64,000 nt of DNA from Parafannyhessea umbonata (lineage in GTDB: Bacteria > Actinomycetota > Coriobacteriia > Coriobacteriales > Atopobiaceae): assembly GCF_900105025.1 (NCBI RefSeq), contig NZ_LT629759.1, positions 1,054,001 to 1,118,000 on the forward strand, written 5' to 3'. The translations under genes and the position numbers were made by a program. This document shows, in pieces, positions 1 through 64,000 of this stretch (positions are counted from its first letter, which is position 1; each line of letters begins with the position of its first letter). Below the pieces are notes generated by a model. That model was not told the origin of the DNA, ran no database searches, and saw only the letters and a list, made by a program, of their open reading frames with translations.

Positions 1-138
1 TTTCAATACGCATACCACCGAAATCAGACCGTCTGCCGATGCATGTGTTTTACACGCACGATAAATGCCAGCTCAAGGTCATGACGTCATTTTGGGTCAA
101 TGAGATATTCCTCTCACCCCGCTGCATTCATAAAGAAG

Positions 139-167
139 AAGCGGATATGTATTATGCATATCCGCTT
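139..167 (-). terminator. Intrinsic terminator of the aminotransferase gene
   Basis: An 11-bp perfect stem (AAGCGGATATG with CATATCCGCTT) closes a 7-nt loop just past the stop codon at 199. Read on the minus strand the stem is followed by a pyrimidine-rich CTTCTTTAT tail. Nothing else is recognisable in bases 1-138. Confidence 0.75.
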
Positions 168-198
168 CAGAAATATTATTGTTAGAGCCAGCAGTTTG

Positions 199-1329
199 CT
201 ACTTGTCGTACTCCGCGAGTGCCTCGCCGAAAAGGGCAAGGCCCTTCCTCAGAACGTCCTCGTGGCAGCAGTAGCCGAGCCTGGCACCGTTTGGCAGCTC
301 GAACCTCGTGCCGGGGACGAGCAGCACTCCCCTCTCGCTCAGAATCCTCTTGCAGAACTCCTCGTCCGACTCGGGGATGTCGAGCTGCAGGTAAGAGACC
401 GAGACGCCTTTCGGGTCGTTCCACTTCGCACGCGGCTGGTCCTTGACCCACTCCGCCACGATGTCGTGGTTCGTGTGGCAGATCCTCCGGTTGCGCTCGA
501 GGATGGTCTGGCGGTTCTTCAGGACGTACGTGGCGAGGATGTCGTTGAACACGCCGGCGCAGATCATGGAGTAGTCCCTGTAGACGCGCACGCGCTGGGC
601 GACCTCCTCGTCCGCGACGACCCAGCCGATGCGGGCGCCGGGGGTGGAGTACGTCTTGCTCACGGAGTTCGTGACGATGGCCTTCTCGTACACGTCTGCC
701 ATGGACCAGTAGTTCTCCGTGTCATCCATGGGCATGTACACCTCGTCCGACAGGACGTACGCGCCTACGGACCTCGCGATGTCCGCGATCTGCTCCAGCG
801 TGTCCTTGTCGAGTACGCAGCCCACGGGATTGGAGGCGTTGTTGATGCAGATGAGCTTCGTGTTGGGCTTGACGAGACGCTTCAGCTTCTCGACGTCAGG
901 CTTCCAGCCGAGACCTTCCTCGAGCTCCCAGTAGTCGACCACCGCCCCCAGCTGGCGCGGCACCTCGTACAGCGGCGTGTACGTGGGCCACTCAGCGACG
1001 ACATGGTCGCCCGGCTCGATGAGGACGTGCATCGCGTTCAGGTTCGCGCCGGTGCACCCGTTCGTCTGGAGGATCCTGCTCGGGCTCACGGGCTTGCGAT
1101 AGAGCTTCGCCACCTCGTCCTTGAACTCCGGGGAGCCCTCGATCCAGCCGTAGTTCATGACCTCGCGGTTCAGGCTCTCGTAGAACGAGGCGCCCTCCTC
1201 GCCGTCGAGGGCCATCAGCTCGTCCATCGTGAACGAGGCAAAGGTCGACTGCGCGATGTCCCACTTGGCGCTCTTCTCGTATACGTTCAGCCAGTCCTCG
1301 CAGCCGATGAGTTTGATGGGATTGTTCAT
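199..1329 (-). CDS. Class I/II PLP-dependent aminotransferase of the arginine deiminase cluster
   Basis: A 376-residue fold-type I aminotransferase. The PLP lysine lies in the motif SVSKTYSTPGARIGW in the second half of the protein, preceded by the conserved NNASNPVG and LSDEVY segments that contact the cofactor; the carboxylate-binding arginine is probably in ARLGYC near the C-terminus. The start has AGGAGG a few bases upstream. It is the last gene of arcA-arcB-transporter-aminotransferase, all on one strand. A transaminase (ArcT) is known in the arc operon of Lactobacillus sakei, so a role in ornithine or arginine-derived amino-group transfer is a reasonable inference. The substrate cannot be read from the sequence. 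Confidence 0.88.
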   Translation of the reverse strand: MNNPIKLIGCEDWLNVYEKSAKWDIAQSTFASFTMDELMALDGEEGASFYESLNREVMNYGWIEGSPEFKDEVAKLYRKPVSPSRILQTNGCTGANLNAMHVLIEPGDHVVAEWPTYTPLYEVPRQLGAVVDYWELEEGLGWKPDVEKLKRLVKPNTKLICINNASNPVGCVLDKDTLEQIADIARSVGAYVLSDEVYMPMDDTENYWSMADVYEKAIVTNSVSKTYSTPGARIGWVVADEEVAQRVRVYRDYSMICAGVFNDILATYVLKNRQTILERNRRICHTNHDIVAEWVKDQPRAKWNDPKGVSVSYLQLDIPESDEEFCKRILSERGVLLVPGTRFELPNGARLGYCCHEDVLRKGLALFGEALAEYDK

Positions 1330-1349
1330 GAGTTCCTCCTAATAAATAA

Positions 1350-1377
1350 GGGCGAGAAGCCATACAGCCCCTCGCCC
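1350..1377 (-). terminator. Hairpin between transporter and aminotransferase genes
   Basis: Minus-strand stem GGGCGAG/CTCGCCC followed by TTATTTATT, directly upstream of the AGGAGG of the aminotransferase. It would end transporter transcripts partly or lower expression of the last gene. Confidence 0.6.
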
Positions 1378-1400
1378 CTTGCCGGCTTGATGCCCTACGC

Positions 1401-2882
1401 CTAGAAGACGGGGATGATGCCCACGGCAGTGAGGGGAATCGAGATGATGCCGGCGATGGCAATCACGACGGCGAGGATGACCTCGTTCTTCACGATACCG
1501 CTGCCCTCGGCGTCACGAGCCTGCTTGTAGAAGAAGAAGCCGGGGATGTAGCCCAGGCAGGCAAGCAGCAGGAAGCCCCAGCCCGTGAACAGGACGCCGA
1601 CGACCTGGAACAGCAGCGCAAGCACGCCTATGACCATCTGTCCCGTATCGTTGTTGGCCTTGGCGAGCTTCACCTGATATGCGGCTGCATAAGCCCAGGT
1701 CACGACGATGGTGACGGTGCACATCGAGATGGCGAAGGTATAGGCGTCCGCGGCGAAGGTCGCGACGATGATGAAGATCTCGGTCAGCGCGCCAACGATG
1801 AGCAGCGAGTACTGCGGAGAGTTCTTCTTGTTCAGCTCGCCCCACTTCGCGGGAAGCTCGTGGTGGTCTGCCATCATCGAGGAGACCTCGGCGGGAAGCA
1901 TGGTGAAGGACAGCCAGGAACCGGCGACGGAGATGATGATGGCCCAGCTGATGAAGGCGCCACCGAAGCCCGGCAGCATGTGCTCGAACACGGTGATGGT
2001 AGCGGGCTTGGGTGCGGCGACGAGCTCCTTGTAGGGAAGCACGCCGTAGGGAATCACGGAAGCGCCGATGTAGAGGACGAGAAGGACGACGAGGCCGAGG
2101 ATGGTCGCGGAGCCGACCTCGGACTTCTTCTTGGCGCGGTTGCTCATGACGGAAGCGCCCTCGATGCCGATGAAGACCCACATCATGACGAGGATGCACT
2201 GCGTCACCTGGTGCGCGACGGAGCCGAGGCCCGTCTTGTTTGCCGCCATGATGACGGCGTTGCGCTGAGCGGTGCCCCAGAAGTCGGCGGTGAAGATGCC
2301 GGCGTTGAAGCTCACGACGGCAAAGAGGATGAAGAGGAGGATGGCGGCGCACTTGACGACCATGACGACCGCGTTGAGGAACGCGGCGGACTCAACGCCG
2401 TTGATGACCAGGAAGGTGATTGCCCAGAGGAGCACGGATACGACCACGACGCCCACGACGGCGGGGTTGCCGGTCTCAGGGTTGGAGAAGACGCCGGGCA
2501 ACATGCCACCGAGGCAGTACTTGGAGCCGAGGACCTGGGCGATCATCGTAGCGAAGCCGACGTTGCCGAGCCATGCGGACAGCCAGTATCCCCAGCCGCT
2601 GATGAAGCCGTGGAACGGGCCGAAGCCCTCCTCAGCGTATGCGCAGACGCCGTCGAGCTCAGGACGCTTGGAGCCGACGTATGCAAGCGCGAGGGCAAGG
2701 AACAGGAAGCCAAGGCCGCACACGAGCCACGCAATGAGCGCGGCGCCGGGGGAAGCAACATTGGCGAGCTGACCCGTCAAGGCGAAGACGCCGGAGCCGA
2801 TGCAGGAGGAGACGACCATGCCAACGAGGCCAAAGAAGCTTACGCCGTTGGGATTGTCGACCTTAGTATTGTCGTTTGCCAT
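1401..2882 (-). CDS. arcD: APC-family arginine/ornithine antiporter
   Basis: A 493-residue integral membrane protein of the amino acid-polyamine-organocation family with about twelve hydrophobic segments. The first helix carries the family signature GSGVFALTGQLA after a short polar N-terminus. Position next to ornithine carbamoyltransferase and arginine deiminase identifies it as the probable arginine-in/ornithine-out exchanger that feeds the deiminase pathway; this substrate call rests on context plus family. It is separated from arcB by a strong terminator and has its own upstream region with an inverted repeat, so it may be independently transcribed. A general basic amino acid/polyamine exchanger is the main alternative. 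Confidence 0.85.
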   Translation of the reverse strand: MANDNTKVDNPNGVSFFGLVGMVVSSCIGSGVFALTGQLANVASPGAALIAWLVCGLGFLFLALALAYVGSKRPELDGVCAYAEEGFGPFHGFISGWGYWLSAWLGNVGFATMIAQVLGSKYCLGGMLPGVFSNPETGNPAVVGVVVVSVLLWAITFLVINGVESAAFLNAVVMVVKCAAILLFILFAVVSFNAGIFTADFWGTAQRNAVIMAANKTGLGSVAHQVTQCILVMMWVFIGIEGASVMSNRAKKKSEVGSATILGLVVLLVLYIGASVIPYGVLPYKELVAAPKPATITVFEHMLPGFGGAFISWAIIISVAGSWLSFTMLPAEVSSMMADHHELPAKWGELNKKNSPQYSLLIVGALTEIFIIVATFAADAYTFAISMCTVTIVVTWAYAAAYQVKLAKANNDTGQMVIGVLALLFQVVGVLFTGWGFLLLACLGYIPGFFFYKQARDAEGSGIVKNEVILAVVIAIAGIISIPLTAVGIIPVF

Positions 2883-2933
2883 ATTAGAACCCTTCCCTAG
2901 ATCTTAGGGATGCATATGAAAAAGCTGAAAATT

Positions 2934-2981
2934 CGTTAACATCATATTACATACATAAATTATGCAATTTATAGCGTTAAC
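2934..2981 (-). promoter_or_regulatory. Candidate operator/promoter of the arcD-aminotransferase unit
   Basis: The AT-rich gap upstream of the transporter holds an 18-bp inverted repeat at 2955-2972 (ATAAATT, spacer ATGC, AATTTAT), flanked by two CGTTAAC copies at 2934-2940 and 2975-2981, 41 bp apart. A minus-strand CATAAT -10-like hexamer lies in the same stretch. The repeat has the size and AT-rich half-site look of an ArgR box, but it is not a clear consensus match. Confidence 0.4.
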
Positions 2982-2984
2982 AGC

Positions 2985-3016
2985 AAAAAAGCCTCCGCGG
3001 TCAAGCCGCGGAGGCT
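2985..3016 (-). terminator. Intrinsic terminator after arcB
   Basis: An 11-bp perfect GC-rich stem (AGCCTCCGCGG/CCGCGGAGGCT) with a 5-nt loop, followed on the minus strand by six T residues. Confidence 0.9.
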
Positions 3017-3037
3017 CAACAGTATGCTACGACCTGA

Positions 3038-4033
3038 CTACTTCAGGGTCGCGTACATGACGGCCTTGATGGTGTGCATACGGTTCTCGGCCTCGTCGAA
3101 GACCTTGGAAGCACGGGACTCGAAGACCTCGTTCGTGACCTCCATCTCGGTGATGCCGAACTTCTCGGCAACCTCGGCACCCTTCTTGGTGTTGGTATCG
3201 TGGAAGGAGGGCAGGCAGTGCAGGAAGATGCAGTCGTCGTGAGCCTGGCTCATGACGTCGGAGGTGACGCGGTACGGCTCCATCAGCGGAATGCGCTTCT
3301 TGTAGAGCTCGTCCGGCTCACCCATGGAGACCCAGATGTCGGTGTAGATCGCGTCGGCATCCTTGACGCCCTCGTGGACGTCCTCGGTCAGCTTGACGGT
3401 GGAGCCGTTCTCGGCAGCGATGGTCTCGCACTCCTTGACCAGGTCGGCCGAAGGCATGTTCTCCTTGGGGCCGCAGGCGACGAAGTTGACGCCGAGCTTT
3501 GCGCAGACGACCATGAGGGAGTTGCCGACGTTGTTGCCAGCGTCGCCCATGAACGTGAGCTGACGGCCCTTGATGTCGTTGTTGAAGTTCTCCTTCATGG
3601 TGAGGATGTCAGCGAGCATCTGGGTGGGGTGGAACTCGTTAGTCAGGCCGTTCCAGACAGGGACGCCAGCGTACTTCGCGAGCTCCTCGACCTTGGCCTG
3701 CTCGAAGCCACGGTACTCGATGCCGTCGAACATGCGGCCGAGGACGCGGGCGGTGTCGGCGATGGACTCCTTGTGGCCCATCTGGGAGCCGCTGGGGTCA
3801 AGGTAGGTGCAGCCCATGCCGAGGTCATAGGCGCCAACCTCGAAGGAGCAGCGGGTACGAGTGGAGGTCTTCTCGAAGAGAAGGGCGACGTTCTTGCCCT
3901 CGAGATAGCGGTGGGGAACGCCGGCGCGCTTCATGTTCTTGAAGTCGGTGGAGAGGTCCAGGAGGTAGTTGATCTCCTCGGGGGTGAAGTCCAGAAGCTT
4001 CAGGAAGTGACGGCCACGAAGATTGACGCCCAT
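3038..4033 (-). CDS. arcB: Ornithine carbamoyltransferase, catabolic
   Basis: 331 residues. Interconverts citrulline plus phosphate with ornithine plus carbamoyl phosphate; in this cluster it should run in the phosphorolytic direction. The carbamoyl-phosphate loop STRTR is at residues 57-61, HPTQ follows near the domain hinge, and the catalytic HCLP motif is in the C-terminal ornithine domain. The start at MGVNLRG was chosen because AGAAAGGA lies 6-7 bases upstream; an in-frame ATG 33 bases further up lacks a site. Downstream of arcA with 118 bp between, containing a hairpin but no T-run, so co-transcription with arcA is likely. Confidence 0.95.
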
Positions 4034-4104
4034 GTTGTTCCTTTCTTTATCTGCACCCCAGCTCATGTCTTGGCTGGTGTGCAGGCTAACAGAACGTACG
4101 AATG

Positions 4105-4128
4105 CCGGGGGCGCCGAGGCGTCCCCGG
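4105..4128 (-). other. GC-rich hairpin in the arcA-arcB spacer
   Basis: CCGGGG..CGCC pairs with GGCG..CCCCGG with one mismatch. There is no T-run on the minus strand. Position between two co-directional genes suggests an mRNA processing or stability element, or partial termination. Confidence 0.45.
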
Positions 4129-4151
4129 TCTTTCTAAAGACTGGCTAGGAC

Positions 4152-5405
4152 TTAGATGTCCTCGCGCTCGAACGGCATGCTCATGCAGCGGGGGCCGCCA
4201 CGGCCGCGGGAGAGCTCTGCGGACGGCACGACGATGAGGTCGAGGCCCTCCTTGTACAGAACGTCGTTGGTGACGGAGTTGCGCTGGTAGACGCAGATCT
4301 TGCCAGGAGCAACGGCCAGGGTGTTGGAGCCGTCGTTCCACTGCTCGCGCGCAGCCGCGACGGGGTCGCCACCACCGCACTTGATGAGCTTGATGGCGTC
4401 GACGCCGGTGGCCTTCTCGAGGATGTGCTCGAGGGTGTCGTTGAGCTCCTCGATCTTGACCTCGCCCTCGGCAGCGCCCTTGGTGAGCCTGAAGACCTGA
4501 AGGGTGCCCATGATGCCCGGGTGGATGGTGAACTTGTCAACATCGATCTGGGTGAACACGGTGTCGAGGTGCATGAAGGCACGGGACACGGGGATGTTGA
4601 AGGCGTAGATGTCGGTAATCTCGCACTTCTCGGCATTGTCGCCCCAGAACATGTTCTGGGCGAGGGCGTCGATGGCGGCAGCCTGCGTGCGCTGGGAGAT
4701 GCCGATGGCCAGGGTGTGGGCGTTGATGTTCAGGACGTCGCCACCCTCGGTGTGGAACGCGCTGTCACGACGGTACCAGAGCGGAGCGTCCTTGTACTCA
4801 GGGTGATCGCGGAAGACGTACTTGCCGAGCAGCGTCTCGCGGTTGCGCGTCACGGAGAACATGTGGTTCAGGTTGACGCCACGGCCGACAACGGCAAACG
4901 GGTCGCGGGTGAAGTACGTGTTGGGCATCGGGTCGACGAGAAGATCGGTCTCGCCGTCCTGGTCTGCGCCAACGAGCTCGGACAGGGTGCTGCTGGACCT
5001 CACGGGCAGGTCGATCTCGTTCTTGCGCAGACCGGCGATGCACTTGTCGACGAAGGCCTTGGTGTCCTTGATGGAGTCCATGTACTCCTTGACGGCGGCA
5101 CGAGCCTCCTTGCCCTTGAGGCCGGACTCGTCGAGCCACTGCTGCGTGAACTCCTCGCGGGAACCGGCCGCGTCGAGAGCCTCGGCAACGAGCTTCTCGA
5201 TGTAGAGAACCTCGACGCCCTGCTCGCGGAGCAGCTCCGCAAACTTGTCGTGCTCGGCCTGTGCGACCTCCAGGAAGGGAATGTCGTCGAACAGAAGGCG
5301 CTCAAGGTCGTCCGGGGTGAGGTTCAGGAGCTCCTCGCCGGGGCGGTGAAGGCAAACCTTCTTCAGGGGACCGATCTCGCTGTGGACGTAGAGTCCGTTA
5401 GCCAT
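4152..5405 (-). CDS. arcA: Arginine deiminase
   Basis: 417 residues, the usual size. Hydrolyses L-arginine to citrulline and ammonia, first step of the ADI pathway, in the cytoplasm. Guanidino-group motifs are visible: FTRDPF, HTEGGDVL, and the C-terminal catalytic Cys at about residue 407 in the RGGPRCMSMP motif. The start MANGLYVHSEIG is preceded by AAGGAG and GGGAGG; the open frame runs 20 codons further upstream without a better site. First gene of the minus-strand arginine cluster, with about 600 bp of non-coding DNA upstream. Carbamate kinase, which normally completes the pathway, is not in this window. Confidence 0.97.
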   Translation of the reverse strand: MANGLYVHSEIGPLKKVCLHRPGEELLNLTPDDLERLLFDDIPFLEVAQAEHDKFAELLREQGVEVLYIEKLVAEALDAAGSREEFTQQWLDESGLKGKEARAAVKEYMDSIKDTKAFVDKCIAGLRKNEIDLPVRSSSTLSELVGADQDGETDLLVDPMPNTYFTRDPFAVVGRGVNLNHMFSVTRNRETLLGKYVFRDHPEYKDAPLWYRRDSAFHTEGGDVLNINAHTLAIGISQRTQAAAIDALAQNMFWGDNAEKCEITDIYAFNIPVSRAFMHLDTVFTQIDVDKFTIHPGIMGTLQVFRLTKGAAEGEVKIEELNDTLEHILEKATGVDAIKLIKCGGGDPVAAAREQWNDGSNTLAVAPGKICVYQRNSVTNDVLYKEGLDLIVVPSAELSRGRGGPRCMSMPFEREDI

Positions 5406-6011
5406 GTCCTCCCACTCCTTTCGCGTCGGGTAAACCCGACCAACGAGATGAATAAGACGCTGCAATCGCTACTTGCTACCAAACCAGCGAGCTGACTCGG
5501 AAACTGGCGTCGAACTTGCAGCACCAACAATAACGCCAAAACCAACTATATCCAATAACTTTTTTGGAAACAGGCAAAGTTTTTCTTGTTGGGGGAACGG
5601 TAGCAAAGTGTCCCTAAACGGTTCATTGGACGGGGTTGGGTTGAGTTTACATGGCATTTACCTGCAGATTTCCAAAATTGAATTGCGCACTATTAGAAAC
5701 TACCCGTGCGAATATGCGTAATCAGCCCAATGACTCAAACAGTATTTTGACATCATAATTATACTATCAGAATTCTGATATATTCACTATTACGACAACA
5801 CCGCATGCGCTGTAACCCGACGCTCCCGCGTCGCCGGGTACTCCCGACGTTCGTCTCGGCCGAGTCGAGTCGATACGTGGTTACGTCTGCGTAATGATTG
5901 GCCTACAAGCGGTGTCGCGTCCGCCCAAGCGATAGAATCAAATAACTACAGCAACCTCGTGCCATGTCCTTGGCGCGCGGTGACGAATGCGACTCGGGAC
6001 GGACGGAGACG
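5406..6011. other. Divergent regulatory region between arcA and ppk
   Basis: About 600 bp with no credible gene. The half next to arcA is AT-rich and would be the arcA leader. A 16-bp palindrome lies at 5765-5780. The half next to ppk is GC-rich and contains a hairpin at 5815-5839 (ACCC-GACGC, loop TCCC, GCGTC-GGGT with a 3-nt bulge). No clear terminator or riboswitch was seen. Confidence 0.6.
5765..5780. promoter_or_regulatory. 16-bp perfect palindrome, candidate operator
   Basis: TATCAGAATTCTGATA is a perfect palindrome. Its right end overlaps a plus-strand extended -10-like element (TG-A-TATATT at 5776-5784), and a TTGACA sits at 5747-5752, so a repressor bound here would cover promoter DNA reading toward ppk. 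It could also act on arcA. Confidence 0.45.
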
Positions 6012-8858
6012 ATGGGAAAGAAGAAGAAGAAAAGCAAGGCGACGACCGCAGAGCCCGCTACCGACTTCGAGCACACCGAGGCGGCCCTCGAGAAGCGGGC
6101 GGCGAAGTACGTGAGCACTAAGGACCGGAAGGATGCGCATGCGAAGGCGCGCGACTTCTCGTATACGCAGAACAGGGAGGTCAGCTGGCTGCGCTTCGAC
6201 AACCGCGTGCTGGACGAGGCCTTTGACGAGACCGTTCCCCTGTTCGAGCGACTGAAGTTCGTCTCTATCTTCGGGAGCAACCTCGACGAGTGGTTCATGA
6301 TCAGGATCGGCGGCCTGAGCGACCTGACGCTGCTGAAGCACCAGCCGCGCGAGAACAAGTCGAACCAGACGCCGTCCGAGCAGATCGACACCGTGCTCGG
6401 GATGCTGCCGGACCTCATCGCGCGCCAGGGGCGTGCGTTCGCCTCCATCGAGAGGAGCCTTGCCGAGCACGGTCTCACGCGCGTTTCGAGCGAGGACCTG
6501 ACGGATGCGGACAGGGCGCAGATCAAGCGCACGTACGACCTTTCCATCGCACCGATCATATCGCCGATGATCATCGACCCGAGGCACCCCTTCCCCAACC
6601 TCCGCAACGGCAACCTGTACGTGACGTGCGCGCTCGACGGTGCGGACGAGAAGGGCCTTCTGGGCATCGTGGAGGTTCCCACCTCGCTCGGGCGCGTCAT
6701 AAAGCTGCCCTCGACGGAACGCGAGTATCGCTACATCCTGATGGAGGACGCGATGCTCGAGATGCTGAGCGGCTGCTTTGGCGACTACGCCCCCACCGCC
6801 TCCGCGGTGATTCGCGTGACGAGAAACGCGGACATCGACCCAGACGGCGAGGGTGTTGAGGAGGAAGAGGACTACCGCCAGCACATGAAGAAGGTGCTGA
6901 AGCGCAGGCAGCGCCTGCAGCCCGTGCGCCTGGAGGTGGAGGGCTACCTTCCCGAGGAGCAGCTGGCGGAGGTGCAGGAGCGCCTCGGCCTTACGAGCGA
7001 GCGCGTGTTCCAGACCGACATGCCGCTCGACCTGGACGACTACGTGTACGGACTCGAGGGGAAGATCCCAGAGGCCTTCCGCTCCTCCCTCGTCTTCGAC
7101 CCGTTCGTGCCACAGGTCTCGCCCATGGTAGACGCATCGCGTCCGATGCGCCCGCAGGTTGAGGACCACGACGTTCTTCTCACCTATCCCTACGAGAGCA
7201 TGTCTCCCCTGCTGCAGCTTCTGCGCGAGGCCTCTGGCGACGATGCGTGCATATCCATCAAGATCACGCTGTACCGCGTCGCGAAGCGCTCGAAGCTCTG
7301 CGAGAGCCTCATCGCAGCGTCGGAGAACGGTAAGGAGGTCACCGTCCTGATGGAGCTGCGCGCCCGCTTTGACGAGGCGAACAACATCGAATGGGCGGAT
7401 AGGCTGGAGCAGGCCGGCTGCACGGTGATCTACGGGCAGGAAGGCTTCAAGGTCCACTCCAAGATCTGCCAGATCACCTACCACGACGCGTCGGGCATCA
7501 GCAGGATCACCTGTCTGGGCACCGGAAACTTCAACGAGAAGACGGCGAAGCTCTACTCTGACTTCATGCTGCTCACGGCACACAAGGGCATCGCGGAGGA
7601 TGGCAACACATTCTTCAGGAACCTCTCGCTTGGCAACCTGAAGGGCAGCTACAGTTACCTGGGCGTCGCGCCGAGCGGCCTGAAGCCGCTTGTCATGCGT
7701 GGACTGAACCGCGAGATCGGTCGTGCGCGCGCCGGCGAGCCCGCCCAGGTGTTCATGAAGATGAACTCGCTCACCGACCGCGACGTGATCGACAAGATAT
7801 CCGAGGCATGCCGCGCGGGCGTTCGCGTGATGCTGGTGATCCGCGGCATCTGCTGCATTAAGGCGGACATCCCCCACAAGACGGAGGGGCTCATCGCGCA
7901 CCAGATCGTGGGACGCTTCCTGGAGCACGCGCGCGTGTACGCGTTTGGCGTTGACACGGACATCCTGTACCTTTCCAGCGCGGACATGATGACCCGCAAC
8001 ACCGAGCGCCGCGTCGAGATTGCGTATCCCGTGCTTGACCCCGAGTGCAAGGAGCGCGTTATCGAGTTCGTGAACCTTCAGCTTGCGGACAACGTGAAGG
8101 CCCGCAGGCTCACGCGCGAGGGAACGTGGGAGAAGCTGGCCCCCGCTCCGGACGACCCCAGGATCGACGCGCAGGAGCTGCTGCTGGCAAAGGCGTACCT
8201 CCAGACCGAGGAGTACGCGGACGCCGCGGTTGACGCCTCCCTCGTGGCGAAGGCGAACCCGATGCTTGAGGCGGACGCAAGCCAGACGCTGCAGGCGCTG
8301 CCCCAGATTGGCCGCTACGAGGCGGACGTGGACGGCGAGCCGCAGGTCAGGACCCGCATCGTGACGCCTGAGGAGTTCGTGCGCGAAGAGCGCCAGATAC
8401 TGGGCATAGGTGACGCACGGGATGGTGCAACGCCGGCGGCGCGGCCCGAGCAGGCTGGCGCCGCAGAGGGGGATGCGTCACACGCGACCGAGCCCGCCGC
8501 GCCGGCGGCGCCCAAGCACATGAGCCCGGCCGAGAAGGACGGGGCGCCTTCCCCCGAGGAGGCCGCCTCCAGCGTCGACCCCGTGCCGGCGGCGGCCCCC
8601 AAGGCTCCGGCGACGAGCGAGCCGGAGCCCGCGGACACGCCGGAGCCCGTGCCGCAGCACGCGTTTGCATCGCAGCCCGCGCCCGTGCACGCACGCGTGA
8701 TCGAGGACGAACCGCCCGCGGAGCATGCGGCCCAAAATGACACCCAGACCACGTCCATCGAGATCCGCAGGCCCAACCGCTTCGCAGTTGCCCTCAAGCT
8801 CATCGGGCTCGGCTTTGCGGAGCTCTTCACCGGAAACCTTACAAGGAGGAGTCGTTAG
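6012..8858 (+). CDS. ppk: Polyphosphate kinase 1
   Basis: 948 residues from the chosen ATG (GGAG just upstream); an in-frame ATG 16 codons earlier has no site. Reversibly makes inorganic polyphosphate from ATP. The PPK1 core occupies about residues 40-720: N-terminal helical domain with NREVSWLRFDNRVL, then the catalytic halves with His482 (in EGFKVHSK) and His639 (in FLEHARVY), spaced 157 residues as are E. coli His435 and His592. Residues from about 720 to 948 are a low-complexity Ala/Pro/Glu-rich tail ending in TRRSR, absent from typical enzymes of about 690 residues. The stop codon overlaps the GTG of rlmD by one base, so the two are translationally coupled. Confidence 0.95.
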   Translation: MGKKKKKSKATTAEPATDFEHTEAALEKRAAKYVSTKDRKDAHAKARDFSYTQNREVSWLRFDNRVLDEAFDETVPLFERLKFVSIFGSNLDEWFMIRIGGLSDLTLLKHQPRENKSNQTPSEQIDTVLGMLPDLIARQGRAFASIERSLAEHGLTRVSSEDLTDADRAQIKRTYDLSIAPIISPMIIDPRHPFPNLRNGNLYVTCALDGADEKGLLGIVEVPTSLGRVIKLPSTEREYRYILMEDAMLEMLSGCFGDYAPTASAVIRVTRNADIDPDGEGVEEEEDYRQHMKKVLKRRQRLQPVRLEVEGYLPEEQLAEVQERLGLTSERVFQTDMPLDLDDYVYGLEGKIPEAFRSSLVFDPFVPQVSPMVDASRPMRPQVEDHDVLLTYPYESMSPLLQLLREASGDDACISIKITLYRVAKRSKLCESLIAASENGKEVTVLMELRARFDEANNIEWADRLEQAGCTVIYGQEGFKVHSKICQITYHDASGISRITCLGTGNFNEKTAKLYSDFMLLTAHKGIAEDGNTFFRNLSLGNLKGSYSYLGVAPSGLKPLVMRGLNREIGRARAGEPAQVFMKMNSLTDRDVIDKISEACRAGVRVMLVIRGICCIKADIPHKTEGLIAHQIVGRFLEHARVYAFGVDTDILYLSSADMMTRNTERRVEIAYPVLDPECKERVIEFVNLQLADNVKARRLTREGTWEKLAPAPDDPRIDAQELLLAKAYLQTEEYADAAVDASLVAKANPMLEADASQTLQALPQIGRYEADVDGEPQVRTRIVTPEEFVREERQILGIGDARDGATPAARPEQAGAAEGDASHATEPAAPAAPKHMSPAEKDGAPSPEEAASSVDPVPAAAPKAPATSEPEPADTPEPVPQHAFASQPAPVHARVIEDEPPAEHAAQNDTQTTSIEIRRPNRFAVALKLIGLGFAELFTGNLTRRSR

Positions 8859-10261
8859 TGCCCACGAACCACAACCGCCGCGGCGGCAGCACCCGCCAAA
8901 GGCCCACCACACCGCCGCTGGCACCCCGCCCTCAAGACGGACCCCTGCTCACTCTCGAGGTAGAGCGGCTCGCCTACGGGGCAGACGCCATCGCGCACAC
9001 GGAAGAGGGCAAGACGGTCTTCGTCCAGGGCGGCGTCCCGGGCGACACCGTGGAGGCGGCCCTCGTGCAGGACGGCCCGTCCTTCTCCAAGGCGCGCGTG
9101 ACGCGCGTGCTTGAGCCGTCCGCGCACCGCGTGCAGTCGCCGTGCCCGTTCGCGAGCGTCTGCGGCGGCTGCCCGTGGGCGTCCGTCTCGTACCAGGCGC
9201 AGCTTGCGGCCAAGCGTGACAACGTGGTGGACGCCCTCACGCGCATAGGCCACTTCGATCCCGAGCGCGCTCGTCGGCTCGTGGCACCGTGCGTCCAGCC
9301 CGGGGAGCCGTGGGGCTATCGCAACAAGGTCGAGCTCGCGTTCGAGCGCCGGGGCCAGCGCGCCATCGTGGGCATGCATGACGCCGGCGGCACGGGCGTG
9401 GTCAAGGTGGACCGCTGCCTTCTGCTCGAGTCGCGTTACCAGAAGATGACGAAGGCGGTGTCCGGCGCGCTCTCGTACCTGGCAAACTCCCATGGGCTCG
9501 CCATCGACCGCGTGGGCATCCGCGCCTCCCGGCGCACGCGCGACGTCGAGGTTGCGCTCTGGACGGAGCCGGGCCCGTTCCCGCGCGCACAGGCCGCAAA
9601 GATCCTGGGCGATGCCACCTCGGCCACGTCCATCGTGCGCGTCCTCACCAAGGGCCCGAAGAAGGCGCGCCGCGTCGTGGGCGTGGAGCGCCTCTCGGGC
9701 GCCGGCAGCTGGACGGAACTTGTCGGCGACGAGCGCATGACCGTGTCTGCCCCCTCGTTCTTCCAGGTGAACACCAAGGGCGCCGAGAAGCTCGTGGACC
9801 TCGTGCTCGCAGGCCTTGCTCCGAACGAGTCAGACGTCGCGATGGACCTCTACTCAGGCGCCGGGACGTTCACACTGCCGCTCGCGCGCAGGACCTCGTG
9901 GGTTGACGCCGTCGAGTCCTACGGCCCTGCCGTGCGCGACCTCAGGCGCAACCTCGAGCGCGCTGGCCTTGACAACGCGGACCCCGTGGGCGGCGATGCC
10001 GACCGCGAGTTCCCGGATTCCGACGCGGACGTGATCGTGGTTGACCCGCCGCGCGCCGGCCTCGCCCAGGACGTGGTGCGCAAGCTCTCCGGTCAGCCCG
10101 CCCGCGCCATCGCGTACGTCTCGTGCGATCCCGCAACGCTTGCGCGCGACCTTGCGCGCTTCGAGCAGGAGGGCACGTTCACGGTGGAATCCGTCACGCC
10201 CGTGGACCTGTTCCCGCAGACGTTTCACGTGGAAGACGTCACCATCCTGCGCAGACGCTGA
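8858..10261 (+). CDS. rlmD: 23S rRNA (uracil-C5)-methyltransferase, RlmD/RumA type
   Basis: 467 residues, GTG start sharing a base with the ppk stop (TAGTG), with AAGGAGGA 7 bases upstream. Order of parts: N-terminal TRAM-like RNA-binding region, [4Fe-4S] cysteines in CPFASVCGGC with a fourth in KVDRCLL, SAM-binding MDLYSGAGTFTLPLA, DPPRAGL, and the nucleophile cysteine in YVSCDPATLARDL. These fit the RumA/RlmCD group that makes 5-methyluridine in 23S rRNA. Which uridine is modified cannot be told, and members of this group in Gram-positives may modify both U747 and U1939. Confidence 0.92.
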   Translation: MPTNHNRRGGSTRQRPTTPPLAPRPQDGPLLTLEVERLAYGADAIAHTEEGKTVFVQGGVPGDTVEAALVQDGPSFSKARVTRVLEPSAHRVQSPCPFASVCGGCPWASVSYQAQLAAKRDNVVDALTRIGHFDPERARRLVAPCVQPGEPWGYRNKVELAFERRGQRAIVGMHDAGGTGVVKVDRCLLLESRYQKMTKAVSGALSYLANSHGLAIDRVGIRASRRTRDVEVALWTEPGPFPRAQAAKILGDATSATSIVRVLTKGPKKARRVVGVERLSGAGSWTELVGDERMTVSAPSFFQVNTKGAEKLVDLVLAGLAPNESDVAMDLYSGAGTFTLPLARRTSWVDAVESYGPAVRDLRRNLERAGLDNADPVGGDADREFPDSDADVIVVDPPRAGLAQDVVRKLSGQPARAIAYVSCDPATLARDLARFEQEGTFTVESVTPVDLFPQTFHVEDVTILRRR

Positions 10262-10353
10262 CGTGCGCGCCCCGGCGCCGCTGGCCGAAAAATAAATATG
10301 AGATTGGGGCTAGAACTCTGGCGCCCTTTAGAGTAAAAAAGTCATGTAACCCA

Positions 10354-10372
10354 CTTGGGTATGGGACCCAAG
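10354..10372 (+). promoter_or_regulatory. Hairpin in the ferredoxin leader
   Basis: CTTGGGT pairs with ACCCAAG around a 5-nt loop, ending 4 bases before the AGGAGAGGA ribosome binding site. It may stabilise the mRNA or modulate initiation. Confidence 0.4.
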
Positions 10373-10393
10373 GGACTAGGAGAGGAATTCACC

Positions 10394-10579
10394 ATGAAGG
10401 CTACTGTGAGCGAAGAGTGCATCGGCTGCGGCCTCTGCGAGAGCACGTGTGACGCCGTCTTCAGCATCGGAGACGAGGGCGTTGCCGTTGCCATCGAGGA
10501 GGACATCCCCGAGGAGTTCGAGGATGCCGCCAAGGAGGCCGAGGAGGGCTGCCCCGTCGGCGCCATCACCGTCGAGTAG
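10394..10579 (+). CDS. Small [4Fe-4S] ferredoxin
   Basis: 61 residues. One cluster motif CIGCGLC (with an extra Cys four residues on) and the distant partner in GCPVGAITVE give the single-cluster ferredoxin pattern; the middle is strongly acidic (EDIPEEFEDAAKEAEE). Likely soluble low-potential electron carrier for enzymes such as the hydrogenase or indolepyruvate oxidoreductase encoded in this window; partners are inferred. Start chosen by AGGAGAGGA upstream. It is a single-gene unit with its own leader hairpin and a strong terminator. Confidence 0.93.
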   Translation: MKATVSEECIGCGLCESTCDAVFSIGDEGVAVAIEEDIPEEFEDAAKEAEEGCPVGAITVE

Positions 10580-10616
10580 CCTCGGGCACGTCGCATAGCG
10601 ATTCGCCTAGAATGTT

Positions 10617-10645
10617 GGGGTCGCCTTCGGGCGGCCCCGTTTTTT
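10617..10645 (+). terminator. Intrinsic terminator after the ferredoxin gene
   Basis: Stem GGGG-CGCC/GGCG-CCCC capped by a stable TTCG tetraloop and followed by six T residues. Confidence 0.92.
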
Positions 10646-10698
10646 GTGCGACCCATGCCGCGCTCCCGCGCGCGCACCCGTCGCCGGAAAGGAACGCA

Positions 10699-11328
10699 AT
10701 GATTCTGGCATCTGGCTCGCCCCGCAGGCTCGAGCTGCTACGGCAGATGGGCTTCTCGCCCGTCGTGCGCCCCGCGAACATCGACGAGACACCGCGCCCC
10801 GGCGAATCCCCCACCGAGCTCGTAGAGCGTCTTGCGCGCCAGAAGGCGCTCGCATGCGAGAAGGGCCTGCCCGACGGGCTCCGGGGCCAGGTCGTGGTCG
10901 CGGCGGACACCACAGTGTGGATAGACGGCCTGGAGCTTGGAAAGCCCCGCGATGACAAGGACGCGCGTGCCATGCTGGTGCGTCTTTCCGGAAGGACGCA
11001 CCATGTCTCGACGGGCGTGTGCGTGCTGGCGGCCGAGCGCGAGTCGTCGTTCGTGGAGACGAGCTCCGTCACGTTCTTCGAGCTCTCGCCAGAGCAGATC
11101 GACGCGTACGTCCGAAGCGGAGAGCCGCGTGACAAGGCGGGCGCGTACGGCATCCAGGGGCGCGGCCGGCTGCTCGTGAGCGGGATCGAGGGTGACTACT
11201 TCAACATAGTCGGCCTTCCCGTGGCGCGGCTCGCGCGGGAGCTGGACGCGCTTCTGGGAGAGGGCCTGGGAGGCGAGGCGTCCGTCGTCTGTTGCGCGCT
11301 GGGAGGAGAATCATGTCAGGACAGGTAG
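10699..11328 (+). CDS. maf: Maf-family nucleoside triphosphate pyrophosphatase
   Basis: 209 residues. Begins with the family signature LASGSPRRLELL and contains AADTTVW, the active-site region of Maf proteins, which hydrolyse non-canonical or modified dTTP/UTP/CTP to monophosphates. Start taken at the ATG with GGAAAGGA upstream, which begins the protein at the signature. Its last 16 bases overlap the following peptidase gene, suggesting an operon. Confidence 0.92.
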   Translation: MILASGSPRRLELLRQMGFSPVVRPANIDETPRPGESPTELVERLARQKALACEKGLPDGLRGQVVVAADTTVWIDGLELGKPRDDKDARAMLVRLSGRTHHVSTGVCVLAAERESSFVETSSVTFFELSPEQIDAYVRSGEPRDKAGAYGIQGRGRLLVSGIEGDYFNIVGLPVARLARELDALLGEGLGGEASVVCCALGGESCQDR

Positions 11329-12329
11329 GTTCGAGCGGTATGGGGCCGGATAGCGCGGGGTGCGAGCCCATGGCGGGCTTCGCGCAGATCGACGGCGTGT
11401 ACGCCGCGAGCGTCACGAACGAGGAGGCTGGCACGGGCTGCACCGTCATTGTGTGCCCAAAGGGCGCCACGGGCGCCGTGGACGTGCGCGGAGGGGCTCC
11501 CGCCTCGCGCGAGACGGACCTGCTGAGGCCAGAGGAGACCGTGGACGTGCTGCATGCCGTCGTGCTGTCCGGTGGCAGCGCGTTTGGACTTTCCGCTTCC
11601 TGCGGCGTCGCAGAGGAGCTCGAGCGCCGTGGCATCGGCGTGGACGTAGGCGTTGGCAAGGTGCCCATCGTGTCCTCCGCGTGCCTGTTCGACCTTGCGT
11701 GCGGCGCCTCGGACGTGCGGCCCACGGTCGCGGACGGCACACGTGCCGCGGCGCTGGCGCTGGACGGACCGCGCGAGGGCCTTGCGTGCGGCAACCACGG
11801 CGCCGGCACGGGATGCACCGTCGGCAAGTTCCTGGGGCCCGAGCGCGCCATGAAGGCCGGCCTGGGCGAGCACGTGGAGCGTGCGGGCATGCTTGTGTGC
11901 GGTGCCGTCGCGGCCGTGAACGCGCTGGGCAACGTCGTCGACCCCGCCAGCGGCGCGCCCGTGGCAGGCGCGCTTGCCGAGGACGGCCATAGCATCGCAG
12001 GCGATGCGGACGCGATCGCCGCCGTTGCGCAAGCGGCTCCGTGGCTGAGGTCCAACACGACCATCAGCTGCGTGGTGACGAACGCCCGTCTGACGAAGGC
12101 GCAGGCCACGAAGGTGGCCCAGATGTCCGCGGACGCGTATGCCCACGCCATCAGGCCCACGCACACCACGAACGACGGCGACACCGTGTTCGTGATGGCG
12201 ACAGGCGATGTAGAGGCGCCGGTGGACGCGGTGGGCATGCTTGCCGTGAAGGCCCTCGAGGGCGCCATCGTACGCGGCGCGCGCGAGGCACGCTCCGCGT
12301 ACGGCTTCACCGCGGCCTGCGACCTCTGA
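11313..12329 (+). CDS. P1-family (DmpA/NylC-like) self-processing peptidase
   Basis: 338 residues with GGAGGAG just upstream of the ATG. The protein matches the P1/S58 peptidase fold: GGSAFGL near residue 90, a glycine-rich GNHGAGTGCTVGK segment, and the Asn248-Thr249 pair in SNTTISCVVTNA. In NylC-type members the chain cleaves itself before the equivalent Thr, which then becomes the N-terminal nucleophile. Expected activity is hydrolysis of N-terminal residues from short peptides or amides; the natural substrate is unknown. Overlaps maf by 16 bases. Confidence 0.85.
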   Translation: MSGQVGSSGMGPDSAGCEPMAGFAQIDGVYAASVTNEEAGTGCTVIVCPKGATGAVDVRGGAPASRETDLLRPEETVDVLHAVVLSGGSAFGLSASCGVAEELERRGIGVDVGVGKVPIVSSACLFDLACGASDVRPTVADGTRAAALALDGPREGLACGNHGAGTGCTVGKFLGPERAMKAGLGEHVERAGMLVCGAVAAVNALGNVVDPASGAPVAGALAEDGHSIAGDADAIAAVAQAAPWLRSNTTISCVVTNARLTKAQATKVAQMSADAYAHAIRPTHTTNDGDTVFVMATGDVEAPVDAVGMLAVKALEGAIVRGAREARSAYGFTAACDL

Positions 12330-12501
12330 CGCAGCAAAGGGGCCCGCTCTTCTCGCCCACGGCGCGTAACGTGTTACCTATCGGCAATCTTTGGCGCGAG
12401 CGAGGAGCGCGTTTTGCGCTCTGATACACTCACTTTGTCTCATCAGCAACCTGTCACGCCTGCGCCGGCGTCCATGCCAGCGCTGACACCTATGGGGTTT
12501 T

Positions 12502-13614
12502 ATGCCTACCAGCTCATCGTCTGAAACCGGCATGCTCACCAGGCTCTCGTGCACCGTCGAGGAGATGGGCCTCGCCCTCGACGACGTGGTCATCCTGCTT
12601 GCGTGCAACGAGTACTTCGTTCCGTATACCGCGGTGGCCATCCAGTCCATCGTCGAGCACATGTCGCCGGAGCGCCACTACGACATCGTGGTGCTCACGC
12701 GGGACCTGACGCAGCGCACCATCGACTCTCTTGTGGGGCACCTTCCCTACCCCAACATGTCGCTTGGCTTCCTGAACCCGGAGGTCGCGCTCAAGGGAAC
12801 GAAGCTCCCCCACCACGGCCACTTCAGGCCCGAGACGTTCTTCCGCCTGCTGGCGCCGTGGCTTCTGCCCAACGTGAAGAAGGCCGTGTACCTGGACAGC
12901 GACCTCGTGGCGCTCACGGACGTGGCGAAGCTGTTTGACACCGACGTCGAGGGGTGCCTTCTGGGCGCCACGCGAGACGCGGACACCGTGGGCATGATGC
13001 TGGGCTACGACGGAACCGTCGGGCCATACCTCGAAAGCGAGATCAAGCTCACGGACCCCATGCAGTACTTCCAGGCCGGCGTGCTCGTGATGAACCTCGA
13101 GGCGTTCCGCTACGCCTTCACGGTCGCAGACATGCTGAGCCTCTCCACGGTGCGCGTGTGGCGCTGGCTGGACCAGGACATCCTGAACATGCTGGCCGAT
13201 GGCAACTACGTCCGCGTGGACATGCGTTGGAACACCCTGATGGACTGGAAGGGCATAAGGCGCGAGAAGATCATCGCCCAGGCCCCGGAGGAGCTCCGCC
13301 AGCAGTACGAGGCCGCTCGGCAGGACCCCGCCATCGTGCACTACGCCGGCCCGGACGACCGCCCGTGGGACTACCCCGACTGCGACATGGGCGCCTACTT
13401 CTGGGACTACGCCAAGAGGAGCGCGTTTGCAGACGTTCTGGAGGAGCGTCTGCAGCAGTCCCAGACCACCGTCGCGGGCAAGCTTGACCGCGCGAAGGTG
13501 AGCGTTATCTTCAAGGGAATCATGCCGTTGGTGGACAAGACGTTCCCTCCCGGCACGAAGCGCCGCACGAAGCTCATCAAGGGTTACGTCGCGATTGGCG
13601 GCGACCTGGGGTAG
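12502..13614 (+). CDS. Glycosyltransferase family 8 protein
   Basis: 370 residues, no signal peptide or membrane helix. GT8 fold is shown by NEYFVPYTAVAIQSI at the start, the metal-binding DXD in YLDSDLVAL (Asp132, Asp134) and a C-terminal HYAGPDDRPW, the usual His-Gly-type donor-binding segment. GT8 enzymes move galactose or glucose from UDP-sugars, often onto lipopolysaccharide, teichoic acid or protein acceptors. Neighbouring GT2 and UDP-galactopyranose mutase genes point to a surface glycan. The start is uncertain: no strong ribosome binding site precedes this ATG. Confidence 0.88.
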   Translation: MPTSSSSETGMLTRLSCTVEEMGLALDDVVILLACNEYFVPYTAVAIQSIVEHMSPERHYDIVVLTRDLTQRTIDSLVGHLPYPNMSLGFLNPEVALKGTKLPHHGHFRPETFFRLLAPWLLPNVKKAVYLDSDLVALTDVAKLFDTDVEGCLLGATRDADTVGMMLGYDGTVGPYLESEIKLTDPMQYFQAGVLVMNLEAFRYAFTVADMLSLSTVRVWRWLDQDILNMLADGNYVRVDMRWNTLMDWKGIRREKIIAQAPEELRQQYEAARQDPAIVHYAGPDDRPWDYPDCDMGAYFWDYAKRSAFADVLEERLQQSQTTVAGKLDRAKVSVIFKGIMPLVDKTFPPGTKRRTKLIKGYVAIGGDLG

Positions 13615-13664
13615 CGTGCGCGGGGCACCGCGCTCGACGCATCGCGTGCCAAGTCATGCGTCAC

Positions 13665-13686
13665 GTCGCACTTCTAGAAGTGCGAC
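13665..13686. repeat. Perfect 22-bp palindrome, copy A
   Basis: Two halves GTCGCACTTCT and AGAAGTGCGAC. The inner 20 bp are identical to the core of copy B 60 bp further on. Lies between convergent glycosyltransferase genes. Confidence 0.85.
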
Positions 13687-13726
13687 AGAGTGCCGCAAGC
13701 AATCTACCTGCAAAAACGTCAAAACG

Positions 13727-13760
13727 AGACCCATCGCACTTCTAGAAGTGCGATGGGTCT
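13727..13760. repeat. Perfect 34-bp palindrome, copy B
   Basis: Each 17-base half (AGACCCATCGCACTTCT and its complement) pairs without a mismatch. It could form a long cruciform or RNA hairpin and may be a bidirectional terminator for the two convergent genes, although no long T-run follows on the plus strand; on the minus strand a T-rich CGTTTTGACGTTTTTG follows. Confidence 0.85.
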
Positions 13761-13807
13761 TACGCAATGGACCCTCGTGTGAGCCGATCTTGCACCCGGA
13801 ATTTCGC

Positions 13808-14839
13808 CTAGTTGAACTTCACGAGTTTCTGGGCGGCCTTGTACAGACCGATGGTGGTCTTCTCGCCCACCTTGGTGGGAAGGTTCGTGAACGTGCCGAC
13901 GACGCCGTGCTTTGCGTGGCGGTACATGCGCGGGTCGTACGCCTTGAGCTCAGCCCAGAGCTTGTCGAGCTCGTCCATGGCGTCGGGCCGATCCGAGAGG
14001 CGCGAGAACACGGAGCAGATCGCCATGATGATGGTGAAGTAGCTCAGCATGTAGCTGCGGAGCTTCGCGCTCCTGATGTCGTCGTAGAGGTGGTACGACT
14101 TCATCATGATGCGCGCGACGCGCCAGTAGTGGTCGATGCGCGAGGTGAGGACCTTCTCGTTCACGGACTGGTCCTCGCGGCCGATGAAGTAGCGGTAGAG
14201 GTCGACCGGAAGGTAGTACAGGGTCTTGCAGCGCGGGAACGGCACGTATGCGTAGATGTTGTCCACGTAGAACGTGTGGGGCGGCATGGGCAGCCCGCCG
14301 TCGCGCAGGACGTCCGTGCGGTAGCACAGCGAGTGCATGAGCAGATACTTGCTTAAGGTGAAGTGACCGATATCGTCCCAGGTGAAGATCTTGTTCTTCG
14401 GGAGAGCCTCGTAGCTGACGAAGTTCTGCTTGCCGTCCTCCACGTGCTCGTACACGTAGTTGGAGATGACGAGGTCCACCCTCGTGCCCAGCTCCTCGAA
14501 GCGCCTGAGCTGCTTCAGAAGGGCCTTCAGGGCGTCTGCGTCCACCCAGTCGTCCGAGTCGACCACCTTGTAGTAGGTGCCGTCCGCGTTCTCGAGCCCC
14601 TTCATGACGGCAATGCCGTGGCCGCCGTTCTCCTGGTGCACGGCCTTCACGATGCCTGGGTACCTGCGCTCCCAGTCCTGCGCCTTCGCAAGGGTGTCGT
14701 CCTTGGTGGAGCCATCGTCCACGACGATGATTTGGACGTCCTCCGCATAGTCGCTGCCCTCGAGGATGGAAGAGATGCAGTGGTCCATGTACGCGGACGA
14801 GTTGTAGCACGGTATGCCGAAGCTCAGAATCTTGTTCAT
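13808..14839 (-). CDS. Glycosyltransferase family 2 protein
   Basis: 343 residues from the ATG with AGGAA 6 bases upstream. GT-A fold: FGIPCYNSS at the N-terminus, IIVVDDGSTKDDT for the nucleotide, and KVVDSDDWVD as the DXD region. No membrane segments. It probably adds a sugar to a surface polysaccharide or teichoic acid. It follows glf on the minus strand with a 64-bp spacer, so both may be one transcript. Donor and acceptor cannot be inferred. Confidence 0.9.
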   Translation of the reverse strand: MNKILSFGIPCYNSSAYMDHCISSILEGSDYAEDVQIIVVDDGSTKDDTLAKAQDWERRYPGIVKAVHQENGGHGIAVMKGLENADGTYYKVVDSDDWVDADALKALLKQLRRFEELGTRVDLVISNYVYEHVEDGKQNFVSYEALPKNKIFTWDDIGHFTLSKYLLMHSLCYRTDVLRDGGLPMPPHTFYVDNIYAYVPFPRCKTLYYLPVDLYRYFIGREDQSVNEKVLTSRIDHYWRVARIMMKSYHLYDDIRSAKLRSYMLSYFTIIMAICSVFSRLSDRPDAMDELDKLWAELKAYDPRMYRHAKHGVVGTFTNLPTKVGEKTTIGLYKAAQKLVKFN

Positions 14840-14903
14840 ATGGTTCCTACATGCCAAAAGCCGGTCGACGCACAAGCGACGGCCGGCACCCTATCGTTTG
14901 TTC

Positions 14904-16103
14904 CTAGTGATTCGAGATGAGATCGTCGGACAGCTCGAGCGCGGACGCCGTGACGCCGTCCATGTCGTAGTAGCGGTACTCCGCGAGCCTTCCGACGACG
15001 TGGAAGTTCAGGATGTCCTCCACGCGCGCCTTGTAACGCTTGTACAGCTCGATGTTCTGCGGCTCGTTGATGACGTAGTACGGGGTCTCGCCAACGCCAG
15101 GCAGGTACGTCCTGGAGTACTCGCGCAGGATCGTGGTCTTGCCGGGAACGACCTGGCCGGTCATGTTCTTGAACTCCGTGATGCGGGTGAAGTTCTCGGA
15201 CACGGTGTAGTTGACGGTGCCGACCGGCTGGAACTGGTCCTCGTCCAGGGTCTCGAACACCATGTCGACCGTGCGGTACGGAAGCGCGCCGAGGTCGAAG
15301 CCAAACAGCTCGTCGAGGGCGCCCGTGTAGATTACCTCGCCGCCATACGGCTGGCCGCACACGTTGACGTGGCCGTCGCCCAGGGAGAGCAGGTCTCGGG
15401 CGTCCACGTCCAGGAAGACGGAGATGAGGTCGTGGTCGAGCATGTGCTCGAAGAGGTCCGTGTACGAGACCGCCGGCATGCCCTGGTGCGGCGCCTTCGG
15501 GAAGTAGCGGTCGTCGTCGCCCACGAAAACGGGGACGCGGCCCATGACGGACGGGTCGATCTGGTCGGGCGTCTTGCCCCACTGCTTCATGGTGTAGTGC
15601 AGAAAGACGTTCTCGTACACGTAGTCCGCGACCTCCGCGAGCTCGGGGTCGTTCTTCTCCCTGAGTTCCATGATGGGGACCTTCTTGTCCTCGCCGAAGG
15701 CCGCCACGAGCTTCTGGTACAGGCGCTCGCCCTTCTCGTCGCCAAACGCGAGCTTCAGGGACTGATGGTTGAACGGCACGGGCATCAGCGTGCCATGGAT
15801 GTTCGCCAGCACCTTGTGGTTGTAGTCCGTCCACTCCGTGAAGCGCGAAAGGTACTCGTGCACGCGCTCGCTATGGGTGTGATAGATATGCGGACCGTAC
15901 TTGTGAATCAGCACCCCGGCGTCGTCAAGGCAGTCGTAGGCATTGCCGGCGATGTGGTCCCTGCGCTCGATGATGGCAACCTTGTCGCCGCAGGCCTCCG
16001 CAAGGCGACGTGCGCAGACAGCGCCGGCGAATCCCGCGCCCACGACGATGACGTCGTAGTTCAGGGGGTTGAAGCCCTCGGGAAGACCTTTGGTGATACC
16101 CAT
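14904..16103 (-). CDS. glf: UDP-galactopyranose mutase
   Basis: 399 residues. FAD-dependent enzyme interconverting UDP-galactopyranose and UDP-galactofuranose. The dinucleotide site VVGAGFAGAV is at about residues 20-29; GPHIYHT, FNHQSLK, HYTMKQWGKTPDQ and a C-terminal VGRLAEYRYYDMD are characteristic for Glf. AAGGGA lies about ten bases before the ATG. Its presence means that galactofuranose goes into a glycan, and the adjacent glycosyltransferase is a candidate user. Confidence 0.96.
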   Translation of the reverse strand: MGITKGLPEGFNPLNYDVIVVGAGFAGAVCARRLAEACGDKVAIIERRDHIAGNAYDCLDDAGVLIHKYGPHIYHTHSERVHEYLSRFTEWTDYNHKVLANIHGTLMPVPFNHQSLKLAFGDEKGERLYQKLVAAFGEDKKVPIMELREKNDPELAEVADYVYENVFLHYTMKQWGKTPDQIDPSVMGRVPVFVGDDDRYFPKAPHQGMPAVSYTDLFEHMLDHDLISVFLDVDARDLLSLGDGHVNVCGQPYGGEVIYTGALDELFGFDLGALPYRTVDMVFETLDEDQFQPVGTVNYTVSENFTRITEFKNMTGQVVPGKTTILREYSRTYLPGVGETPYYVINEPQNIELYKRYKARVEDILNFHVVGRLAEYRYYDMDGVTASALELSDDLISNH

Positions 16104-16266
16104 GTCGATTGTTTCCCTTCATATACCGGTCCCGCCGTCCGCGGCGGCAACCATTGCTCTGGCCCGCACGCGGCGGGCGTTCACGGAGCCGATTCTATCA
16201 CGAGGGCATATAATACAGGACTGCCGGGGAAAATACCCAGCCGACGTGCACAATCGTCGTTCAAGA

Positions 16267-16284
16267 ACGTGGCTTTTGCCACGT
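16267..16284 (+). promoter_or_regulatory. Hairpin in the pta leader
   Basis: ACGTGGC pairs with GCCACGT around TTTT, ending about 10 bases before the AAAGGAG site of pta. Confidence 0.4.
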
Positions 16285-16306
16285 GCGGCAAGGCAAAGGA
16301 GCTTTA

Positions 16307-17284
16307 ATGAGCGATTTTCTGGAAAGAATGAAGAAGGCTGCCAAGTCCAGCAAGAAGACGATCGTCCTGCCCGAGGGCGAGGACCCCAGGACCATCGAGG
16401 CCGCCAAGAAGATCGTCGCCGAGGGCCTGGCGGACCTCGTAATCCTAGGCGACCCCAACAAGATCGACGTGCCGGGCGTCAAGGTCATCGACCCGCGCAA
16501 CGCCGAGAAGCACGACGAGTACGCCGCCGCGTTCGCAGAGCTCCGCAAGAAGAAGGGCGTCACGCTGCCCGAGGCGATGGAGCAGATGAACGACGCCACC
16601 TACTTCGGCACCATGATGGTGAAGATGGGCGACGCCGACGGCCTGGTCTCCGGCGCCTGCCACTCCACCGCCAACACGCTGCGCCCGGCGCTGCAGATCC
16701 TGAAGACCGCCCCCGGCACGAAGCTCGTGTCCGCGTTCTTCATCATGTGCACCGACAAGGCGGAGTACGGCGATGACGGCACCCTGCTGTTCGCGGACTG
16801 CGGCCTGAACATCGACCCCACCGCGGACGAGCTGTCCGAAATCGCGATCGCGTCCGCGGGCTCTTGGGAGAAGTACATGGGCACCCAGCCGAGGGTGGCC
16901 ATGCTGTCCTTCTCCACCATGGGCTCCGCCAAGGGCGAGGTGCCGACGAAGGTCCAGGAGGCGACCGAGCTCGCCCATGAGAAGGCACCCGAGCTCGCCG
17001 TCGACGGCGACCTGCAGCTCGACGCGGCGCTCGTGCCGTCCGTCGCCGCGCTGAAGGCCCCGGGATCTGCCGTCGCGGGCAATGCGAACGTCCTGGTCTT
17101 CCCGGACCTCGAGGCCGGCAACATTGGCTACAAGCTGGTCCAGCGCTTCGCCGGCGCCCAGGCGTACGGCCCGATTCTGCAGGGCATCGCGAAGCCGGTG
17201 AACGACCTTTCCCGCGGCTGCTCCGCAGACGACATCGTGGGCGTCGTGGCCATCACCGCGGTCCAGGCCCAGATGGCAGAGTAG
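16307..17284 (+). CDS. pta: Phosphate acetyltransferase
   Basis: 325 residues, the short Pta form without an N-terminal regulatory domain. Converts acetyl-CoA and phosphate to acetyl phosphate. Motifs: IVLPEGEDPRTIEAA at the N-terminus, DADGLVSGACHSTANTLRPALQ, and the C-terminal NVLVFPDLEAGNIGYKL and GPILQGIAKPVNDLSRG that form the CoA/phosphate site. AAGGAG is 6 bases before the ATG. Acetate kinase, the next enzyme, lies about 9 kb away on the other strand. A strong hairpin terminator follows. Confidence 0.96.
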   Translation: MSDFLERMKKAAKSSKKTIVLPEGEDPRTIEAAKKIVAEGLADLVILGDPNKIDVPGVKVIDPRNAEKHDEYAAAFAELRKKKGVTLPEAMEQMNDATYFGTMMVKMGDADGLVSGACHSTANTLRPALQILKTAPGTKLVSAFFIMCTDKAEYGDDGTLLFADCGLNIDPTADELSEIAIASAGSWEKYMGTQPRVAMLSFSTMGSAKGEVPTKVQEATELAHEKAPELAVDGDLQLDAALVPSVAALKAPGSAVAGNANVLVFPDLEAGNIGYKLVQRFAGAQAYGPILQGIAKPVNDLSRGCSADDIVGVVAITAVQAQMAE

Positions 17285-17326
17285 CCAGCCGCCAAAGCGA
17301 CCCGCGCACGCCATGCGTACGCAACG

Positions 17327-17364
17327 GGGGCGCCGCCGCAGACCACATGCTGCGACGGCGCCCC
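17327..17364 (+). terminator. Terminator between convergent pta and hydrogenase genes
   Basis: GGGGCGCCGCCGCAG pairs with CTGCGACGGCGCCCC with one mismatch around an 8-nt loop, followed by TCTTCTT on the plus strand. On the minus strand the mismatch becomes G-U, so it may work for both genes. Confidence 0.8.
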
Positions 17365-17453
17365 TCTTCTTGTGGATGGTCTCGCCTGCGGGCGCGGTGC
17401 CGACGTCTGCCTATGCCACGTCCGCGCGGCGAGCCGTTGCCTGCTCCCGCGCG

Positions 17454-19277
17454 CTACTCCCCTGCCGCGGGAGCCTCCTCCGCCTGGCGGATCCACTCCG
17501 CAGGCATCATCCAGCCGTGCTGGTCCGTGTGCAGGAGCTTCTCGGCACGCTCGCTCAAAGGCTCGCCAAAGTACTCCTTGTAGCACCTCACGATGTCCGG
17601 GTTCTCGTAGGAGTTGCGGTACTTCGCCACGCGGTCCAGGCCGTACAGCACCTTGCCGCGGGCCCCCGCAAGCTCCTCGCCGTCGTGAATCGGCTGCCCG
17701 CCGCCGCCCACGCATCCACCGGGACATGCCATGACCTCGACGAAGTCGTAGCTCACCTCGCCGCTGACGATGGCGTCGCACAGGTCCTTCGCGTTCTGCA
17801 GGCCGGACGCCACCGCGACGCGGACCTTGGTGCCGTCCATGTCAAACGTGGCCTCCTTCCAGCCCCTCAGACCCCTGACCTCGTCAAACATGTCGTCCTT
17901 CGGCACCTTGCCCGTCACGATGTGGTACGCGGTCCTCAGGGCCGCCTCCATGACGCCGCCGGTCGCGCCAAAGATGATGGCGGCGCCCGTGCCGTAGCCA
18001 AGCGGCTCGTCAAACGGCTCGGGCTCGAGGTTCGCCACGTCCACGTGGTCGGCGCGCAGCATGCGCGAAACCTCGCGCACTGTCAGCACGCAGTCCACGT
18101 CCGGCTCGCCGCAGGCGTCGTTCATGTTGGGATACGCGCACTCCGCCTTCTTCGCGACGCATGGCATGATGGAGAGCGAGAAGATCTTGTGCGGGTCGAT
18201 TCCCAGCATCTCGGCGTAGTAGCTCTTCACCACGGCGCCAAACATCTGCTGTGGGCTCTTGCTCGTCGAGACGTCGTCCACCAGCTCCGGGTAGTGCGCC
18301 TTCACGAAGCGCACCCAGCCCGGGCAGCACGACGTGAACATGGGGAAGCCAGAGCCGCCGTTCGCGTTTCTGCGCATGTGCTCCAGGAGCTCGGTCCCCT
18401 CCTCCATGATGGTGAGGTCCGCCGAGAAGTCCGTGTTCACGATGTAGTCAAATCCCATCGGGCGCAGCGCCGCCACCATGTGCTGGATGGTTGCCTTCTC
18501 GTCCGAAAGCCCCCAGTGCTCGGCCCAGCTCGTCCTGACAGAGGGCGCTATCTGCACGATCGTGGTGACGTCCGGGTCGGCGAGGGCGTCGTACACGCGC
18601 ATGACGTCGTCGCGCTCGCGCAGGGCGCCCGTCGGGCAGTGTGTGATGCACTGGCCGCACAGCGTGCAGTCCACGTCGTGGATGTTCGCGCCGCCCGCCA
18701 CGTCCACCAGGGTGTGGGTCGCGCGGTTCGTGATGCCCCAGACGTGGGACGCCTGCACCTTGTCGCAGATCTGGATGCAGCGCATGCAGCGTATGCACTT
18801 GTCGTTGTTGCGGATGAGCGGGAAGTCGTGCGGCCACGGGCTGTTCGCGAGGATGGTCTTGTATGGGAAGTCGATGATTCCCAGGTCGTTCGAGACCTCT
18901 GCAAGCTTGCAGTTGCCACCCCTCGCGCACGTGGTGCACGTGGTGTCGTGCTGCGCCAGCAGCAGCATCACGTTCTCGCGACGGGCGAGGCGCACCTTCG
19001 GGCTGTTCGTCTTGATGCGCATTCCGTCCAGCACGTAGTTGTTGCACGAGGCCACGAGCTGGTCCACGCCCTCGACCTCGACCACGCACACGCGGCACGA
19101 GCCTATCTCGTTTATGCCCTTCAGGTAGCAGAGCGTCGGGACGTTCTGCCCCGCCTTGCGGCATGCGTCCAGGATGGTCGCGTTGCCGGGAACCTGCACC
19201 TGCCTGCCGTCGACCGTGACGGTCACGATTCTCTCCGCGTCCTTCGCGGAGACCTTGGTCTTAAGCTGCTCTACCAT
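17454..19277 (-). CDS. [FeFe] hydrogenase catalytic subunit (M3-like, four accessory clusters)
   Basis: 607 residues. N-terminal [2Fe-2S] domain (cysteines in TLCYLKG, GSCRVC, ASCNN), a His-Cys [4Fe-4S] site (QHDTTCTTCARGGNC), two further [4Fe-4S] sites (CIRCMRCIQIC and CTLCGQCITHC), then the H-cluster domain. All three H-cluster motifs are canonical: TSCCPGW near residue 314 (including the proton-transfer Cys), MPCVAKKAE near 371 and MACPGGCVGGGG near 518. It should therefore be a catalytically competent H2-forming or H2-oxidising enzyme, not a sensory homologue. Overlaps the upstream oxidoreductase gene by 7 bases. Maturases HydE/F/G are not in the window. Confidence 0.94.
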   Translation of the reverse strand: MVEQLKTKVSAKDAERIVTVTVDGRQVQVPGNATILDACRKAGQNVPTLCYLKGINEIGSCRVCVVEVEGVDQLVASCNNYVLDGMRIKTNSPKVRLARRENVMLLLAQHDTTCTTCARGGNCKLAEVSNDLGIIDFPYKTILANSPWPHDFPLIRNNDKCIRCMRCIQICDKVQASHVWGITNRATHTLVDVAGGANIHDVDCTLCGQCITHCPTGALRERDDVMRVYDALADPDVTTIVQIAPSVRTSWAEHWGLSDEKATIQHMVAALRPMGFDYIVNTDFSADLTIMEEGTELLEHMRRNANGGSGFPMFTSCCPGWVRFVKAHYPELVDDVSTSKSPQQMFGAVVKSYYAEMLGIDPHKIFSLSIMPCVAKKAECAYPNMNDACGEPDVDCVLTVREVSRMLRADHVDVANLEPEPFDEPLGYGTGAAIIFGATGGVMEAALRTAYHIVTGKVPKDDMFDEVRGLRGWKEATFDMDGTKVRVAVASGLQNAKDLCDAIVSGEVSYDFVEVMACPGGCVGGGGQPIHDGEELAGARGKVLYGLDRVAKYRNSYENPDIVRCYKEYFGEPLSERAEKLLHTDQHGWMMPAEWIRQAEEAPAAGE

Positions 19278-21094
19278 TCCACGATCCTCCCGCCACGGAA
19301 CGCACCGTATCCAAAGTGGTCGCAACGCAGGCACCTGGAGCACTCCTGCATAACCTCCTCGGTCGTGAGGCCGTTCTCGATCTCGTCAAAGTCGCCCTTG
19401 CGTTCCTCCGCCTCGCGGAAGGTGGTCTCGCAGCGACCGCACTCCATCTTGCCCTGGAACTGCACCTGCGGGATGTCCACGTCGAGCTCGATCTTGTGCT
19501 CGAAGCCCAGGTAGCTGTCAATGTTGCCCGCGGCGACCTTGCCGGCGTTGATTGCACGGATCACGGTGGCGGGGCCGGTCTGACAGTCGCCACCCGAGAA
19601 CACGCCGTCGAGCCCAGGCACCTCGGCCGCGGCGTCGGTCACGATTCGTCCCCACTTCGTCTGGACGCCGCGCTCCTCGAACGGCTTCGAGTCGATCGCC
19701 TGGCCAATGGCCACCATCACGCGCTCGCAGGGGATGGTCACCTCCGGCTTGTCCGCGGGACGTGGAGAAGGACGGCCCCTCTTCACCTCACCGATGATCT
19801 GGGGCTGCACCACGAGGCCGTTCACCTTGCCGTCCTCGCCGACGGAGATGCGAAGCGGGGCATTCAGCTCCAGCAGCTCGCAGCCCTCCGCCTGGGCGCC
19901 GGCGATCTCCTCGTCCTGCGCGGTCATGTCGGCCACGCGACGGCGATAGATGATGGAGACCTTCTCCGCGCCGCAGCGCACGCTCGTGCGCGCGACGTCC
20001 ATCGCGACGTTGCCGCCGCCCACGACGCAGACGCGCTGGCCGGTGTAGTCCGGCATCTCGCCGTCGCCCACGGCCCTCAGCATCTGCACGGCAGACTCGA
20101 CGCCATCGGCGTCCTCGCCCTCGAGCCCCAGCTTCTTGTCGGCGTGGGCGCCGATTGCCAGGTACACGGCGTCGTACTTCTCGCGCAGTGCCGCGACGTC
20201 CGTCACGGGCGAGTCGAGCTCTACGTCGATGCCGCGGTCCAAGATCCACTGGATCTCGCCCTCCAGGCGCTCGCGCGGGAGCCTGTACGCCGGGATGCCG
20301 TAGCGCAGCATGCCACCAAGATGGTGTCGCTGCTCCAGGATCGTGACGTGATGCCCCATGAGCGTGAGGTAGTAGGCACAGCTCAGGCCGGCCGGGCCAC
20401 CTCCCACGACCGCGATGCTCTTCCCGGTGGGCTCCGCCATGCTGGGAGCGTAGTCCCCCTCCATGTGCTCGCATGCATAGCGTTTGATGGCACGGATGTT
20501 CATCGGGTCGTCCACCATGCCGCGACGACAGTTCATCTCGCACGGGTGCTCGCACACGAGGCCGCAGACCAGCGGCAGCGGGTTGTCCTTGCGAATGAGC
20601 CTCACGGCGTCGGTGTTCCTGCCGGCGCGCACGAGCGCTATGTAGCCCGGGATGTCGACGCCTGCCGGGCAGCCAGACACGCACGGCACGAGCTGGGACT
20701 GAGTAAATCCACAGGCACGCTGTGTGACGTGTTGAACGAAGTCATCGTGGAAGCCGCGGATGGCCTTCAACGCCATTGCGCCCGCCTCGTAGCCGATGGC
20801 GCAGTCGGCGGAAAGGTAGATGCTCCTCGCAAGCCGCTCGATGTCGTCGAGCGTCTGCATGGTGGCCTTGCCGGTGAGCACGTCCGACAGCATGTGCCTA
20901 AGCATCCTTAGACCCACGCGGCACGGCGTGCACTTGCCGCAGCTCTGCGTCGAGCACATGTCGACAAAGGCCATCGTGAACTCCACCGGGCATGGCGCCA
21001 GCGAGCTCACCGCGAGGCGACGACCAACCGCGTCGTGCAGCTCGTCCATGATCTGCTGCGCCTCGCTGCGTTCCATTACGTGCATTCTTGCCAT
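19271..21094 (-). CDS. NAD(P)-binding FAD oxidoreductase fused to NuoF-type cluster domain
   Basis: 607 residues. The N-terminus (about 1-125) resembles the C-terminal [4Fe-4S] domain of NuoF/HydB proteins, with SCGKCTPCRVG. Next comes the ferredoxin-like GltD/NfnB cluster domain (CVSGCPAGVDIPGY, CGLVCEHPCEMNC), then two Rossmann sites (VVGGGPAGLSCAYY for FAD and VVGGGNVAMDVART for NAD(P)), and a C-terminal Cys cluster (ECGRC, CSRCLRC). It overlaps the hydrogenase gene and so almost surely forms its NAD(P)H-linked partner. Whether the pair bifurcates electrons with ferredoxin is inference. GGGGGA precedes the ATG. Confidence 0.9.
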   Translation of the reverse strand: MARMHVMERSEAQQIMDELHDAVGRRLAVSSLAPCPVEFTMAFVDMCSTQSCGKCTPCRVGLRMLRHMLSDVLTGKATMQTLDDIERLARSIYLSADCAIGYEAGAMALKAIRGFHDDFVQHVTQRACGFTQSQLVPCVSGCPAGVDIPGYIALVRAGRNTDAVRLIRKDNPLPLVCGLVCEHPCEMNCRRGMVDDPMNIRAIKRYACEHMEGDYAPSMAEPTGKSIAVVGGGPAGLSCAYYLTLMGHHVTILEQRHHLGGMLRYGIPAYRLPRERLEGEIQWILDRGIDVELDSPVTDVAALREKYDAVYLAIGAHADKKLGLEGEDADGVESAVQMLRAVGDGEMPDYTGQRVCVVGGGNVAMDVARTSVRCGAEKVSIIYRRRVADMTAQDEEIAGAQAEGCELLELNAPLRISVGEDGKVNGLVVQPQIIGEVKRGRPSPRPADKPEVTIPCERVMVAIGQAIDSKPFEERGVQTKWGRIVTDAAAEVPGLDGVFSGGDCQTGPATVIRAINAGKVAAGNIDSYLGFEHKIELDVDIPQVQFQGKMECGRCETTFREAEERKGDFDEIENGLTTEEVMQECSRCLRCDHFGYGAFRGGRIVEW

Positions 21095-21140
21095 AGTTCC
21101 CCCAATCGTGGCAAGTCATCGGGAGCCTCGTCAGCTCCCC

Positions 21141-21172
21141 AAAAAACAGGGGGACGCCGGACAGCGCCCCCC
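21141..21172 (-). terminator. Terminator after pckA, in front of the hydrogenase operon
   Basis: Minus strand: GC-rich stem (GGGGGGCGC region with GCGTCCCCC) followed by TGTTTTTTG. A second hairpin, GGGAGC/GCTCCC at 21121-21139, lies between it and the hydrogenase operon start codon at 21094. Only about 45 bp remain for a promoter after the terminator, so it may instead sit inside the hydrogenase leader. Confidence 0.8.
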
Positions 21173-21275
21173 TCAATAACCTATATGACTAGCGATTGAT
21201 GGTCATTTTTCCATCGGTAGAATGTCATAAATCGACGGTGAACAACCAGCCAGCTACATATCCTCGGCAAAACCA

Positions 21276-22877
21276 CTACTTCGACAGCGGATGCGGACCT
21301 GCCGCACGCACCTCCTCCGTCATGGAGGTCAGGCGCTTCTGGGCGTTCTCCTCGAACATGCGCGCGAGCTTCTCCGCGGTCTTCTCGTACGCGTCGGCGT
21401 CCGCCCACGTAGCCTGCGGGTTCAGGAGCTCGGCGGGAACGCCGGGGCACTCCGTCGGCACGTCCACGTTAAAGCGGTCGTCGTGCACGAACTCGCACTC
21501 GTCGATGATGCCGGACTGCGCAGCCTCGACCATGCGGCGCGTGTACTTCAGCTTCACGCGGCTGCCCACGCCGTAGGGACCGCCGCTCCAGCCGGTGTTC
21601 ACCAGGTAGACGCGGGTGCCGCCCGTGCTGATGCGCTTGCCGAGCATCTTTGCGTACACCATGGGGTCAAGCGGCATGAACGGCTCGCCAAACAGCGAGG
21701 AGAACGTGGGCGTCGGCTCCTTGATGCCGCGCTCCGTGCCGGCGACCTTCGAGGTGAAGCCGGTCATGAAGTGGTACATGGCCGAGTTCTCGTCCAGCTT
21801 CGAGATCGGGGGCAGCACGCCGAACGCGTCGCACGTGAGGAAGATCACGACGTCCGGGGTGCGCTTCGCGACGCCCTTGACCACGGCGTTGTCGATAAAC
21901 TCCACGGGATACGCGACGCGGCCGTTCTCCGTGAGCGAGGTGTCGAAGTAGTCGGGCTTGCGCGTCTTCGCGTCGATCACGACGTTCTCGCAGATGGAGC
22001 CGAACTTGATCGCGTTAAAGATCTGAGGCTCGGTCTCGGGCGTGATGTTGATGGTCTTCGCGTAGCAGCCGCCCTCGATGTTGAAGACGGAGTCGTCCGC
22101 CCAGCCGTGCTCGTCGTCGCCAATGAGGAGCCTGTCCTCCGCGGCGGAAAGCGTGGTCTTGCCCGTGCCGGAAAGGCCAAAGAACACCGTGGTGCCGTGG
22201 CTGCGGGGGTTCATGTTGCACGAGCAGTGCATGCTCAGGACGTTGTTCTCGACCGGGAGCAGGTAGTTCATCATCGAGAAGATCGACTTCTTGATCTCGC
22301 CGGAGTACTGTGTGCCAACGACCAGGATCTCGTGGCGCTCGAAGTTGAGGAGCACCGCGGCCTCGGAGTTCGTGCCGTACTCCTTCGGGTCGAGCTTCAG
22401 CATGGGTGCGGCCATCACGACGAAGTCCGCGTCGCCAAAGTTCTCACGCTCCTCCTTCGTCGGGCGCACGAGCATCTGTCTCATGAAGAGCGCCTGGCTC
22501 GCAAGCTCGCACAGTCCCAGCACCTTGCGGGCGTAGCGGCGGTCGGCGCCCGCAAGCGCGTGGACCATGAAGATCCTGCGCTCCGAGAGGTAGCCGATGA
22601 CCTCTGCCCTGATCTTCTCGTATCCCTCGACCGTGAAAGGCGCGTTCACGCTGCCCCACGCGATCTTGTCGTGGACGTCGGGCGTGTCGACGATGAAGCG
22701 GTCGTGCGGGGAGCGGCCCGTGTACGCGCCGGTTATGACGCGCAGGCTTCCCGTCTCAGTGAGGGTTCCCTCTCCGCGCTCGAGCGCCTTCTCGACGAGC
22801 GCCGCCGTGGAGCCGTCGATGACCGTCCTGTCATCGGTGTGGTTGATGCCGTACTTTGCAAGCTCCTCAATTACCAT
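21276..22877 (-). CDS. pckA: Phosphoenolpyruvate carboxykinase (ATP)
   Basis: 533 residues, the size of the ATP-dependent family. Interconverts oxaloacetate plus ATP with PEP plus CO2 plus ADP. The P-loop GLSGTGKTTLS and the kinase-2-like LIGDDEHGW metal site are clear, as are RSPHDRF near the N-terminus and the CNMNPRSHG stretch. TGGAGG is 5 bases before the ATG; 14 codons further upstream in frame lack such a site. In fermenters this enzyme often runs toward oxaloacetate, fixing CO2; direction here cannot be told. Confidence 0.96.
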   Translation of the reverse strand: MVIEELAKYGINHTDDRTVIDGSTAALVEKALERGEGTLTETGSLRVITGAYTGRSPHDRFIVDTPDVHDKIAWGSVNAPFTVEGYEKIRAEVIGYLSERRIFMVHALAGADRRYARKVLGLCELASQALFMRQMLVRPTKEERENFGDADFVVMAAPMLKLDPKEYGTNSEAAVLLNFERHEILVVGTQYSGEIKKSIFSMMNYLLPVENNVLSMHCSCNMNPRSHGTTVFFGLSGTGKTTLSAAEDRLLIGDDEHGWADDSVFNIEGGCYAKTINITPETEPQIFNAIKFGSICENVVIDAKTRKPDYFDTSLTENGRVAYPVEFIDNAVVKGVAKRTPDVVIFLTCDAFGVLPPISKLDENSAMYHFMTGFTSKVAGTERGIKEPTPTFSSLFGEPFMPLDPMVYAKMLGKRISTGGTRVYLVNTGWSGGPYGVGSRVKLKYTRRMVEAAQSGIIDECEFVHDDRFNVDVPTECPGVPAELLNPQATWADADAYEKTAEKLARMFEENAQKRLTSMTEEVRAAGPHPLSK

Positions 22878-23034
22878 TGGACCTCCAAAAGACGAACATG
22901 GACTCTTCACATATGACATTTTGAACCTATCACCACCAAGTTAGGAGAGAGTTTACAATCAAGTCATCCGCAAGATTCTGCGGCCGAGAGGATCTGCCAT
23001 CCGCGCCTTGGGCCGCATGCCAGAAGGAGGAGTC

Positions 23035-23916
23035 ATGTCGTTGCACTCGTGCGAGGCCGGCGGCCTCGCGTTCACGGTCGATTCCAAGGGAGCGCAGCTC
23101 ATGAGCCTGCGCAAGGACGGGCGCGAGTACCTGTGGCAGGGCGACGCCACGTGGTGGCCGCGCAGGGCACCCGTGCTCTTCCCCATCGTCGGCAACATCC
23201 GCGACGACCATGCATACTCCCAAAAGGGCGAGGTGCGCCTGGGACGCCACGGCCTCGCGCGCAACTGCGAGTTCGACGTGCTGGACTGCGCGGACGGCGC
23301 GCTGTCATTCCGCCTTCGCTCCTCCGCCGCGACGCGCGAGTCCTTCCCGTACGACTTCCAGCTCGACATGACCTATGCCGCCGCAGACGGGCGCCTCACC
23401 CAGACGTTTATGGTCACGAACGCCGGCGACGCCGATCTGCCGTTCGTGCTCGGCGGCCACCCCGCGTTCAACGTCCCCGTCGCGGCCGACGAGGGCGAGT
23501 CCTTCTCCGACTACCGCCTCGAGTTTTCGCAGCCGTGGACGTACGCGAGCCCACGCATCGACACATCGACCGGTCTGCTTAGCTTCCAAGACCGCTTCCA
23601 GCTCCTGGAAGACGCCGACACCCTCGCGCTGACGCACCGCCTGTTCGACGTGGACACGCTCGTGTTCGAGGACGTGCCCGGCCGGTCCGTGCGGCTCGTC
23701 GGCCCCGCCGGCCACGGCATGCAGGTCGACTTCGACGGCTTCGACTACCTGGGCGTCTGGTCCGCCGCAAACGACGCGCCGTTCGTGGCGCTCGAGCCCT
23801 GGACCGGCTGCGCCACCGCGACCGACGAGGACGACGAGTTCGAGCACAAGCGCGGCATGGCAACGCTTTCGCCGGGCGAGAAGCGCGCGTGGTCGTTCTC
23901 GCTCATGCCCCTGTAG
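23035..23916 (+). CDS. Aldose 1-epimerase family protein (LacX/YihR-like)
   Basis: 293 residues, AAGGAGG before the ATG. Galactose-mutarotase-like beta-sandwich: WWPRRAPVLFPIVGNIRDD near residue 45, GLARNCEF with the first catalytic-type His in RHGLAR, LGGHPAFNVP with the second His, and FVALEPWTG for the acidic residue. These proteins open and close the pyranose ring of aldoses or act on hexose 6-phosphates; this subgroup is not biochemically uniform. Monocistronic, convergent with the ABC exporter gene. Confidence 0.87.
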   Translation: MSLHSCEAGGLAFTVDSKGAQLMSLRKDGREYLWQGDATWWPRRAPVLFPIVGNIRDDHAYSQKGEVRLGRHGLARNCEFDVLDCADGALSFRLRSSAATRESFPYDFQLDMTYAAADGRLTQTFMVTNAGDADLPFVLGGHPAFNVPVAADEGESFSDYRLEFSQPWTYASPRIDTSTGLLSFQDRFQLLEDADTLALTHRLFDVDTLVFEDVPGRSVRLVGPAGHGMQVDFDGFDYLGVWSAANDAPFVALEPWTGCATATDEDDEFEHKRGMATLSPGEKRAWSFSLMPL

Positions 23917-23977
23917 GCTACGGCGGCAACGTCATTGAGTGTGCTGGACAACCCTTTTCCAACCAAGGCTACGAATG

Positions 23978-24015
23978 GTCCCCGCCGACGACGCAACCGA
24001 GCCGTCGGTAGGGAC
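23978..24015. terminator. Bidirectional terminator
   Basis: GTCCCCGCCGACG pairs with CGTCGGTAGGGAC around a 12-nt loop, with one mismatch and one G-U on either strand, between convergent genes. No strong T-run on either side (CTGTTTCAT on plus). Confidence 0.6.
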
Positions 24016-24046
24016 CTGTTTCATACCGCTTCACGCGAAATGGCGC

Positions 24047-25684
24047 CTATAGCCTTATCACCTTGTCGCAGACATCCAGCAACTCGTCGTCATGGGTGAC
24101 GACGATGGTAATCCTGTTGGCCTTGTCCCGTTTGAGCACGCTCGCAAGCGCAGCCCTGCTTTCGGCGTCGAGGGCAGAACTCGGCTCGTCCAGAAGAAGC
24201 ACCTCCGGACTCTTGAGCATGGCTCGCACGATGGAAACCTTCTGCTGTTCTCCACCCGAAAGAGCGGGATGCGTGTCGTCCAGGGCAAGCTGCATTCCAT
24301 CGGGGTTTCGAAGGACCTTCTGAAGGCCCACGTCTTCCGCAAGCGAAATCACGCGCGCCTCCTCTACGTCAGTGCCGCACAGCAGGGTGAGATTCTCCCA
24401 CAGGGTGCCGGAGACAATCGTGGGATGCTGGTCTACAAAGCCAATGGTGCTCTTACGCAGCTCGTACTGATCAAGATCCCCCAGTTGCTCGCCTCCGATA
24501 ACGACCTCTCCATCCACCGTACCGCGAAGCTCCCCTGCCATCGTGCGCAGCAGCGTTGTCTTACCTGATCCGTTTGTGCCCGTGATGCCATAGACGAGGC
24601 CCCTTGCGAAGTGCGCGTTAACGCCTTGCAGCGTGTAGGCGTCCTCTCCAGGCCAGCGTTGGCTCACTTCACTCAGCTCGATGGTCGGCACGGACCGTAC
24701 AGTTCCTGTCCCCACAGGCTCCTCGTCGAGCTTCTCGAGCTCATTCATACGCTCATAGTGGACCTTGGCGCCCTGCAGGTCTTTGCCGAAGGCGCCAAAC
24801 AGCGCCTGCACGGACGCGGCGATGGAACCGAAGTACCCGACTGCGGTTGCCACGTACCCAGGTTCCATCCGTCCGTTCGCGACCTCAAGAGCAGCGACAA
24901 GAACCACCGCGCTCGTGGACAGTCCTACGACGAGCTCATATGCCAGGGAAGCCCTCGCGCCTACCCTATTCGACTCGTACATGGTCTCCCTGACATCGAG
25001 AAATGCGTCATCGAGCCGTGATAGGCTGTTCCTAAACAGCGAGTTCCTACGAATGAACTCCGCAAGTAGCAGCTGTCTCAGCGCAACAGACGAATAGTTC
25101 GACATTTTTTGAACAAATTTGCTACTGGCATCGTGGAGGGACATCTTGAACGCCGCGACAACGATGGTGGATGCGACAGCTAAAACAAGCGAGGCAAAAA
25201 ACAGCGTCTGGCTTATCGAGCAGAGCACGGCAAGCATTATCAGCAGAAGGCACCCGTGTTCGAGGATTCCAGTCACGGCACTCATGAACCACATTGCGAG
25301 TCCATTGGAATCGTCGTCCAAGCGACGCCTCCAATAGCCTGGGTCGAAGTCCATATAAAACGTTACCGGTAAATGTTGAATATGACTGGTGGCGCCCCTC
25401 TCGATCTGATAGGAGGAATCCGCCTCGATATAGGTATAAAGCAGAGACGAGAGGTAATAGCAGACTGCCTGCACGCAATAGACCACTGCCAACAAAATGC
25501 AAAGTCCTATAAAGACGGTGGAGTCGCAGGACCTCCCGACAAGAAGGTTAATCACCACTCCAGTGAGATATGGCAGAAGAACCGAGCAGGTCATAGCAAT
25601 CAGGCATAGCAGAGAGTAGCCCATGAGCCTGCGTTTGACTTTTATGCTGTGCCAACAGTATGTGATGAGTTCAAGCATCGTCAC
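24047..25684 (-). CDS. ABC exporter, fused permease and ATPase
   Basis: 545 residues. About six membrane segments in residues 15-300 (type IV exporter fold), then a nucleotide-binding domain with Walker A GTNGSGKTTLL, signature LSGGEQQKVS, Walker B VLLLDEPSSALD and H-loop VVTHDD. GTG start with AAAGG 8 bases upstream; an ATG lies two codons later. Composition is clearly less GC-rich than the flanking genes and the gene stands alone beside about 700 bp of non-coding DNA, suggesting horizontal acquisition. Exported substrate unknown; peptide or drug export are both possible. As a half transporter it would act as a dimer. Confidence 0.88.
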   Translation of the reverse strand: MTMLELITYCWHSIKVKRRLMGYSLLCLIAMTCSVLLPYLTGVVINLLVGRSCDSTVFIGLCILLAVVYCVQAVCYYLSSLLYTYIEADSSYQIERGATSHIQHLPVTFYMDFDPGYWRRRLDDDSNGLAMWFMSAVTGILEHGCLLLIMLAVLCSISQTLFFASLVLAVASTIVVAAFKMSLHDASSKFVQKMSNYSSVALRQLLLAEFIRRNSLFRNSLSRLDDAFLDVRETMYESNRVGARASLAYELVVGLSTSAVVLVAALEVANGRMEPGYVATAVGYFGSIAASVQALFGAFGKDLQGAKVHYERMNELEKLDEEPVGTGTVRSVPTIELSEVSQRWPGEDAYTLQGVNAHFARGLVYGITGTNGSGKTTLLRTMAGELRGTVDGEVVIGGEQLGDLDQYELRKSTIGFVDQHPTIVSGTLWENLTLLCGTDVEEARVISLAEDVGLQKVLRNPDGMQLALDDTHPALSGGEQQKVSIVRAMLKSPEVLLLDEPSSALDAESRAALASVLKRDKANRITIVVTHDDELLDVCDKVIRL

Positions 25685-25694
25685 TACGCTACCT

Positions 25695-25743
25695 TTTGAT
25701 ATATGCGACTTAATTTCAGCTTACTTTGATATAAACTTCAGCT
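25695..25743 (-). promoter_or_regulatory. Direct repeats upstream of the ABC exporter
   Basis: TTTGATATA occurs at 25695-25703 and again at 25735-25743, a 40-bp period (about four helical turns), immediately upstream of the exporter start. This arrangement suits a response regulator or other activator binding on one face of the DNA. Confidence 0.4.
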
Positions 25744-25861
25744 CCCTACAAGTCTTACGCCCCTCTATTTGACATCGTTCGAGTGAAATTGAATTGCTTG
25801 CACATCGCAAACAGAATTTTCTACGATGATTAAGCAACTTCTTTATTGAGTGAATGACCTG

Positions 25862-26092
25862 TCAGTGCATCTGTTTACATAGTCCACGAATTACAGACAA
25901 CCCAATACCCATCAAATCGCCGTTAGCGTCCCAAAAAGTCTTTCCCTCGTTGCTCGAATTGCCTGGCGCAAAACCGCATCTCTCACTGAACAGAACACCT
26001 GCTTCCTGACATGAGATAGATGTATAAGATGAGATTTGGAAGACTGTCCACCACAACAATGTATCTGTGGTAATTGCAACTGATGGAGATCT
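25862..26092 (-). pseudogene. Possible remnant of a GHKL-type histidine kinase
   Basis: An open stretch of about 75 codons with no good start ends in the sequence MGIGLSVIRGLCKQMH, which resembles the G2 box and following helix of histidine kinase ATPase domains (GxGLGL type), then a stop. Blocked upstream by stop codons. If real, it is the broken 3' end of a sensor kinase that once accompanied the ABC exporter. The similarity is short and may be chance. Confidence 0.2.
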
Positions 26093-26396
26093 TCATCAGA
26101 TTACTTGCGACAAACCGAGTACACCATTTTTTTCAGCTACCAGTGGGAATCAATAGCAATGTCAGACGTGAGAAGCGCTCAGCTTCAACTCCGATGGACG
26201 GCATCTGCTTCCGTTCTGTCTGCCACGCCTCATCCCGAGTAGTACCTACATACGTTCGACACGTCTAGAGGCGAGGTAGCGAAAGCTCCGCCGGCGGGGA
26301 ATCAACCCTACCAGCAGAGCTTGTGCGCGACGCTTCTTCAAGGTCCCGTTTCTTGCGCTCTTCTCGCCCAGCGGCCCTTTGGCCGATGGCTGAACG

Positions 26397-27575
26397 CTAG
26401 CCGAGCAGTGCCTCGACGTCGAGGGCGATCATGAGCTCCTCGTTCGTCGGGACGACGAGCACCTTCACCTTGGAGTCTTCGGTGCTGATGACGCGCGGAT
26501 CGTCGGAGCGGACCTCGTTGGCCTTCTCGTCGATCTTGACGCCAAGCCACTCGAGCTCCTTCGCGACGCCCAGGCGCATCTCGGCGGAGTTCTCGCCGAT
26601 GCCGGCCGTGAACACCATGGTGTCGAAGCCGTGCATCGACTGCGCCATCTCGGCGATGAGCTGGCTCGTGCGATAGTAGAACATGTCGAGGGCCATCTGG
26701 CAGTTGGCGTCACCGTTGTGCGCACCAGCCTCGATGTCACGAGAGTCGGAGGAGACGCCGGAGACGGCGAGCAGGCCGGACTGCTTGTTCATCATGGTGT
26801 CGACCTCGTCCACGGAGTAGCCGCCGACGCGCTGCAGGTAGCAGACGGTGGCGGGGTCGATGGTGCCGCAGCGGGTGCCCATGATGAGGCCGTCGAGCGG
26901 CGTGAGGCCCATGGTGGTGTCCATGTCGTGGCCGTCCTCGATGGCGGAGAGGGACGCGCCGGAGCCGAGGTGGCAGGAGACGAGCTTGTGGACGTCGCCG
27001 TTCAAAAACTCGCTCGTGGTCTTCCAGATGTAGCGGTGAGAGGTGCCGTGCGCGCCGTACTTGCGGATGTGCAGCTTGTCGACCACGTCACGCGGCAGAG
27101 CGTAGCGCCATGCCTTCTCGGGCATGTTGTAGTGGAACGACGTGTCGGCGACGATCACGTTGCCGATGGAGGGGAACATGTCGCGGCAGATCTCGATGAC
27201 GTCGGCCTCGGCGTAGTTGTGCAGCGGTGCCAGCGGCGCGACCTCGCGGACCCAGCCCAGGGTCTCGTCGGTAACGACCTTGGACTCGGGGAAGTACCAG
27301 CCACCCTGAACGACGCGGTGGCCGATACCCTCGATCTTGTCGGTGTCGAAGCCGGCCTCGGCGAGGATGTCGAAGACGTGCTTGATTGCGGTCTTGTGGT
27401 CCGGAAGGGCAACCTCGAGCTTCTGCTTGCCGCCGTCGTTCTCCTCGTGACCGATGAAGGAGCCGTCGATGCCGATGCGCTCGCAGTTGCCCTTTGCATA
27501 GACCTTCTTGGTCGTGGTGTCGAGCAGCTGGTACTTCAGCGAAGAGCTGCCGGCGTTGATCACGAGTACGTTCAT
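26397..27575 (-). CDS. ackA: Acetate kinase
   Basis: 392 residues. Makes ATP and acetate from acetyl phosphate. Signatures: VLVINAGSSSLKY at the N-terminus, GHRVVQGG, FHYNMP, KYGAHGTSHRY (catalytic region), GSGASLSAI phosphate loop and FTAGIGENS. The start has GAGGAG just upstream. The gene lies after the HIT gene on the minus strand with a strong terminator between them, so it has its own promoter. Pta is encoded elsewhere in the window. Confidence 0.97.
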   Translation of the reverse strand: MNVLVINAGSSSLKYQLLDTTTKKVYAKGNCERIGIDGSFIGHEENDGGKQKLEVALPDHKTAIKHVFDILAEAGFDTDKIEGIGHRVVQGGWYFPESKVVTDETLGWVREVAPLAPLHNYAEADVIEICRDMFPSIGNVIVADTSFHYNMPEKAWRYALPRDVVDKLHIRKYGAHGTSHRYIWKTTSEFLNGDVHKLVSCHLGSGASLSAIEDGHDMDTTMGLTPLDGLIMGTRCGTIDPATVCYLQRVGGYSVDEVDTMMNKQSGLLAVSGVSSDSRDIEAGAHNGDANCQMALDMFYYRTSQLIAEMAQSMHGFDTMVFTAGIGENSAEMRLGVAKELEWLGVKIDEKANEVRSDDPRVISTEDSKVKVLVVPTNEELMIALDVEALLG

Positions 27576-27645
27576 GTGTCTCCTCTCGCGCGGTGCATGA
27601 CCGCATAGCTTCGATAAGCCCAAATGACTAAAGAACCTTGGCCAT

Positions 27646-27692
27646 ATTAAACCCGCGACACCCCTTTCGCCACAGGAAAAAGGTGTCGCGGG
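27646..27692 (-). terminator. Intrinsic terminator after the HIT gene
   Basis: An 11-bp perfect stem CCCGCGACACC/GGTGTCGCGGG with a 19-nt loop, followed on the minus strand by TTTAAT. Confidence 0.85.
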
Positions 27693-27723
27693 CCATAGCT
27701 CCACCATATCCGTGGAGATTCAG

Positions 27724-28071
27724 CTAGATTATCCTCTCGCCGAGGGGCTTTCCGCCCAGCACGTGCATGTGCAGGTGCATGACCGTCTGGCCCGCCGCCT
27801 CGCCGGTGTTCGCGATGACGCGGAAGCCGGTCTTGTCGATGCCGGTCCTCTTCGCGACCTCCTTGATCGCGTTTGCCATCGCGGCGAGGACCTCGCCGGG
27901 GACGTCGTCCACGATGTTGTCGTAGTGGTCCTTCGGCACCACGAGCACGTGCACCGGCGCCTGGGGGTTCATGTCCTTGAACGCGCACACGAGGTCGTCC
28001 TCGTACACGTAATCCGACTCGATGTCGTGGTTCGCGATCTTGCAGAATATGCAGTCTTCCTTCTTGGCCAT
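27724..28071 (-). CDS. Histidine triad (HIT/HINT) nucleotide-binding protein
   Basis: 115 residues. HINT branch, with the triad QTVMHLHMH (His99, His101, His103; the last is the catalytic one by family analogy) and N-terminal CIFCKIANHDIES. Likely a purine nucleoside phosphoramidase acting on AMP-lysine-like conjugates. GGGAGG lies before the ATG. An IS110-family element begins within about 170 bp upstream and may have displaced or replaced its promoter. Confidence 0.94.
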   Translation of the reverse strand: MAKKEDCIFCKIANHDIESDYVYEDDLVCAFKDMNPQAPVHVLVVPKDHYDNIVDDVPGEVLAAMANAIKEVAKRTGIDKTGFRVIANTGEAAGQTVMHLHMHVLGGKPLGERII

Positions 28072-28139
28072 GTCGCCATCCTCCCTAGCCTTGCGGCGTC
28101 CCTTCGCCAGGTTGCCGTACTAGACGATATGTAGAGTGA

Positions 28140-28238
28140 TCGGGACCTCACTCTGTAAAGCAGTGGCCATCGAGTGGCAGCGTGGGTTAGGCTCGGTCTT
28201 GAAGGAGTCCGGCTTACCACATTCACAGGAGGTCCCGA
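28140..28238 (+). ncRNA. Candidate bridge RNA / RBS-masking leader of the IS110 element
   Basis: The 5' region is bounded by a 10-bp inverted repeat, TCGGGACCTC at 28140-28149 and GAGGTCCCGA at 28229-28238. Between them are local helices such as GCCA/TGGC and a GTGG...CCAC stem with an internal loop. The right arm contains most of the AGGAGG ribosome binding site (28227-28233). IS110-group elements encode their bridge RNA in this upstream position; assignment here is inference from position and foldability. Confidence 0.35.
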
Positions 28239-28240
28239 CC

Positions 28241-29326
28241 ATGTTGTACTCTACCAGCATCGGCCTTGACGTGCACGCCCGTTCCATCAGCGCCGCGGCG
28301 TTCGTCTTCGAGACGGGCGAGGTCGTGCAGCGCACGTTCGGCTACGACCCCGACGCGGTCGCCGCCTGGGCGGCCTCGCTGCCGCAGCCCGCGGGCTGCC
28401 TCTACGAGAGCGGCCCCACGGGCTTCGACCTGCAGAGGAGGCTCGTCGCCCTCGGGCTGCCCTGCCACGTGGGCGCCGTCTCGAAGATGGTGCGGCCCTC
28501 GGGCGACCGCGTCAAGACCGACAGGAGGGACGCCCTTTTCCTCTCGAGGCTGCTGGCCGTGGGAGAGTTCGTCGAGTGCGCCCCTCCCACGCCGGCCATG
28601 GAGGCGGCGCGCGACCTGTCCCGCGCCCGCGAGGACGCGCGCGAGGCGCTGATGAGGGCGCGCCACCAGCTGTCGAAGTTCCTGCTCAGGAAGGGCCACG
28701 TGTGGCCGAAGGGCAGGTCCACGTGGACCAGGGCGCACCGCGAGTGGCTGCGCTCCATCGAGCTCGACGACCCGTGCGAGCGGCTCGTGCTCGAGGAGTA
28801 CGTCGCGCAGGTCAGGGAGTGCGAGGAGCGCCGCGACCGCCTCGACTCGGCCATCGCCGAGAGGTCCGGCGCCGACGACCTCGCCGGCGTCACCTCCAGG
28901 CTCCGCGCCCTGCGCGGCGTCTCGACCGTCACCGCCTTCGGGATCGCCGTCGAGATCGGCGACTTCTCCCGCTTCGCCAGCCCCAGGGCGCTCATGTCCT
29001 ACGTCGGCCTCGTGCCGTCGGAGTCGTCGTCGGGCGAGACGACCTCGAGGGGCGGGATCACCAAGACCGGCAACTCGCACGTCAGGCGGCTCCTCGTCGA
29101 GGCCGCCTGGCACCACGCCAGGCCCCTGTCGCCGGCCTCCGAGACCGACGTGGCCTCGTCGGCGGGGCTCCCGGCGGAGGCGGCGGGGATTGCGGCGCGG
29201 GCCAACCGCAGGCTGCACCGCAGGTACCTCGACCTAAGGGCGAAGGGGAAGGGCGCCAACGTCACCAACGTCGCCGTCGCCCGCGAGCTCGTCGGGTTCT
29301 GCTGGGCGCTCGCCCTCTGCGGGTGA
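28241..29326 (+). CDS. IS110 family transposase (DEDD recombinase)
   Basis: 361 residues. N-terminal RuvC-like DEDD domain: Asp in IGLDVHARS, Glu in YESGPTG, and the pair in KTDRRDALFLSRLL. C-terminal Transposase_20 domain: LRALRGVSTVTAFGIAVEIGDFSRF and SYVGLVPSESSSGE...GGITKTGNSHVRRLL, with the catalytic serine region there. Full length and open, so probably active. ATG has AGGAGG 8 bases upstream; the same bases are in an inverted-repeat arm that could block translation of read-through transcripts. Confidence 0.95.
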   Translation: MLYSTSIGLDVHARSISAAAFVFETGEVVQRTFGYDPDAVAAWAASLPQPAGCLYESGPTGFDLQRRLVALGLPCHVGAVSKMVRPSGDRVKTDRRDALFLSRLLAVGEFVECAPPTPAMEAARDLSRAREDAREALMRARHQLSKFLLRKGHVWPKGRSTWTRAHREWLRSIELDDPCERLVLEEYVAQVRECEERRDRLDSAIAERSGADDLAGVTSRLRALRGVSTVTAFGIAVEIGDFSRFASPRALMSYVGLVPSESSSGETTSRGGITKTGNSHVRRLLVEAAWHHARPLSPASETDVASSAGLPAEAAGIAARANRRLHRRYLDLRAKGKGANVTNVAVARELVGFCWALALCG

Positions 29327-29630
29327 GCCGCCGAGCCGCGAAACCACCCTCCCGCACGCGCGGCGCGGCCGAGGCGCGTGGGGCACCCCGCGATTCGACT
29401 ATGCGCAGCGAGGCCGGGCCTCGCCACGCGCGACCCTAGACCAGCGGAGCTCCCCAGCCGAAGCGTCGGAATGCGTTAGCCAACACGCGGATATCAGACT
29501 TGCAGTCGTGCGTCGAACCAGACACGCCCTGGGCGCCGTCGCGCGGGAGGTGGCCATAGAAAAAGGTGGGCCGGTCCCCGAGAAGTCGGAGGCTGGCCCA
29601 CCTTTGCCACTTGACAAGTCTATCTACATA
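29327..29630. other. Gap between the IS110 transposase and xseB
   Basis: Holds the uncertain right end of the insertion element, a perfect GCGAGGCC-G-GGCCTCGC hairpin at 29408-29424 that may end transposase transcripts, and the xseB terminator. No gene seen. Confidence 0.6.
29557..29605 (-). terminator. Intrinsic terminator after xseB
   Basis: 11-bp stem AAAGGTGGGCC/GGCCCACCTTT, with a run of Ts following on the minus strand. Confidence 0.9.
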
Positions 29631-29900
29631 TCAGTCGTCCAGAAACGCCGTCGCCGGCGCCGCGGTGCTGTCAGCCTTCATGTCCGTGTCGGACGCGTCC
29701 ATCAGCACCTGGACCTTCTGCTCTGCGTTCGCGAGGCGCTCGCGCAGGCTCTTCAGGAGCTCGACGCCCCTCGTGTAGCGCGCGAGCGACTCCTCGAGCT
29801 CCAGGTCGCCCGCCTCGAGCGACCTCACGATCTGCTCCAGCTCGATGGAGGCCTCCTTGAAGCTCATCTCGTCAATGTTCCTGAACTCGGTATCTGCCAT
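29631..29900 (-). CDS. xseB: Exodeoxyribonuclease VII small subunit
   Basis: 89 residues from the ATG with GGAGGAG upstream. The family core FKEASIELEQIVRSLEAGDLELEESL...YTRGVELLKSLRERLANAEQKV is a helical hairpin that packs on XseA. A Thr/Ala/Asp-rich tail follows. Lies 26 bp after xseA and is the end of the rnd-peptidase-xseA-xseB group. Confidence 0.93.
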   Translation of the reverse strand: MADTEFRNIDEMSFKEASIELEQIVRSLEAGDLELEESLARYTRGVELLKSLRERLANAEQKVQVLMDASDTDMKADSTAAPATAFLDD

Positions 29901-29926
29901 GTCTCCTCCAAGTTGCATGCGTAACG

Positions 29927-31354
29927 TCAGCGTTCCTGCACAGATTCGCCCGCGGCGTCGACGGCGCTCACCGTCGCCTCGAACGAGCCCTTGCCCAGAA
30001 GCACGCTCACCGTGTCGCCGGGGGCGAGCCTCGAGGCGTCGCTCACGACGTGGCCGGACGGCCCGCGTGCGATCGCGTACCCCCTGCCGAGCACCCTCAG
30101 TGGCGAGAGCGCGTCCAGCTGTCCTGCCATGCGCGCGAGCCCGCCCTCGTACGGTGCGAGCAGCCTCGTTCCCAGCACGCCGAGCGCGCGCCCGCTCTGG
30201 GACACGCCCTTCTCGGCACGCGCAAGCGCGCCCGGAATGGCTGCGCGAAGCGACCGCGCGTCGCCCTCGACACTATCCGCAAGACGGGACATCAGCCTCG
30301 GCATGGACGCCACGAGGCGCTCCTCCGTCATGTTGAGCTGAGCGGACCTGTCCTCGATGGTCGCGTACGGGTCCGTCAGGCACTTCCGCGACGCCATGGA
30401 CTCCACGTACAGGCGGCGCTTATCGAGGTACGCCCGCATCGCCGCGCGAGAAGAGCCGTCCAGCTGGTCGACGGCCGCCACGTCCGTCCTGACGATGCCC
30501 TGCATGGTGCGCACGAGCCGCGTCCTGCGGTCCTCGATCATGCCAATTATCTCCTCGAGCGCAGGTGCCACGGACTCGGCCGCGGCCGTGGGCGTGGAGC
30601 AGCGCCTGTCGGACACCATGTCGCAGATGGACGTGTCCGGCTCGTGGCCGATGCCCGTGACGACGGGCACGGGGCTGGCCGCGACCGCGCGCGCGAGCGC
30701 CTCGTCGTTGAAGGTCATGAGGTCCTCGAAGGACCCGCCGCCCCTCACGAGCAGGATAGCGTCGGGCCGCGCCTCCGCGGCAACGCGAAGCGCGCGGATG
30801 ATCGTCGCCGGAGCGCCGGGCCCCTGCACGGAGCAGCCGACCTCCTGGATCTGTACGAGCGGGTTTCGACGTGCGAGCGTTCGCTTCACGTCGTCGATCA
30901 CGCTTCCCGAGAGCGACGTGACGACGCACACGCGCGGGCAGAAGCGCGGGATGGGCCTCTTGCGCTCCTGTGCCATGAGGCCCTCGGCCTCGAGCTTTCG
31001 CGCGAGCTCCGCCACCTTCTGCCTGAGAGCCCCCTCTCCCGCGAGGCTCACCGTGCGCGCGACGAACGAGAGCCTGCCCGAGCCCTTGTACACGTTGAAC
31101 TTGCCGCCCATGACGACCTTCAGGCCGTCCCTGAGCGCAAAGCCGCACTTCTGGTACGTGCCGCGCCACACGATGGCATCCATGGCGGACTGGTCGTCCT
31201 TCAGCTGGAAGTAGCAGTGCCCCGAACGCGCGTTGGGACCGCGGAAGCCACTGACCTCGCCCATGACGACAAGCGACGGTATGGCGTCCACGTGTGCGCC
31301 CGCGACGGTGACCGCCTCGTGCACCGAGAGCGGTCCCTCCTGTGCCGTACCCAC
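29927..31354 (-). CDS. xseA: Exodeoxyribonuclease VII large subunit
   Basis: 475 residues from a GTG placed two bases after the stop of the metallopeptidase gene, with AGGAA upstream; the frame is open further up but that part is antisense-like to the peptidase gene. N-terminal OB-fold (VMGEVSGFRGPNARSGHCYFQLKD), catalytic domain with VVTSLSGSVIDDV, LLVRGGGSFEDLMTFNDE and VVTGIGHEPDTSICDMVSDRRCSTPTAAAE, then a long coiled-coil region and a C-terminal beta hairpin (VLGRGYAIA). Degrades single-stranded DNA with XseB. Confidence 0.93.
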   Translation of the reverse strand: MGTAQEGPLSVHEAVTVAGAHVDAIPSLVVMGEVSGFRGPNARSGHCYFQLKDDQSAMDAIVWRGTYQKCGFALRDGLKVVMGGKFNVYKGSGRLSFVARTVSLAGEGALRQKVAELARKLEAEGLMAQERKRPIPRFCPRVCVVTSLSGSVIDDVKRTLARRNPLVQIQEVGCSVQGPGAPATIIRALRVAAEARPDAILLVRGGGSFEDLMTFNDEALARAVAASPVPVVTGIGHEPDTSICDMVSDRRCSTPTAAAESVAPALEEIIGMIEDRRTRLVRTMQGIVRTDVAAVDQLDGSSRAAMRAYLDKRRLYVESMASRKCLTDPYATIEDRSAQLNMTEERLVASMPRLMSRLADSVEGDARSLRAAIPGALARAEKGVSQSGRALGVLGTRLLAPYEGGLARMAGQLDALSPLRVLGRGYAIARGPSGHVVSDASRLAPGDTVSVLLGKGSFEATVSAVDAAGESVQER

Positions 31355-31356
31355 GG

Positions 31357-32043
31357 CTAGTTCCTGTCGCTCGTGCGTCCGAGCAGGTACAGCAGTTGGA
31401 GCACGGAGATGAGGGCAGCGGCGACGTACGTGAGGGCCGCGGCCGTCAGCACCTGGCGCGCGCCGCGCTCGTCGATTCCACCGCCCGCCGTGGAGAGGTA
31501 GCGCACGGCGCGACGCGACGCGTCGATCTCGACCGGGAGGGTCACGAGCTGGAACAGCACGGAGAACGCGAAGAACGCGACCGCAAGCTGCGTGAGGCCG
31601 GCGATGCCCAGGGCCATGCCGATGACGAGGACGATGGCCCACGTGCGCGACGTGAAGTTCACGACGGGCACGAGCGCCGTGCGGAAGCGGCCGAACGCAT
31701 AGCCCTTCGCGGTCTGGACCGCGTGGCCGGCCTCGTGGCATGCGACGGCGACGGACGCGACGGAGCCGCCCTCGTAGTTCTCGCTCGAGAGGTGCAGGTT
31801 GTTGTCGCGCGGGTCATAGTAGTCCGTCAGGTGGCCGCCGACGGTGCCGATGCCCACGGACGAGGCGCCGGACGAGTCAAGCATCTGGCGCGCCACCTGG
31901 GCGCCGGTCTTGCCCATGGACGCCGGCACGCGCGACCACTTCTTGTACTGGGAGTTGATGTAGGACTGCGTGATGCCGCCCAGGACGATGGAGAGGATGA
32001 TGATCCCAAGGTAGGCGTAGTCCATGCCGTAGCCGTAGTACAT
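31357..32043 (-). CDS. Membrane zinc metallopeptidase, YugP family
   Basis: 228 residues. N-terminal membrane helix, then a soluble segment with the zinc motif HEAGH (in VACHEAGHAVQ) and three further hydrophobic helices; ends in a membrane segment LISVLQLLYLLG. Family members are probable neutral zinc proteases of unknown substrate. GGAG precedes the ATG. Sits between rnd and xseA with very short spacing. Confidence 0.88.
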   Translation of the reverse strand: MYYGYGMDYAYLGIIILSIVLGGITQSYINSQYKKWSRVPASMGKTGAQVARQMLDSSGASSVGIGTVGGHLTDYYDPRDNNLHLSSENYEGGSVASVAVACHEAGHAVQTAKGYAFGRFRTALVPVVNFTSRTWAIVLVIGMALGIAGLTQLAVAFFAFSVLFQLVTLPVEIDASRRAVRYLSTAGGGIDERGARQVLTAAALTYVAAALISVLQLLYLLGRTSDRN

Positions 32044-32112
32044 GTGATTCTCCGATCTAGTAGACGTATGGAGTCCTTGTACCCAACGCGGTGGACACAA
32101 ATTCCCCCGGGG

Positions 32113-33243
32113 CTACAGCAGCTCCACCCTGCCGTCCTTCACGGTGAGGCCGACGCTGCCAGAGAGCAGCCCCTCGAGCTCCCTTCCGGCAAGCTCGTAG
32201 CGCCACGACTTCATGAGCCGCGAGCCCTTCCTGCCGCTCGCGACGTCGAGGAGGTCGTCCCTCGTCGCGATCACCTGCGTGGCGACGCCGCTCTTATCGG
32301 ATATCAGGCGGAGCATCGCGTACATGAGGTCCACGACGCTCTCCGTCTCTGCCGACGGGCGGTCGCGACGCTTCGTCTGCGGGTAGTCGTCCGGCGGGCA
32401 CGCCACGCCGCGGCTCACGGCGTCGACCATGCCCTGCGCGTCCCGTGCGCTCAGCTGCTCCGTGCCGCGAATGCGGCGCAGCCTGTCCACGGAGCGCGGA
32501 ACGCGCTTGCACGACTCGATGATGACCTCGTCTGACACGACCCACTTGCGCGGGATGTTGCGGTCCGCCGCGACGACGTCGCGCCACGCGCTCACCTCGC
32601 GCGCTACGGCAAGCTGCTTGCGCGTGAGCGAGCCGGAGCGCTTCAGGTGCAGGTACGCGAGCTCCGGAGGGCGCGAGAAGTGCTCGCGGCTCGTGACCTC
32701 GGCCATCTCGGGGGCGATCCACGATATCCTGCCGCGGCGCGTGAGCTCCTCCGTCATCTGCCGGTAGATGCCGGGCAGGTAGCGCACGTCGTCCTCCGCG
32801 TACTGCAGCTGCTCGGGGTCGAGGGGCCGCCGCGACCAGTCCGTGAGCGACTCCGCCTTCGGGAGCCTCACGCCGCAGCACGCCTCCACGAGGGCGCCGT
32901 AGCCAATCTGCTGGCGATATCCCAGAAACGCGGCCGCGACCTGCGTGTCGAACACGGGGGTGGGGATGCAGCCCATCTCCTCGAGGATGACCTCGAGATC
33001 CTGGGTGCAGGCGTGGAACACCTTCGTGATCTTCTCGTCCTCGAACAGTGCCCGCAGGCTCGAGAGGTTGCGGATGAGGATGGGGTCGACGGCGGCGGAC
33101 TCCTCCTCCGTCGCCACCTGGATGAGGCACAGCTTGGGATAGAAGGTCTTCTCGCGCAGGAACTCCGTGTCGACGGCAAGCACCCGCGACGATGCGGCCC
33201 GCTCGCAGAACGCGGCAAGCTCCTTTGAGTCAGATATATACAC
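32113..33243 (-). CDS. rnd: Ribonuclease D
   Basis: 376 residues from a GTG that starts VYISDSKELAAF. DEDD 3'-5' exonuclease: VDTEFLREKTF (exo I), HACTQDLEVILEEMG and FDTQVAAAFLGY (exo II), YAEDDVRYLP (exo III), then an HRDC domain (residues about 210-290) and a C-terminal region. Trims tRNA and other RNA 3' ends. The start is uncertain because no strong ribosome binding site is visible; the frame extends upstream over the divergent promoter region. Confidence 0.85.
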   Translation of the reverse strand: MYISDSKELAAFCERAASSRVLAVDTEFLREKTFYPKLCLIQVATEEESAAVDPILIRNLSSLRALFEDEKITKVFHACTQDLEVILEEMGCIPTPVFDTQVAAAFLGYRQQIGYGALVEACCGVRLPKAESLTDWSRRPLDPEQLQYAEDDVRYLPGIYRQMTEELTRRGRISWIAPEMAEVTSREHFSRPPELAYLHLKRSGSLTRKQLAVAREVSAWRDVVAADRNIPRKWVVSDEVIIESCKRVPRSVDRLRRIRGTEQLSARDAQGMVDAVSRGVACPPDDYPQTKRRDRPSAETESVVDLMYAMLRLISDKSGVATQVIATRDDLLDVASGRKGSRLMKSWRYELAGRELEGLLSGSVGLTVKDGRVELL

Positions 33244-33370
33244 AAAAGCTCGTTTCGTTGATTGTGTAGGCAGTCGCCCTGTGCCGACGGGCGTTACGCT
33301 ATCCTTTGGGGATATGGCTCGCGACGTCGACGCGACTACACCATGATACATAACAAGGCGGGAGGGCACC

Positions 33371-34309
33371 GTGCGCATCCTCATCGTTCACAACCTCAAG
33401 TCGGGCATGAGCTCGATCGACGTATTCGACTTCGTCCATGCACTCATGCGCGAGGACGACGAGATCGTCATCCGCGGCCTGGACTCCAGCTCCCAGGGGC
33501 AGCAGGAGCTCCGCGACGCGGAGTCCTTCGACCTCGTCGTCGTGTCGGGCGGCGACGGCACCGTGACGAGCCTGCTGTACGAGCTGCGCGATCGCAACGT
33601 TCTGACCTGCGTCTTCCCGTCCGGCACCGCAAACCTGGTGTTCGAGAACCTCGCGAACGCCCCGGAGCCCGCCTCCATCGCGAAGGCGTGCCGTGACGGC
33701 TACTTCGTGCGCGCGGACTTTGGCGAGATAGCGTGGACGGACACGGACGGCAACAGCGACTCGCGCGGCTTCGGCCTCATGGCGGGCTCGGGCTACGACG
33801 CCGTCCTCATGCGCGAGGCCATCCCCAACAAGCAGATCATAGGCGAGGCCGCGTACTTCACCGCGGCGCTCGCCAACGCCCACCCCAAGGTCGAGCACTT
33901 CACCATCACCGTCGACGGCGAGACGTTCGAGCGCGACGGCATCGCGTGCATCGTCGCGAACACCGCCAAGATGCAGGCCGACATCCAGATCGTGCCGGAC
34001 TGCTCCATGTCCGACGGCAAGCTCGACGTGATCGTGCTCGAGACCTCGGATGCCGTCCAGCTGCTCGTCCCCATCTTCACGGGACTCTTCGACAAGCAGG
34101 CAAAGGGCGGCAGGCCGTTCATCGAGCACTTCTCGGGCAGGGAGATCGAGGTGAGTTCCGACTCGCCCATCCCCATGCAGGTGGACGGCGACACCATCCC
34201 CGGCATGGTCATGGGCTACAAGGCCCATGTCATCCCCCAGTGCAACAAGCTCGTCGTCGACCAGGCGAGCCCGTACTTCGACCGCAGGAACCGCGTCGAG
34301 CTGGGCTAG
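33371..34309 (+). CDS. Diacylglycerol kinase-family lipid kinase
   Basis: 312 residues, GTG start with GGGAGG 5 bases upstream. DAGK catalytic domain: ILIVHNLKSG at the N-terminus, VVVSGGDGTVTSLL nucleotide loop, FPSGTANLVFENLA, and a C-terminal beta-rich lipid domain. Phosphorylates diacylglycerol or a related lipid. One of two family members in the window (the other at 62637), only distantly similar to each other. Confidence 0.88.
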   Translation: MRILIVHNLKSGMSSIDVFDFVHALMREDDEIVIRGLDSSSQGQQELRDAESFDLVVVSGGDGTVTSLLYELRDRNVLTCVFPSGTANLVFENLANAPEPASIAKACRDGYFVRADFGEIAWTDTDGNSDSRGFGLMAGSGYDAVLMREAIPNKQIIGEAAYFTAALANAHPKVEHFTITVDGETFERDGIACIVANTAKMQADIQIVPDCSMSDGKLDVIVLETSDAVQLLVPIFTGLFDKQAKGGRPFIEHFSGREIEVSSDSPIPMQVDGDTIPGMVMGYKAHVIPQCNKLVVDQASPYFDRRNRVELG

Positions 34310-34331
34310 GCACAACGGAGCAGAACACCTT

Positions 34332-34355
34332 GGCCCCCGGACTCCGGGGGCCTTT
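34332..34355 (+). terminator. Hairpin between lipid kinase and thioesterase genes
   Basis: GGCCCCCGG/CCGGGGGCC, 3-nt loop, followed by TTT. Strong stem, short T-run; may be partial. Confidence 0.7.
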
Positions 34356-34374
34356 GCGATGCGATAGGAGTCAG

Positions 34375-35094
34375 ATGTACACGTTCGAGAGCAGGGTCCG
34401 CTACAGCGAGTGCGCAAGCGACGCGCGCCTGTCGCTGCTGGGACTCGTCAACTACCTGCAGGACTGCTCGTGCTTCCAGAGCGAGAGCCTTGGCATCGGC
34501 ATAGAGGACATGGAGAGGAACCACTATGCGTGGTTCCTCTCCGCCTGGCAGATAGAGATAGAGGACCTTCCGCGCTTCAACACGCCCATCGCCGTCAGCA
34601 CGTGGTGCTACGGCGTGAAGCGGCTCCTCGCCAGCAGGAACTTCACCATCGAGGGACAGGACGGCACCCCGTACGTGCGCGCGGACTCGCTGTGGTTTCT
34701 GTACGACACGAAGCTCGGCCGGCCCGTCAAGTTCCCCAAGTCCCAAATGGCCTACCTGGAGGACACGCCGCGTCTGGACATGCCGCCCACGAAGCGCAAG
34801 ATCGACGTCAAGGGCGACTTCGCGTGCGCGCCCACGATCACGGTGACGCGCCAGCACCTGGATACGAACGGCCACGTCAACAACGCGCAGTACATCCAGA
34901 TGGCACTCGACGCGCTCGAGCAGACGGGACAGGCCCTTGTGCCGTGGCGCATCACGGTGCAGTACGAGTCCATGGCACTGTTGCACGACACCGTGGAGCC
35001 GCAGGTGTTTAGCTCCGGGGGCGGCCGCACGGTCAGGCTCGCCCGCCCAGACGGCGAGCCGTACGCAATCGTGAGGATCGAGGTGCGCGACTGA
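34375..35094 (+). CDS. Acyl-ACP thioesterase
   Basis: 239 residues, AGGAG just before the ATG. Double hot-dog fold of the FatA/acyl-ACP thioesterase family: RVRYSECASDARLSLLGLVNYLQDCS in the first repeat and LDTNGHVNNAQYIQMALD, with the active-site Asn/His region, in the second. Releases fatty acids from acyl-ACP. Ends in a TGATG overlap with the NUDIX gene. Confidence 0.87.
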   Translation: MYTFESRVRYSECASDARLSLLGLVNYLQDCSCFQSESLGIGIEDMERNHYAWFLSAWQIEIEDLPRFNTPIAVSTWCYGVKRLLASRNFTIEGQDGTPYVRADSLWFLYDTKLGRPVKFPKSQMAYLEDTPRLDMPPTKRKIDVKGDFACAPTITVTRQHLDTNGHVNNAQYIQMALDALEQTGQALVPWRITVQYESMALLHDTVEPQVFSSGGGRTVRLARPDGEPYAIVRIEVRD

Positions 35095-35528
35095 TGGGCA
35101 CGCAGGACGGCAAGACGGTGGTGCGCGTGGCGGCAGCGGTCATCTGGAGGGACGACCGCGTGTACGCTGCCCAGCGCGGCTATGGCGACATGAAGGACGG
35201 CTGGGAGTTCCCCGGCGGCAAGGTCGAGAAGGGCGAGGCGCCGGAGCAGGCGCTGCGCCGCGAGGTGAGAGAAGAGCTTGGCTGCGAGCTGGGCGGCGTG
35301 TTCTACCTGGACACCGTGGAGCACGACTACGACGACTTCCACCTGAGCATGGACGTGTTCGCGTGCACTCCCGCCGCAGGCGAGACGCCCCGCTCGAACG
35401 AACACGAGGCGGAGCGCTGGCTTGCGCGCGACGAGCTTCTGGACGTGGAGTGGCTCCCCGCGGACCTCGACGTCGTCATGAGCCTGGGCATGAGCTGGGA
35501 CGAGGTGTTCACGGAGGGGCGCCTGTAG
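35094..35528 (+). CDS. NUDIX hydrolase, MutT-like 8-oxo-dGTP diphosphatase
   Basis: 144 residues, ATG overlapping the preceding stop (TGATG). The Nudix box runs from GWEFPGGKVEKGE to REVREELG. The N-terminal VAAAVIWRDDRVYAAQRG and FPGGK context are typical for MutT, which removes oxidised dGTP. A broader nucleotide substrate range is possible. Confidence 0.88.
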   Translation: MGTQDGKTVVRVAAAVIWRDDRVYAAQRGYGDMKDGWEFPGGKVEKGEAPEQALRREVREELGCELGGVFYLDTVEHDYDDFHLSMDVFACTPAAGETPRSNEHEAERWLARDELLDVEWLPADLDVVMSLGMSWDEVFTEGRL

Positions 35529-35643
35529 CCGCAACGGAGCCAATGCCCCCGAAACCATGGCGCTTGGTAAGCCCAGGCGCAGGCGTTTCTCGCCCAAACG
35601 CTCAGCTGCTATGATAGTGCCCTAAGCCAGAGAGAGGACTTCC

Positions 35644-36042
35644 ATGCCAGACACCCAGCCGGTCGCAAGCGACCAGACGAGCATAGCCACGACGGACGCC
35701 GCCGAGCGTCCCGCCGTAATCGAGACGGCATCGGCCACGACGTCTTTGGACAACGCGAACTCCGGCGCGAAGCCGGTGGTGATCGCAGCGGTCGGCGTGG
35801 TGGTCCTCCTTCTTTTGGCGAACGCGCTCGGGGGGTTCGTCGCGGGCGTCACGAGGTTCGCCCTCATGGACGAGCTGGGGCGCCACGCGGACACGCTGGA
35901 GCCAGGCGCCTCCGACGGCGCGTACGGGGACCCTGACGACTCCGATGCGTGGGACACCTACGACGACCAGGGCGACTGGTGGAGCCAGGGCAGCATGGCA
36001 GACGTGTGCGGCTCGCCGGACCGCCCGGGCGCACGCGCATAG
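35644..36042 (+). CDS. Small single-pass membrane protein, unknown function
   Basis: 132 residues. A polar Thr/Ala/Ser-rich N-terminus of about 45 residues precedes one hydrophobic helix (VVIAAVGVVVLLLLANALGG); the C-terminal 60 residues are acidic and Gly/Asp/Trp-rich. GAGAGAGGA lies before the ATG, and the reading frame has normal codon use. No family recognised. The upstream gap has a TATGAT -10-like element. Lies 47 bp upstream of thyA. Confidence 0.65.
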   Translation: MPDTQPVASDQTSIATTDAAERPAVIETASATTSLDNANSGAKPVVIAAVGVVVLLLLANALGGFVAGVTRFALMDELGRHADTLEPGASDGAYGDPDDSDAWDTYDDQGDWWSQGSMADVCGSPDRPGARA

Positions 36043-36089
36043 CGAGGCGAGGGCGCCCACACCAGACCCCATCCAAGGAGGAGGCACGC

Positions 36090-36938
36090 ATGAGCAAGGC
36101 TGACGACATCTTCATCTCCATGTGCCGGGACATCATCGAGAACGGCACCACGACGGAGGGACAGAAGGTCCGCCCGCACTGGGAGGACGGCACGCCGGCG
36201 TACACCATAAAGCAGTTTGGCGTATGCAACCGCTACGACCTGCGCGAGGAGTTCCCCGCGCTCACGCTGAGGCGCACTGCGCTCAAGAGCTGCATGGACG
36301 AGGTGCTGTGGATCTACCAGCGCAAATCGAACAACATACACGACCTGAAGCCGCACATCTGGGACGAATGGGCAGACGAGGACGGGTCGATCGGCAAGGC
36401 GTACGGCTACCAGGTGGGCCAGGTGAGCCACTACGCGGACGGCGACTACGACCAGATGGACCGCGTGCTGAAGGACCTGCGCGAGAACCCGTTCAGTCGC
36501 AGGATCATGACGAACCTGTACACGTTCTCCGACCTGTCCGAGATGCACCTGTACCCGTGCGCGTACAACGCGATCTACAACGTGACGGAGCACCCCGGTG
36601 ACGACAAGCCCACGCTGAACATGGTGCTGGTGCAACGCAGCCAGGACGTGCTTGCCGCGAACAACTGGAACGTGTGCCAGTATGCCATCCTGCTCATGAT
36701 GGTGGCGCAGGTAAGCGACATGCACGCCGGCGAGTTGGTGCACATGATCGCGGACGCCCACATCTACGACCGCCACGTCGACATCGTGCGCGAGCTCATC
36801 AGCCGGCCGACCTACCCGGCCCCGAAGGTGCACCTGAATCCGTACGTGCACGACTTCTACGACTTCACGACCGACGACCTCATCGTGGAGGGCTACAGCC
36901 ACGGCCCGCAGGTGAAGGACATCCCCATAGCGATCTAG
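36090..36938 (+). CDS. thyA: Thymidylate synthase, variant active-site motif
   Basis: 282 residues, GGAGGAGG upstream. Makes dTMP from dUMP with methylene-tetrahydrofolate. The catalytic Cys157 is in HLYPCAYNAIY, where classical enzymes have (L/A)PPCH and a downstream Gln; here the His is Ala. Other landmarks are conserved: RRIMTNLYTFSDL, RSQDVLAANNWNVCQYA (phosphate and Asn contacts) and HIYDRHVDIV. A variant clade of ThyA is more likely than loss of function because it lies 7 bp before folA, as expected for the dTMP cycle. Confidence 0.9.
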   Translation: MSKADDIFISMCRDIIENGTTTEGQKVRPHWEDGTPAYTIKQFGVCNRYDLREEFPALTLRRTALKSCMDEVLWIYQRKSNNIHDLKPHIWDEWADEDGSIGKAYGYQVGQVSHYADGDYDQMDRVLKDLRENPFSRRIMTNLYTFSDLSEMHLYPCAYNAIYNVTEHPGDDKPTLNMVLVQRSQDVLAANNWNVCQYAILLMMVAQVSDMHAGELVHMIADAHIYDRHVDIVRELISRPTYPAPKVHLNPYVHDFYDFTTDDLIVEGYSHGPQVKDIPIAI

Positions 36939-36945
36939 GAGGACC

Positions 36946-37461
36946 ATGGACGCCATCGTTTCCGTCACGCGCGACTGGGCCATCGGCAGGGACGGCGCTC
37001 TCTTGGTCCGCAACAAGGCGGACATGCACCGCTTTGTGGAGCTCACGCGCGGCTGCACGTGCGTTATGGGCAGGAAGACCTACGAGAGCTTCCCGGGAGG
37101 GCCGCTCAAGGGCCGCCGCAACGTGATCGTGACGCACGACGCCGGCTACGAGCCGCCAAAGGCGGAGGGCCTCTCCGCGGGCACGAGCGTGGACGTGGTG
37201 ACGTCGCCTCAGGCGGCGCTGGACGCCACGGCAGCCGACGCGCGCGTCTGGCTCATAGGCGGCGAGTCGCTGTACCGCGCGCTTCTCCCTTGCTGCTCTA
37301 GCTGCTACGTCACCAGAAACGACGTTGTGGTGCCCGGCGCGGACGCGTTCTTCCCGAACCTGGACGACGACCCGACGTGGACGCTTGCCGAGCGCGAGGA
37401 CGGCGGCGTCACGAGCGCGGGAGTCGCGTTTGACTTCGCACGCTACGACAGACGCGCATAA
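36946..37461 (+). CDS. folA: Dihydrofolate reductase
   Basis: 171 residues. AGGAGG directly before the ATG, 7 bp after thyA. Regenerates tetrahydrofolate with NADPH. Motifs: SVTRDWAIGRDGALLV (Met20 loop), CVMGRKTYESFPGGPLKGRRNVIVT (NADPH) and VWLIGGESLYRALL. Length and order are ordinary for FolA. Confidence 0.93.
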   Translation: MDAIVSVTRDWAIGRDGALLVRNKADMHRFVELTRGCTCVMGRKTYESFPGGPLKGRRNVIVTHDAGYEPPKAEGLSAGTSVDVVTSPQAALDATAADARVWLIGGESLYRALLPCCSSCYVTRNDVVVPGADAFFPNLDDDPTWTLAEREDGGVTSAGVAFDFARYDRRA

Positions 37462-37479
37462 CGGCGCGCAGGGCAGGGT

Positions 37480-38385
37480 CTACCGGCGGAGAAGAGCCTC
37501 CGCCGCGGCCACGAGCCCCCTCGCGTCCCCACAGCCACACTCGACCCTGAGCCACGCGCCGTCCTCGGCCGTGGCCATGTTTTGCACGCGGCTTGCCGTG
37601 CCGCCGGGCACGTAGCGCCCGCACAGGTCGACGGCGCCGTTGGCGCCTCGGGCAACCGCGTGCGCCGCGACGGCAGCGTCCACGAGGACGTCGACGGCAG
37701 GTCCGAAGCCGTCCTCCAGGTTCGCAGCCGCTGCCTCGTACGATTGATCTTCCGTGAGGCCGGGGTAGCTCACGCTGCGCGCTGCGGGGTGGCAGCGCAG
37801 GTACGCAGCCATGACCTGCGCGTTGTCGTTCGCGTGGCGTCGACGCGCATCGAAATCCGCCATGCCGGCAGAAAGAGCCTGGATCTGGGAGCTTTCCGGC
37901 ACGGGCAGCGCGGCAACCGCGTCCGCCATGCCGGCACAGCCGTCCCTCCCCTGTAGGGCCTCGCGACGAAGGCCCACCATCACCATGCCGCAGGCCGGCT
38001 GGCGAACGACGCGGTCAAGCGAGGCGAGAACGACGTCCGCCCCGAGCCTGCCGGCGGGGCACCCCAGCGCAGACGTGAGGCTCACGTCCACGGCAAGCGG
38101 TACGCGCTCCGCAGTGGGCGCCTCGTCCCGGTGGCGCGCCAATACCCGCACGTCGCACATGCGCACGGGCACCCCGCCCAAGGGCTCCACCACGGCGGCG
38201 GGGTCGATCCCCAGCCGTCGCGCCACGTTCGTGACGCCCGGCGCCGCCACTACCCACGCGCGGCTCCTGCCGCCAAGGGCCCGGGCAAAGGTGCGACAGA
38301 CGTCCCGCAGGGCCTCTCCCGCCAAGGCGCCGCGCTCTTCTCGCCCGCCGCGCGCTGCATCCGTGCGCCCTTGCTCCTGCTCCAT
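37480..38385 (-). CDS. Degenerate Cys/Met-metabolism PLP-fold protein lacking the Schiff-base lysine
   Basis: 301 residues, AGGAGG 8 bases upstream of the ATG. It aligns by eye with cystathionine gamma-synthase-type enzymes: VPLAVDVSLTSALGCPAGRLGADVVLASLDRVV matches the segment VDNTF...P...LGADIV.HS.TKY, but the PLP lysine is Arg125. The C-terminal helix ARRRHANDNAQVMAAYLRCHP, YPGL and WLRVECGCGDARGLVAA also match. The N-terminal third with the phosphate-binding loop is missing. Likely not a PLP enzyme. Starts 124 bp after thrS, beyond a terminator. Confidence 0.7.
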   Translation of the reverse strand: MEQEQGRTDAARGGREERGALAGEALRDVCRTFARALGGRSRAWVVAAPGVTNVARRLGIDPAAVVEPLGGVPVRMCDVRVLARHRDEAPTAERVPLAVDVSLTSALGCPAGRLGADVVLASLDRVVRQPACGMVMVGLRREALQGRDGCAGMADAVAALPVPESSQIQALSAGMADFDARRRHANDNAQVMAAYLRCHPAARSVSYPGLTEDQSYEAAAANLEDGFGPAVDVLVDAAVAAHAVARGANGAVDLCGRYVPGGTASRVQNMATAEDGAWLRVECGCGDARGLVAAAEALLRR

Positions 38386-38442
38386 CGCTCTTTCCTCCTG
38401 CCGCCGTGTGCTTCCATGGCGCGCGTCACGTGCCGACGTTGC

Positions 38443-38470
38443 AAAAGGGGCCGCCCCGCGGGACGGCCCC
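38443..38470 (-). terminator. Intrinsic terminator after thrS
   Basis: GGGGCCG/CGGCCCC stem with a GC-rich loop, followed by TTTT on the minus strand. Confidence 0.88.
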
Positions 38471-38508
38471 TGTCGTGCCATGGCGATGTCGCTATTGCTA
38501 GCTTTGGG

Positions 38509-40278
38509 CTAGCCGCGGCGCTCGCGGATCTCCTCCGTGATGTCCCTCACGAAGTCGGCCAGGTCACGCTGGGTGGTCTCGTTGGTGGCGCGGTCGCGGA
38601 CGCTGATGTTGCCGGCCTCCTTCTCCTTCTCGCCCAGGATGAGCATGTAGGGGACGCGGTCGACGGAGCGGGCCTCGCGGATCTTGTAACCGATCTTCTC
38701 GTCGCGGTCGTCCACCTTCACGCGCACGCCGGCGTCGCGCAGGGTCTGCGCGACCTCGCTGGCGTAGTCGCGGGTCTTCTCGCTGACGGGCAGCACCTTG
38801 ACCTGGCAGGGCGACAGCCACGTGGGGAACTTGCCCGCGTACTGCTCGATGAGCATGCCGATGAAGCGCTCGAAGCTGCCGAAGCCGGCGCGGTGAATCA
38901 TGATCGGCTGCTTCTTGGTGCCGTCCTTGTCGACGTACTCCAACTGGAAGTTGTGCGGCAGCTGGAAGTCGAGCTGGATGGTGCCGCACTGCCACTCGCG
39001 GCCCAGGCAGTCCTGCAGGTGGAAGTCGATCTTGGGGCCATAGAACGCGCCGTCGCCCGGGTTGAGCTTGTAGTCGACGTGCATGTCCTCCAGGGCCTTC
39101 TTGAGGCCCTCCTCCGCACGCTCCCAGTCCTCGTCGGAACCCATGGAGTTGTCCGGACGCGTGGAGAGCTCGACGCGATACGGGAAGCCAAACTGCGCGT
39201 AGTATGCCGTGATCAGGTGCGCGACGTCCTCGACCTGCTCCGTGATCTGGTCCGGACGGATGAACAGGTGGGCGTCGTCCTGCTGGAACTCGCGAACGCG
39301 GAAGAGGCCGTGCAGGGCACCCTTGAGCTCGTGACGGTGGTCGATGCCGGCCTCGGCCAGCTTGAGCGGCAGGTCACGGTAGCTGCGCGGCTTGCTCTTG
39401 TAGATGAGGCAGGCACCCGGGCAGTTCATCGGCTTGATGGCGTAGTCCTCGTCGTCGATCTGGGTCGTGTACATGTTCTCCTTGTAGTGGTCCCAGTGAC
39501 CGGAGGTCTCCCACAGCTTGCGCGAGAGGATGATGGGCGTCTGAACCTGGTCGTACCCGTACTTGTCCTGCATCTCCTGCCAGTACTGCATGAGGGCGTT
39601 GCGGATGCGCATGCCGTTGGGCAGCCAGAACGGGAAGCCGGGGCCGGCCTCGTTCATCATGAAGATGTCCATCTCCTGGCCGATCTTGCGGTGGTCGCGC
39701 TTCTCGGCCTCCGCAAGCAGGGCAAAGTGCTCGTCCATCTCCTGCTTGTTGCGGAAGGCGACGCCGTTGATGCGGGTGAGCATCTTGTTCTTGCTGTCAC
39801 CCTTCCAGTACGCGCCAGAGACGCCCGTCAGCTTGAACGCCTTGAGCGCCTTGGTGTAGAGGATGTGCGGGCCCACGCACATGTCGACGTACTCGCCCTG
39901 CTTGTAGAACGTGATGCGCGCGTCCTCGGGAAGGTCGCCGATGTGCTCGACCTTGTACTTCTCGCCACGCTCCTCCATATGCTTGATGGCTTCTGCGCGC
40001 GGGAGCTCGTACGTCTCGAACTTAAGGTTCTCCTTGCAGATCTTGCGCATCTCGTCCTCGATGGCCGGGAAATCGTCCTCGGAGATCTTCGTGCCCTCGG
40101 GAAGGTCGATGTCGTAGTAGAAGCCGTTGTCCGTGGCGGGGCCGTACGCGAAGTCCGCCTGGGGGTACAGGCGCTTGATGGCCTGCGCCATGATGTGCGC
40201 CGCGGAGTGACGCAGGACGTGGAGCTCCTCGTCGGCGGGAACCTCGTCCACGTGGCCGTCGTTAAAAAGAACCTTCAT
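38509..40278 (-). CDS. thrS: Threonine-tRNA ligase without TGS domain
   Basis: 589 residues against about 640 in E. coli. The N-terminus reaches the editing-domain motif HSAAHIMAQAIKRLYP by residue 28, so the TGS domain (about 60 residues) is absent or cut to a stub; no TGS-like sequence lies upstream. Editing domain (about 20-200), catalytic class II core with motif 2 in LFRVREFQQDDAHLF, motif 3 in GFGSFERFIGML, zinc-site Cys in NCPGACLIYK, and the C-terminal anticodon domain are present. AAAGG precedes the ATG. The leader carries a Thr-rich peptide gene. Confidence 0.96.
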   Translation of the reverse strand: MKVLFNDGHVDEVPADEELHVLRHSAAHIMAQAIKRLYPQADFAYGPATDNGFYYDIDLPEGTKISEDDFPAIEDEMRKICKENLKFETYELPRAEAIKHMEERGEKYKVEHIGDLPEDARITFYKQGEYVDMCVGPHILYTKALKAFKLTGVSGAYWKGDSKNKMLTRINGVAFRNKQEMDEHFALLAEAEKRDHRKIGQEMDIFMMNEAGPGFPFWLPNGMRIRNALMQYWQEMQDKYGYDQVQTPIILSRKLWETSGHWDHYKENMYTTQIDDEDYAIKPMNCPGACLIYKSKPRSYRDLPLKLAEAGIDHRHELKGALHGLFRVREFQQDDAHLFIRPDQITEQVEDVAHLITAYYAQFGFPYRVELSTRPDNSMGSDEDWERAEEGLKKALEDMHVDYKLNPGDGAFYGPKIDFHLQDCLGREWQCGTIQLDFQLPHNFQLEYVDKDGTKKQPIMIHRAGFGSFERFIGMLIEQYAGKFPTWLSPCQVKVLPVSEKTRDYASEVAQTLRDAGVRVKVDDRDEKIGYKIREARSVDRVPYMLILGEKEKEAGNISVRDRATNETTQRDLADFVRDITEEIRERRG

Positions 40279-40592
40279 GCTAATAACCTTTCGTATGTGG
40301 GGCGGACCCGCCATGGGCTTCGCCCTCAGACATTGCCGTAAAATGTTTTCCGTTGGATCAAGGGAGAAGAGCGTGCGCACCCGGCCGAGGCCCTTGGGTC
40401 AACGCAGCGCGGCGCCTGCCGCAGGACGGCGCGCGGCCGTCCCATCGAAAGGACAGGCGCCTAGATAGTCGTCGTGGTGATGGTGGGAATACCGTTCGCG
40501 ATGGCGCGACTCGCGCGCGTGCGTGGGCAGAACCTGTACTCGTCACTGTTCGAACGCATGACCTGACGACTCCCCCGTGCCGTAACGGCACG
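40279..40592 (-). promoter_or_regulatory. thrS attenuator leader
   Basis: The untranslated region between the upstream terminator and thrS contains, in order on the minus strand, a perfect CGTGCCGT-A-ACGGCACG hairpin (40576-40592), a Thr-rich leader peptide gene (40461-40559), then a compound hairpin whose outer arms GGCGCCTG and CAGGCGCC begin at the leader stop codon and enclose GGACGGC/GCCGTCC. Nearer thrS, CGTTG..CAAGGG can pair with CCCTTG..CAACG and is followed by a short ATTTTA. This is the layout of ribosome-mediated transcription attenuation. The exact terminator and antiterminator pairing is not certain. Confidence 0.65.
40461..40559 (-). CDS. thrS leader peptide, 32 residues, Thr/Ile-rich end
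   Basis: ATG-initiated frame of 32 codons and TAG stop. The last nine residues are IPTITTTTI, using ACC, ACC, ACG, ACG and ACT, so all leading Thr isoacceptors are sampled. GGGGGAG lies ten bases upstream of the ATG. It ends 182 bp before thrS on the same strand, and the stop codon abuts a strong stem-loop. Ribosomes short of charged tRNA-Thr would stall in the Thr run. Comparable to the E. coli thr operon leader in design; no homologue recognised. Confidence 0.7.
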   Translation of the reverse strand: MRSNSDEYRFCPRTRASRAIANGIPTITTTTI

Positions 40593-40759
40593 ACTTGCGT
40601 TTGCCGACGGCACGCGGCCGTTCGCAAACCAATTGCAGACGTGACTACTTTACAACAGCTTCGTGCGATGTGTGGCCGCGACCTCTGTGTCAGCCAAAAG
40701 CCACATGCGTGGGCACAGGGATCGCCCAGAGGTGTCCGCCGCAGTGGCATTGCGGCCAC

Positions 40760-40788
40760 AAAAAAGGCACCGCGGATGGCGCGGTGCC
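40760..40788 (-). terminator. Intrinsic terminator after the zinc-ribbon gene
   Basis: 9-bp stem GGCACCGCG/CGCGGTGCC with a 5-nt loop, then TTTTTT on the minus strand. Confidence 0.92.
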
Positions 40789-40828
40789 CTTGCGGTTGAT
40801 CTCTTGCGCGACGCTTCCGAATGCCGCG

Positions 40829-41260
40829 CTACTGGATGCGGGTGCGGCAGTACGGGCACACCTTCCAGTCCGCGTTCAGCGGGCGGTGGCACGTGGGGCA
40901 CACGTTCCTCACCTGGGTGTTGCAGATGGGGCACACCACGAAGTCGCGGTCGATGGGCGCACCGCACTTGGGGCAGATGCCATAGTGGCTGAGCTGGTGC
41001 TCGCGAAGCGCGATGTCCAGGTCCTGCTCCTCGCGGTCGACCAGGTAGGAGCTGGGGCGCAGGATCACGTACGCCAGAAGGCCGACGATGGGGATGATCG
41101 ATATGACGGCCCACAGCCACCAGGGCTCCGCGCCGCGGCGCTGGGCGTCGCGGATGACATAGACGATGGAGAGGATGTAGAGCATGACGAGGCACGCAAC
41201 CATGAGGTAGAGCACCATGCGGACTTCGGGCGTAATCAGCTGGTCGAGAAGCTCAGACAT
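40829..41260 (-). CDS. Membrane protein with C-terminal double zinc ribbon
   Basis: 143 residues. Two N-terminal membrane helices (about 15-35 and 48-66), an acidic linker, then four CXXC pairs (CPKC, CPIC, CPTC, CPYC) that form two zinc ribbons facing the cytoplasm. AAAGG precedes the ATG. Similar phospholipase D-N-like plus zinc-ribbon architecture occurs in actinobacterial proteins of unknown role. Single-gene unit with its own terminator. Confidence 0.8.
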   Translation of the reverse strand: MSELLDQLITPEVRMVLYLMVACLVMLYILSIVYVIRDAQRRGAEPWWLWAVISIIPIVGLLAYVILRPSSYLVDREEQDLDIALREHQLSHYGICPKCGAPIDRDFVVCPICNTQVRNVCPTCHRPLNADWKVCPYCRTRIQ

Positions 41261-41425
41261 GTCTTAGTGACCTTTCTTATTTGACATACGTGCTTCCCGG
41301 CTCACGCTCGCAGGAAGCTGCAGCATCGCAGAAGATTGTAACAGACTGCGCGCCGACGCCGCACGCGATGGGCATTTGTGCAGGTTGCGCACAAGCTCAC
41401 TACATCGGCGGCGCCGCGCGGACGG

Positions 41426-42661
41426 CTACTCGTAGCGCTCGTCGAACACGCGGCGGGTCTTCTTCTCGCTCCGCGGCAGGACGCCCAGCTCGACCACCTT
41501 TACGAGCGGCGTGAAGCCTATGCGGTTGCGGCACTCGTGCGCGACCTCGTCCGCGAGCGCGAGGAAGTCCTGCGTGCCGTCCGTCTCAACGTACAGGCGC
41601 ATGGTGTCGCGTCCCTCCAGGTGCGACAGACGGATCTGGTACTCGCTCGACAGCTGCGGGAACGACGCGATGACCTCCTCCACCTGCCGCGGGAACACGT
41701 TGACGCCGTGAATCTTGAACATGTCGTCCGAGCGCCCGCGGATGGTGTCGATGCGCGGGAACGGGCTGCCGCACGGGCACGTTCCGGGGATGATGCGGCT
41801 GAGGTCGTGCGTACGGAAGCGGATGAGCGGCGCGCCCTCCTTCACGAGCGTGGTGATGACGATCTCTCCCCACTCGCCGTCCGGCACGGCATCCCCTGTC
41901 TTGGGGTCGACAACCTCAAGGTAGATGTAGTCGTCCCAGTAGTGGATGCCGTCGTTGGCGGAGCAGCTGATGCCGATCCCCGGCCCATACACCTCCGTCA
42001 GGCCGTAGATGTCAAACGACTCGATCCCGAGGCCCTCGTTTATGCGTTGGCGGATCTTCTCGCCCCAGCGCTCGGATCCTATGACGCCGCGACGCAGGCA
42101 GATCTTGTCCTGAAGGCCGCGCCTCTGCACCTCCTCAGCAAGCAGCAGCGCGTAGCTGGACGTGGCGCAGACGACCGTGGACTGCATGTCCATCATGAAC
42201 TTGAGCTGCTTCTCCGTGTTGCCGGGGCCCATGGGGATGGCCATGGCGCCGAGCTTCTCCGCGCCGGCCTGAAAGCCTATGCCTGCGGTCCAAAGCCCGT
42301 AGCCAGGCGTTATCTGCACGCGGTCGCGGTTGGTGACGCCGGCCATCTGGTAGCAGCGGGCGAAGATCGTGGCCCAGTCCTCCACGTCGCGCGCGGTGTA
42401 CGGCACGATGACCGGCGTTCCCGTGGTACCGGAGCTCGAGTGGATGCGCACGATCTTCTCCTCCGGAACCGCGGCGAGGCCCAGCGGGTACGCGTCGCGG
42501 AGGTCCTGCTTGGACGAGAAGGGCAGGCGCCTGAAGTCGTCGGCGTCCGTCACGCCGGTGATGCCGGCCTCCTTGAGGCGGCGGCCATAGAAGTTGTCCG
42601 ACGCGCGGAGGCGTTCGATCTGCCTGTTGACGAGCTCGAGCTGGGTGTCGCTTATCTGCAT
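41426..42661 (-). CDS. paaK: Phenylacetate-CoA ligase
   Basis: 411 residues. ANL-family AMP-forming ligase: SSSGTTGTP (P-loop), YGLTEVYGPGIG, RTHDLSRIIPGTCPCGSPFPRID and GRSDDMFKIHGVNVFP (hinge). Activates aryl acetates to CoA esters, or in the reverse direction yields ATP. AGGAGGAACC is just upstream. The start overlaps iorB by 10 bases; iorA-iorB-paaK is a well-known neighbourhood for turning aryl-pyruvates from Phe, Tyr or Trp into aryl-acetyl-CoA and free acid with ATP gain. Confidence 0.93.
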   Translation of the reverse strand: MQISDTQLELVNRQIERLRASDNFYGRRLKEAGITGVTDADDFRRLPFSSKQDLRDAYPLGLAAVPEEKIVRIHSSSGTTGTPVIVPYTARDVEDWATIFARCYQMAGVTNRDRVQITPGYGLWTAGIGFQAGAEKLGAMAIPMGPGNTEKQLKFMMDMQSTVVCATSSYALLLAEEVQRRGLQDKICLRRGVIGSERWGEKIRQRINEGLGIESFDIYGLTEVYGPGIGISCSANDGIHYWDDYIYLEVVDPKTGDAVPDGEWGEIVITTLVKEGAPLIRFRTHDLSRIIPGTCPCGSPFPRIDTIRGRSDDMFKIHGVNVFPRQVEEVIASFPQLSSEYQIRLSHLEGRDTMRLYVETDGTQDFLALADEVAHECRNRIGFTPLVKVVELGVLPRSEKKTRRVFDERYE

Positions 42662-43239
42662 GGTTCCTCCTTGGCGTAGTCGAGCGCGCGGTCGTTCAGG
42701 GCGAGGAAACGCTCCGGCACCACGTGATGCACGGCGGCGCGCACCTCCTCCACGGTGAAGCCGAGCGCGCCCGTGCGCGCGGCCGCGCCCAGCAGCAGCA
42801 CGTTAAGCACCTTTGCCGAGCCAAGCTCGCGCGCGGCGGCGTCCGCGTCCACCACGGTGAGCTTGCTGACGGCGCCCCGCAGGTAGCCCATGACGGCGTC
42901 GAGGTCGTACGCCGGGCCGCCCGTGACGGCCGAGACCGGCACGACGGGCCTATTGCTCACGATGACGGCGCCGCCGGGCTTAAGCAGGCGAAGCTGGCGC
43001 GCGGCCTCCGCCGGCTCGAACGCCAGGATGACGTCCGCGCGGCCGCTGCCCACCAGGGGCGACGCGACGCCCTCTCCCACGCGCACGTGGCTGAGGACGG
43101 AACCCCCGCGCTGCGCCATGCCAATGGTCTCGGCCGTCTTGACGGGAAGGCCCTTGCGCATGGCCGCCGTTGCAAGGAGGCGGGACGCGAGCACCGTGCC
43201 CTGGCCGCCCGTCCCGCACAACACGATGTCACGCCTCAT
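42652..43239 (-). CDS. iorB: Indolepyruvate ferredoxin oxidoreductase beta subunit
   Basis: 195 residues. Gamma-type domain of 2-oxoacid:ferredoxin oxidoreductases: IVLCGTGGQGTVLASRLLATAA at the N-terminus, ETIGMAQRGGSVLSHVRVG and ILAFEPAEAAR. Start chosen at the ATG 8 bases after GGGAGG, which overlaps the end of iorA by 11 bases. Works with IorA to decarboxylate aryl-pyruvates oxidatively, reducing ferredoxin. Confidence 0.93.
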   Translation of the reverse strand: MRRDIVLCGTGGQGTVLASRLLATAAMRKGLPVKTAETIGMAQRGGSVLSHVRVGEGVASPLVGSGRADVILAFEPAEAARQLRLLKPGGAVIVSNRPVVPVSAVTGGPAYDLDAVMGYLRGAVSKLTVVDADAAARELGSAKVLNVLLLGAAARTGALGFTVEEVRAAVHHVVPERFLALNDRALDYAKEEPCR

Positions 43240-45118
43240 ACGCACTACCTCCCGAAATCGCGTCGAACGGGCACAACTGCTCGCACAGCGTGCAACCCGT
43301 GCACTGCGAGCCGTCTATCGCCACCTTGCCATCTGCCTGCGGCACAAGCGCAGGGCAGCCCAGCTGCTTGACGCAGCGCTGACAGCCCACGCAGCGCGCG
43401 GGGTCCACGTGGCTCTGCGCGCTTGGCCTGTACAGGAACACGCACGGGCTCTTGAAGATGATGGCCTTCACGCCGGGCTCCGCGTCCACGCGCGCGACGG
43501 TCTTGGTGGTCGCCTGCAGGTCGAGCGGGTCCACCGTCTCGACCACGGAAAGGCCGATCGCCCTGAGGACGCGCTCGATGCTCACGGGGGTAACCTTCTG
43601 ACCCATTGCCGTGCGGCCCGTGCCGGGATGCGGCTGGTGGCCGGTCATGGCGGTGGTGGAGTTGTCAAGCACGCACAGCGTCATGTTGGACTGGTTGTAG
43701 AACGCGTTCACGACGCCCGTGATGCCGGAGGCGAAGAACGTGGAGTCACCCACGAACGCGAAGCAGTGCGTATCGGGCTCAATGTGACCCACGCCCTGGG
43801 CGATGTTGATGCCGGCGCCCATGCACAGGCAGGTGTCGCACATGTCGAGCGGACGGGCGTTTCCCAGCGTGTAGCAGCCGATGTCGCCGCAGTAGATGGT
43901 CTTCTTGCCGCGCATGGCCTGCTTTACGGCATAGAAGCTCGCGCGGTGCGGGCAGCCGGCGCAGAGCACGGGCGGCCTCACGGGAAGCTGTGGCGGATCC
44001 GGCCAGGCGGCGCCCTCCGCGGCACCGCGCCCCAGGAACGCGTCGAGCACCTGGCCCACGTACTCCACGGAGTTCTCGCCGGACGGCTTCACGTCGCCCG
44101 TGAGCTTGCCGCGCACCACAACGTCCAGGTGGTGCCTGCCCGCAAGCGCCGTCAGCGCGCGCTCGATCACGGGGTCGAGCTCCTCCACGCACAGGACCTC
44201 GTCCACGCCGTCCAGGAACTCGAGCGCAAGGTCGTCCGGGAACGGGAACGGCGTCGCCACGCGCAGCACGCGGCACTCGCCCTCGGCCAGGTTCTCGCGA
44301 ACGTACTGGTAGTTGATGCCGTGCGTCGCGATTGCCTTGCGAGCGGGGCGCACGGCTGCGGCGGGAGTTGCGGCACTGTCGTCAGGCGCAGTGCCGGCGT
44401 GGCTCGCGGCGTCGGCGTGGCCGGCCTCCCAGTCCACGAAGTTTCCGGCATACGAGCCCAGCTCGTGCGAGAGTCTGGCGTTTCTCTGCTCGATGCGCGC
44501 ATGCGCCTGCACGGAGAGGCGCGGGAAGATGACCCACTTGGAGGAGTCCTTCACGAAGCCCTCCGGCTTGCTCTTGAGGTAGTCCTCGGGCTCGAGGACG
44601 TCGATCGCCTCGTAGCCGTGGTCCACGCGCGTGGTCGGCCGCAGGAACACGGGGCTGTGGAGCTCCTCGGAGAGCGCGAACGCGTCGCGCATCATCTGGT
44701 ACGCGTCCGCGACGCCGGACGGGTCAAGGCACGGCACCTTGCTGAACTGGGCAAACGTGCGCGTGTCCTGTTCGGTCTGCGACGAGATGGGACCGGGGTC
44801 GTCTGCGACCACGATGACCATGCCGCCCTTCACGCCGATGTACTCCAGGCTCATGAGGGGGTCGGCGGCAACGTTCAGGCCCACGCACTTCATGGTAACG
44901 AGCGAGCGGGCACCCGCGTACGAAGCGCCGGCCGCGACCTCGAGCGCGGCCTTCTCGTTAACGGACCACTCCACGTACACGTCGCCGGGGTTGCGCTTTG
45001 CGACGGTCTCGATGATCTCCGTCGAGGGCGTGCCGGGATACCCCGCCACCACGTCCACGCCGGCGGCGAGCGCACCCAGCGCCATCGCCTCGTTTCCCAT
45101 CAGGAACTCCCTGTGCAT
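43229..45118 (-). CDS. iorA: Indolepyruvate ferredoxin oxidoreductase alpha subunit
   Basis: 629 residues. N-terminal pyrimidine-type domain (GNEAMALGALAAGVDVVAGYPGTPSTEI), a middle region, the thiamine diphosphate domain (CAGCPHRASFY, GDIGCYTLG, GDSTFFASG with LDNSTTAMTG), and a C-terminal ferredoxin domain with two [4Fe-4S] sites (CVGCQRCVKQLGC and CTGCTLCEQLCP). The second of two close ATGs is preferred because GGGGAGG lies about 8 bases before it. First gene of the aryl-pyruvate operon. Confidence 0.94.
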   Translation of the reverse strand: MHREFLMGNEAMALGALAAGVDVVAGYPGTPSTEIIETVAKRNPGDVYVEWSVNEKAALEVAAGASYAGARSLVTMKCVGLNVAADPLMSLEYIGVKGGMVIVVADDPGPISSQTEQDTRTFAQFSKVPCLDPSGVADAYQMMRDAFALSEELHSPVFLRPTTRVDHGYEAIDVLEPEDYLKSKPEGFVKDSSKWVIFPRLSVQAHARIEQRNARLSHELGSYAGNFVDWEAGHADAASHAGTAPDDSAATPAAAVRPARKAIATHGINYQYVRENLAEGECRVLRVATPFPFPDDLALEFLDGVDEVLCVEELDPVIERALTALAGRHHLDVVVRGKLTGDVKPSGENSVEYVGQVLDAFLGRGAAEGAAWPDPPQLPVRPPVLCAGCPHRASFYAVKQAMRGKKTIYCGDIGCYTLGNARPLDMCDTCLCMGAGINIAQGVGHIEPDTHCFAFVGDSTFFASGITGVVNAFYNQSNMTLCVLDNSTTAMTGHQPHPGTGRTAMGQKVTPVSIERVLRAIGLSVVETVDPLDLQATTKTVARVDAEPGVKAIIFKSPCVFLYRPSAQSHVDPARCVGCQRCVKQLGCPALVPQADGKVAIDGSQCTGCTLCEQLCPFDAISGGSAYEA

Positions 45119-45421
45119 GGGCATACCTCCCCGCCGGCCACGCGCTGCAGGCGCGGCCATGCATCGGCAGTCAACAAGCTTTAACCACTCTACAAAAGGC
45201 GCGCCGGTGCCGCGCCGCAAGTTGGCAAACGTTCGAATCTGTTAATCGAGCGCACGCCCGTGGCCGATCAGGGTGCGCGTGGCACGGGGAGCGCGGCGCC
45301 AGGCGCACCGGCGGGGCGGTACAATGTGCACGCGCCTATCATGGGAGCACAGATCTGCCCTCGCACCCCTTCCACGCTGCGCCCGTCGCGCGGCATGCGA
45401 ATCTGATTGGGAGGCACTGCC
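45119..45421. other. Divergent promoter region of iorA and the ABC gene
   Basis: About 300 bp, GC-rich, with no gene. A TAGAGT hexamer read toward iorA lies near 45193, but no reliable -35 is seen. No hairpin or repeat stands out. Confidence 0.5.
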
Positions 45422-47290
45422 ATGTCTCGCGTTCCCTACCTCAGGTCCTACGTCCTTCTGTCCAGAAGACGCTGGGTGTTGGCCATGCTCGCCGCGATCG
45501 CGGGGGTCGTCCTTCTCGCCACGCTCGTGCCGTTTGCCACGGACGGCGCGTATAACTACTCGGTGGACAGGTACTACGAGACGTACAGTTTTCTCCTTCA
45601 CCAGGGTGGGACCATAAGCGATGCGGACCACCGACAGGCAAGAAGGCTCGAGTCGATTATCGAAGAGACGAATCCGGCCGAATACTGCCACAAGGTCCGC
45701 AGCTACGAGCTTCGGGAGATCAGGGAGCAGAAGTCCCAGGGCCAGTCGTCGGATCCAGACACGCGAAGGCTGCATACCTTCACGACCACGTTTCTGAACG
45801 CGGTGTGCAAGCTGAGCTCGCCCGCCCTGTACCAGGGAACGGACGCCATGCCCGGACTAGTGCTGGTCGCATACTACCTTGGGGTGATACCCTCCCCCGT
45901 GCTGCTGCTCGCACCGTTTACCCTGCTGTGGGTCGTCGCGCGGGAGAACGCATCGTCCAGGCTCCTTTCCCACGCGCCGCTCTCCCCCGCCGGCATGTGG
46001 CTGTACCTGGGATGCCTCGGCGCACTGCTCACGCTCGTTTTCTCGCTCGTGCCCATGCTTCCCGCCTTTGTGTTGGGCGTCATCAGGAACGGCGTGGGAG
46101 ACCTCGCCTACCCCATCATCTATTGGCAGGACGACGTGCTCGTGAGGACGACCCTCATACGCGAGCTTGTGCGGTACGTGGGGTTCTTCCTCCTTGCGGG
46201 ATTCTGCCTAGGCACGCTCTGCCACCTCGCGACCTCGCTGCGGGCGCCTGCCGTCATGGTCGCCGGCATCGCGCTTCTGGTGCCGCCATGCCTGGACAAC
46301 TATTATGACCTGGGCGCGATCTTCCCTGACGCGCTAGCCTCCCTGCCGTCCACGTACTTCTCCGCAGACAGGCTCCTTGGCAGGCTCGGCGGCATAGGCG
46401 CCCAGAACGCCATACCCATAGCGGGCGCGAACACGACGCGGGGCGTGCTCTCCATCGCCGTGCTCATCGCGGTCATGGGGCTCGTCGGCGTGCTCGCGAG
46501 GTCGGTCGCGCTCTCAAGGTCCTACGGCCGTGCGCGCAGGGCGGCGTCGGAGCAGGCCATCCCCAGGGGACGGCTGCTCGTGGCACGCGACGTCAGCGTG
46601 GGCTACGTCAGGAACCATCCGCTCGTGACGGGCGAGCTCTCACTTGCGAGCGGTGGTGTCGTGGGCTTCGTCGCGCCAAACGGCTATGGCAAGACGACTC
46701 TCCTCGCAGCGCTCGCGGGCGTCCCGCAGTGCCCGCGCGCAACGTCCGTCGATGCCGTGGCCGTGGCGCCGACGGGTAACGGATCCGTCAGCCCGCATAG
46801 CCAGGCCGCGTGGCGCAGGTCTGTCTTCCTGCTGCCCGGCGACGGCTCCGTGCTGTACGACCACCTGACGCCCGACCAGACCATCGAGCTCGTGCGCTGC
46901 CTGTGGCGCTGCGTGCCGGAGCGCGACACGCTCGCTGACATGGCGGCCGGCGGCTTTAGGCGCAAGCGCATCGCCACGCTCTCGCAGGGCATGCGCCAGC
47001 AGGCCGCGATCGCGGTCGCACTCGCGACGCAGGCGCCGGTCCTGCTGCTGGACGAGCCCATGAACGCGCTCGACCCCACGAACCGTCAGCTCGCAAACGA
47101 ACGCGTCCGCGCGTACGCGGAAGAGGGCCGCTGCGTCTTCATGTCGTCCCACCTCCTGAACAACCTGGATGAGGTCTGCGACGGCGCGTACCTCATTCGC
47201 GACGGCGCGCTCGTGGACGCCGGCGGCAGGCATCGCCCGCCGCTCCCCGCGCTGTACTGGGAGTTCTACCCCCGCCCGCAGCAGTCGTAG
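45422..47290 (+). CDS. ABC-2-type permease fused to an ATPase domain
   Basis: 622 residues, GGGAGG before the ATG. Residues 1-375 hold an N-terminal membrane anchor, an extracytoplasmic loop of about 100 residues and five or so further helices in ABC-2 style. Residues about 390-610 are a nucleotide-binding domain: Walker A APNGYGKTTLL, signature LSQGMRQQ, Walker B VLLLDEPMNALDP and H-loop MSSHLL. ABC-2 exporters usually have separate ATPase and permease genes, so this permease-first fusion is unusual. Substrate unknown. The last 30 residues are basic/Pro-rich. Confidence 0.85.
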   Translation: MSRVPYLRSYVLLSRRRWVLAMLAAIAGVVLLATLVPFATDGAYNYSVDRYYETYSFLLHQGGTISDADHRQARRLESIIEETNPAEYCHKVRSYELREIREQKSQGQSSDPDTRRLHTFTTTFLNAVCKLSSPALYQGTDAMPGLVLVAYYLGVIPSPVLLLAPFTLLWVVARENASSRLLSHAPLSPAGMWLYLGCLGALLTLVFSLVPMLPAFVLGVIRNGVGDLAYPIIYWQDDVLVRTTLIRELVRYVGFFLLAGFCLGTLCHLATSLRAPAVMVAGIALLVPPCLDNYYDLGAIFPDALASLPSTYFSADRLLGRLGGIGAQNAIPIAGANTTRGVLSIAVLIAVMGLVGVLARSVALSRSYGRARRAASEQAIPRGRLLVARDVSVGYVRNHPLVTGELSLASGGVVGFVAPNGYGKTTLLAALAGVPQCPRATSVDAVAVAPTGNGSVSPHSQAAWRRSVFLLPGDGSVLYDHLTPDQTIELVRCLWRCVPERDTLADMAAGGFRRKRIATLSQGMRQQAAIAVALATQAPVLLLDEPMNALDPTNRQLANERVRAYAEEGRCVFMSSHLLNNLDEVCDGAYLIRDGALVDAGGRHRPPLPALYWEFYPRPQQS

Positions 47291-47359
47291 CCGACAGGCA
47301 TGGCCCAATAGCCGTAGCACGGCTCACGCGCCGTGCGCGGGCGAGAAGAGCCATGCAGA

Positions 47360-47394
47360 GGGGCGGCCGCCGGCACCATGCCAGCGACCGCCCC
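47360..47394 (-). terminator. Strong hairpin between ABC and valS genes
   Basis: A 16-bp stem (GGGGCGGCCGCCGGCA with TGCCAGCGACCGCCCC, two mismatches on plus, both G-U on minus) with a 3-nt loop. It is fully paired only as minus-strand RNA, favouring a role after valS. No long T-run. Confidence 0.7.
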
Positions 47395-47465
47395 ATCCTT
47401 GTCACGCTAGTGCGCAAGCCCGTTGCGCGAGGACCGCACGGCGTGCGCGCGACGCCGCGCCAATG

Positions 47466-50144
47466 CTACTCGAAATCTGCGATCTGGCCCTTGAGCTGCT
47501 CGATCGTGGTCGTGAGCTCGGCCTGCTGCGCGCGCTTCTTCTCGATGACGGCAGGGGCTGCCTTCGCGACGAAGCCCTCGTTGGAGAGGGTCCTGCTCAC
47601 GGAGCTCAGGTCCTTCTCGGCCTTCGCGAGCTCCTTCTTGAGGCGCTTCGCCTCTGCCGCAAGGTCGACGAGGCCGCCGAGCGCCACGAAGATCTCGAGC
47701 GTGCCGTCGGCCACCGTGACCGACCCCTCCGGCTTCTGCTGCTCGTGGCCGAGGGCGAGCTGGTCCACGCGGCCGACGGAGCAGATGAAGCCGCGCTGGG
47801 CCTCGAGCACCGCGGCGTCCTCCGCGGAGGAGCGCACCGCGACGTCCAGCTCGGCCTTTGGCGACAGGCGGTAGCGGGCGCGGGTGGAGCGCACGGCGGA
47901 GACCACGCGCTTCGCGAGGTCGAAGTCGTGCTCTGCCCTGTCGTTCACGAACTGCGCGAACTCGTCGGGCTCAGGCCACTTTGCGACCATCAGGAACTTT
48001 GCGGAGTGGTCGTCCAGGCCGCTCGCGGGCAGCTTGTCCCACACGCTCTCCGTCACGAACGGCATCACGGGGTGCAGCAGGCGCATGGACGCGTCCAGCA
48101 CGAAGACGAGGTTGCGCTGGACCTGCAGCTTCTCCTCCGGCGTGCCGTCCAGCAGGCGGCCCTTGCAGAGCTCGATGTACCAGTCGCACACCTCGTTCCA
48201 GAAGAACGACTGGATGTTGCGGGCGTAGTCGCCAAACTCGTAGCCCTCGAGCTGCCTCGTGGACTCCGCGACCACCTTCGCGAGGCGGCTGAGCATCCAC
48301 GCGTCCTCGGGCGTCTCTGCCTTGGGGGCGCCGGGCACGTAGCCCGCGAGGTTCATCTGGACAAAGCGGCTCGCGTTCCAGATCTTCGTCACGAATGAGC
48401 GCGCCTGCTCCGTGCGCGGGCTGTCGATGAGCTCCTTCGTCTTCTTGTTGATGTTCGCGTCGAACTTGACGTCCTGGTTGTTGGTGATGAGCGTCAGTAG
48501 GTTGAAGCGCATGGCGTCGGCGCCGTACTTCGCCATCAGGTCCATGGGGTTCACGCCGTTGCCCTTGGACTTGGACATGCGGCTGCCGTCCTTCGCCAGA
48601 ATCGTCGCGTAGATGTACACGTCGTGGAACGGAATCTCGTTCGTGAAGTACAGCGAGCTCATGATCATGCGCGCGACCCACAGGGCGATGATGTCGCGGG
48701 CGGTCACGAGGACCTTCGTGGGGTGGTGCCCCTCCATCTGCTCGGGGTGGTCGGGCCAGCCCTGCGTGGCGAAGGTCCACAGCTGCGAGCTGAACCAAGT
48801 GTCCAGCACGTCGGGGTCCTGGTGCACGTGGTGACCGCCGCACTTCGGACACACGTCCGTGTCCTCCATGAGGGCGTCCTCCCAGCCGCAGTCCTCGCAG
48901 TAGAACACCGGGATGCGGTGGCCCCACCACAGCTGGCGGCTGATGCACCAGTCCTTCAGGTTGTCCATCCACGTGAGGTACGTCTGGGTCCAGCGCTCCG
49001 GGTGGAACTTGATCTCGCCGTCCTTCACGACCTCGGTCGCGCGCTCCTTCAGCTTGTCCACGGCCACGAACCACTGCTCGGACAGCCACGGCTCGAGCGC
49101 GGTGTCGCAGCGGTAGCAGTGCATGACGGAGTGCTCGAGGTCCTCGATGTGATCGAGCAGGCCGTGCTCGTCAAACCAGTCGACGATGGCCTTCCTGCAC
49201 TCGTCGCGGTCCATGCCGCTGAACTCGCCGTAGCCGTCGACCACGTGGGCCGTCTCGTCGAAGATGTTGATCTGCGGCAGGTCGTGCGTCTGGCCCATCG
49301 CGTAGTCGTTGGGGTCGTGCGCGGGCGTCACCTTCACGAAGCCGGTGCCGAACTTGGGGTCGACGTGCCAGTCGCTGAAGATGGGTATCTCGCGGTCCAC
49401 GATCGGCAGCATGACGGTCTTGCCCACGAGCTTCTGCTTCTCGGGGTCCTGCGGGCTCACGGCGATGCCGGTGTCGCCGAGCATGGTCTCCGGGCGGGTG
49501 GTGGCCACGGTCACGTACTCGATGTCGTCGACGGGCTCCGTGAGGGGGTAGCGCAGGAACCACAGGTGGCCGTGCTCGTCCTTGTACTCCGCCTCGTCGT
49601 CGCTGATGGCCGTGCGGCAGCTGGGGCACCAGTTCACGATGCGCTTGCCGCGGTAGATCAGGCCGTCGTGGTACCAGTCGCAGAACACCTTGCGCACCGC
49701 GCGGCTGAACTCCGGCGACATCGTGAACTTCTCGTCGTCGAAGTCGATGGAGCAGCCCATGCGCTTGATCTGGCTGACGATGGTGCCGCCGTACTCATGG
49801 GTCCAGTCCCAGCATGCGTCCAGGAACTTCTCGCGCCCCATCTCAAGGCGAGAGATGCCCTCGCTCTTGAGCTTCTTGTCCACCTTGGTCTGGGTGGCGA
49901 TGCCCGCGTGGTCCGTTCCCAGGATCCAGCGCGTGGAGCGGCCGCGCATGCGATTGTAGCGGATGTAGGTGTCCTGGATCGTATCGTCCATGGCGTGGCC
50001 CATGTGCAGGATGCCCGTCACGTTTGGCGGCGGGATGACGACGGTGCAGTCGCCGACCCCCTTGCTGCGCTGGTAGCAGCCCGCGTCCATCCAGCTCTTG
50101 ATGAGCTCGGGCTCCGCGGTCTGGGGGTCGTAGTTCTTTGGCAT
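47466..50144 (-). CDS. valS: Valine-tRNA ligase
   Basis: 892 residues. Class I synthetase: HMGH (HIGH) in PPPNVTGILHMGHAMDD, KMSKS as SRMSKSKGN, the CP1 editing insert with TTRPETMLGDTGIAV, a zinc-like CPKCGGHHVH loop, anticodon domain, and the C-terminal coiled-coil arm (about 820-892) that contacts tRNA-Val. GTGGAAGAA precedes the ATG, and a GTG three codons earlier is an alternative start. No Val-rich leader peptide or T-box was found upstream. Confidence 0.97.
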   Translation of the reverse strand: MPKNYDPQTAEPELIKSWMDAGCYQRSKGVGDCTVVIPPPNVTGILHMGHAMDDTIQDTYIRYNRMRGRSTRWILGTDHAGIATQTKVDKKLKSEGISRLEMGREKFLDACWDWTHEYGGTIVSQIKRMGCSIDFDDEKFTMSPEFSRAVRKVFCDWYHDGLIYRGKRIVNWCPSCRTAISDDEAEYKDEHGHLWFLRYPLTEPVDDIEYVTVATTRPETMLGDTGIAVSPQDPEKQKLVGKTVMLPIVDREIPIFSDWHVDPKFGTGFVKVTPAHDPNDYAMGQTHDLPQINIFDETAHVVDGYGEFSGMDRDECRKAIVDWFDEHGLLDHIEDLEHSVMHCYRCDTALEPWLSEQWFVAVDKLKERATEVVKDGEIKFHPERWTQTYLTWMDNLKDWCISRQLWWGHRIPVFYCEDCGWEDALMEDTDVCPKCGGHHVHQDPDVLDTWFSSQLWTFATQGWPDHPEQMEGHHPTKVLVTARDIIALWVARMIMSSLYFTNEIPFHDVYIYATILAKDGSRMSKSKGNGVNPMDLMAKYGADAMRFNLLTLITNNQDVKFDANINKKTKELIDSPRTEQARSFVTKIWNASRFVQMNLAGYVPGAPKAETPEDAWMLSRLAKVVAESTRQLEGYEFGDYARNIQSFFWNEVCDWYIELCKGRLLDGTPEEKLQVQRNLVFVLDASMRLLHPVMPFVTESVWDKLPASGLDDHSAKFLMVAKWPEPDEFAQFVNDRAEHDFDLAKRVVSAVRSTRARYRLSPKAELDVAVRSSAEDAAVLEAQRGFICSVGRVDQLALGHEQQKPEGSVTVADGTLEIFVALGGLVDLAAEAKRLKKELAKAEKDLSSVSRTLSNEGFVAKAAPAVIEKKRAQQAELTTTIEQLKGQIADFE

Positions 50145-50368
50145 TTCTTCCACGGTTGATACCGCCTTCTTACGCGCCCCGTCAGACGGTGTGGGCACTC
50201 GTGTAATGGGCGCGCGCCTCCGCCGGGGCTGGCTTACGTTGCGACCCGGCCGGCCGGCCAAGTCAGTCCAACAGCATACCACGCACGCCGTGCGGCGCCC
50301 CCGCGGCCGCGTGCTACAGTCTTTACCACACACGCGCCCGAAGGCGCGCCGATCGCTTGGAGGAGCCA

Positions 50369-51199
50369 ATGGACGAGAAGAACGCCACCGCGGCAGAGGC
50401 CGCGCCGCAGGTGGAGACCGCGACCGACAGGCTGAGGATCATCCTGGGACAGGAGCGGCTCGACACGCTCGCCCGCTCGCGCGTTCTCGTGCTGGGCCTG
50501 GGCGGCGTAGGATCAAACTGCGTGGAGGCGCTCGCGCGCGGTGGCGTGGGCGAGCTCGTCCTGGTGGACCGCGACATAGTGCAGCCGTCCAACATCAACC
50601 GCCAGGCCGTGGCGTACCACTCCACCATCGGTCGCGCCAAGACTGACGTGATGGAAGAGATCGTGCACGACATCAACCCGGACTGCAAGGTCACCACCGT
50701 TCACCGGTTCCTCTCGAAGGAGAACCTCGTGCCCACGCTCGAGGCGCTCCCCCGCCCCGACTACGTGGTGGACGCCATCGACACCATCTCGCAGAAGCTC
50801 ATCGTGGCGAAGTGGTGCCAGGACACGGGGCTCAGGCTCATATCCAGCATGGGCGGGGCAAACAAGCTCAACCCGGAACGGCTGCGCTTCTCGACCATCG
50901 AGAAGACGAAGTCGTGCCCCATCTGCAAGGTCATGCGCAAGGAGTGCCGCAAGCGCGGAATCCGCGGGCTTCACGTGCTGTACTCGTCCGAGGTGCCCAT
51001 GCCCGTCACGCCGCGCGGCGCCGAGCTGCCGGGAGGCAGGCGGCCGGAGAAGGGCGTCACCCTGGGCACCATGAGCTACATGCCGCCCATCATGGGCCAG
51101 ATGATAGCCGGCCGCGTGATATGCGACCTCGCGGACCTGCACAACGACCTGGACGTCCAGGAGCCCATCGTGGCTCCGCGGCGGCGCGGGGGCAGGTAA
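50369..51199 (+). CDS. tcdA: tRNA threonylcarbamoyladenosine dehydratase (TcdA/CsdL)
   Basis: 276 residues, GGAGGAG upstream. E1-like fold: VLGLGGVGSNCVEALARGGVGEL (ATP), DRDIVQPSNINRQ and DAIDTISQKL. A basic CPICKVMRKECRKRGI segment follows and is consistent with tRNA binding. Cyclises t6A37 of tRNA to ct6A with ATP. ThiF/MoeB-type sulfur-carrier adenylation is the alternative, but the length and the C-terminal GTMSYMPPIMGQMIAG favour TcdA. Followed after 3 bp by tatD. Confidence 0.9.
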   Translation: MDEKNATAAEAAPQVETATDRLRIILGQERLDTLARSRVLVLGLGGVGSNCVEALARGGVGELVLVDRDIVQPSNINRQAVAYHSTIGRAKTDVMEEIVHDINPDCKVTTVHRFLSKENLVPTLEALPRPDYVVDAIDTISQKLIVAKWCQDTGLRLISSMGGANKLNPERLRFSTIEKTKSCPICKVMRKECRKRGIRGLHVLYSSEVPMPVTPRGAELPGGRRPEKGVTLGTMSYMPPIMGQMIAGRVICDLADLHNDLDVQEPIVAPRRRGGR

Positions 51200-51202
51200 G
51201 CC

Positions 51203-51973
51203 ATGCAGCTGTTTGACGCGCACTGCCACCTGGACTTCATGTCGAACATGGAAGAGGTCGCGCGCGACGCCGCGGCAGACGGCCTGCATGTGCTCGCGAC
51301 CACGGTGACGCCCCGGGGCTACCTGCGCGCGCGGGACGCCCTCGCGGGGCTTCCCAACGTGGGCGTCGCCGTGGGCGCACACCCGTGGTGGGTGGCGGAC
51401 GGGCGGCTCTCGACCGCAGACGTCGAGGCGGCGGCCGACCTCGCCGGCACGACGCGCCTCGTGGGCGAGGTCGGCATGGACTTCTCGCCCAAGCACGTGC
51501 CAGAGGGCTCCAAGGACGTTCAGCGCGCCGCGTTCCGGCGCATCTGCGAGGCCGCGGCCACCGGAAGCGACCCCGCGCGCCCCACGGTCATGTCCATACA
51601 CTCCGTCCGCTCCGCCGCGGAGGTGCTGGAGGTTCTGCGCACGACGGGCTGCCTCGAGCGCTGCCGCTGCGTGTTCCACTGGTTCTCGGGCAGCTCGGAC
51701 GAGCTCCACGCCGCCGTGGTCGCCGGCTGCTGGTTCTCCGTGAACCCCATGATGCTCCGCACGCGCCGCGGGCGCGAGTACGCGCGACAGGTCCCGCTGC
51801 GCCGCCTGCTGACCGAGACGGACCTACCGGCCGGCGAGGACGTGCCGTTCTCCGCCGCCCAGATCGAGGCCGCACTCCAGGAGTGCCTCGCGGGCATCGC
51901 GGAGGCGCGCGGGTGCGACGCGGAGGGGCTGGCGCAGGCGGTGTGCGACAACGCGGAGCGGCTCCTCGCGTAG
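51203..51973 (+). CDS. TatD-family metal-dependent hydrolase
   Basis: 256 residues. TIM-barrel amidohydrolase-like: DAHCHLDF (metal His), [15 protein letters not shown] (Glu ligand), SIHSVRSA and the C-terminal LLTETDLPA, where the acidic ligand lies. TatD enzymes are 3'-5' DNA exonucleases and D-aminoacyl-tRNA-type hydrolases in different species. Directly follows tcdA and shares its transcript. Confidence 0.9.
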
Positions 51974-52109
51974 TGCAAAATGCTGCGCAACATCGTGGCA
52001 TGGGGTGGCGGCAACTCCTTCGGCCACATCTCCAGCCGCGGCGCTCGGCATCGCAATCTAGGGCGCCTCGGGCGCGTGCCTTGCGCCAGCAGCGTGCGGG
52101 AACAGCAGA

Positions 52110-52146
52110 ATGCCCGCCGTACGGAGCGCATCCGTATGACGGGCAT
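52110..52146. terminator. Bidirectional terminator between tatD and clpX
   Basis: A 15-bp stem (ATGCCCGCCGTACGG with CCGTATGACGGGCAT), one mismatch and one G-U, 7-nt loop, between convergent genes. Plus-strand tail is CGTGCTTTC. Confidence 0.65.
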
Positions 52147-52217
52147 CGTGCTTTCGAATCGCCAGGGGGCGCCTCGCGTGAGGCACCTCGTCCTTCTCGC
52201 CTAGGCGCGCCTCTGGG

Positions 52218-53513
<1,296 letters not shown>

Positions 53514-53545
53514 CTGGCTCTCTTCCTAAGCTTCTCGCCTCAAGG

Positions 53546-54157
53546 CTACGCCTGCTCGGTGCGCGACGCGATTACCTTGTCGACGAGACCGTACTCCTTC
53601 GCCTCCTGGGCGCGCATGTAGTTGTCGCGCTCGGTGTCCGCGTTGATCTTCTCCACGGACTGTCCAGTATACTGCGCGAGCAGCTCGTTCATGTGCTCGC
53701 GGATGTATTTGGTCTCGTCGGCGACGATCTGAATGTCGGTCTGCTGTCCCTGGGCGCCAGAGCTCGGCTGGTGAATCATGATCATCGAGTTCGGGAGGGC
53801 GAGGCGCTTGCCCGGGGTTCCCGCGGCGAGAAGGACGGACGCCATGGAGGCAGCCATTCCCACGCAGATGGTCGAGACGTCCGGCTTGATGAAGTTCATG
53901 GTGTCGAGGATGCCGAGACCGGCGTACACCTCGCCGCCGGGAGAGTCGATGTAGAGCGAGATGTCCTTGTCGGGATCCTGGCTCTCCAGGTGCAGCAGCT
54001 GCGCGATCACGAGGTTCGCGGAGTCGCGGGTAATCTCCTCGCCCAGAAAGACGATGCGGTCGTTCAGCAGGCGCGAGTAGATGTCGTAGCTGCGCTCGCC
54101 ACGCGGCGTCTGCTCAACGACGTAGGGGATGAGGGGCGTGTTCATGGGGTTGTGCAT
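53546..54157 (-). CDS. clpP: ATP-dependent Clp protease proteolytic subunit
   Basis: 203 residues. Catalytic triad Ser104 (GMAASMAS), His129 (MIHQPS) and Asp178. SPGGEV forms the oxyanion region. Fourteen-subunit chamber protease working with ClpX. AAGGAG is 5 bases before the ATG. It lies 32 bp before clpX and beyond a strong tig terminator, so clpPX probably has its own promoter, near the inverted repeat at 54199-54216. Confidence 0.97.
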
Positions 54158-54198
54158 GCGTTCTCCTTCTTGCCGGAACGTAGGGCCGGCCGTCAGAA

Positions 54199-54216
54199 CA
54201 TGGGACCTGTCCCATG
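54199..54216 (-). promoter_or_regulatory. 18-bp inverted repeat upstream of clpP, candidate operator
   Basis: CATGGGAC-CT-GTCCCATG, perfect 8-bp arms, in the 80-bp gap between the tig terminator and clpP. A stress regulator site is plausible. It does not look like the known HspR, CtsR or ClgR consensus. Confidence 0.45.
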
Positions 54217-54237
54217 CAATGCTACTACGATGGGTGC

Positions 54238-54276
54238 AAAAAGCGCTCCGAGGTACCTGTTACCCTCGGAGCGCTT
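54238..54276 (-). terminator. Intrinsic terminator after tig
   Basis: 13-bp perfect stem (AAGCGCTCCGAGG/CCTCGGAGCGCTT), 10-nt loop, and TTTTT on the minus strand. Confidence 0.93.
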
Positions 54277-54299
54277 CTCGTAGTCTAAGGTATCGAGAG

Positions 54300-55640
54300 T
54301 TACTCGGCGTCCTCGGAATCCGCACCCTCGGCCTTCGCGCGGGCCTCGGCGATCTCGTCCACGACGGTCACGGGAGCGTTCTCGACCATCCAGTCCACAG
54401 CCTTGGAGCGGCGGATGGACTCGCGGATGGCGGGCAGCTGGCCGCCCTTCTTGAACTCCTCGATGCGGGCGTCGACGTCGTCGACGTTGGCCTTCTCGAA
54501 CTCGGCGCGCACGTCCTCGTCGGTGGCCTCGAGGCCGAGCTTGTCGGCCAGGGCGTCGAGCGCCAGGGACTGGCGGGCACGCTCCTCGGCCTGCTCGTGG
54601 AGGTCGTTCACGAAGTCCTGGCTCTTGATGTTGCGAGCCGCGAGGTACATGTCAAGGCTGATGCCCTGGCGCTGGAGCTGACCGAGGACCTCCTGGCCGA
54701 GCTCGTTGAACACCTGGTTGAGGTAGGCCTCGGGGACCTCCTCAAGCGTGAGGTGCTTGCCGATCTCCTCGACGACGCGGTCCTCCTTGAGGGACGGAAG
54801 GCTGGACTTCTTGTCGTTCTCGATGTCCTCCTTCAGGGCGTCGCGAAGCTCCGCGACGGTGTCGAAGCCGAAGTTCTTCTTCGCGAACTCGTCGTCGAGC
54901 TCGGGGGTGACGGACTTCTTGATGGCCTTCAGGGTGACGGAGACCTCGTAGTTGCGCTCGTTCTCGCCCTGCTTCTCGGTCCAGGCGATGTCCTTCTGGT
55001 CGCCCTTCTTCATGCCGACGACGCCCGCCACGAACTCCTCCGGCAGGTAGGCGCTCGAGAGGTTCAGCTGGCGGTCGGTGCCGGCCAGTCCGGACTTCTG
55101 CTCGACCTTGTCCTCGACGTCCAGGGAGACGACGTCGTCCTTGGTGGCCTCGCGGTCCTCCTCGACGTCCTCGTAGGTGTTGTGGTAGCTCATGAGCTGC
55201 TCGAGCTGCTGGTCGATCTCGGCCTCGGTGGCCTCCTCGGGAGGCATGTTGATGGCCGGCGCGTCATAGCTGTCCAGCTCGCAGGTGGGCGGCACGCTCA
55301 CGGTCACGGTAGCGGTGAAGTCCTCGTGCTCCACGACGGCCAGCGGATCCTCGCCGTAGTCGGGGCTCTCCACGGGGACGATGTCGAGCTCCTCGAGCAT
55401 CGCGGGCTGGGCATCGTTCATGAGGTCCTCGGTCGCCTGGCCAAGAACCGCGTCGCGGCCGACGATGCCGTCGATGACGGGGCGCGGGGTGTGGCCCTTG
55501 CGGAAGCCCTGGAACTGATACCTGTGAGAGATGTCCTTGTACGTGCGGGCGACGTACTTGTCGACCTCGGCGGCAGGGACGGTAATGGTGGCGACTACCT
55601 TGCCATTCTCGGGCTTCTCAGCGGTGACGGTGATGTTCAA
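54300..55640 (-). CDS. tig: Trigger factor (ribosome-associated chaperone, PPIase)
   Basis: 446 residues from a TTG start with GGAGG 4-5 bases upstream; this start gives the family N-terminus NITVTAEKPENGKV. Ribosome-binding loop GFRKGHTPRPVI (GFRxGK type) lies near residue 45, the FKBP-type peptidyl-prolyl isomerase domain at about 150-245 and the helical C-terminal chaperone domain after it. Ends in an acidic tail. A tRNA-Leu gene lies 75 bp upstream on the same strand without a clear terminator. Confidence 0.95.
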   Translation of the reverse strand: MNITVTAEKPENGKVVATITVPAAEVDKYVARTYKDISHRYQFQGFRKGHTPRPVIDGIVGRDAVLGQATEDLMNDAQPAMLEELDIVPVESPDYGEDPLAVVEHEDFTATVTVSVPPTCELDSYDAPAINMPPEEATEAEIDQQLEQLMSYHNTYEDVEEDREATKDDVVSLDVEDKVEQKSGLAGTDRQLNLSSAYLPEEFVAGVVGMKKGDQKDIAWTEKQGENERNYEVSVTLKAIKKSVTPELDDEFAKKNFGFDTVAELRDALKEDIENDKKSSLPSLKEDRVVEEIGKHLTLEEVPEAYLNQVFNELGQEVLGQLQRQGISLDMYLAARNIKSQDFVNDLHEQAEERARQSLALDALADKLGLEATDEDVRAEFEKANVDDVDARIEEFKKGGQLPAIRESIRRSKAVDWMVENAPVTVVDEIAEARAKAEGADSEDAE

Positions 55641-55714
55641 CGTTCCTCCAGTGTTCTCGTGCCAGGGGGCAGGGCCCACGTCTTGTCCCCTTGCGCAGTT
55701 ACTCTGCTTTGCAT

Positions 55715-55801
55715 TGGTGCGGGCGAAAGGATTTGAACCTTCACGAGATTTCTCCCACTGGAACCTAAATCCAGCGCGTCTACCAGTTCCGCCACGCCCG
55801 C
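55715..55801 (-). tRNA. tRNA-Leu (UAG)
   Basis: 87 bases with encoded CCA. Acceptor GCGGGCG/CGCCCGC, a D arm with GGTAGACGC, anticodon stem CTGGA/TCCAG with loop TTTAGGT (anticodon UAG), a long class II variable arm (TGGGAGAAATCTCGT region) and T arm GGTTCAAATCC. Confidence 0.97.
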
Positions 55802-55884
55802 CTGATTCATGCACAGCCTATGCATGATAGCAAACGTTACGCATTTTACCCCGCTGCCCGCAAATCTTTCCATGCGAGCTGCGC

Positions 55885-55909
55885 AAAAAGGCCCCTCGAG
55901 CGAGGGGCC
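55885..55909 (-). terminator. Intrinsic terminator after carB
   Basis: GGCCCCTCG/CGAGGGGCC stem immediately after the carB stop, followed by TTTTT on the minus strand. Confidence 0.93.
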
Positions 55910-55913
55910 CATC

Positions 55914-59152
<3,239 letters not shown>

Positions 59153-59153
<1 letters not shown>

Positions 59154-60421
59154 CAGAAACGCCTCCCCTCGCGCACGTCGATGTCAAGGCAGTCAAGGTC
59201 GCCTGCCATGAGCCGTGCGAATGACGTGAACAGGTACGCGGAGTCGTGCGGCCCCGGGCACGCCTCCGGGTGGTACTGCACGCTGAACGCGGGCACGTCC
59301 AGAAACTGCACGCCCTCCGGCGTCCCGTCGTTAAGGTTCACGTGGGTAAGCCTCACGCGGCCAAAGCGCTCGTTCATGACCACGGGCGCCACGTGGCGCT
59401 CGCTCCATGCGCGCAGGTCGCGCTCGTGCTCCGCAAAGCCGCCGGACTCCTCCGGCACGATGCTCCCCAAAGACTCGAACACCAGCCCGTAGTTGTGGTT
59501 CTGGGCCGTAATCTCCACCCTGCCGGTCAGCAGGTTCATCACGGGCTCGTTTCCGCCATGGTGCCCAAACGGCAGCTTCTCGATCGTCGCGCCCGCCGCA
59601 AGGGCCATCAGCTGGTTGCCCAGGCAGATGCCAAACACCGGCACCTTCCCCATCAGCTCGCGCGCCGCCTGCGCGGTTGCCTCAACCTGGGTGGGGTCGC
59701 CCGGCCCGTTCGAGAAGAACACGCCATCCGGCGCCGCGCCGTCCTGCCCAAGCGCAAGCACGCGCCTGGCCGGCGTGTCCCACGGCACCACGACCGTCTC
59801 GCACCCCACGGCGGCGAGTCCGTCCGCGATGCCGCGCTTTTCTCCGCAGTCGTACGCCACCACGCGGAAGCGCCGCTCCCCCGCCGCAGGCACCACGTAC
59901 TCCTGCGCGGTCGATACGTCCGGCACGAAGTTGCGGCTCGATATGCAGGGCGCCTGGCACACGCGTGCCACAAGGCTCCTGGGGTCAAGGTCCTCCGTCG
60001 ATATCGCGGCGCGCATGGCGCCTGCCGAGCGAATGCGCAGCGTGAGCGCACGGGTGTCCACGCCCTCGATCGCGACGACACCACCCTTGCGCAGCAGGTC
60101 CGTAAGGCTGCCCTCGCTCTGCCAGTTGCTGGGCTCGCGGCACATGTCGCGCACCACCAGTCCAGACAGCGCAAGCCCGCCGGACTGCATGGCGGCGGCG
60201 CTCACGCCGTAGTTTCCCACCTGCGGATACGTGAGCGTCACGATCTGCCCCGCGTAGCTGGGGTCGCTCACGATCTCCTGGTAGCCCGCCATCGAGGTGT
60301 TGAACACGATCTCCCCAAAGGCCTCTCCCCCGGCTCCGGCGCTCCGGCCCCTATACACCGTGCCGTCCTCAAGCGCCAGAAGCGCCTCCGCCGGCCGTTC
60401 CCTGCTCACAAGTGGGTTCAT
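59153..60421 (-). CDS. carA: Carbamoyl-phosphate synthase small chain (glutaminase)
   Basis: 422 residues, longer than the usual 380 through its N-terminus and short inserts. N-terminal domain with [33 protein letters not shown], and class I glutamine amidotransferase domain with the nucleophile in [13 protein letters not shown] and HHGGNEPV; the His/Glu pair is in [13 protein letters not shown]. Supplies ammonia to CarB. GAGAGGA is before the ATG. The leader has a PyrR-binding loop and a terminator, so expression should fall when UMP is abundant. Confidence 0.97.
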
Positions 60422-60448
60422 GCGACCATCCTCTCCGTGCCGCGCGCC

Positions 60449-60480
60449 AAAAAGAGGGACCCCACCCTTGGCGGAATCCC
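60449..60480 (-). terminator. Leader terminator (attenuator) of carAB
   Basis: Minus-strand RNA stem GGGATTCCGCC/GGTGGGGTCCC, 11 bp with three G-U pairs and a 3-nt loop, followed by TCTTTTT. It lies 28 bases upstream of the carA ATG, so it must be read through for expression. Confidence 0.8.
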
Positions 60481-60506
60481 GAGTCATCACCTTGGCGCAT
60501 GGTCAT

Positions 60507-60538
60507 CCTTTACGGTATCTCCGTACCGTCCTTAAAGG
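60507..60538 (-). promoter_or_regulatory. PyrR-binding RNA loop
   Basis: Minus-strand RNA folds as lower stem CCUUU/AAAGG, a 5'-side purine bulge AAGG, upper stem ACGGUA/UACCGU and hexaloop CGGAGA. The hexaloop fits the PyrR consensus CNGNGA, and the purine bulge is also typical. With the terminator 26 bases downstream this is the known anti-antiterminator arrangement: PyrR-UMP binding favours termination before carA. Confidence 0.82.
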
Positions 60539-60621
60539 TTGTTTCGCATTGTAGATGGTCTGTTATGCGTTTTAGTATCTATTCGTAGTCCTGTTTATAA
60601 TTCTGTTACAAAGCGTCCGAG

Positions 60622-60664
60622 AAAAACGACGAGGCGGGACCGGACGCATGCCCGATCCCGCCTC
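60622..60664 (-). terminator. Intrinsic terminator after gdhA
   Basis: 9-bp stem GAGGCGGGA/TCCCGCCTC enclosing a secondary helix, then GTCGTTTTT on the minus strand. Confidence 0.85.
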
Positions 60665-60725
60665 CCTCATGTGCTTGCAAACACGGCTCGCCCGCGGGCG
60701 CCGCACGTCGCTATAAGACTTAGCG

Positions 60726-62060
<1,335 letters not shown>

Positions 62061-62145
62061 CTAATCTCCTCTCCGTCCGCCCATGGGCAGACGACGCTTA
62101 CGAGACATCGTAACCGATGCAAAATCAGAATAGTTATTACCTGGG

Positions 62146-62160
62146 TTCGAAACGGTTTCG
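62146..62160 (-). promoter_or_regulatory. 15-bp palindrome upstream of gdhA, candidate LacI-family operator
   Basis: TCGAAAC-G-GTTTCGA. The central AAACGGTTT layout resembles LacI/GalR-type operators. It lies about 90 bases upstream of the gdhA start, next to AT-rich TAATAACTATTCT promoter-like DNA. Confidence 0.45.
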
Positions 62161-62287
62161 AGCGGTTTTGCGTAACAGAATGTACACGCGGACGCAATTG
62201 CGGCTAAGCCACTGGCTTTTTAGGTCAGCCGCGCCAAGGCACGCCCTCCCGCAGTCCAACTAGTTGTGACGATTGCCAAATCGACGG

Positions 62288-62316
62288 TTGCCCAAACCGT
62301 CTGAGTACCCTATACT
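62288..62316 (+). promoter_or_regulatory. Promoter of the tRNA-Pro-tRNA-Gly unit
   Basis: TTGCCC at 62288-62293 and TATACT at 62311-62316, separated by 17 bp, 13 bases upstream of tRNA-Pro. Confidence 0.65.
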
Positions 62317-62329
62317 TTCAGAGCGGCTC

Positions 62330-62406
62330 CGGGGTGTGGCGCAGTTTGGTAGCGCATCTGCTTTGGGAGCAGAGGGTCGCTGGTTCGAATCCAGTCACCC
62401 CGACCA
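62330..62406 (+). tRNA. tRNA-Pro (UGG)
   Basis: 77 bases with encoded CCA. Acceptor CGGGGTG/CACCCCG, anticodon stem TCTGC/GCAGA with loop TTTGGGA (anticodon UGG), T arm CTGGTTCGAATCCAG. Confidence 0.98.
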
Positions 62407-62409
62407 TAC

Positions 62410-62485
62410 GCGGCGGTAGTTCAATTGGTAGAGCAGCAGCCTTCCAAGCTGCCTGTTGCGGGTTCGAGTCCCGTCCGCCGCTCCA
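62410..62485 (+). tRNA. tRNA-Gly (UCC)
   Basis: 76 bases with encoded CCA, 3 bases after tRNA-Pro. Acceptor GCGGCGG/CCGCCGC, anticodon stem GCAGC/GCTGC with loop CTTCCAA (anticodon UCC), T arm GCGGGTTCGAGTCCCGT. Confidence 0.98.
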
Positions 62486-62494
62486 TTGCACATG

Positions 62495-62527
62495 AGGCCA
62501 CGGGTTTTTCCGTGGCCTTCTTGTTAT
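62495..62527 (+). terminator. Intrinsic terminator after the tRNA pair
   Basis: AGGCCACGG/CCGTGGCCT stem with a T-rich 6-nt loop, followed by TCTTGTTATT. Confidence 0.88.
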
Positions 62528-62636
62528 TCGGCCCCCGCCCACCGCGCGACGCTGCATCCTCGTCCCGTCCTCCCCCGCCAACGCATGCCAATGGCGCTAG
62601 ATTGTTTACAAGGCGATGGATGGGAGTCGAACCAGC

Positions 62637-63593
62637 ATGAACGAAGGCCTTGGCAGGACGCTCGTGATAGCGAACCCCGCGGCGCACAGCGGCGACGGAG
62701 CCGCGGCCGCCGAGCGCGTGAAGAGGTTCTTCTCGTCCCACGCGAACGCGACAGACGGCTTCGAGCTTCGCCTTACCCAGGCACCGGGAGACGGGATGCG
62801 GATGGCGCGGGTGTCCGCTGACTTCGACACTATCGTCGCGCTTGGTGGCGATGGCATCATCCACGAGGTCGCAAACGGCCTCATGTCCGTGGCATCACGC
62901 GAGCGGCCGGCACTTGCCGTCGTCCCCGTCGGCTCGGGAAACGACTTCGCTCGCACCATCGGTGCCGCCACGAACGACCCAATCGCCGCCCTTGGGCAGA
63001 TCCTGCGCGGGCGCAGGCGCGAGCTTGACCTCGGCCACGTCGCGAGCGACACCGGCGAGTCGGGCTACTTCGTGCAGACGCTCTCGTTTGGGCTCGACGC
63101 CGCCATCGCCCTCGACACGACCTACCGCCGCGCAGCGCAGACGCGCCAGAAGGGCTCAGGGCTGTTCGCGACGTCCGGCGTCAAGATCCTCTCCAAGGTC
63201 AGGGGCGAGGCGTCCGGCTATCCCTCGCGCGTCACCATGGACGGCGAGAAGGACGTCCGCCTGAACTCGATCGTGTTCGCCGTGCAGAACGGCCCCACGT
63301 ACGGCGGCGGCTTCAGGATTTGCCCTGACGCCGAGCCGTACGATGGCAGCCTCGACCTTTGCTACAACGTGAGCGTACCCGCGCTTCCCCATGTCCTCGC
63401 GCTGTTCGCCCTTGCGCGCACGGGCAGGCACGTGGGGTCGCGCGCCATCGCCACAAGGAGGGTCAGGCATCTGCACATAGAGTTCCTGGAGCGCGAACCG
63501 CCATGCCAGGTGGACGGCGAGCCGCTCCATGGGCGCACGTACGACGTCGAGGTGCGGCCACGCTCCCTCGCGCTTATTGCACCAGCGCAATAG
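62637..63593 (+). CDS. Diacylglycerol kinase-family protein (YegS/DgkB-like)
   Basis: 318 residues from the ATG after GGGAG; an ATG seven codons earlier is an alternative. DAGK domain: VIANPAAHSGDG, VALGGDGIIHEVANGL, VVPVGSGNDFART, and the C-terminal lipid domain with CPDAEPYDGSLDL (the usual P-x-A-x-x-D-G-x-L-D motif). Phosphorylates diacylglycerol or an undecaprenyl/sphingoid-like lipid. Its motifs are more canonical than those of the homologue at 33371. Confidence 0.9.
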   Translation: MNEGLGRTLVIANPAAHSGDGAAAAERVKRFFSSHANATDGFELRLTQAPGDGMRMARVSADFDTIVALGGDGIIHEVANGLMSVASRERPALAVVPVGSGNDFARTIGAATNDPIAALGQILRGRRRELDLGHVASDTGESGYFVQTLSFGLDAAIALDTTYRRAAQTRQKGSGLFATSGVKILSKVRGEASGYPSRVTMDGEKDVRLNSIVFAVQNGPTYGGGFRICPDAEPYDGSLDLCYNVSVPALPHVLALFALARTGRHVGSRAIATRRVRHLHIEFLEREPPCQVDGEPLHGRTYDVEVRPRSLALIAPAQ

Positions 63594-63666
63594 ATGGCTG
63601 GCCACAGTCGGCCGTCCACCGCTTTCACCCGCGTAGCTGCCCTCAGGTCCCAAATCCCGCCATGCA

Positions 63667-63696
63667 AAGGGGGACGCCCTTTCGGACGTCCCCCTT
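63667..63696. terminator. Bidirectional terminator between lipid kinase and ptsI
   Basis: 10-bp perfect stem AAGGGGGACG/CGTCCCCCTT with a 10-nt loop between convergent genes; minus-strand tail TTTGC. Confidence 0.85.
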
Positions 63697-63727
63697 GGTT
63701 GCCATAGAACCTGCAGCCTCGCTCTGC

Positions 63728-64000
63728 CTACTTCTGGGCGGCCTGGAGCATGACCTTGACCTCGGTGGCGGTCTTGAGCTTCATGACCTTCTCGGTCAGG
63801 GCGTCTGCCTCCTCCTTCGTCCACTCGGAGATGATCTTGCGGGTGCGCAGGATCGACGGGGCGGACACGGAGAACTCGTTCAGGCCGAAGGAGAGCAGCA
63901 CCGGGATGAGCAGCGGGTCAGCTGCGGCCTCGCCGCACATACCGACCATGATGCCCTTCTCGCGGCCGGACTCGATGATCCTCTTGAGCGAGCGCAGGAC
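63728..64000 (-). CDS. ptsI: Phosphoenolpyruvate-protein phosphotransferase (PTS enzyme I), 3' part
   Basis: The last 90 codons, running off the window. The frame is open to base 64000, starting in VLRSLKRIIESG. VGMCGEAAADPLLIPVLLSFGLNEFSVSAPSILRTRK is the C-terminal PEP-binding motif of enzyme I, with the active-site Cys in GMCGE. PEP synthase and PPDK share this fold, but MCGE-AADP-FS(V/M)SAPSIL is the enzyme I form. Starts PTS sugar uptake by phosphorylating HPr. Confidence 0.9.
   Translation of the reverse strand, partial: VLRSLKRIIESGREKGIMVGMCGEAAADPLLIPVLLSFGLNEFSVSAPSILRTRKIISEWTKEEADALTEKVMKLKTATEVKVMLQAAQK

Follow-up and report, generated by a model that had tools for sequence, protein, structure and literature searches.

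A Thr-codon leader peptide and a stop-codon-joined hairpin precede thrS in two families of Coriobacteriia and form a probable attenuator

In Parafannyhessea umbonata and many other Coriobacteriia, thrS, the gene for threonyl-tRNA synthetase (ThrRS), is preceded by a short open reading frame that ends in Thr codons and by an RNA hairpin, P1, whose first base is the G of that frame's UAG stop codon. Comparison among relatives indicates that P1 is a conserved RNA and that the short frame is a leader peptide, predicted to be translated. Judging from sequence, it is likely that the region acts as a leader-peptide attenuator of thrS which senses charged tRNA-Thr. The element was described in an earlier note on a 64,000-nucleotide stretch of the P. 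umbonata genome, here called the window.

Direct reading of the window locus (Table 1) bears out that description: the leader frame of 32 codons, translating as MRSNSDEYRFCPRTRASRAIANGIPTITTTTI before its stop, carries five Thr among its last seven codons, starts 10 nt after a GGGGGAG motif and stops 182 bp before the thrS start (40278). The inverted-repeat arms at the stop codon are exact where the note had placed them, with GGCGCCTG/CAGGCGCC at 40411-40418 and 40454-40461, as is the inner helix GGACGGC/GCCGTCC at 40424-40430 and 40436-40442; the basal stem of P1 is 10 bp long (40461-40452 paired with 40420-40411). The second hairpin has the loop CUCG in the window and UUCG in the sister species. 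Farther upstream, 87 nt before the leader ATG and beyond the range of 40279-40592 that the note had covered, the possible promoter element resembles GTGGTANAAC/GTGGTAAACC of relatives; no sigma-70 consensus site was found in the window leader region. The whole 321-nt leader folds no better than its dinucleotide shuffles (z 0.10), so single-sequence folding of the window leader is uninformative and the case rests on comparison and conservation. A gene for a double zinc-ribbon protein lies upstream of thrS on the same strand (window 40829-41260), and in several relatives a similar C-terminal sequence (CPYCRT) ends, by eye, shortly before the thrS leader or thrS.

Table 1 The thrS leader region of P. 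umbonata, in window positions
Feature	Position	Strand	Basis
thrS, threonyl-tRNA synthetase, 589 aa	38509..40278	-	Pfam PF07973, PF00587 and PF03129 matches
Leader ORF (translation predicted), 32 codons + TAG, C-terminal IPTITTTTI	40461..40559	-	Direct reading and comparison
Leader Thr codons	40469-40467, 40472-40470, 40475-40473, 40478-40476, 40484-40482	-	
Shine-Dalgarno-like GGGGGAG of leader ORF	40570..40576	-	Direct reading
Hairpin P1	40411..40461	-	Covariance-model match and covariation in relatives
Second hairpin, directly 3' of P1, where relatives have a terminator	40371..40410	-	Fold and sister-species alignment
Pyrimidine tract TCTTCTCCCTT, degenerate U-tract after second hairpin	40360..40370	-	Direct reading and sister-species alignment
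Possible promoter element, extended -10-like GTTGTAAAGT	40647..40656	-	Matched by eye

The thrS N-terminus is present in 112 of 121 genomes of the window's own family. Upstream DNA was taken for 91 of these 112 genes, the window's included, with the start codon aligned in all 91; at one locus (L053) it extended only 210 nt. Many of the short frames end in RTQTI, TRTPTI, TTVTI, TQTQTM or TTETM followed by TAG, and a stem begins at the G of the TAG. Scored with a model built from these relatives, P1 stands before thrS in 54 of the 91 regions (weakest match E 1.5e-9, next match 0.0025). The element is absent from the other 37, several of which by eye have a promoter-like site close to thrS instead. 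The P1 of the window, whose sequence is itself in model R1, matches it with 58.4 bits (E 1.4e-12) and is the sole strong match in its own genome; two weak matches there (E 0.029 and 0.57), one of them inspected, were not taken as elements.

Covariation in P1 was assessed on 48 distinct sequences aligned without structure. In the 10-bp stem, 98.3% of cells can pair (29-48% in slid controls) and six of its ten pairs have changed on both sides (25 cells; shuffle mean 4.5; none of 500 shuffles as high), while the count of further pair types, one of five measures, is unexceptional (12 versus 10.3 in shuffles; 63 of 500 as high). RNAalifold gives the same stem. The earlier note had proposed looking in relatives for covarying helices, and P1, joined to the stop codon, is one. 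A smaller hairpin between CAGAC in the leader and GUCUG in P1, seen by eye in many species, is lost where P1 changes and was dropped.

P1 matched no catalogued RNA family: at gathering score no Rfam (15) family matched in the window thrS leader or in 40 of the 91 own-family loci, and a lax search of P1 at 7 loci gave no match. These searches included the T-box (RF00230), which agrees with the note's claim that thrS here has none, and the leader of the enterobacterial thr operon, a classical leader-peptide attenuator whose Rfam family is presumably the one named Thr_leader; neither matched in the window or the 40 own-family loci, nor in the 7 loci under lax filters. Elsewhere in the window's genome, two T-box matches below the Rfam cut-off, L214 (G000:C1:800565-800801) and L215 (G000:C1:360251-360501), with E 2.7e-9 and 2.6e-8, precede frames that read by eye as IleRS and PheS/PheT. 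Within a single genome, ileS and pheS thus seem to be under T-boxes and thrS under a leader peptide.

The leader frame was examined at 80 loci (54 own-family, 7 further own-family and 19 from a second family; 77 distinct), which are related rather than independent events and were partly picked with a motif containing the Thr codon. An in-frame ATG with a Shine-Dalgarno match of at least 4 nt is present at 69 of the 80 (2 and 1 in control frames +1 and +2), and any start codon in frame at 77 (17 and 8 in the control frames). Thr occupies codon -2 in 79 leaders and codon -4 in 73, with Thr at neither place in either control frame; at the 80th locus, L016, the stop directly follows the Thr codon and the distance from Thr to P1 is unchanged. 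The last codon varies among Ile, Met, Leu, Thr, Phe, Asn, Lys, Ala and Arg. The Thr run, on whose presence in relatives the earlier note had staked its reading beforehand, is thus kept in a peptide that is otherwise free; its Thr/Ile signal stands for Thr, whose codons are fixed in relatives, and falls for Ile, since the last codon varies among nine residues.

Since the choice of the 54 loci had relied on a motif that includes the Thr codon, we also chose stems blind to their flanks, by pairing and a GGC start only, in 119 thrS regions (91 unselected, 28 obtained via the model), which removes motif selection but not the relatedness of the loci. Among the 83 stems so chosen, a Thr codon lies exactly 5 nt before the stem in 80, and a second Thr codon six bases farther upstream in 73; by eye, the three exceptions are other hairpins.

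Thirty-nine of the 80 peptides have 14 codons and are of the type MQRIFAHIARTQTI, and RTQTI is the C-terminal end of 39. Codon -4 is ACG in 42, ACT in 21, ACC in 7 and ACA in 3. Codon -2 is ACT in 77 of 80 and codon -5 is CGA in 43 of 80, both beyond the need of the peptide alone. The stop is TAG in 78 of 80 leaders, a preference explained by its G opening P1. At 49 of 80 loci, but not at that of the window, a promoter-like GTGGTANAAC or GTGGTAAACC lies upstream of the leader (reverse strand, 0 of 80); 41 of the 49 copies stand 28-37 nt from the leader ATG.

A search of 296 genomes of the class with the model gave 74 matches, never more than one per genome. These are confined to two families, and 73 precede thrS. 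All 19 matches in the second family of the order, which had not been used for the model, lie upstream of thrS. In the window's own family this genome search placed 54 matches before thrS: 44 among the 91 loci, 9 newly fetched and 1 (G043) known by coordinates only. The remaining match (G203) is false: it is weak, lies in an apparently open coding stretch of another gene and has no thrS in its 2-kb stretch. A degenerate 19-mer of the element, searched over the genome_contigs collection, returned 61 stretches, of which 59 match the model and have thrS 112-211 nt downstream, in the same orientation; the other two, from Burkholderia and Microthrix, lack both thrS in the stretch and a match to the model. 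The 59 come from Olsenella, Thermophilibacter, Parafannyhessea, Atopobium, Collinsella, Enorma and related genomes, and on these genera rests our naming of the two element-bearing families as Atopobiaceae and Coriobacteriaceae. A conserved cis-acting RNA without a match in Rfam 15 precedes an essential gene in Collinsella, Olsenella, Atopobium, Enorma and their relatives, which live in the gut and mouth of humans and animals.

Of 20 further thrS regions that we examined, 16 belong to other families of the class, 3 to the second family and 1 (G025) to the own family. A leader ending in T-x-T-I (PTHTI) occurs in G025 alone, with a weak stem of 24.1 bits; Thr-containing frames at two others (L225, L235) were left as chance. 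The model was run directly on 6 of the 20; the remaining 14 come from genomes in which the 296-genome search had given no match. In four of the 16 other-family regions (L223, L227, L229, L231) the start codon set by the script is doubtful and the leader scan perhaps misplaced. The ThrRS itself also differs among these groups. That of the window, which matched no TGS model at E 0.001 in a Pfam search, begins like the ThrRS of leader-bearing relatives. In other families of the class, most matches to thrS do not start until about residue 15, and many of these regions encode a longer N-terminus with LPDGS. A long thrS (LPDGS N-terminus) also stands behind leaders ending in TLTLTQTI in two genomes, and G025 with its PTHTI leader is a third such case. 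Two genomes of family f2 carry the short form of ThrRS, 82 and 85% identical to the window protein, without the leader, possibly by transfer.

The operator of E. coli thrS mimics the anticodon arm of tRNA-Thr and is bound by ThrRS. P1 might act in the same manner, with the short frame as a by-product, and its strongly conserved sequence and single copy per genome, at thrS in 73 of 74, would suit such autoregulation. Its apical loop, however, is variable and has no constant anticodon-like triplet (48 sequences, by eye), and a tRNA mimic leaves the in-frame ATG, the Shine-Dalgarno sequence and the Thr codons unexplained. We regard this explanation as highly improbable.

As an intrinsic terminator between leader and gene we counted any hairpin with 7 or more pairs and -10 kcal/mol or better that runs into TTTT between P1 and thrS. 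Such a terminator is present at 51 of the 80 loci: 35 of 61 own-family loci and 16 of 19 from the second family. Five shuffles of the 80 yield 3-7, and the 37 element-less thrS regions a single one. The attenuation proposed in the earlier note gains support from these 51 loci. The window locus is not among them: its second hairpin and TCTTCTCCCTT do not amount to such a terminator, the pyrimidine tract being broken. The window species and its sister lack the U-tract and keep the hairpin and the pyrimidine tract, and a third member of the genus (L007) has a clear terminator; control in the window species, with its degenerate terminator, may be weaker, Rho-dependent or lost. Eight loci, L009-L011, L013, L015, L017, L025 and L041, all from one genus (g30), have strong Thr runs (TTTTVTI, TTTVTI) and no canonical terminator. 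Longer Thr runs may go with terminator loss, as in the window species.

A fixed Thr position and a terminator before the gene would also be unexpected if the leader served mainly for ribosome loading or reinitiation rather than sensing. Leader ORFs are proposed, in the part of PMC4833913 that was available, to raise the expression of bacterial genes generally, but for the thrS leader we give this role very little credence.

The geometry was measured on another set of 51 loci, all but one shared with the set above. In 50 of the 51, 4-8 nt separate P1 from the start of the terminator (12 nt in one), with a median linker of 6 nt (sd 1.14), whereas the distance from terminator to thrS ATG ranges from 34 to 98 nt (sd 14.08). 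The order of Thr codon, 5 nt, P1, about 6 nt and terminator is therefore constant. At a fixed 6-nt register, 57.5% of terminator positions are paired, versus 54.3% in permutations (maximum 60.8%). L050 and other loci carry a direct repeat, at most 14 nt long (CACATATCGCTCGA in L050, by eye), before the Thr codons and again between P1 and terminator; its mean length is 6.2 nt, against 4.5 with a shuffled leader and 5.9 across species.

The terminator also bears on whether the stalled ribosome might instead alter access to the thrS ribosome-binding site or protect the message, without termination. No canonical terminator is present at 29 of 80 loci, and four of these (L084, L085, L090, L091) have no more than 39-40 nt between the end of P1 and thrS. 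At the window locus, seven nucleotides of the P1 interior are complementary to the thrS Shine-Dalgarno sequence (40446-40452 with 40287-40293). This pairing is not kept across relatives (-8.82 in own species versus -8.90 across species) and was rejected, and terminators are strongly enriched in the remaining loci. We consider such control of translation or RNA stability doubtful, if conceivable.

In attenuation of the classical trp type, part of the leader or the 3' arm of P1 would pair with the terminator when the ribosome stalls, as a 2:3 antiterminator, and so free thrS. Leader, hairpin and terminator do stand in the classical order, and the earlier note had seen further alternative helices before thrS. 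We compared 25 pairs of leader segments in their own species with permuted partners, each over 32 to 79 distinct loci, and predicted the terminator under ribosome masks in 51 loci; neither approach revealed a conserved, mutually exclusive antiterminator helix. Only the pairings of P1 and of the terminator stand out among the 25, both partly circular as the 3' arm or stem had been chosen by pairing. The leader segment that precedes the Thr codons can pair with the 3' arm of the terminator (-14.8 kcal/mol on average and -14.35 after permutation, with 0.049 of permutations equally good, uncorrected for 25 tests), and a leader segment with the 3' arm of P1 (0.0125 as good, likewise uncorrected for 25 tests), but besides P1 and terminator no pair is clearly better in its own species, and the sole candidate pairing would be covered, not freed, by a stalled ribosome. 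The mean probability of the terminator is nearly the same without ribosome (0.82), with ribosomes at the Thr codons (0.84 and 0.87) and at the stop (0.80), and falls below 0.5 in 3 to 7 of 51 loci, depending on the mask. The prediction does shift in single loci (L116 and L064 with the ribosome at codon -4, L132 and L136 with it at the stop). The alternative helices of the note thus found no support, and since no conserved antiterminator helix was found, the element is not filed as a classical trp/his-type attenuator; that it works in this way seems to us rather unlikely.

The fixed short distances, with no antiterminator found, fit instead a steric attenuator of the pyrBI type. In such a scheme, when Thr-tRNA is plentiful, the ribosome would reach the stop codon, open P1 and depart, the terminator would fold and transcription would end. 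When Thr-tRNA is scarce, the ribosome would wait on a Thr codon while P1, at its mRNA entrance, stayed folded; the terminator would fail and thrS would be transcribed. The ribosome begins to unwind mRNA at position +11. With a Thr codon in the A site, P1 would begin about where unwinding starts and so remain intact; once the stop codon occupied the A site, some six P1 pairs would be open. Folded, P1 would shorten the path, leaving about 11 unpaired nucleotides and one helix between the waiting ribosome and the terminator, which would be blocked sterically. This block needs no alternative RNA fold and is our favoured but unproven last step, and we infer that thrS is induced by Thr starvation. 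In its most specific form P1 would be a spacer, not a switch: a hairpin ruler which, intact next to a waiting ribosome, keeps the terminator from folding and, opened or free of ribosomes, lets it work. We put forward this form tentatively, as one possibility. P1 is nearly constant in length (40-49 nt), so fixed geometry alone cannot tell a folded from an unfolded distance.

The available text of earlier work on other terminators gives a scale for these distances. A close upstream ribosome represses an intrinsic terminator, an effect lost beyond about 27-30 nt, and 10-15 nt of free mRNA between the A site and the hairpin are thought necessary for terminator folding (PMC4824070); in vitro, termination at pyrL drops when a ribosome is coupled (PMC10135430).

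The idea of a thrS leader peptide is itself not new. In the accessible text of PMC8079986, Streptomyces lividans TK24 has a thrL upstream of thrS that its authors read as an attenuator. It resembles the present element in being a short ORF with Thr codons before an actinobacterial thrS. As given there, thrL is leaderless, has 18 codons with two adjacent Thr in mid-peptide (MKRVRPFLETTPGFVPAR) and one hairpin without a U-rich tract, and is described for one species. In Coriobacteriia, by contrast, Thr stands two and four codons before the stop, the ORF is led by a Shine-Dalgarno sequence, a covarying hairpin is joined to the stop codon and a terminator is present at 51 of 80 loci; the two are compared by description, not homology. 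A thrS leader peptide in Coriobacteriia was not found among the literature matches listed, in a search that left out most subscription papers. As far as these matches show, the family in Coriobacteriia, the stop-locked conserved hairpin and the apparent absence of an antiterminator are new.

According to the part of Seliverstov et al. that was available (PMC1262725), Actinobacteria have leaders for Trp, Cys and Leu/branched-chain pathways and T-boxes for ileS, no conserved structures were seen for other pathways, and some systems have attenuator parts missing. The T-box leader (RF00230) is a common regulator of synthetase genes. The classical attenuators, such as those of trp, leuS and ilvB described in the same excerpt (PMC1262725), share with the thrS element cognate codons near the end of the ORF, a hairpin, a terminator and a biosynthetic or synthetase gene. 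The thrS element differs from them in that no antiterminator helix was found and in that its hairpin, tied to the stop codon, keeps a constant spacing to the Thr codon.

E. coli pyrBI is alike in the proposed steric block of a terminator by a close ribosome without antiterminator RNA; as far as the available sections tell, the ribosome is placed there by UTP-dependent pausing of RNA polymerase, and the terminator lies inside the leader-peptide frame (PMC10135430, PMC4824070). In the thrS element, codon-specific stalling would place the ribosome, and a folded hairpin would lie between ribosome and terminator. The comparison poses the question whether codon-specific stalling can control a terminator by distance alone, without an antiterminator. 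If the hairpin ruler is true, starvation would be read out in just this way, a new design between the trp and pyrBI types.

Follow-up and report, generated by a model that had tools for sequence, protein, structure and literature searches.

Probable PyrR-controlled transcription attenuation ahead of carAB in Parafannyhessea umbonata, compared across the Coriobacteriia

What controls carAB in Parafannyhessea umbonata? In the 64,000-nucleotide stretch of its genome analysed here (the window), carA and carB lie behind a leader with two hairpins, which raises the question of whether the protein PyrR acts on this leader, and at which level. The first-pass annotation of the locus proposed a PyrR-type attenuator giving UMP feedback on carbamoyl phosphate synthesis through transcription. 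Our comparison of related leaders points the same way, and carAB is probably under a PyrR-controlled transcription attenuator of the Bacillus type. An attenuator at this position, in a gut-type actinobacterium and with the carbamoyl phosphate genes downstream, is well supported by the sequence comparison. The features of the locus are as follows.

60548..60553, minus strand: possible -10 box TACAAT, found by eye immediately upstream of the loop
60507..60538, minus strand: PyrR-type binding loop (anti-antiterminator), from sequence, fold, strict pattern and family model
60538-60534/60511-60507, minus strand: lower stem of the PyrR loop
60533-60530, minus strand: purine bulge AAGG of the PyrR loop
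60529-60524/60517-60512, minus strand: upper stem of the PyrR loop
60523-60518, minus strand: hexaloop CGGAGA of the PyrR loop
60470..60527, minus strand: candidate carA antiterminator, from suboptimal folds common to three species of the genus
60369..60500, minus strand: possible leader ORF of 43 codons from ATG 60500, with the loop 3' arm (AAAGGA) as its ribosome-binding site
60449..60480, minus strand: predicted intrinsic terminator, stem 60480-60456 with 11 pairs, U tract 60455-60449
60429..60436, minus strand: carA ribosome-binding site GGAGAGGA, from sequence
59153..60421, minus strand: carA, carbamoyl-phosphate synthase small subunit (TIGR01368, E = 8e-128)
55914..59153, minus strand: carB, carbamoyl-phosphate synthase large subunit (NF003671, E = 0)

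The carA leader element, with its PyrR-type loop and terminator, reads on the minus strand. From 60538 to 60507 the loop consists of CCTTT, AAGG, ACGGTA, the hexaloop CGGAGA, TACCGT and AAAGG. It thus contains every part of a PyrR binding loop, namely a CNGNGA loop, an upper stem, a purine bulge and a lower stem, and the hexaloop, AAGG bulge and two stems named in the first-pass annotation are all present in both the sequence and the fold. The predicted fold of the leader comprises both hairpins (z = -3.0). A strict pattern for the loop matches once in the window and in none of 100 shuffles. In 140 Atopobiaceae genomes it matches 13 sites, against 0 for a reversed control pattern; 12 of the 13 lie at carA, and the remaining one is an identical copy truncated by a contig end. 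Between the loop and carA, as in an attenuator, lies the predicted terminator, GGGATTCCGCC-AAG-GGTGGGGTCCC followed by TCTTTTTGG (TCTTTTT). This is the 11-bp terminator that had been placed just before carA, and it was found at 60480-60449. Seven of its 11 pairs are G-C, its loop has 3 bases, its energy is -17.5 kcal/mol, and it ends 28 nt upstream of the carA ATG at 60421. A further helix around the terminator, GCGCCAA/TTGGCGC, was dropped because it requires bases that are transcribed after the U tract. Boxes resembling the possible -10 box were seen by eye at the matching position in relatives, and a strict promoter scan found no promoter at the carA leader. At the other end of carA, carB overlaps its stop codon (59153). 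Another strong terminator, with 15 pairs, lies at 60664-60631 of the window on the minus strand, downstream of a glutamate dehydrogenase-like gene, and sets that gene apart from the carA leader.

The genome encodes a single PyrR, scoring 240.9 bits (cut-off 138), and the closest solved relatives of this protein are PyrR proteins of the Bacillus type. Its gene lies in a pyrR-pyrB operon, whose leader has its own loop and terminator, so that the same type of element precedes another pyr gene. A covariance model of the loop (R1) was built from 45 loops, with a training set from Atopobiaceae only. In the genome it picks out just the carA loop and the pyrR loop, and the next match has E = 6. Since the carA and pyrR loops belong to the training set, their scores are not independent evidence, whereas the absence of other loops is. 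Rfam RF00515 (PyrR) matches neither the carA leader nor the pyrR leader of this genome. Of the checks suggested by the first-pass annotation, the search for a pyrR gene and for a like loop at another pyr gene succeeded.

Leaders were gathered from up to 35 genera, 90 of them from carA and 91 from pyrR. Within Atopobiaceae, pyrR is present in 92 of 92 good-quality genomes. A loose loop pattern occurs in 57 of the 90 carA leaders, two of which look spurious, and in 86 of the 91 pyrR leaders; terminators follow the loop in 45 carA and 83 pyrR leaders. Loops of the family have six bases (CNGNGA) or five (CGAGA, CGGGA). The upper stem covaries: both sides have changed in 14 cells, compared with 3.8 in shuffles. 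In addition, a scan of 89 Coriobacteriia genomes with the Atopobiaceae-trained model also finds loops in other families, and all 18 inspected loci outside Atopobiaceae lie at pyrR (14) or carA (4). Family and genus labels used here are tool numbers, and the names Eggerthellaceae and Coriobacteriaceae for f2 and f3 are inferred from the order. One could still read the carA element as a chance hairpin next to an unrelated terminator, citing the lack of a match to the Rfam PyrR model. This is exceedingly improbable, because the loop is conserved, covaries and is restricted to carA and pyrR, and the comparative data refute it. The first-pass annotation had named the absence of pyrR and a hexaloop without conservation in relatives as grounds for giving up its reading. 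Instead, pyrR was found and the loop is conserved, and together with the terminator and the second loop at pyrR this bears out the proposed attenuator in substance.

How would such a leader switch? At high UMP, PyrR would stabilise the loop at 60538-60507, the terminator would form, and transcription would end before carA. At low UMP, an antiterminator would form between the 5' arm of the terminator and the apical and 3' portions of the loop, allowing read-through into carAB. We infer that PyrR binds the carA loop with UMP as the signal, and that a weak antiterminator suffices there. To weigh these folds, the best fold of each leader up to the 5' arm of the terminator was compared with the fold that retains the PyrR loop. 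Opening of the loop is favoured in 82 of 82 pyrR leaders, by 2-21 kcal/mol and mostly by more than 6 kcal/mol, and the pyrR leader of the window's genome has a strong antiterminator. In addition, the variable loop base of the pyrR leaders tracks its partner in the terminator arm (permutation p = 0.00025, collapsed by genus): A goes with T in 34 of 46 cases, G with C in 16 of 16, and C with G in 2 of 3. A table of 4-mer complements was too crude for this covariation, and the aligned register revealed it. Covariation thus shows an antiterminator of the Bacillus type in the pyrR leaders. Among carA leaders, at least seven genera of the family have strong antiterminators; those of g4, g13, g18, g21, g23 and g30 and of G016 in g17 amount to 4-15 kcal/mol, and the Eggerthellaceae-like carA leaders also have strong ones, of 4.7-8.7 kcal/mol.

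The carA leader of the window's genus behaves differently. Here the PyrR loop itself is the best fold of the window's carA leader, with a gap of 0 kcal/mol (0-1.7 across the genus), and the best duplex between loop and terminator arm, taken from this one sequence, is no better than in shuffles (z = 0.2). This single-leader test missed a weak antiterminator that is visible in the suboptimal folds of three species. In the window it pairs GG 60527-60526 with CC 60471-60470, CGGAG 60523-60519 with TTCCG 60476-60472, and CCG 60515-60513 with CGG 60481-60479, and it cannot coexist with the PyrR loop or with the terminator. Each of the three species of the genus has the homologous pairing (GG, CGGAG and CCG with CGG, YTCCG and CC), 0.9-2.2 kcal/mol less stable than the best fold; its frame is kept, and a G.U pair becomes G-C in one species. 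According to the folding models, the carA antiterminator of this genus is conserved but weak and near the PyrR loop in energy. Conservation and the small energy gap together make a switch plausible but poised, although folding energy alone does not demonstrate function.

In the main rival explanation, PyrR gates a leader ORF. The sequence AAAGGA in the 3' arm of the loop is followed by five bases and ATG 60500, and the ORF crosses the terminator and ends inside carA in another reading frame. Without PyrR, translating ribosomes would cover the terminator. PyrR with UMP would close the ribosome-binding site and let the terminator form, and no antiterminator would be necessary. A similar proposal was reportedly made by Van de Casteele et al. 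in 1997 for the pyr leader of Thermus strain ZO5, in which PyrR is said to block a leader ORF whose translating ribosome prevents the terminator; the two lineages are deeply separate. Spacing between ribosome-binding site and ATG is good in the window's genome (G000) and in a sister species (G030), but no start with this spacing is present in the third species, and the ORF has 43 codons in G000 and 6 in G030. Leader ORFs occur in 12 of 20 carA leaders that lack a strong antiterminator and in 1 of 31 that have one (per leader, Fisher p = 8e-6), a contrast that shrinks to 7 of 13 against 1 of 9 per genus (p = 0.07) and whose classes and spacing window were chosen after part of the data had been seen. 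Nine leader ORFs stop at most 15 nt from the terminator base (genus-weighted, 4.3 against 1.2 expected), as do 0 of 82 in pyrR leaders. On the other hand, shuffles already lead one to expect 4.9 leader ORFs where 6.7 are observed. In genus g16, three species retain a GTG ORF of 5-6 codons despite an indel inside it. It is possible, though rather unlikely, that PyrR gates the leader ORF in this way, and equally tentative that the window's genus, with a few relatives, has replaced the RNA antiterminator of carAB attenuation by a ribosome on a mini-ORF whose start PyrR hides within the loop. If true, one genome would use an antiterminator for pyrR and leader translation for carAB, each controlled by PyrR. 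The data are suggestive of a leader ORF that could assist or replace the weak carA antiterminator, and perhaps it is auxiliary to it.

Alternatively, PyrR on the loop could block translation of carA directly, as at pyrR of Mycobacterium smegmatis. Relatives give this idea some substance, as the loop lies at the start codon, with no terminator, in eight or nine further carA leaders of the family. In eight of these (L030, L111, L121, L122, L126, L129, L130 and L272, from G092, G074, G115, G056, G012, G023, G047 and G083, respectively) the loop stands directly at the start codon, and the ribosome-binding site is mostly in or beside its 3' arm; the leader of G021 is similar, with the ribosome-binding site farther downstream. 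This placement apparently fits translational repression of carA in these relatives. In the window, however, the carA ribosome-binding site at 60436-60429 lies ~70 nt downstream of the loop, so the overlap of the Mycobacterium type is missing. The terminator stands in between, and control should therefore be transcriptional. Direct repression is very unlikely here, and attenuation by PyrR stays the preferred reading for the window. Genera g29, g7 and g13 each contain both the start-codon form and the attenuator form of the carA loop, which suggests that control by one protein has repeatedly changed its level, transcriptional or translational, within the family.

In Bacillus subtilis, UMP-bound PyrR is described as stabilising an anti-antiterminator (PMC7430163). 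The present system resembles the pyr attenuators of that species in its pyrR gene, its purine-bulge loop of the CNGNGA type, its downstream terminator and an antiterminator, strong in the pyrR leader and a weak candidate at carA, in which a strand of the loop pairs with the terminator's 5' arm. It differs in that its sequence has diverged beyond the reach of Rfam RF00515, many Atopobiaceae loops have five bases (CGAGA), carAB has an attenuator of its own, and the carA leaders of the window's genus have only a weak antiterminator. For pyrR of Mycobacterium smegmatis, PMC10672894 attributes PyrR-dependent translational repression to Fields and Switzer (2007). That leader shares with ours PyrR control in an actinobacterium and, at carA of several relatives, a loop 3' arm that can hold the ribosome-binding site, but the terminator between loop and carA sets the window apart. 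As the mode published for Mycobacterium is translational repression, it was fair to call PyrR attenuation less well documented in actinobacteria. Our literature search found no paper on PyrR in Coriobacteriia.

The type of switch is already known, and the Coriobacteriia branch is one that the Rfam PyrR model misses. Our data place Bacillus-type PyrR attenuation firmly in this class, in Atopobiaceae and in Eggerthellaceae-like and Coriobacteriaceae-like families. In a single family, one protein and its loop act on one gene by attenuation in some members and, it appears, by masking the ribosome-binding site in others, and both occur within single genera. The Atopobiaceae carA leaders are thus a natural series for how switches change their level of control, and the diverged covariance model R1 could serve annotation.

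Several minor observations concern individual leaders. Most pyrR loops have five bases (CGAGA/CGGGA, e.g. L001:1371-1487), compared with CGGAGA at carA in the window's genus. In the carA leader of G030 (L013), the U tract is interrupted (TCTATTT) and a stop codon lies at the base of the terminator; this attenuator may be weakening. A sub-threshold Rfam YrlA match in the window (62351-62465, plus strand) is an artefact of two adjacent tRNAs and no Y RNA. In the g16 carA leaders (L083, L092 and L125, from G015, G043 and G060) the GTG ORF is preceded by a strong AAGGAG that lies within the PyrR loop, and it stops 4-6 nt upstream of the terminator in the three species. Finally, CGTC(C/T)ATAGCG is conserved directly 3' of the loop in carA leaders of g17 and g30 (L035, L093, L097, L100-L103, L107 and L109), where its ATA lies at start-codon spacing from AAGG.
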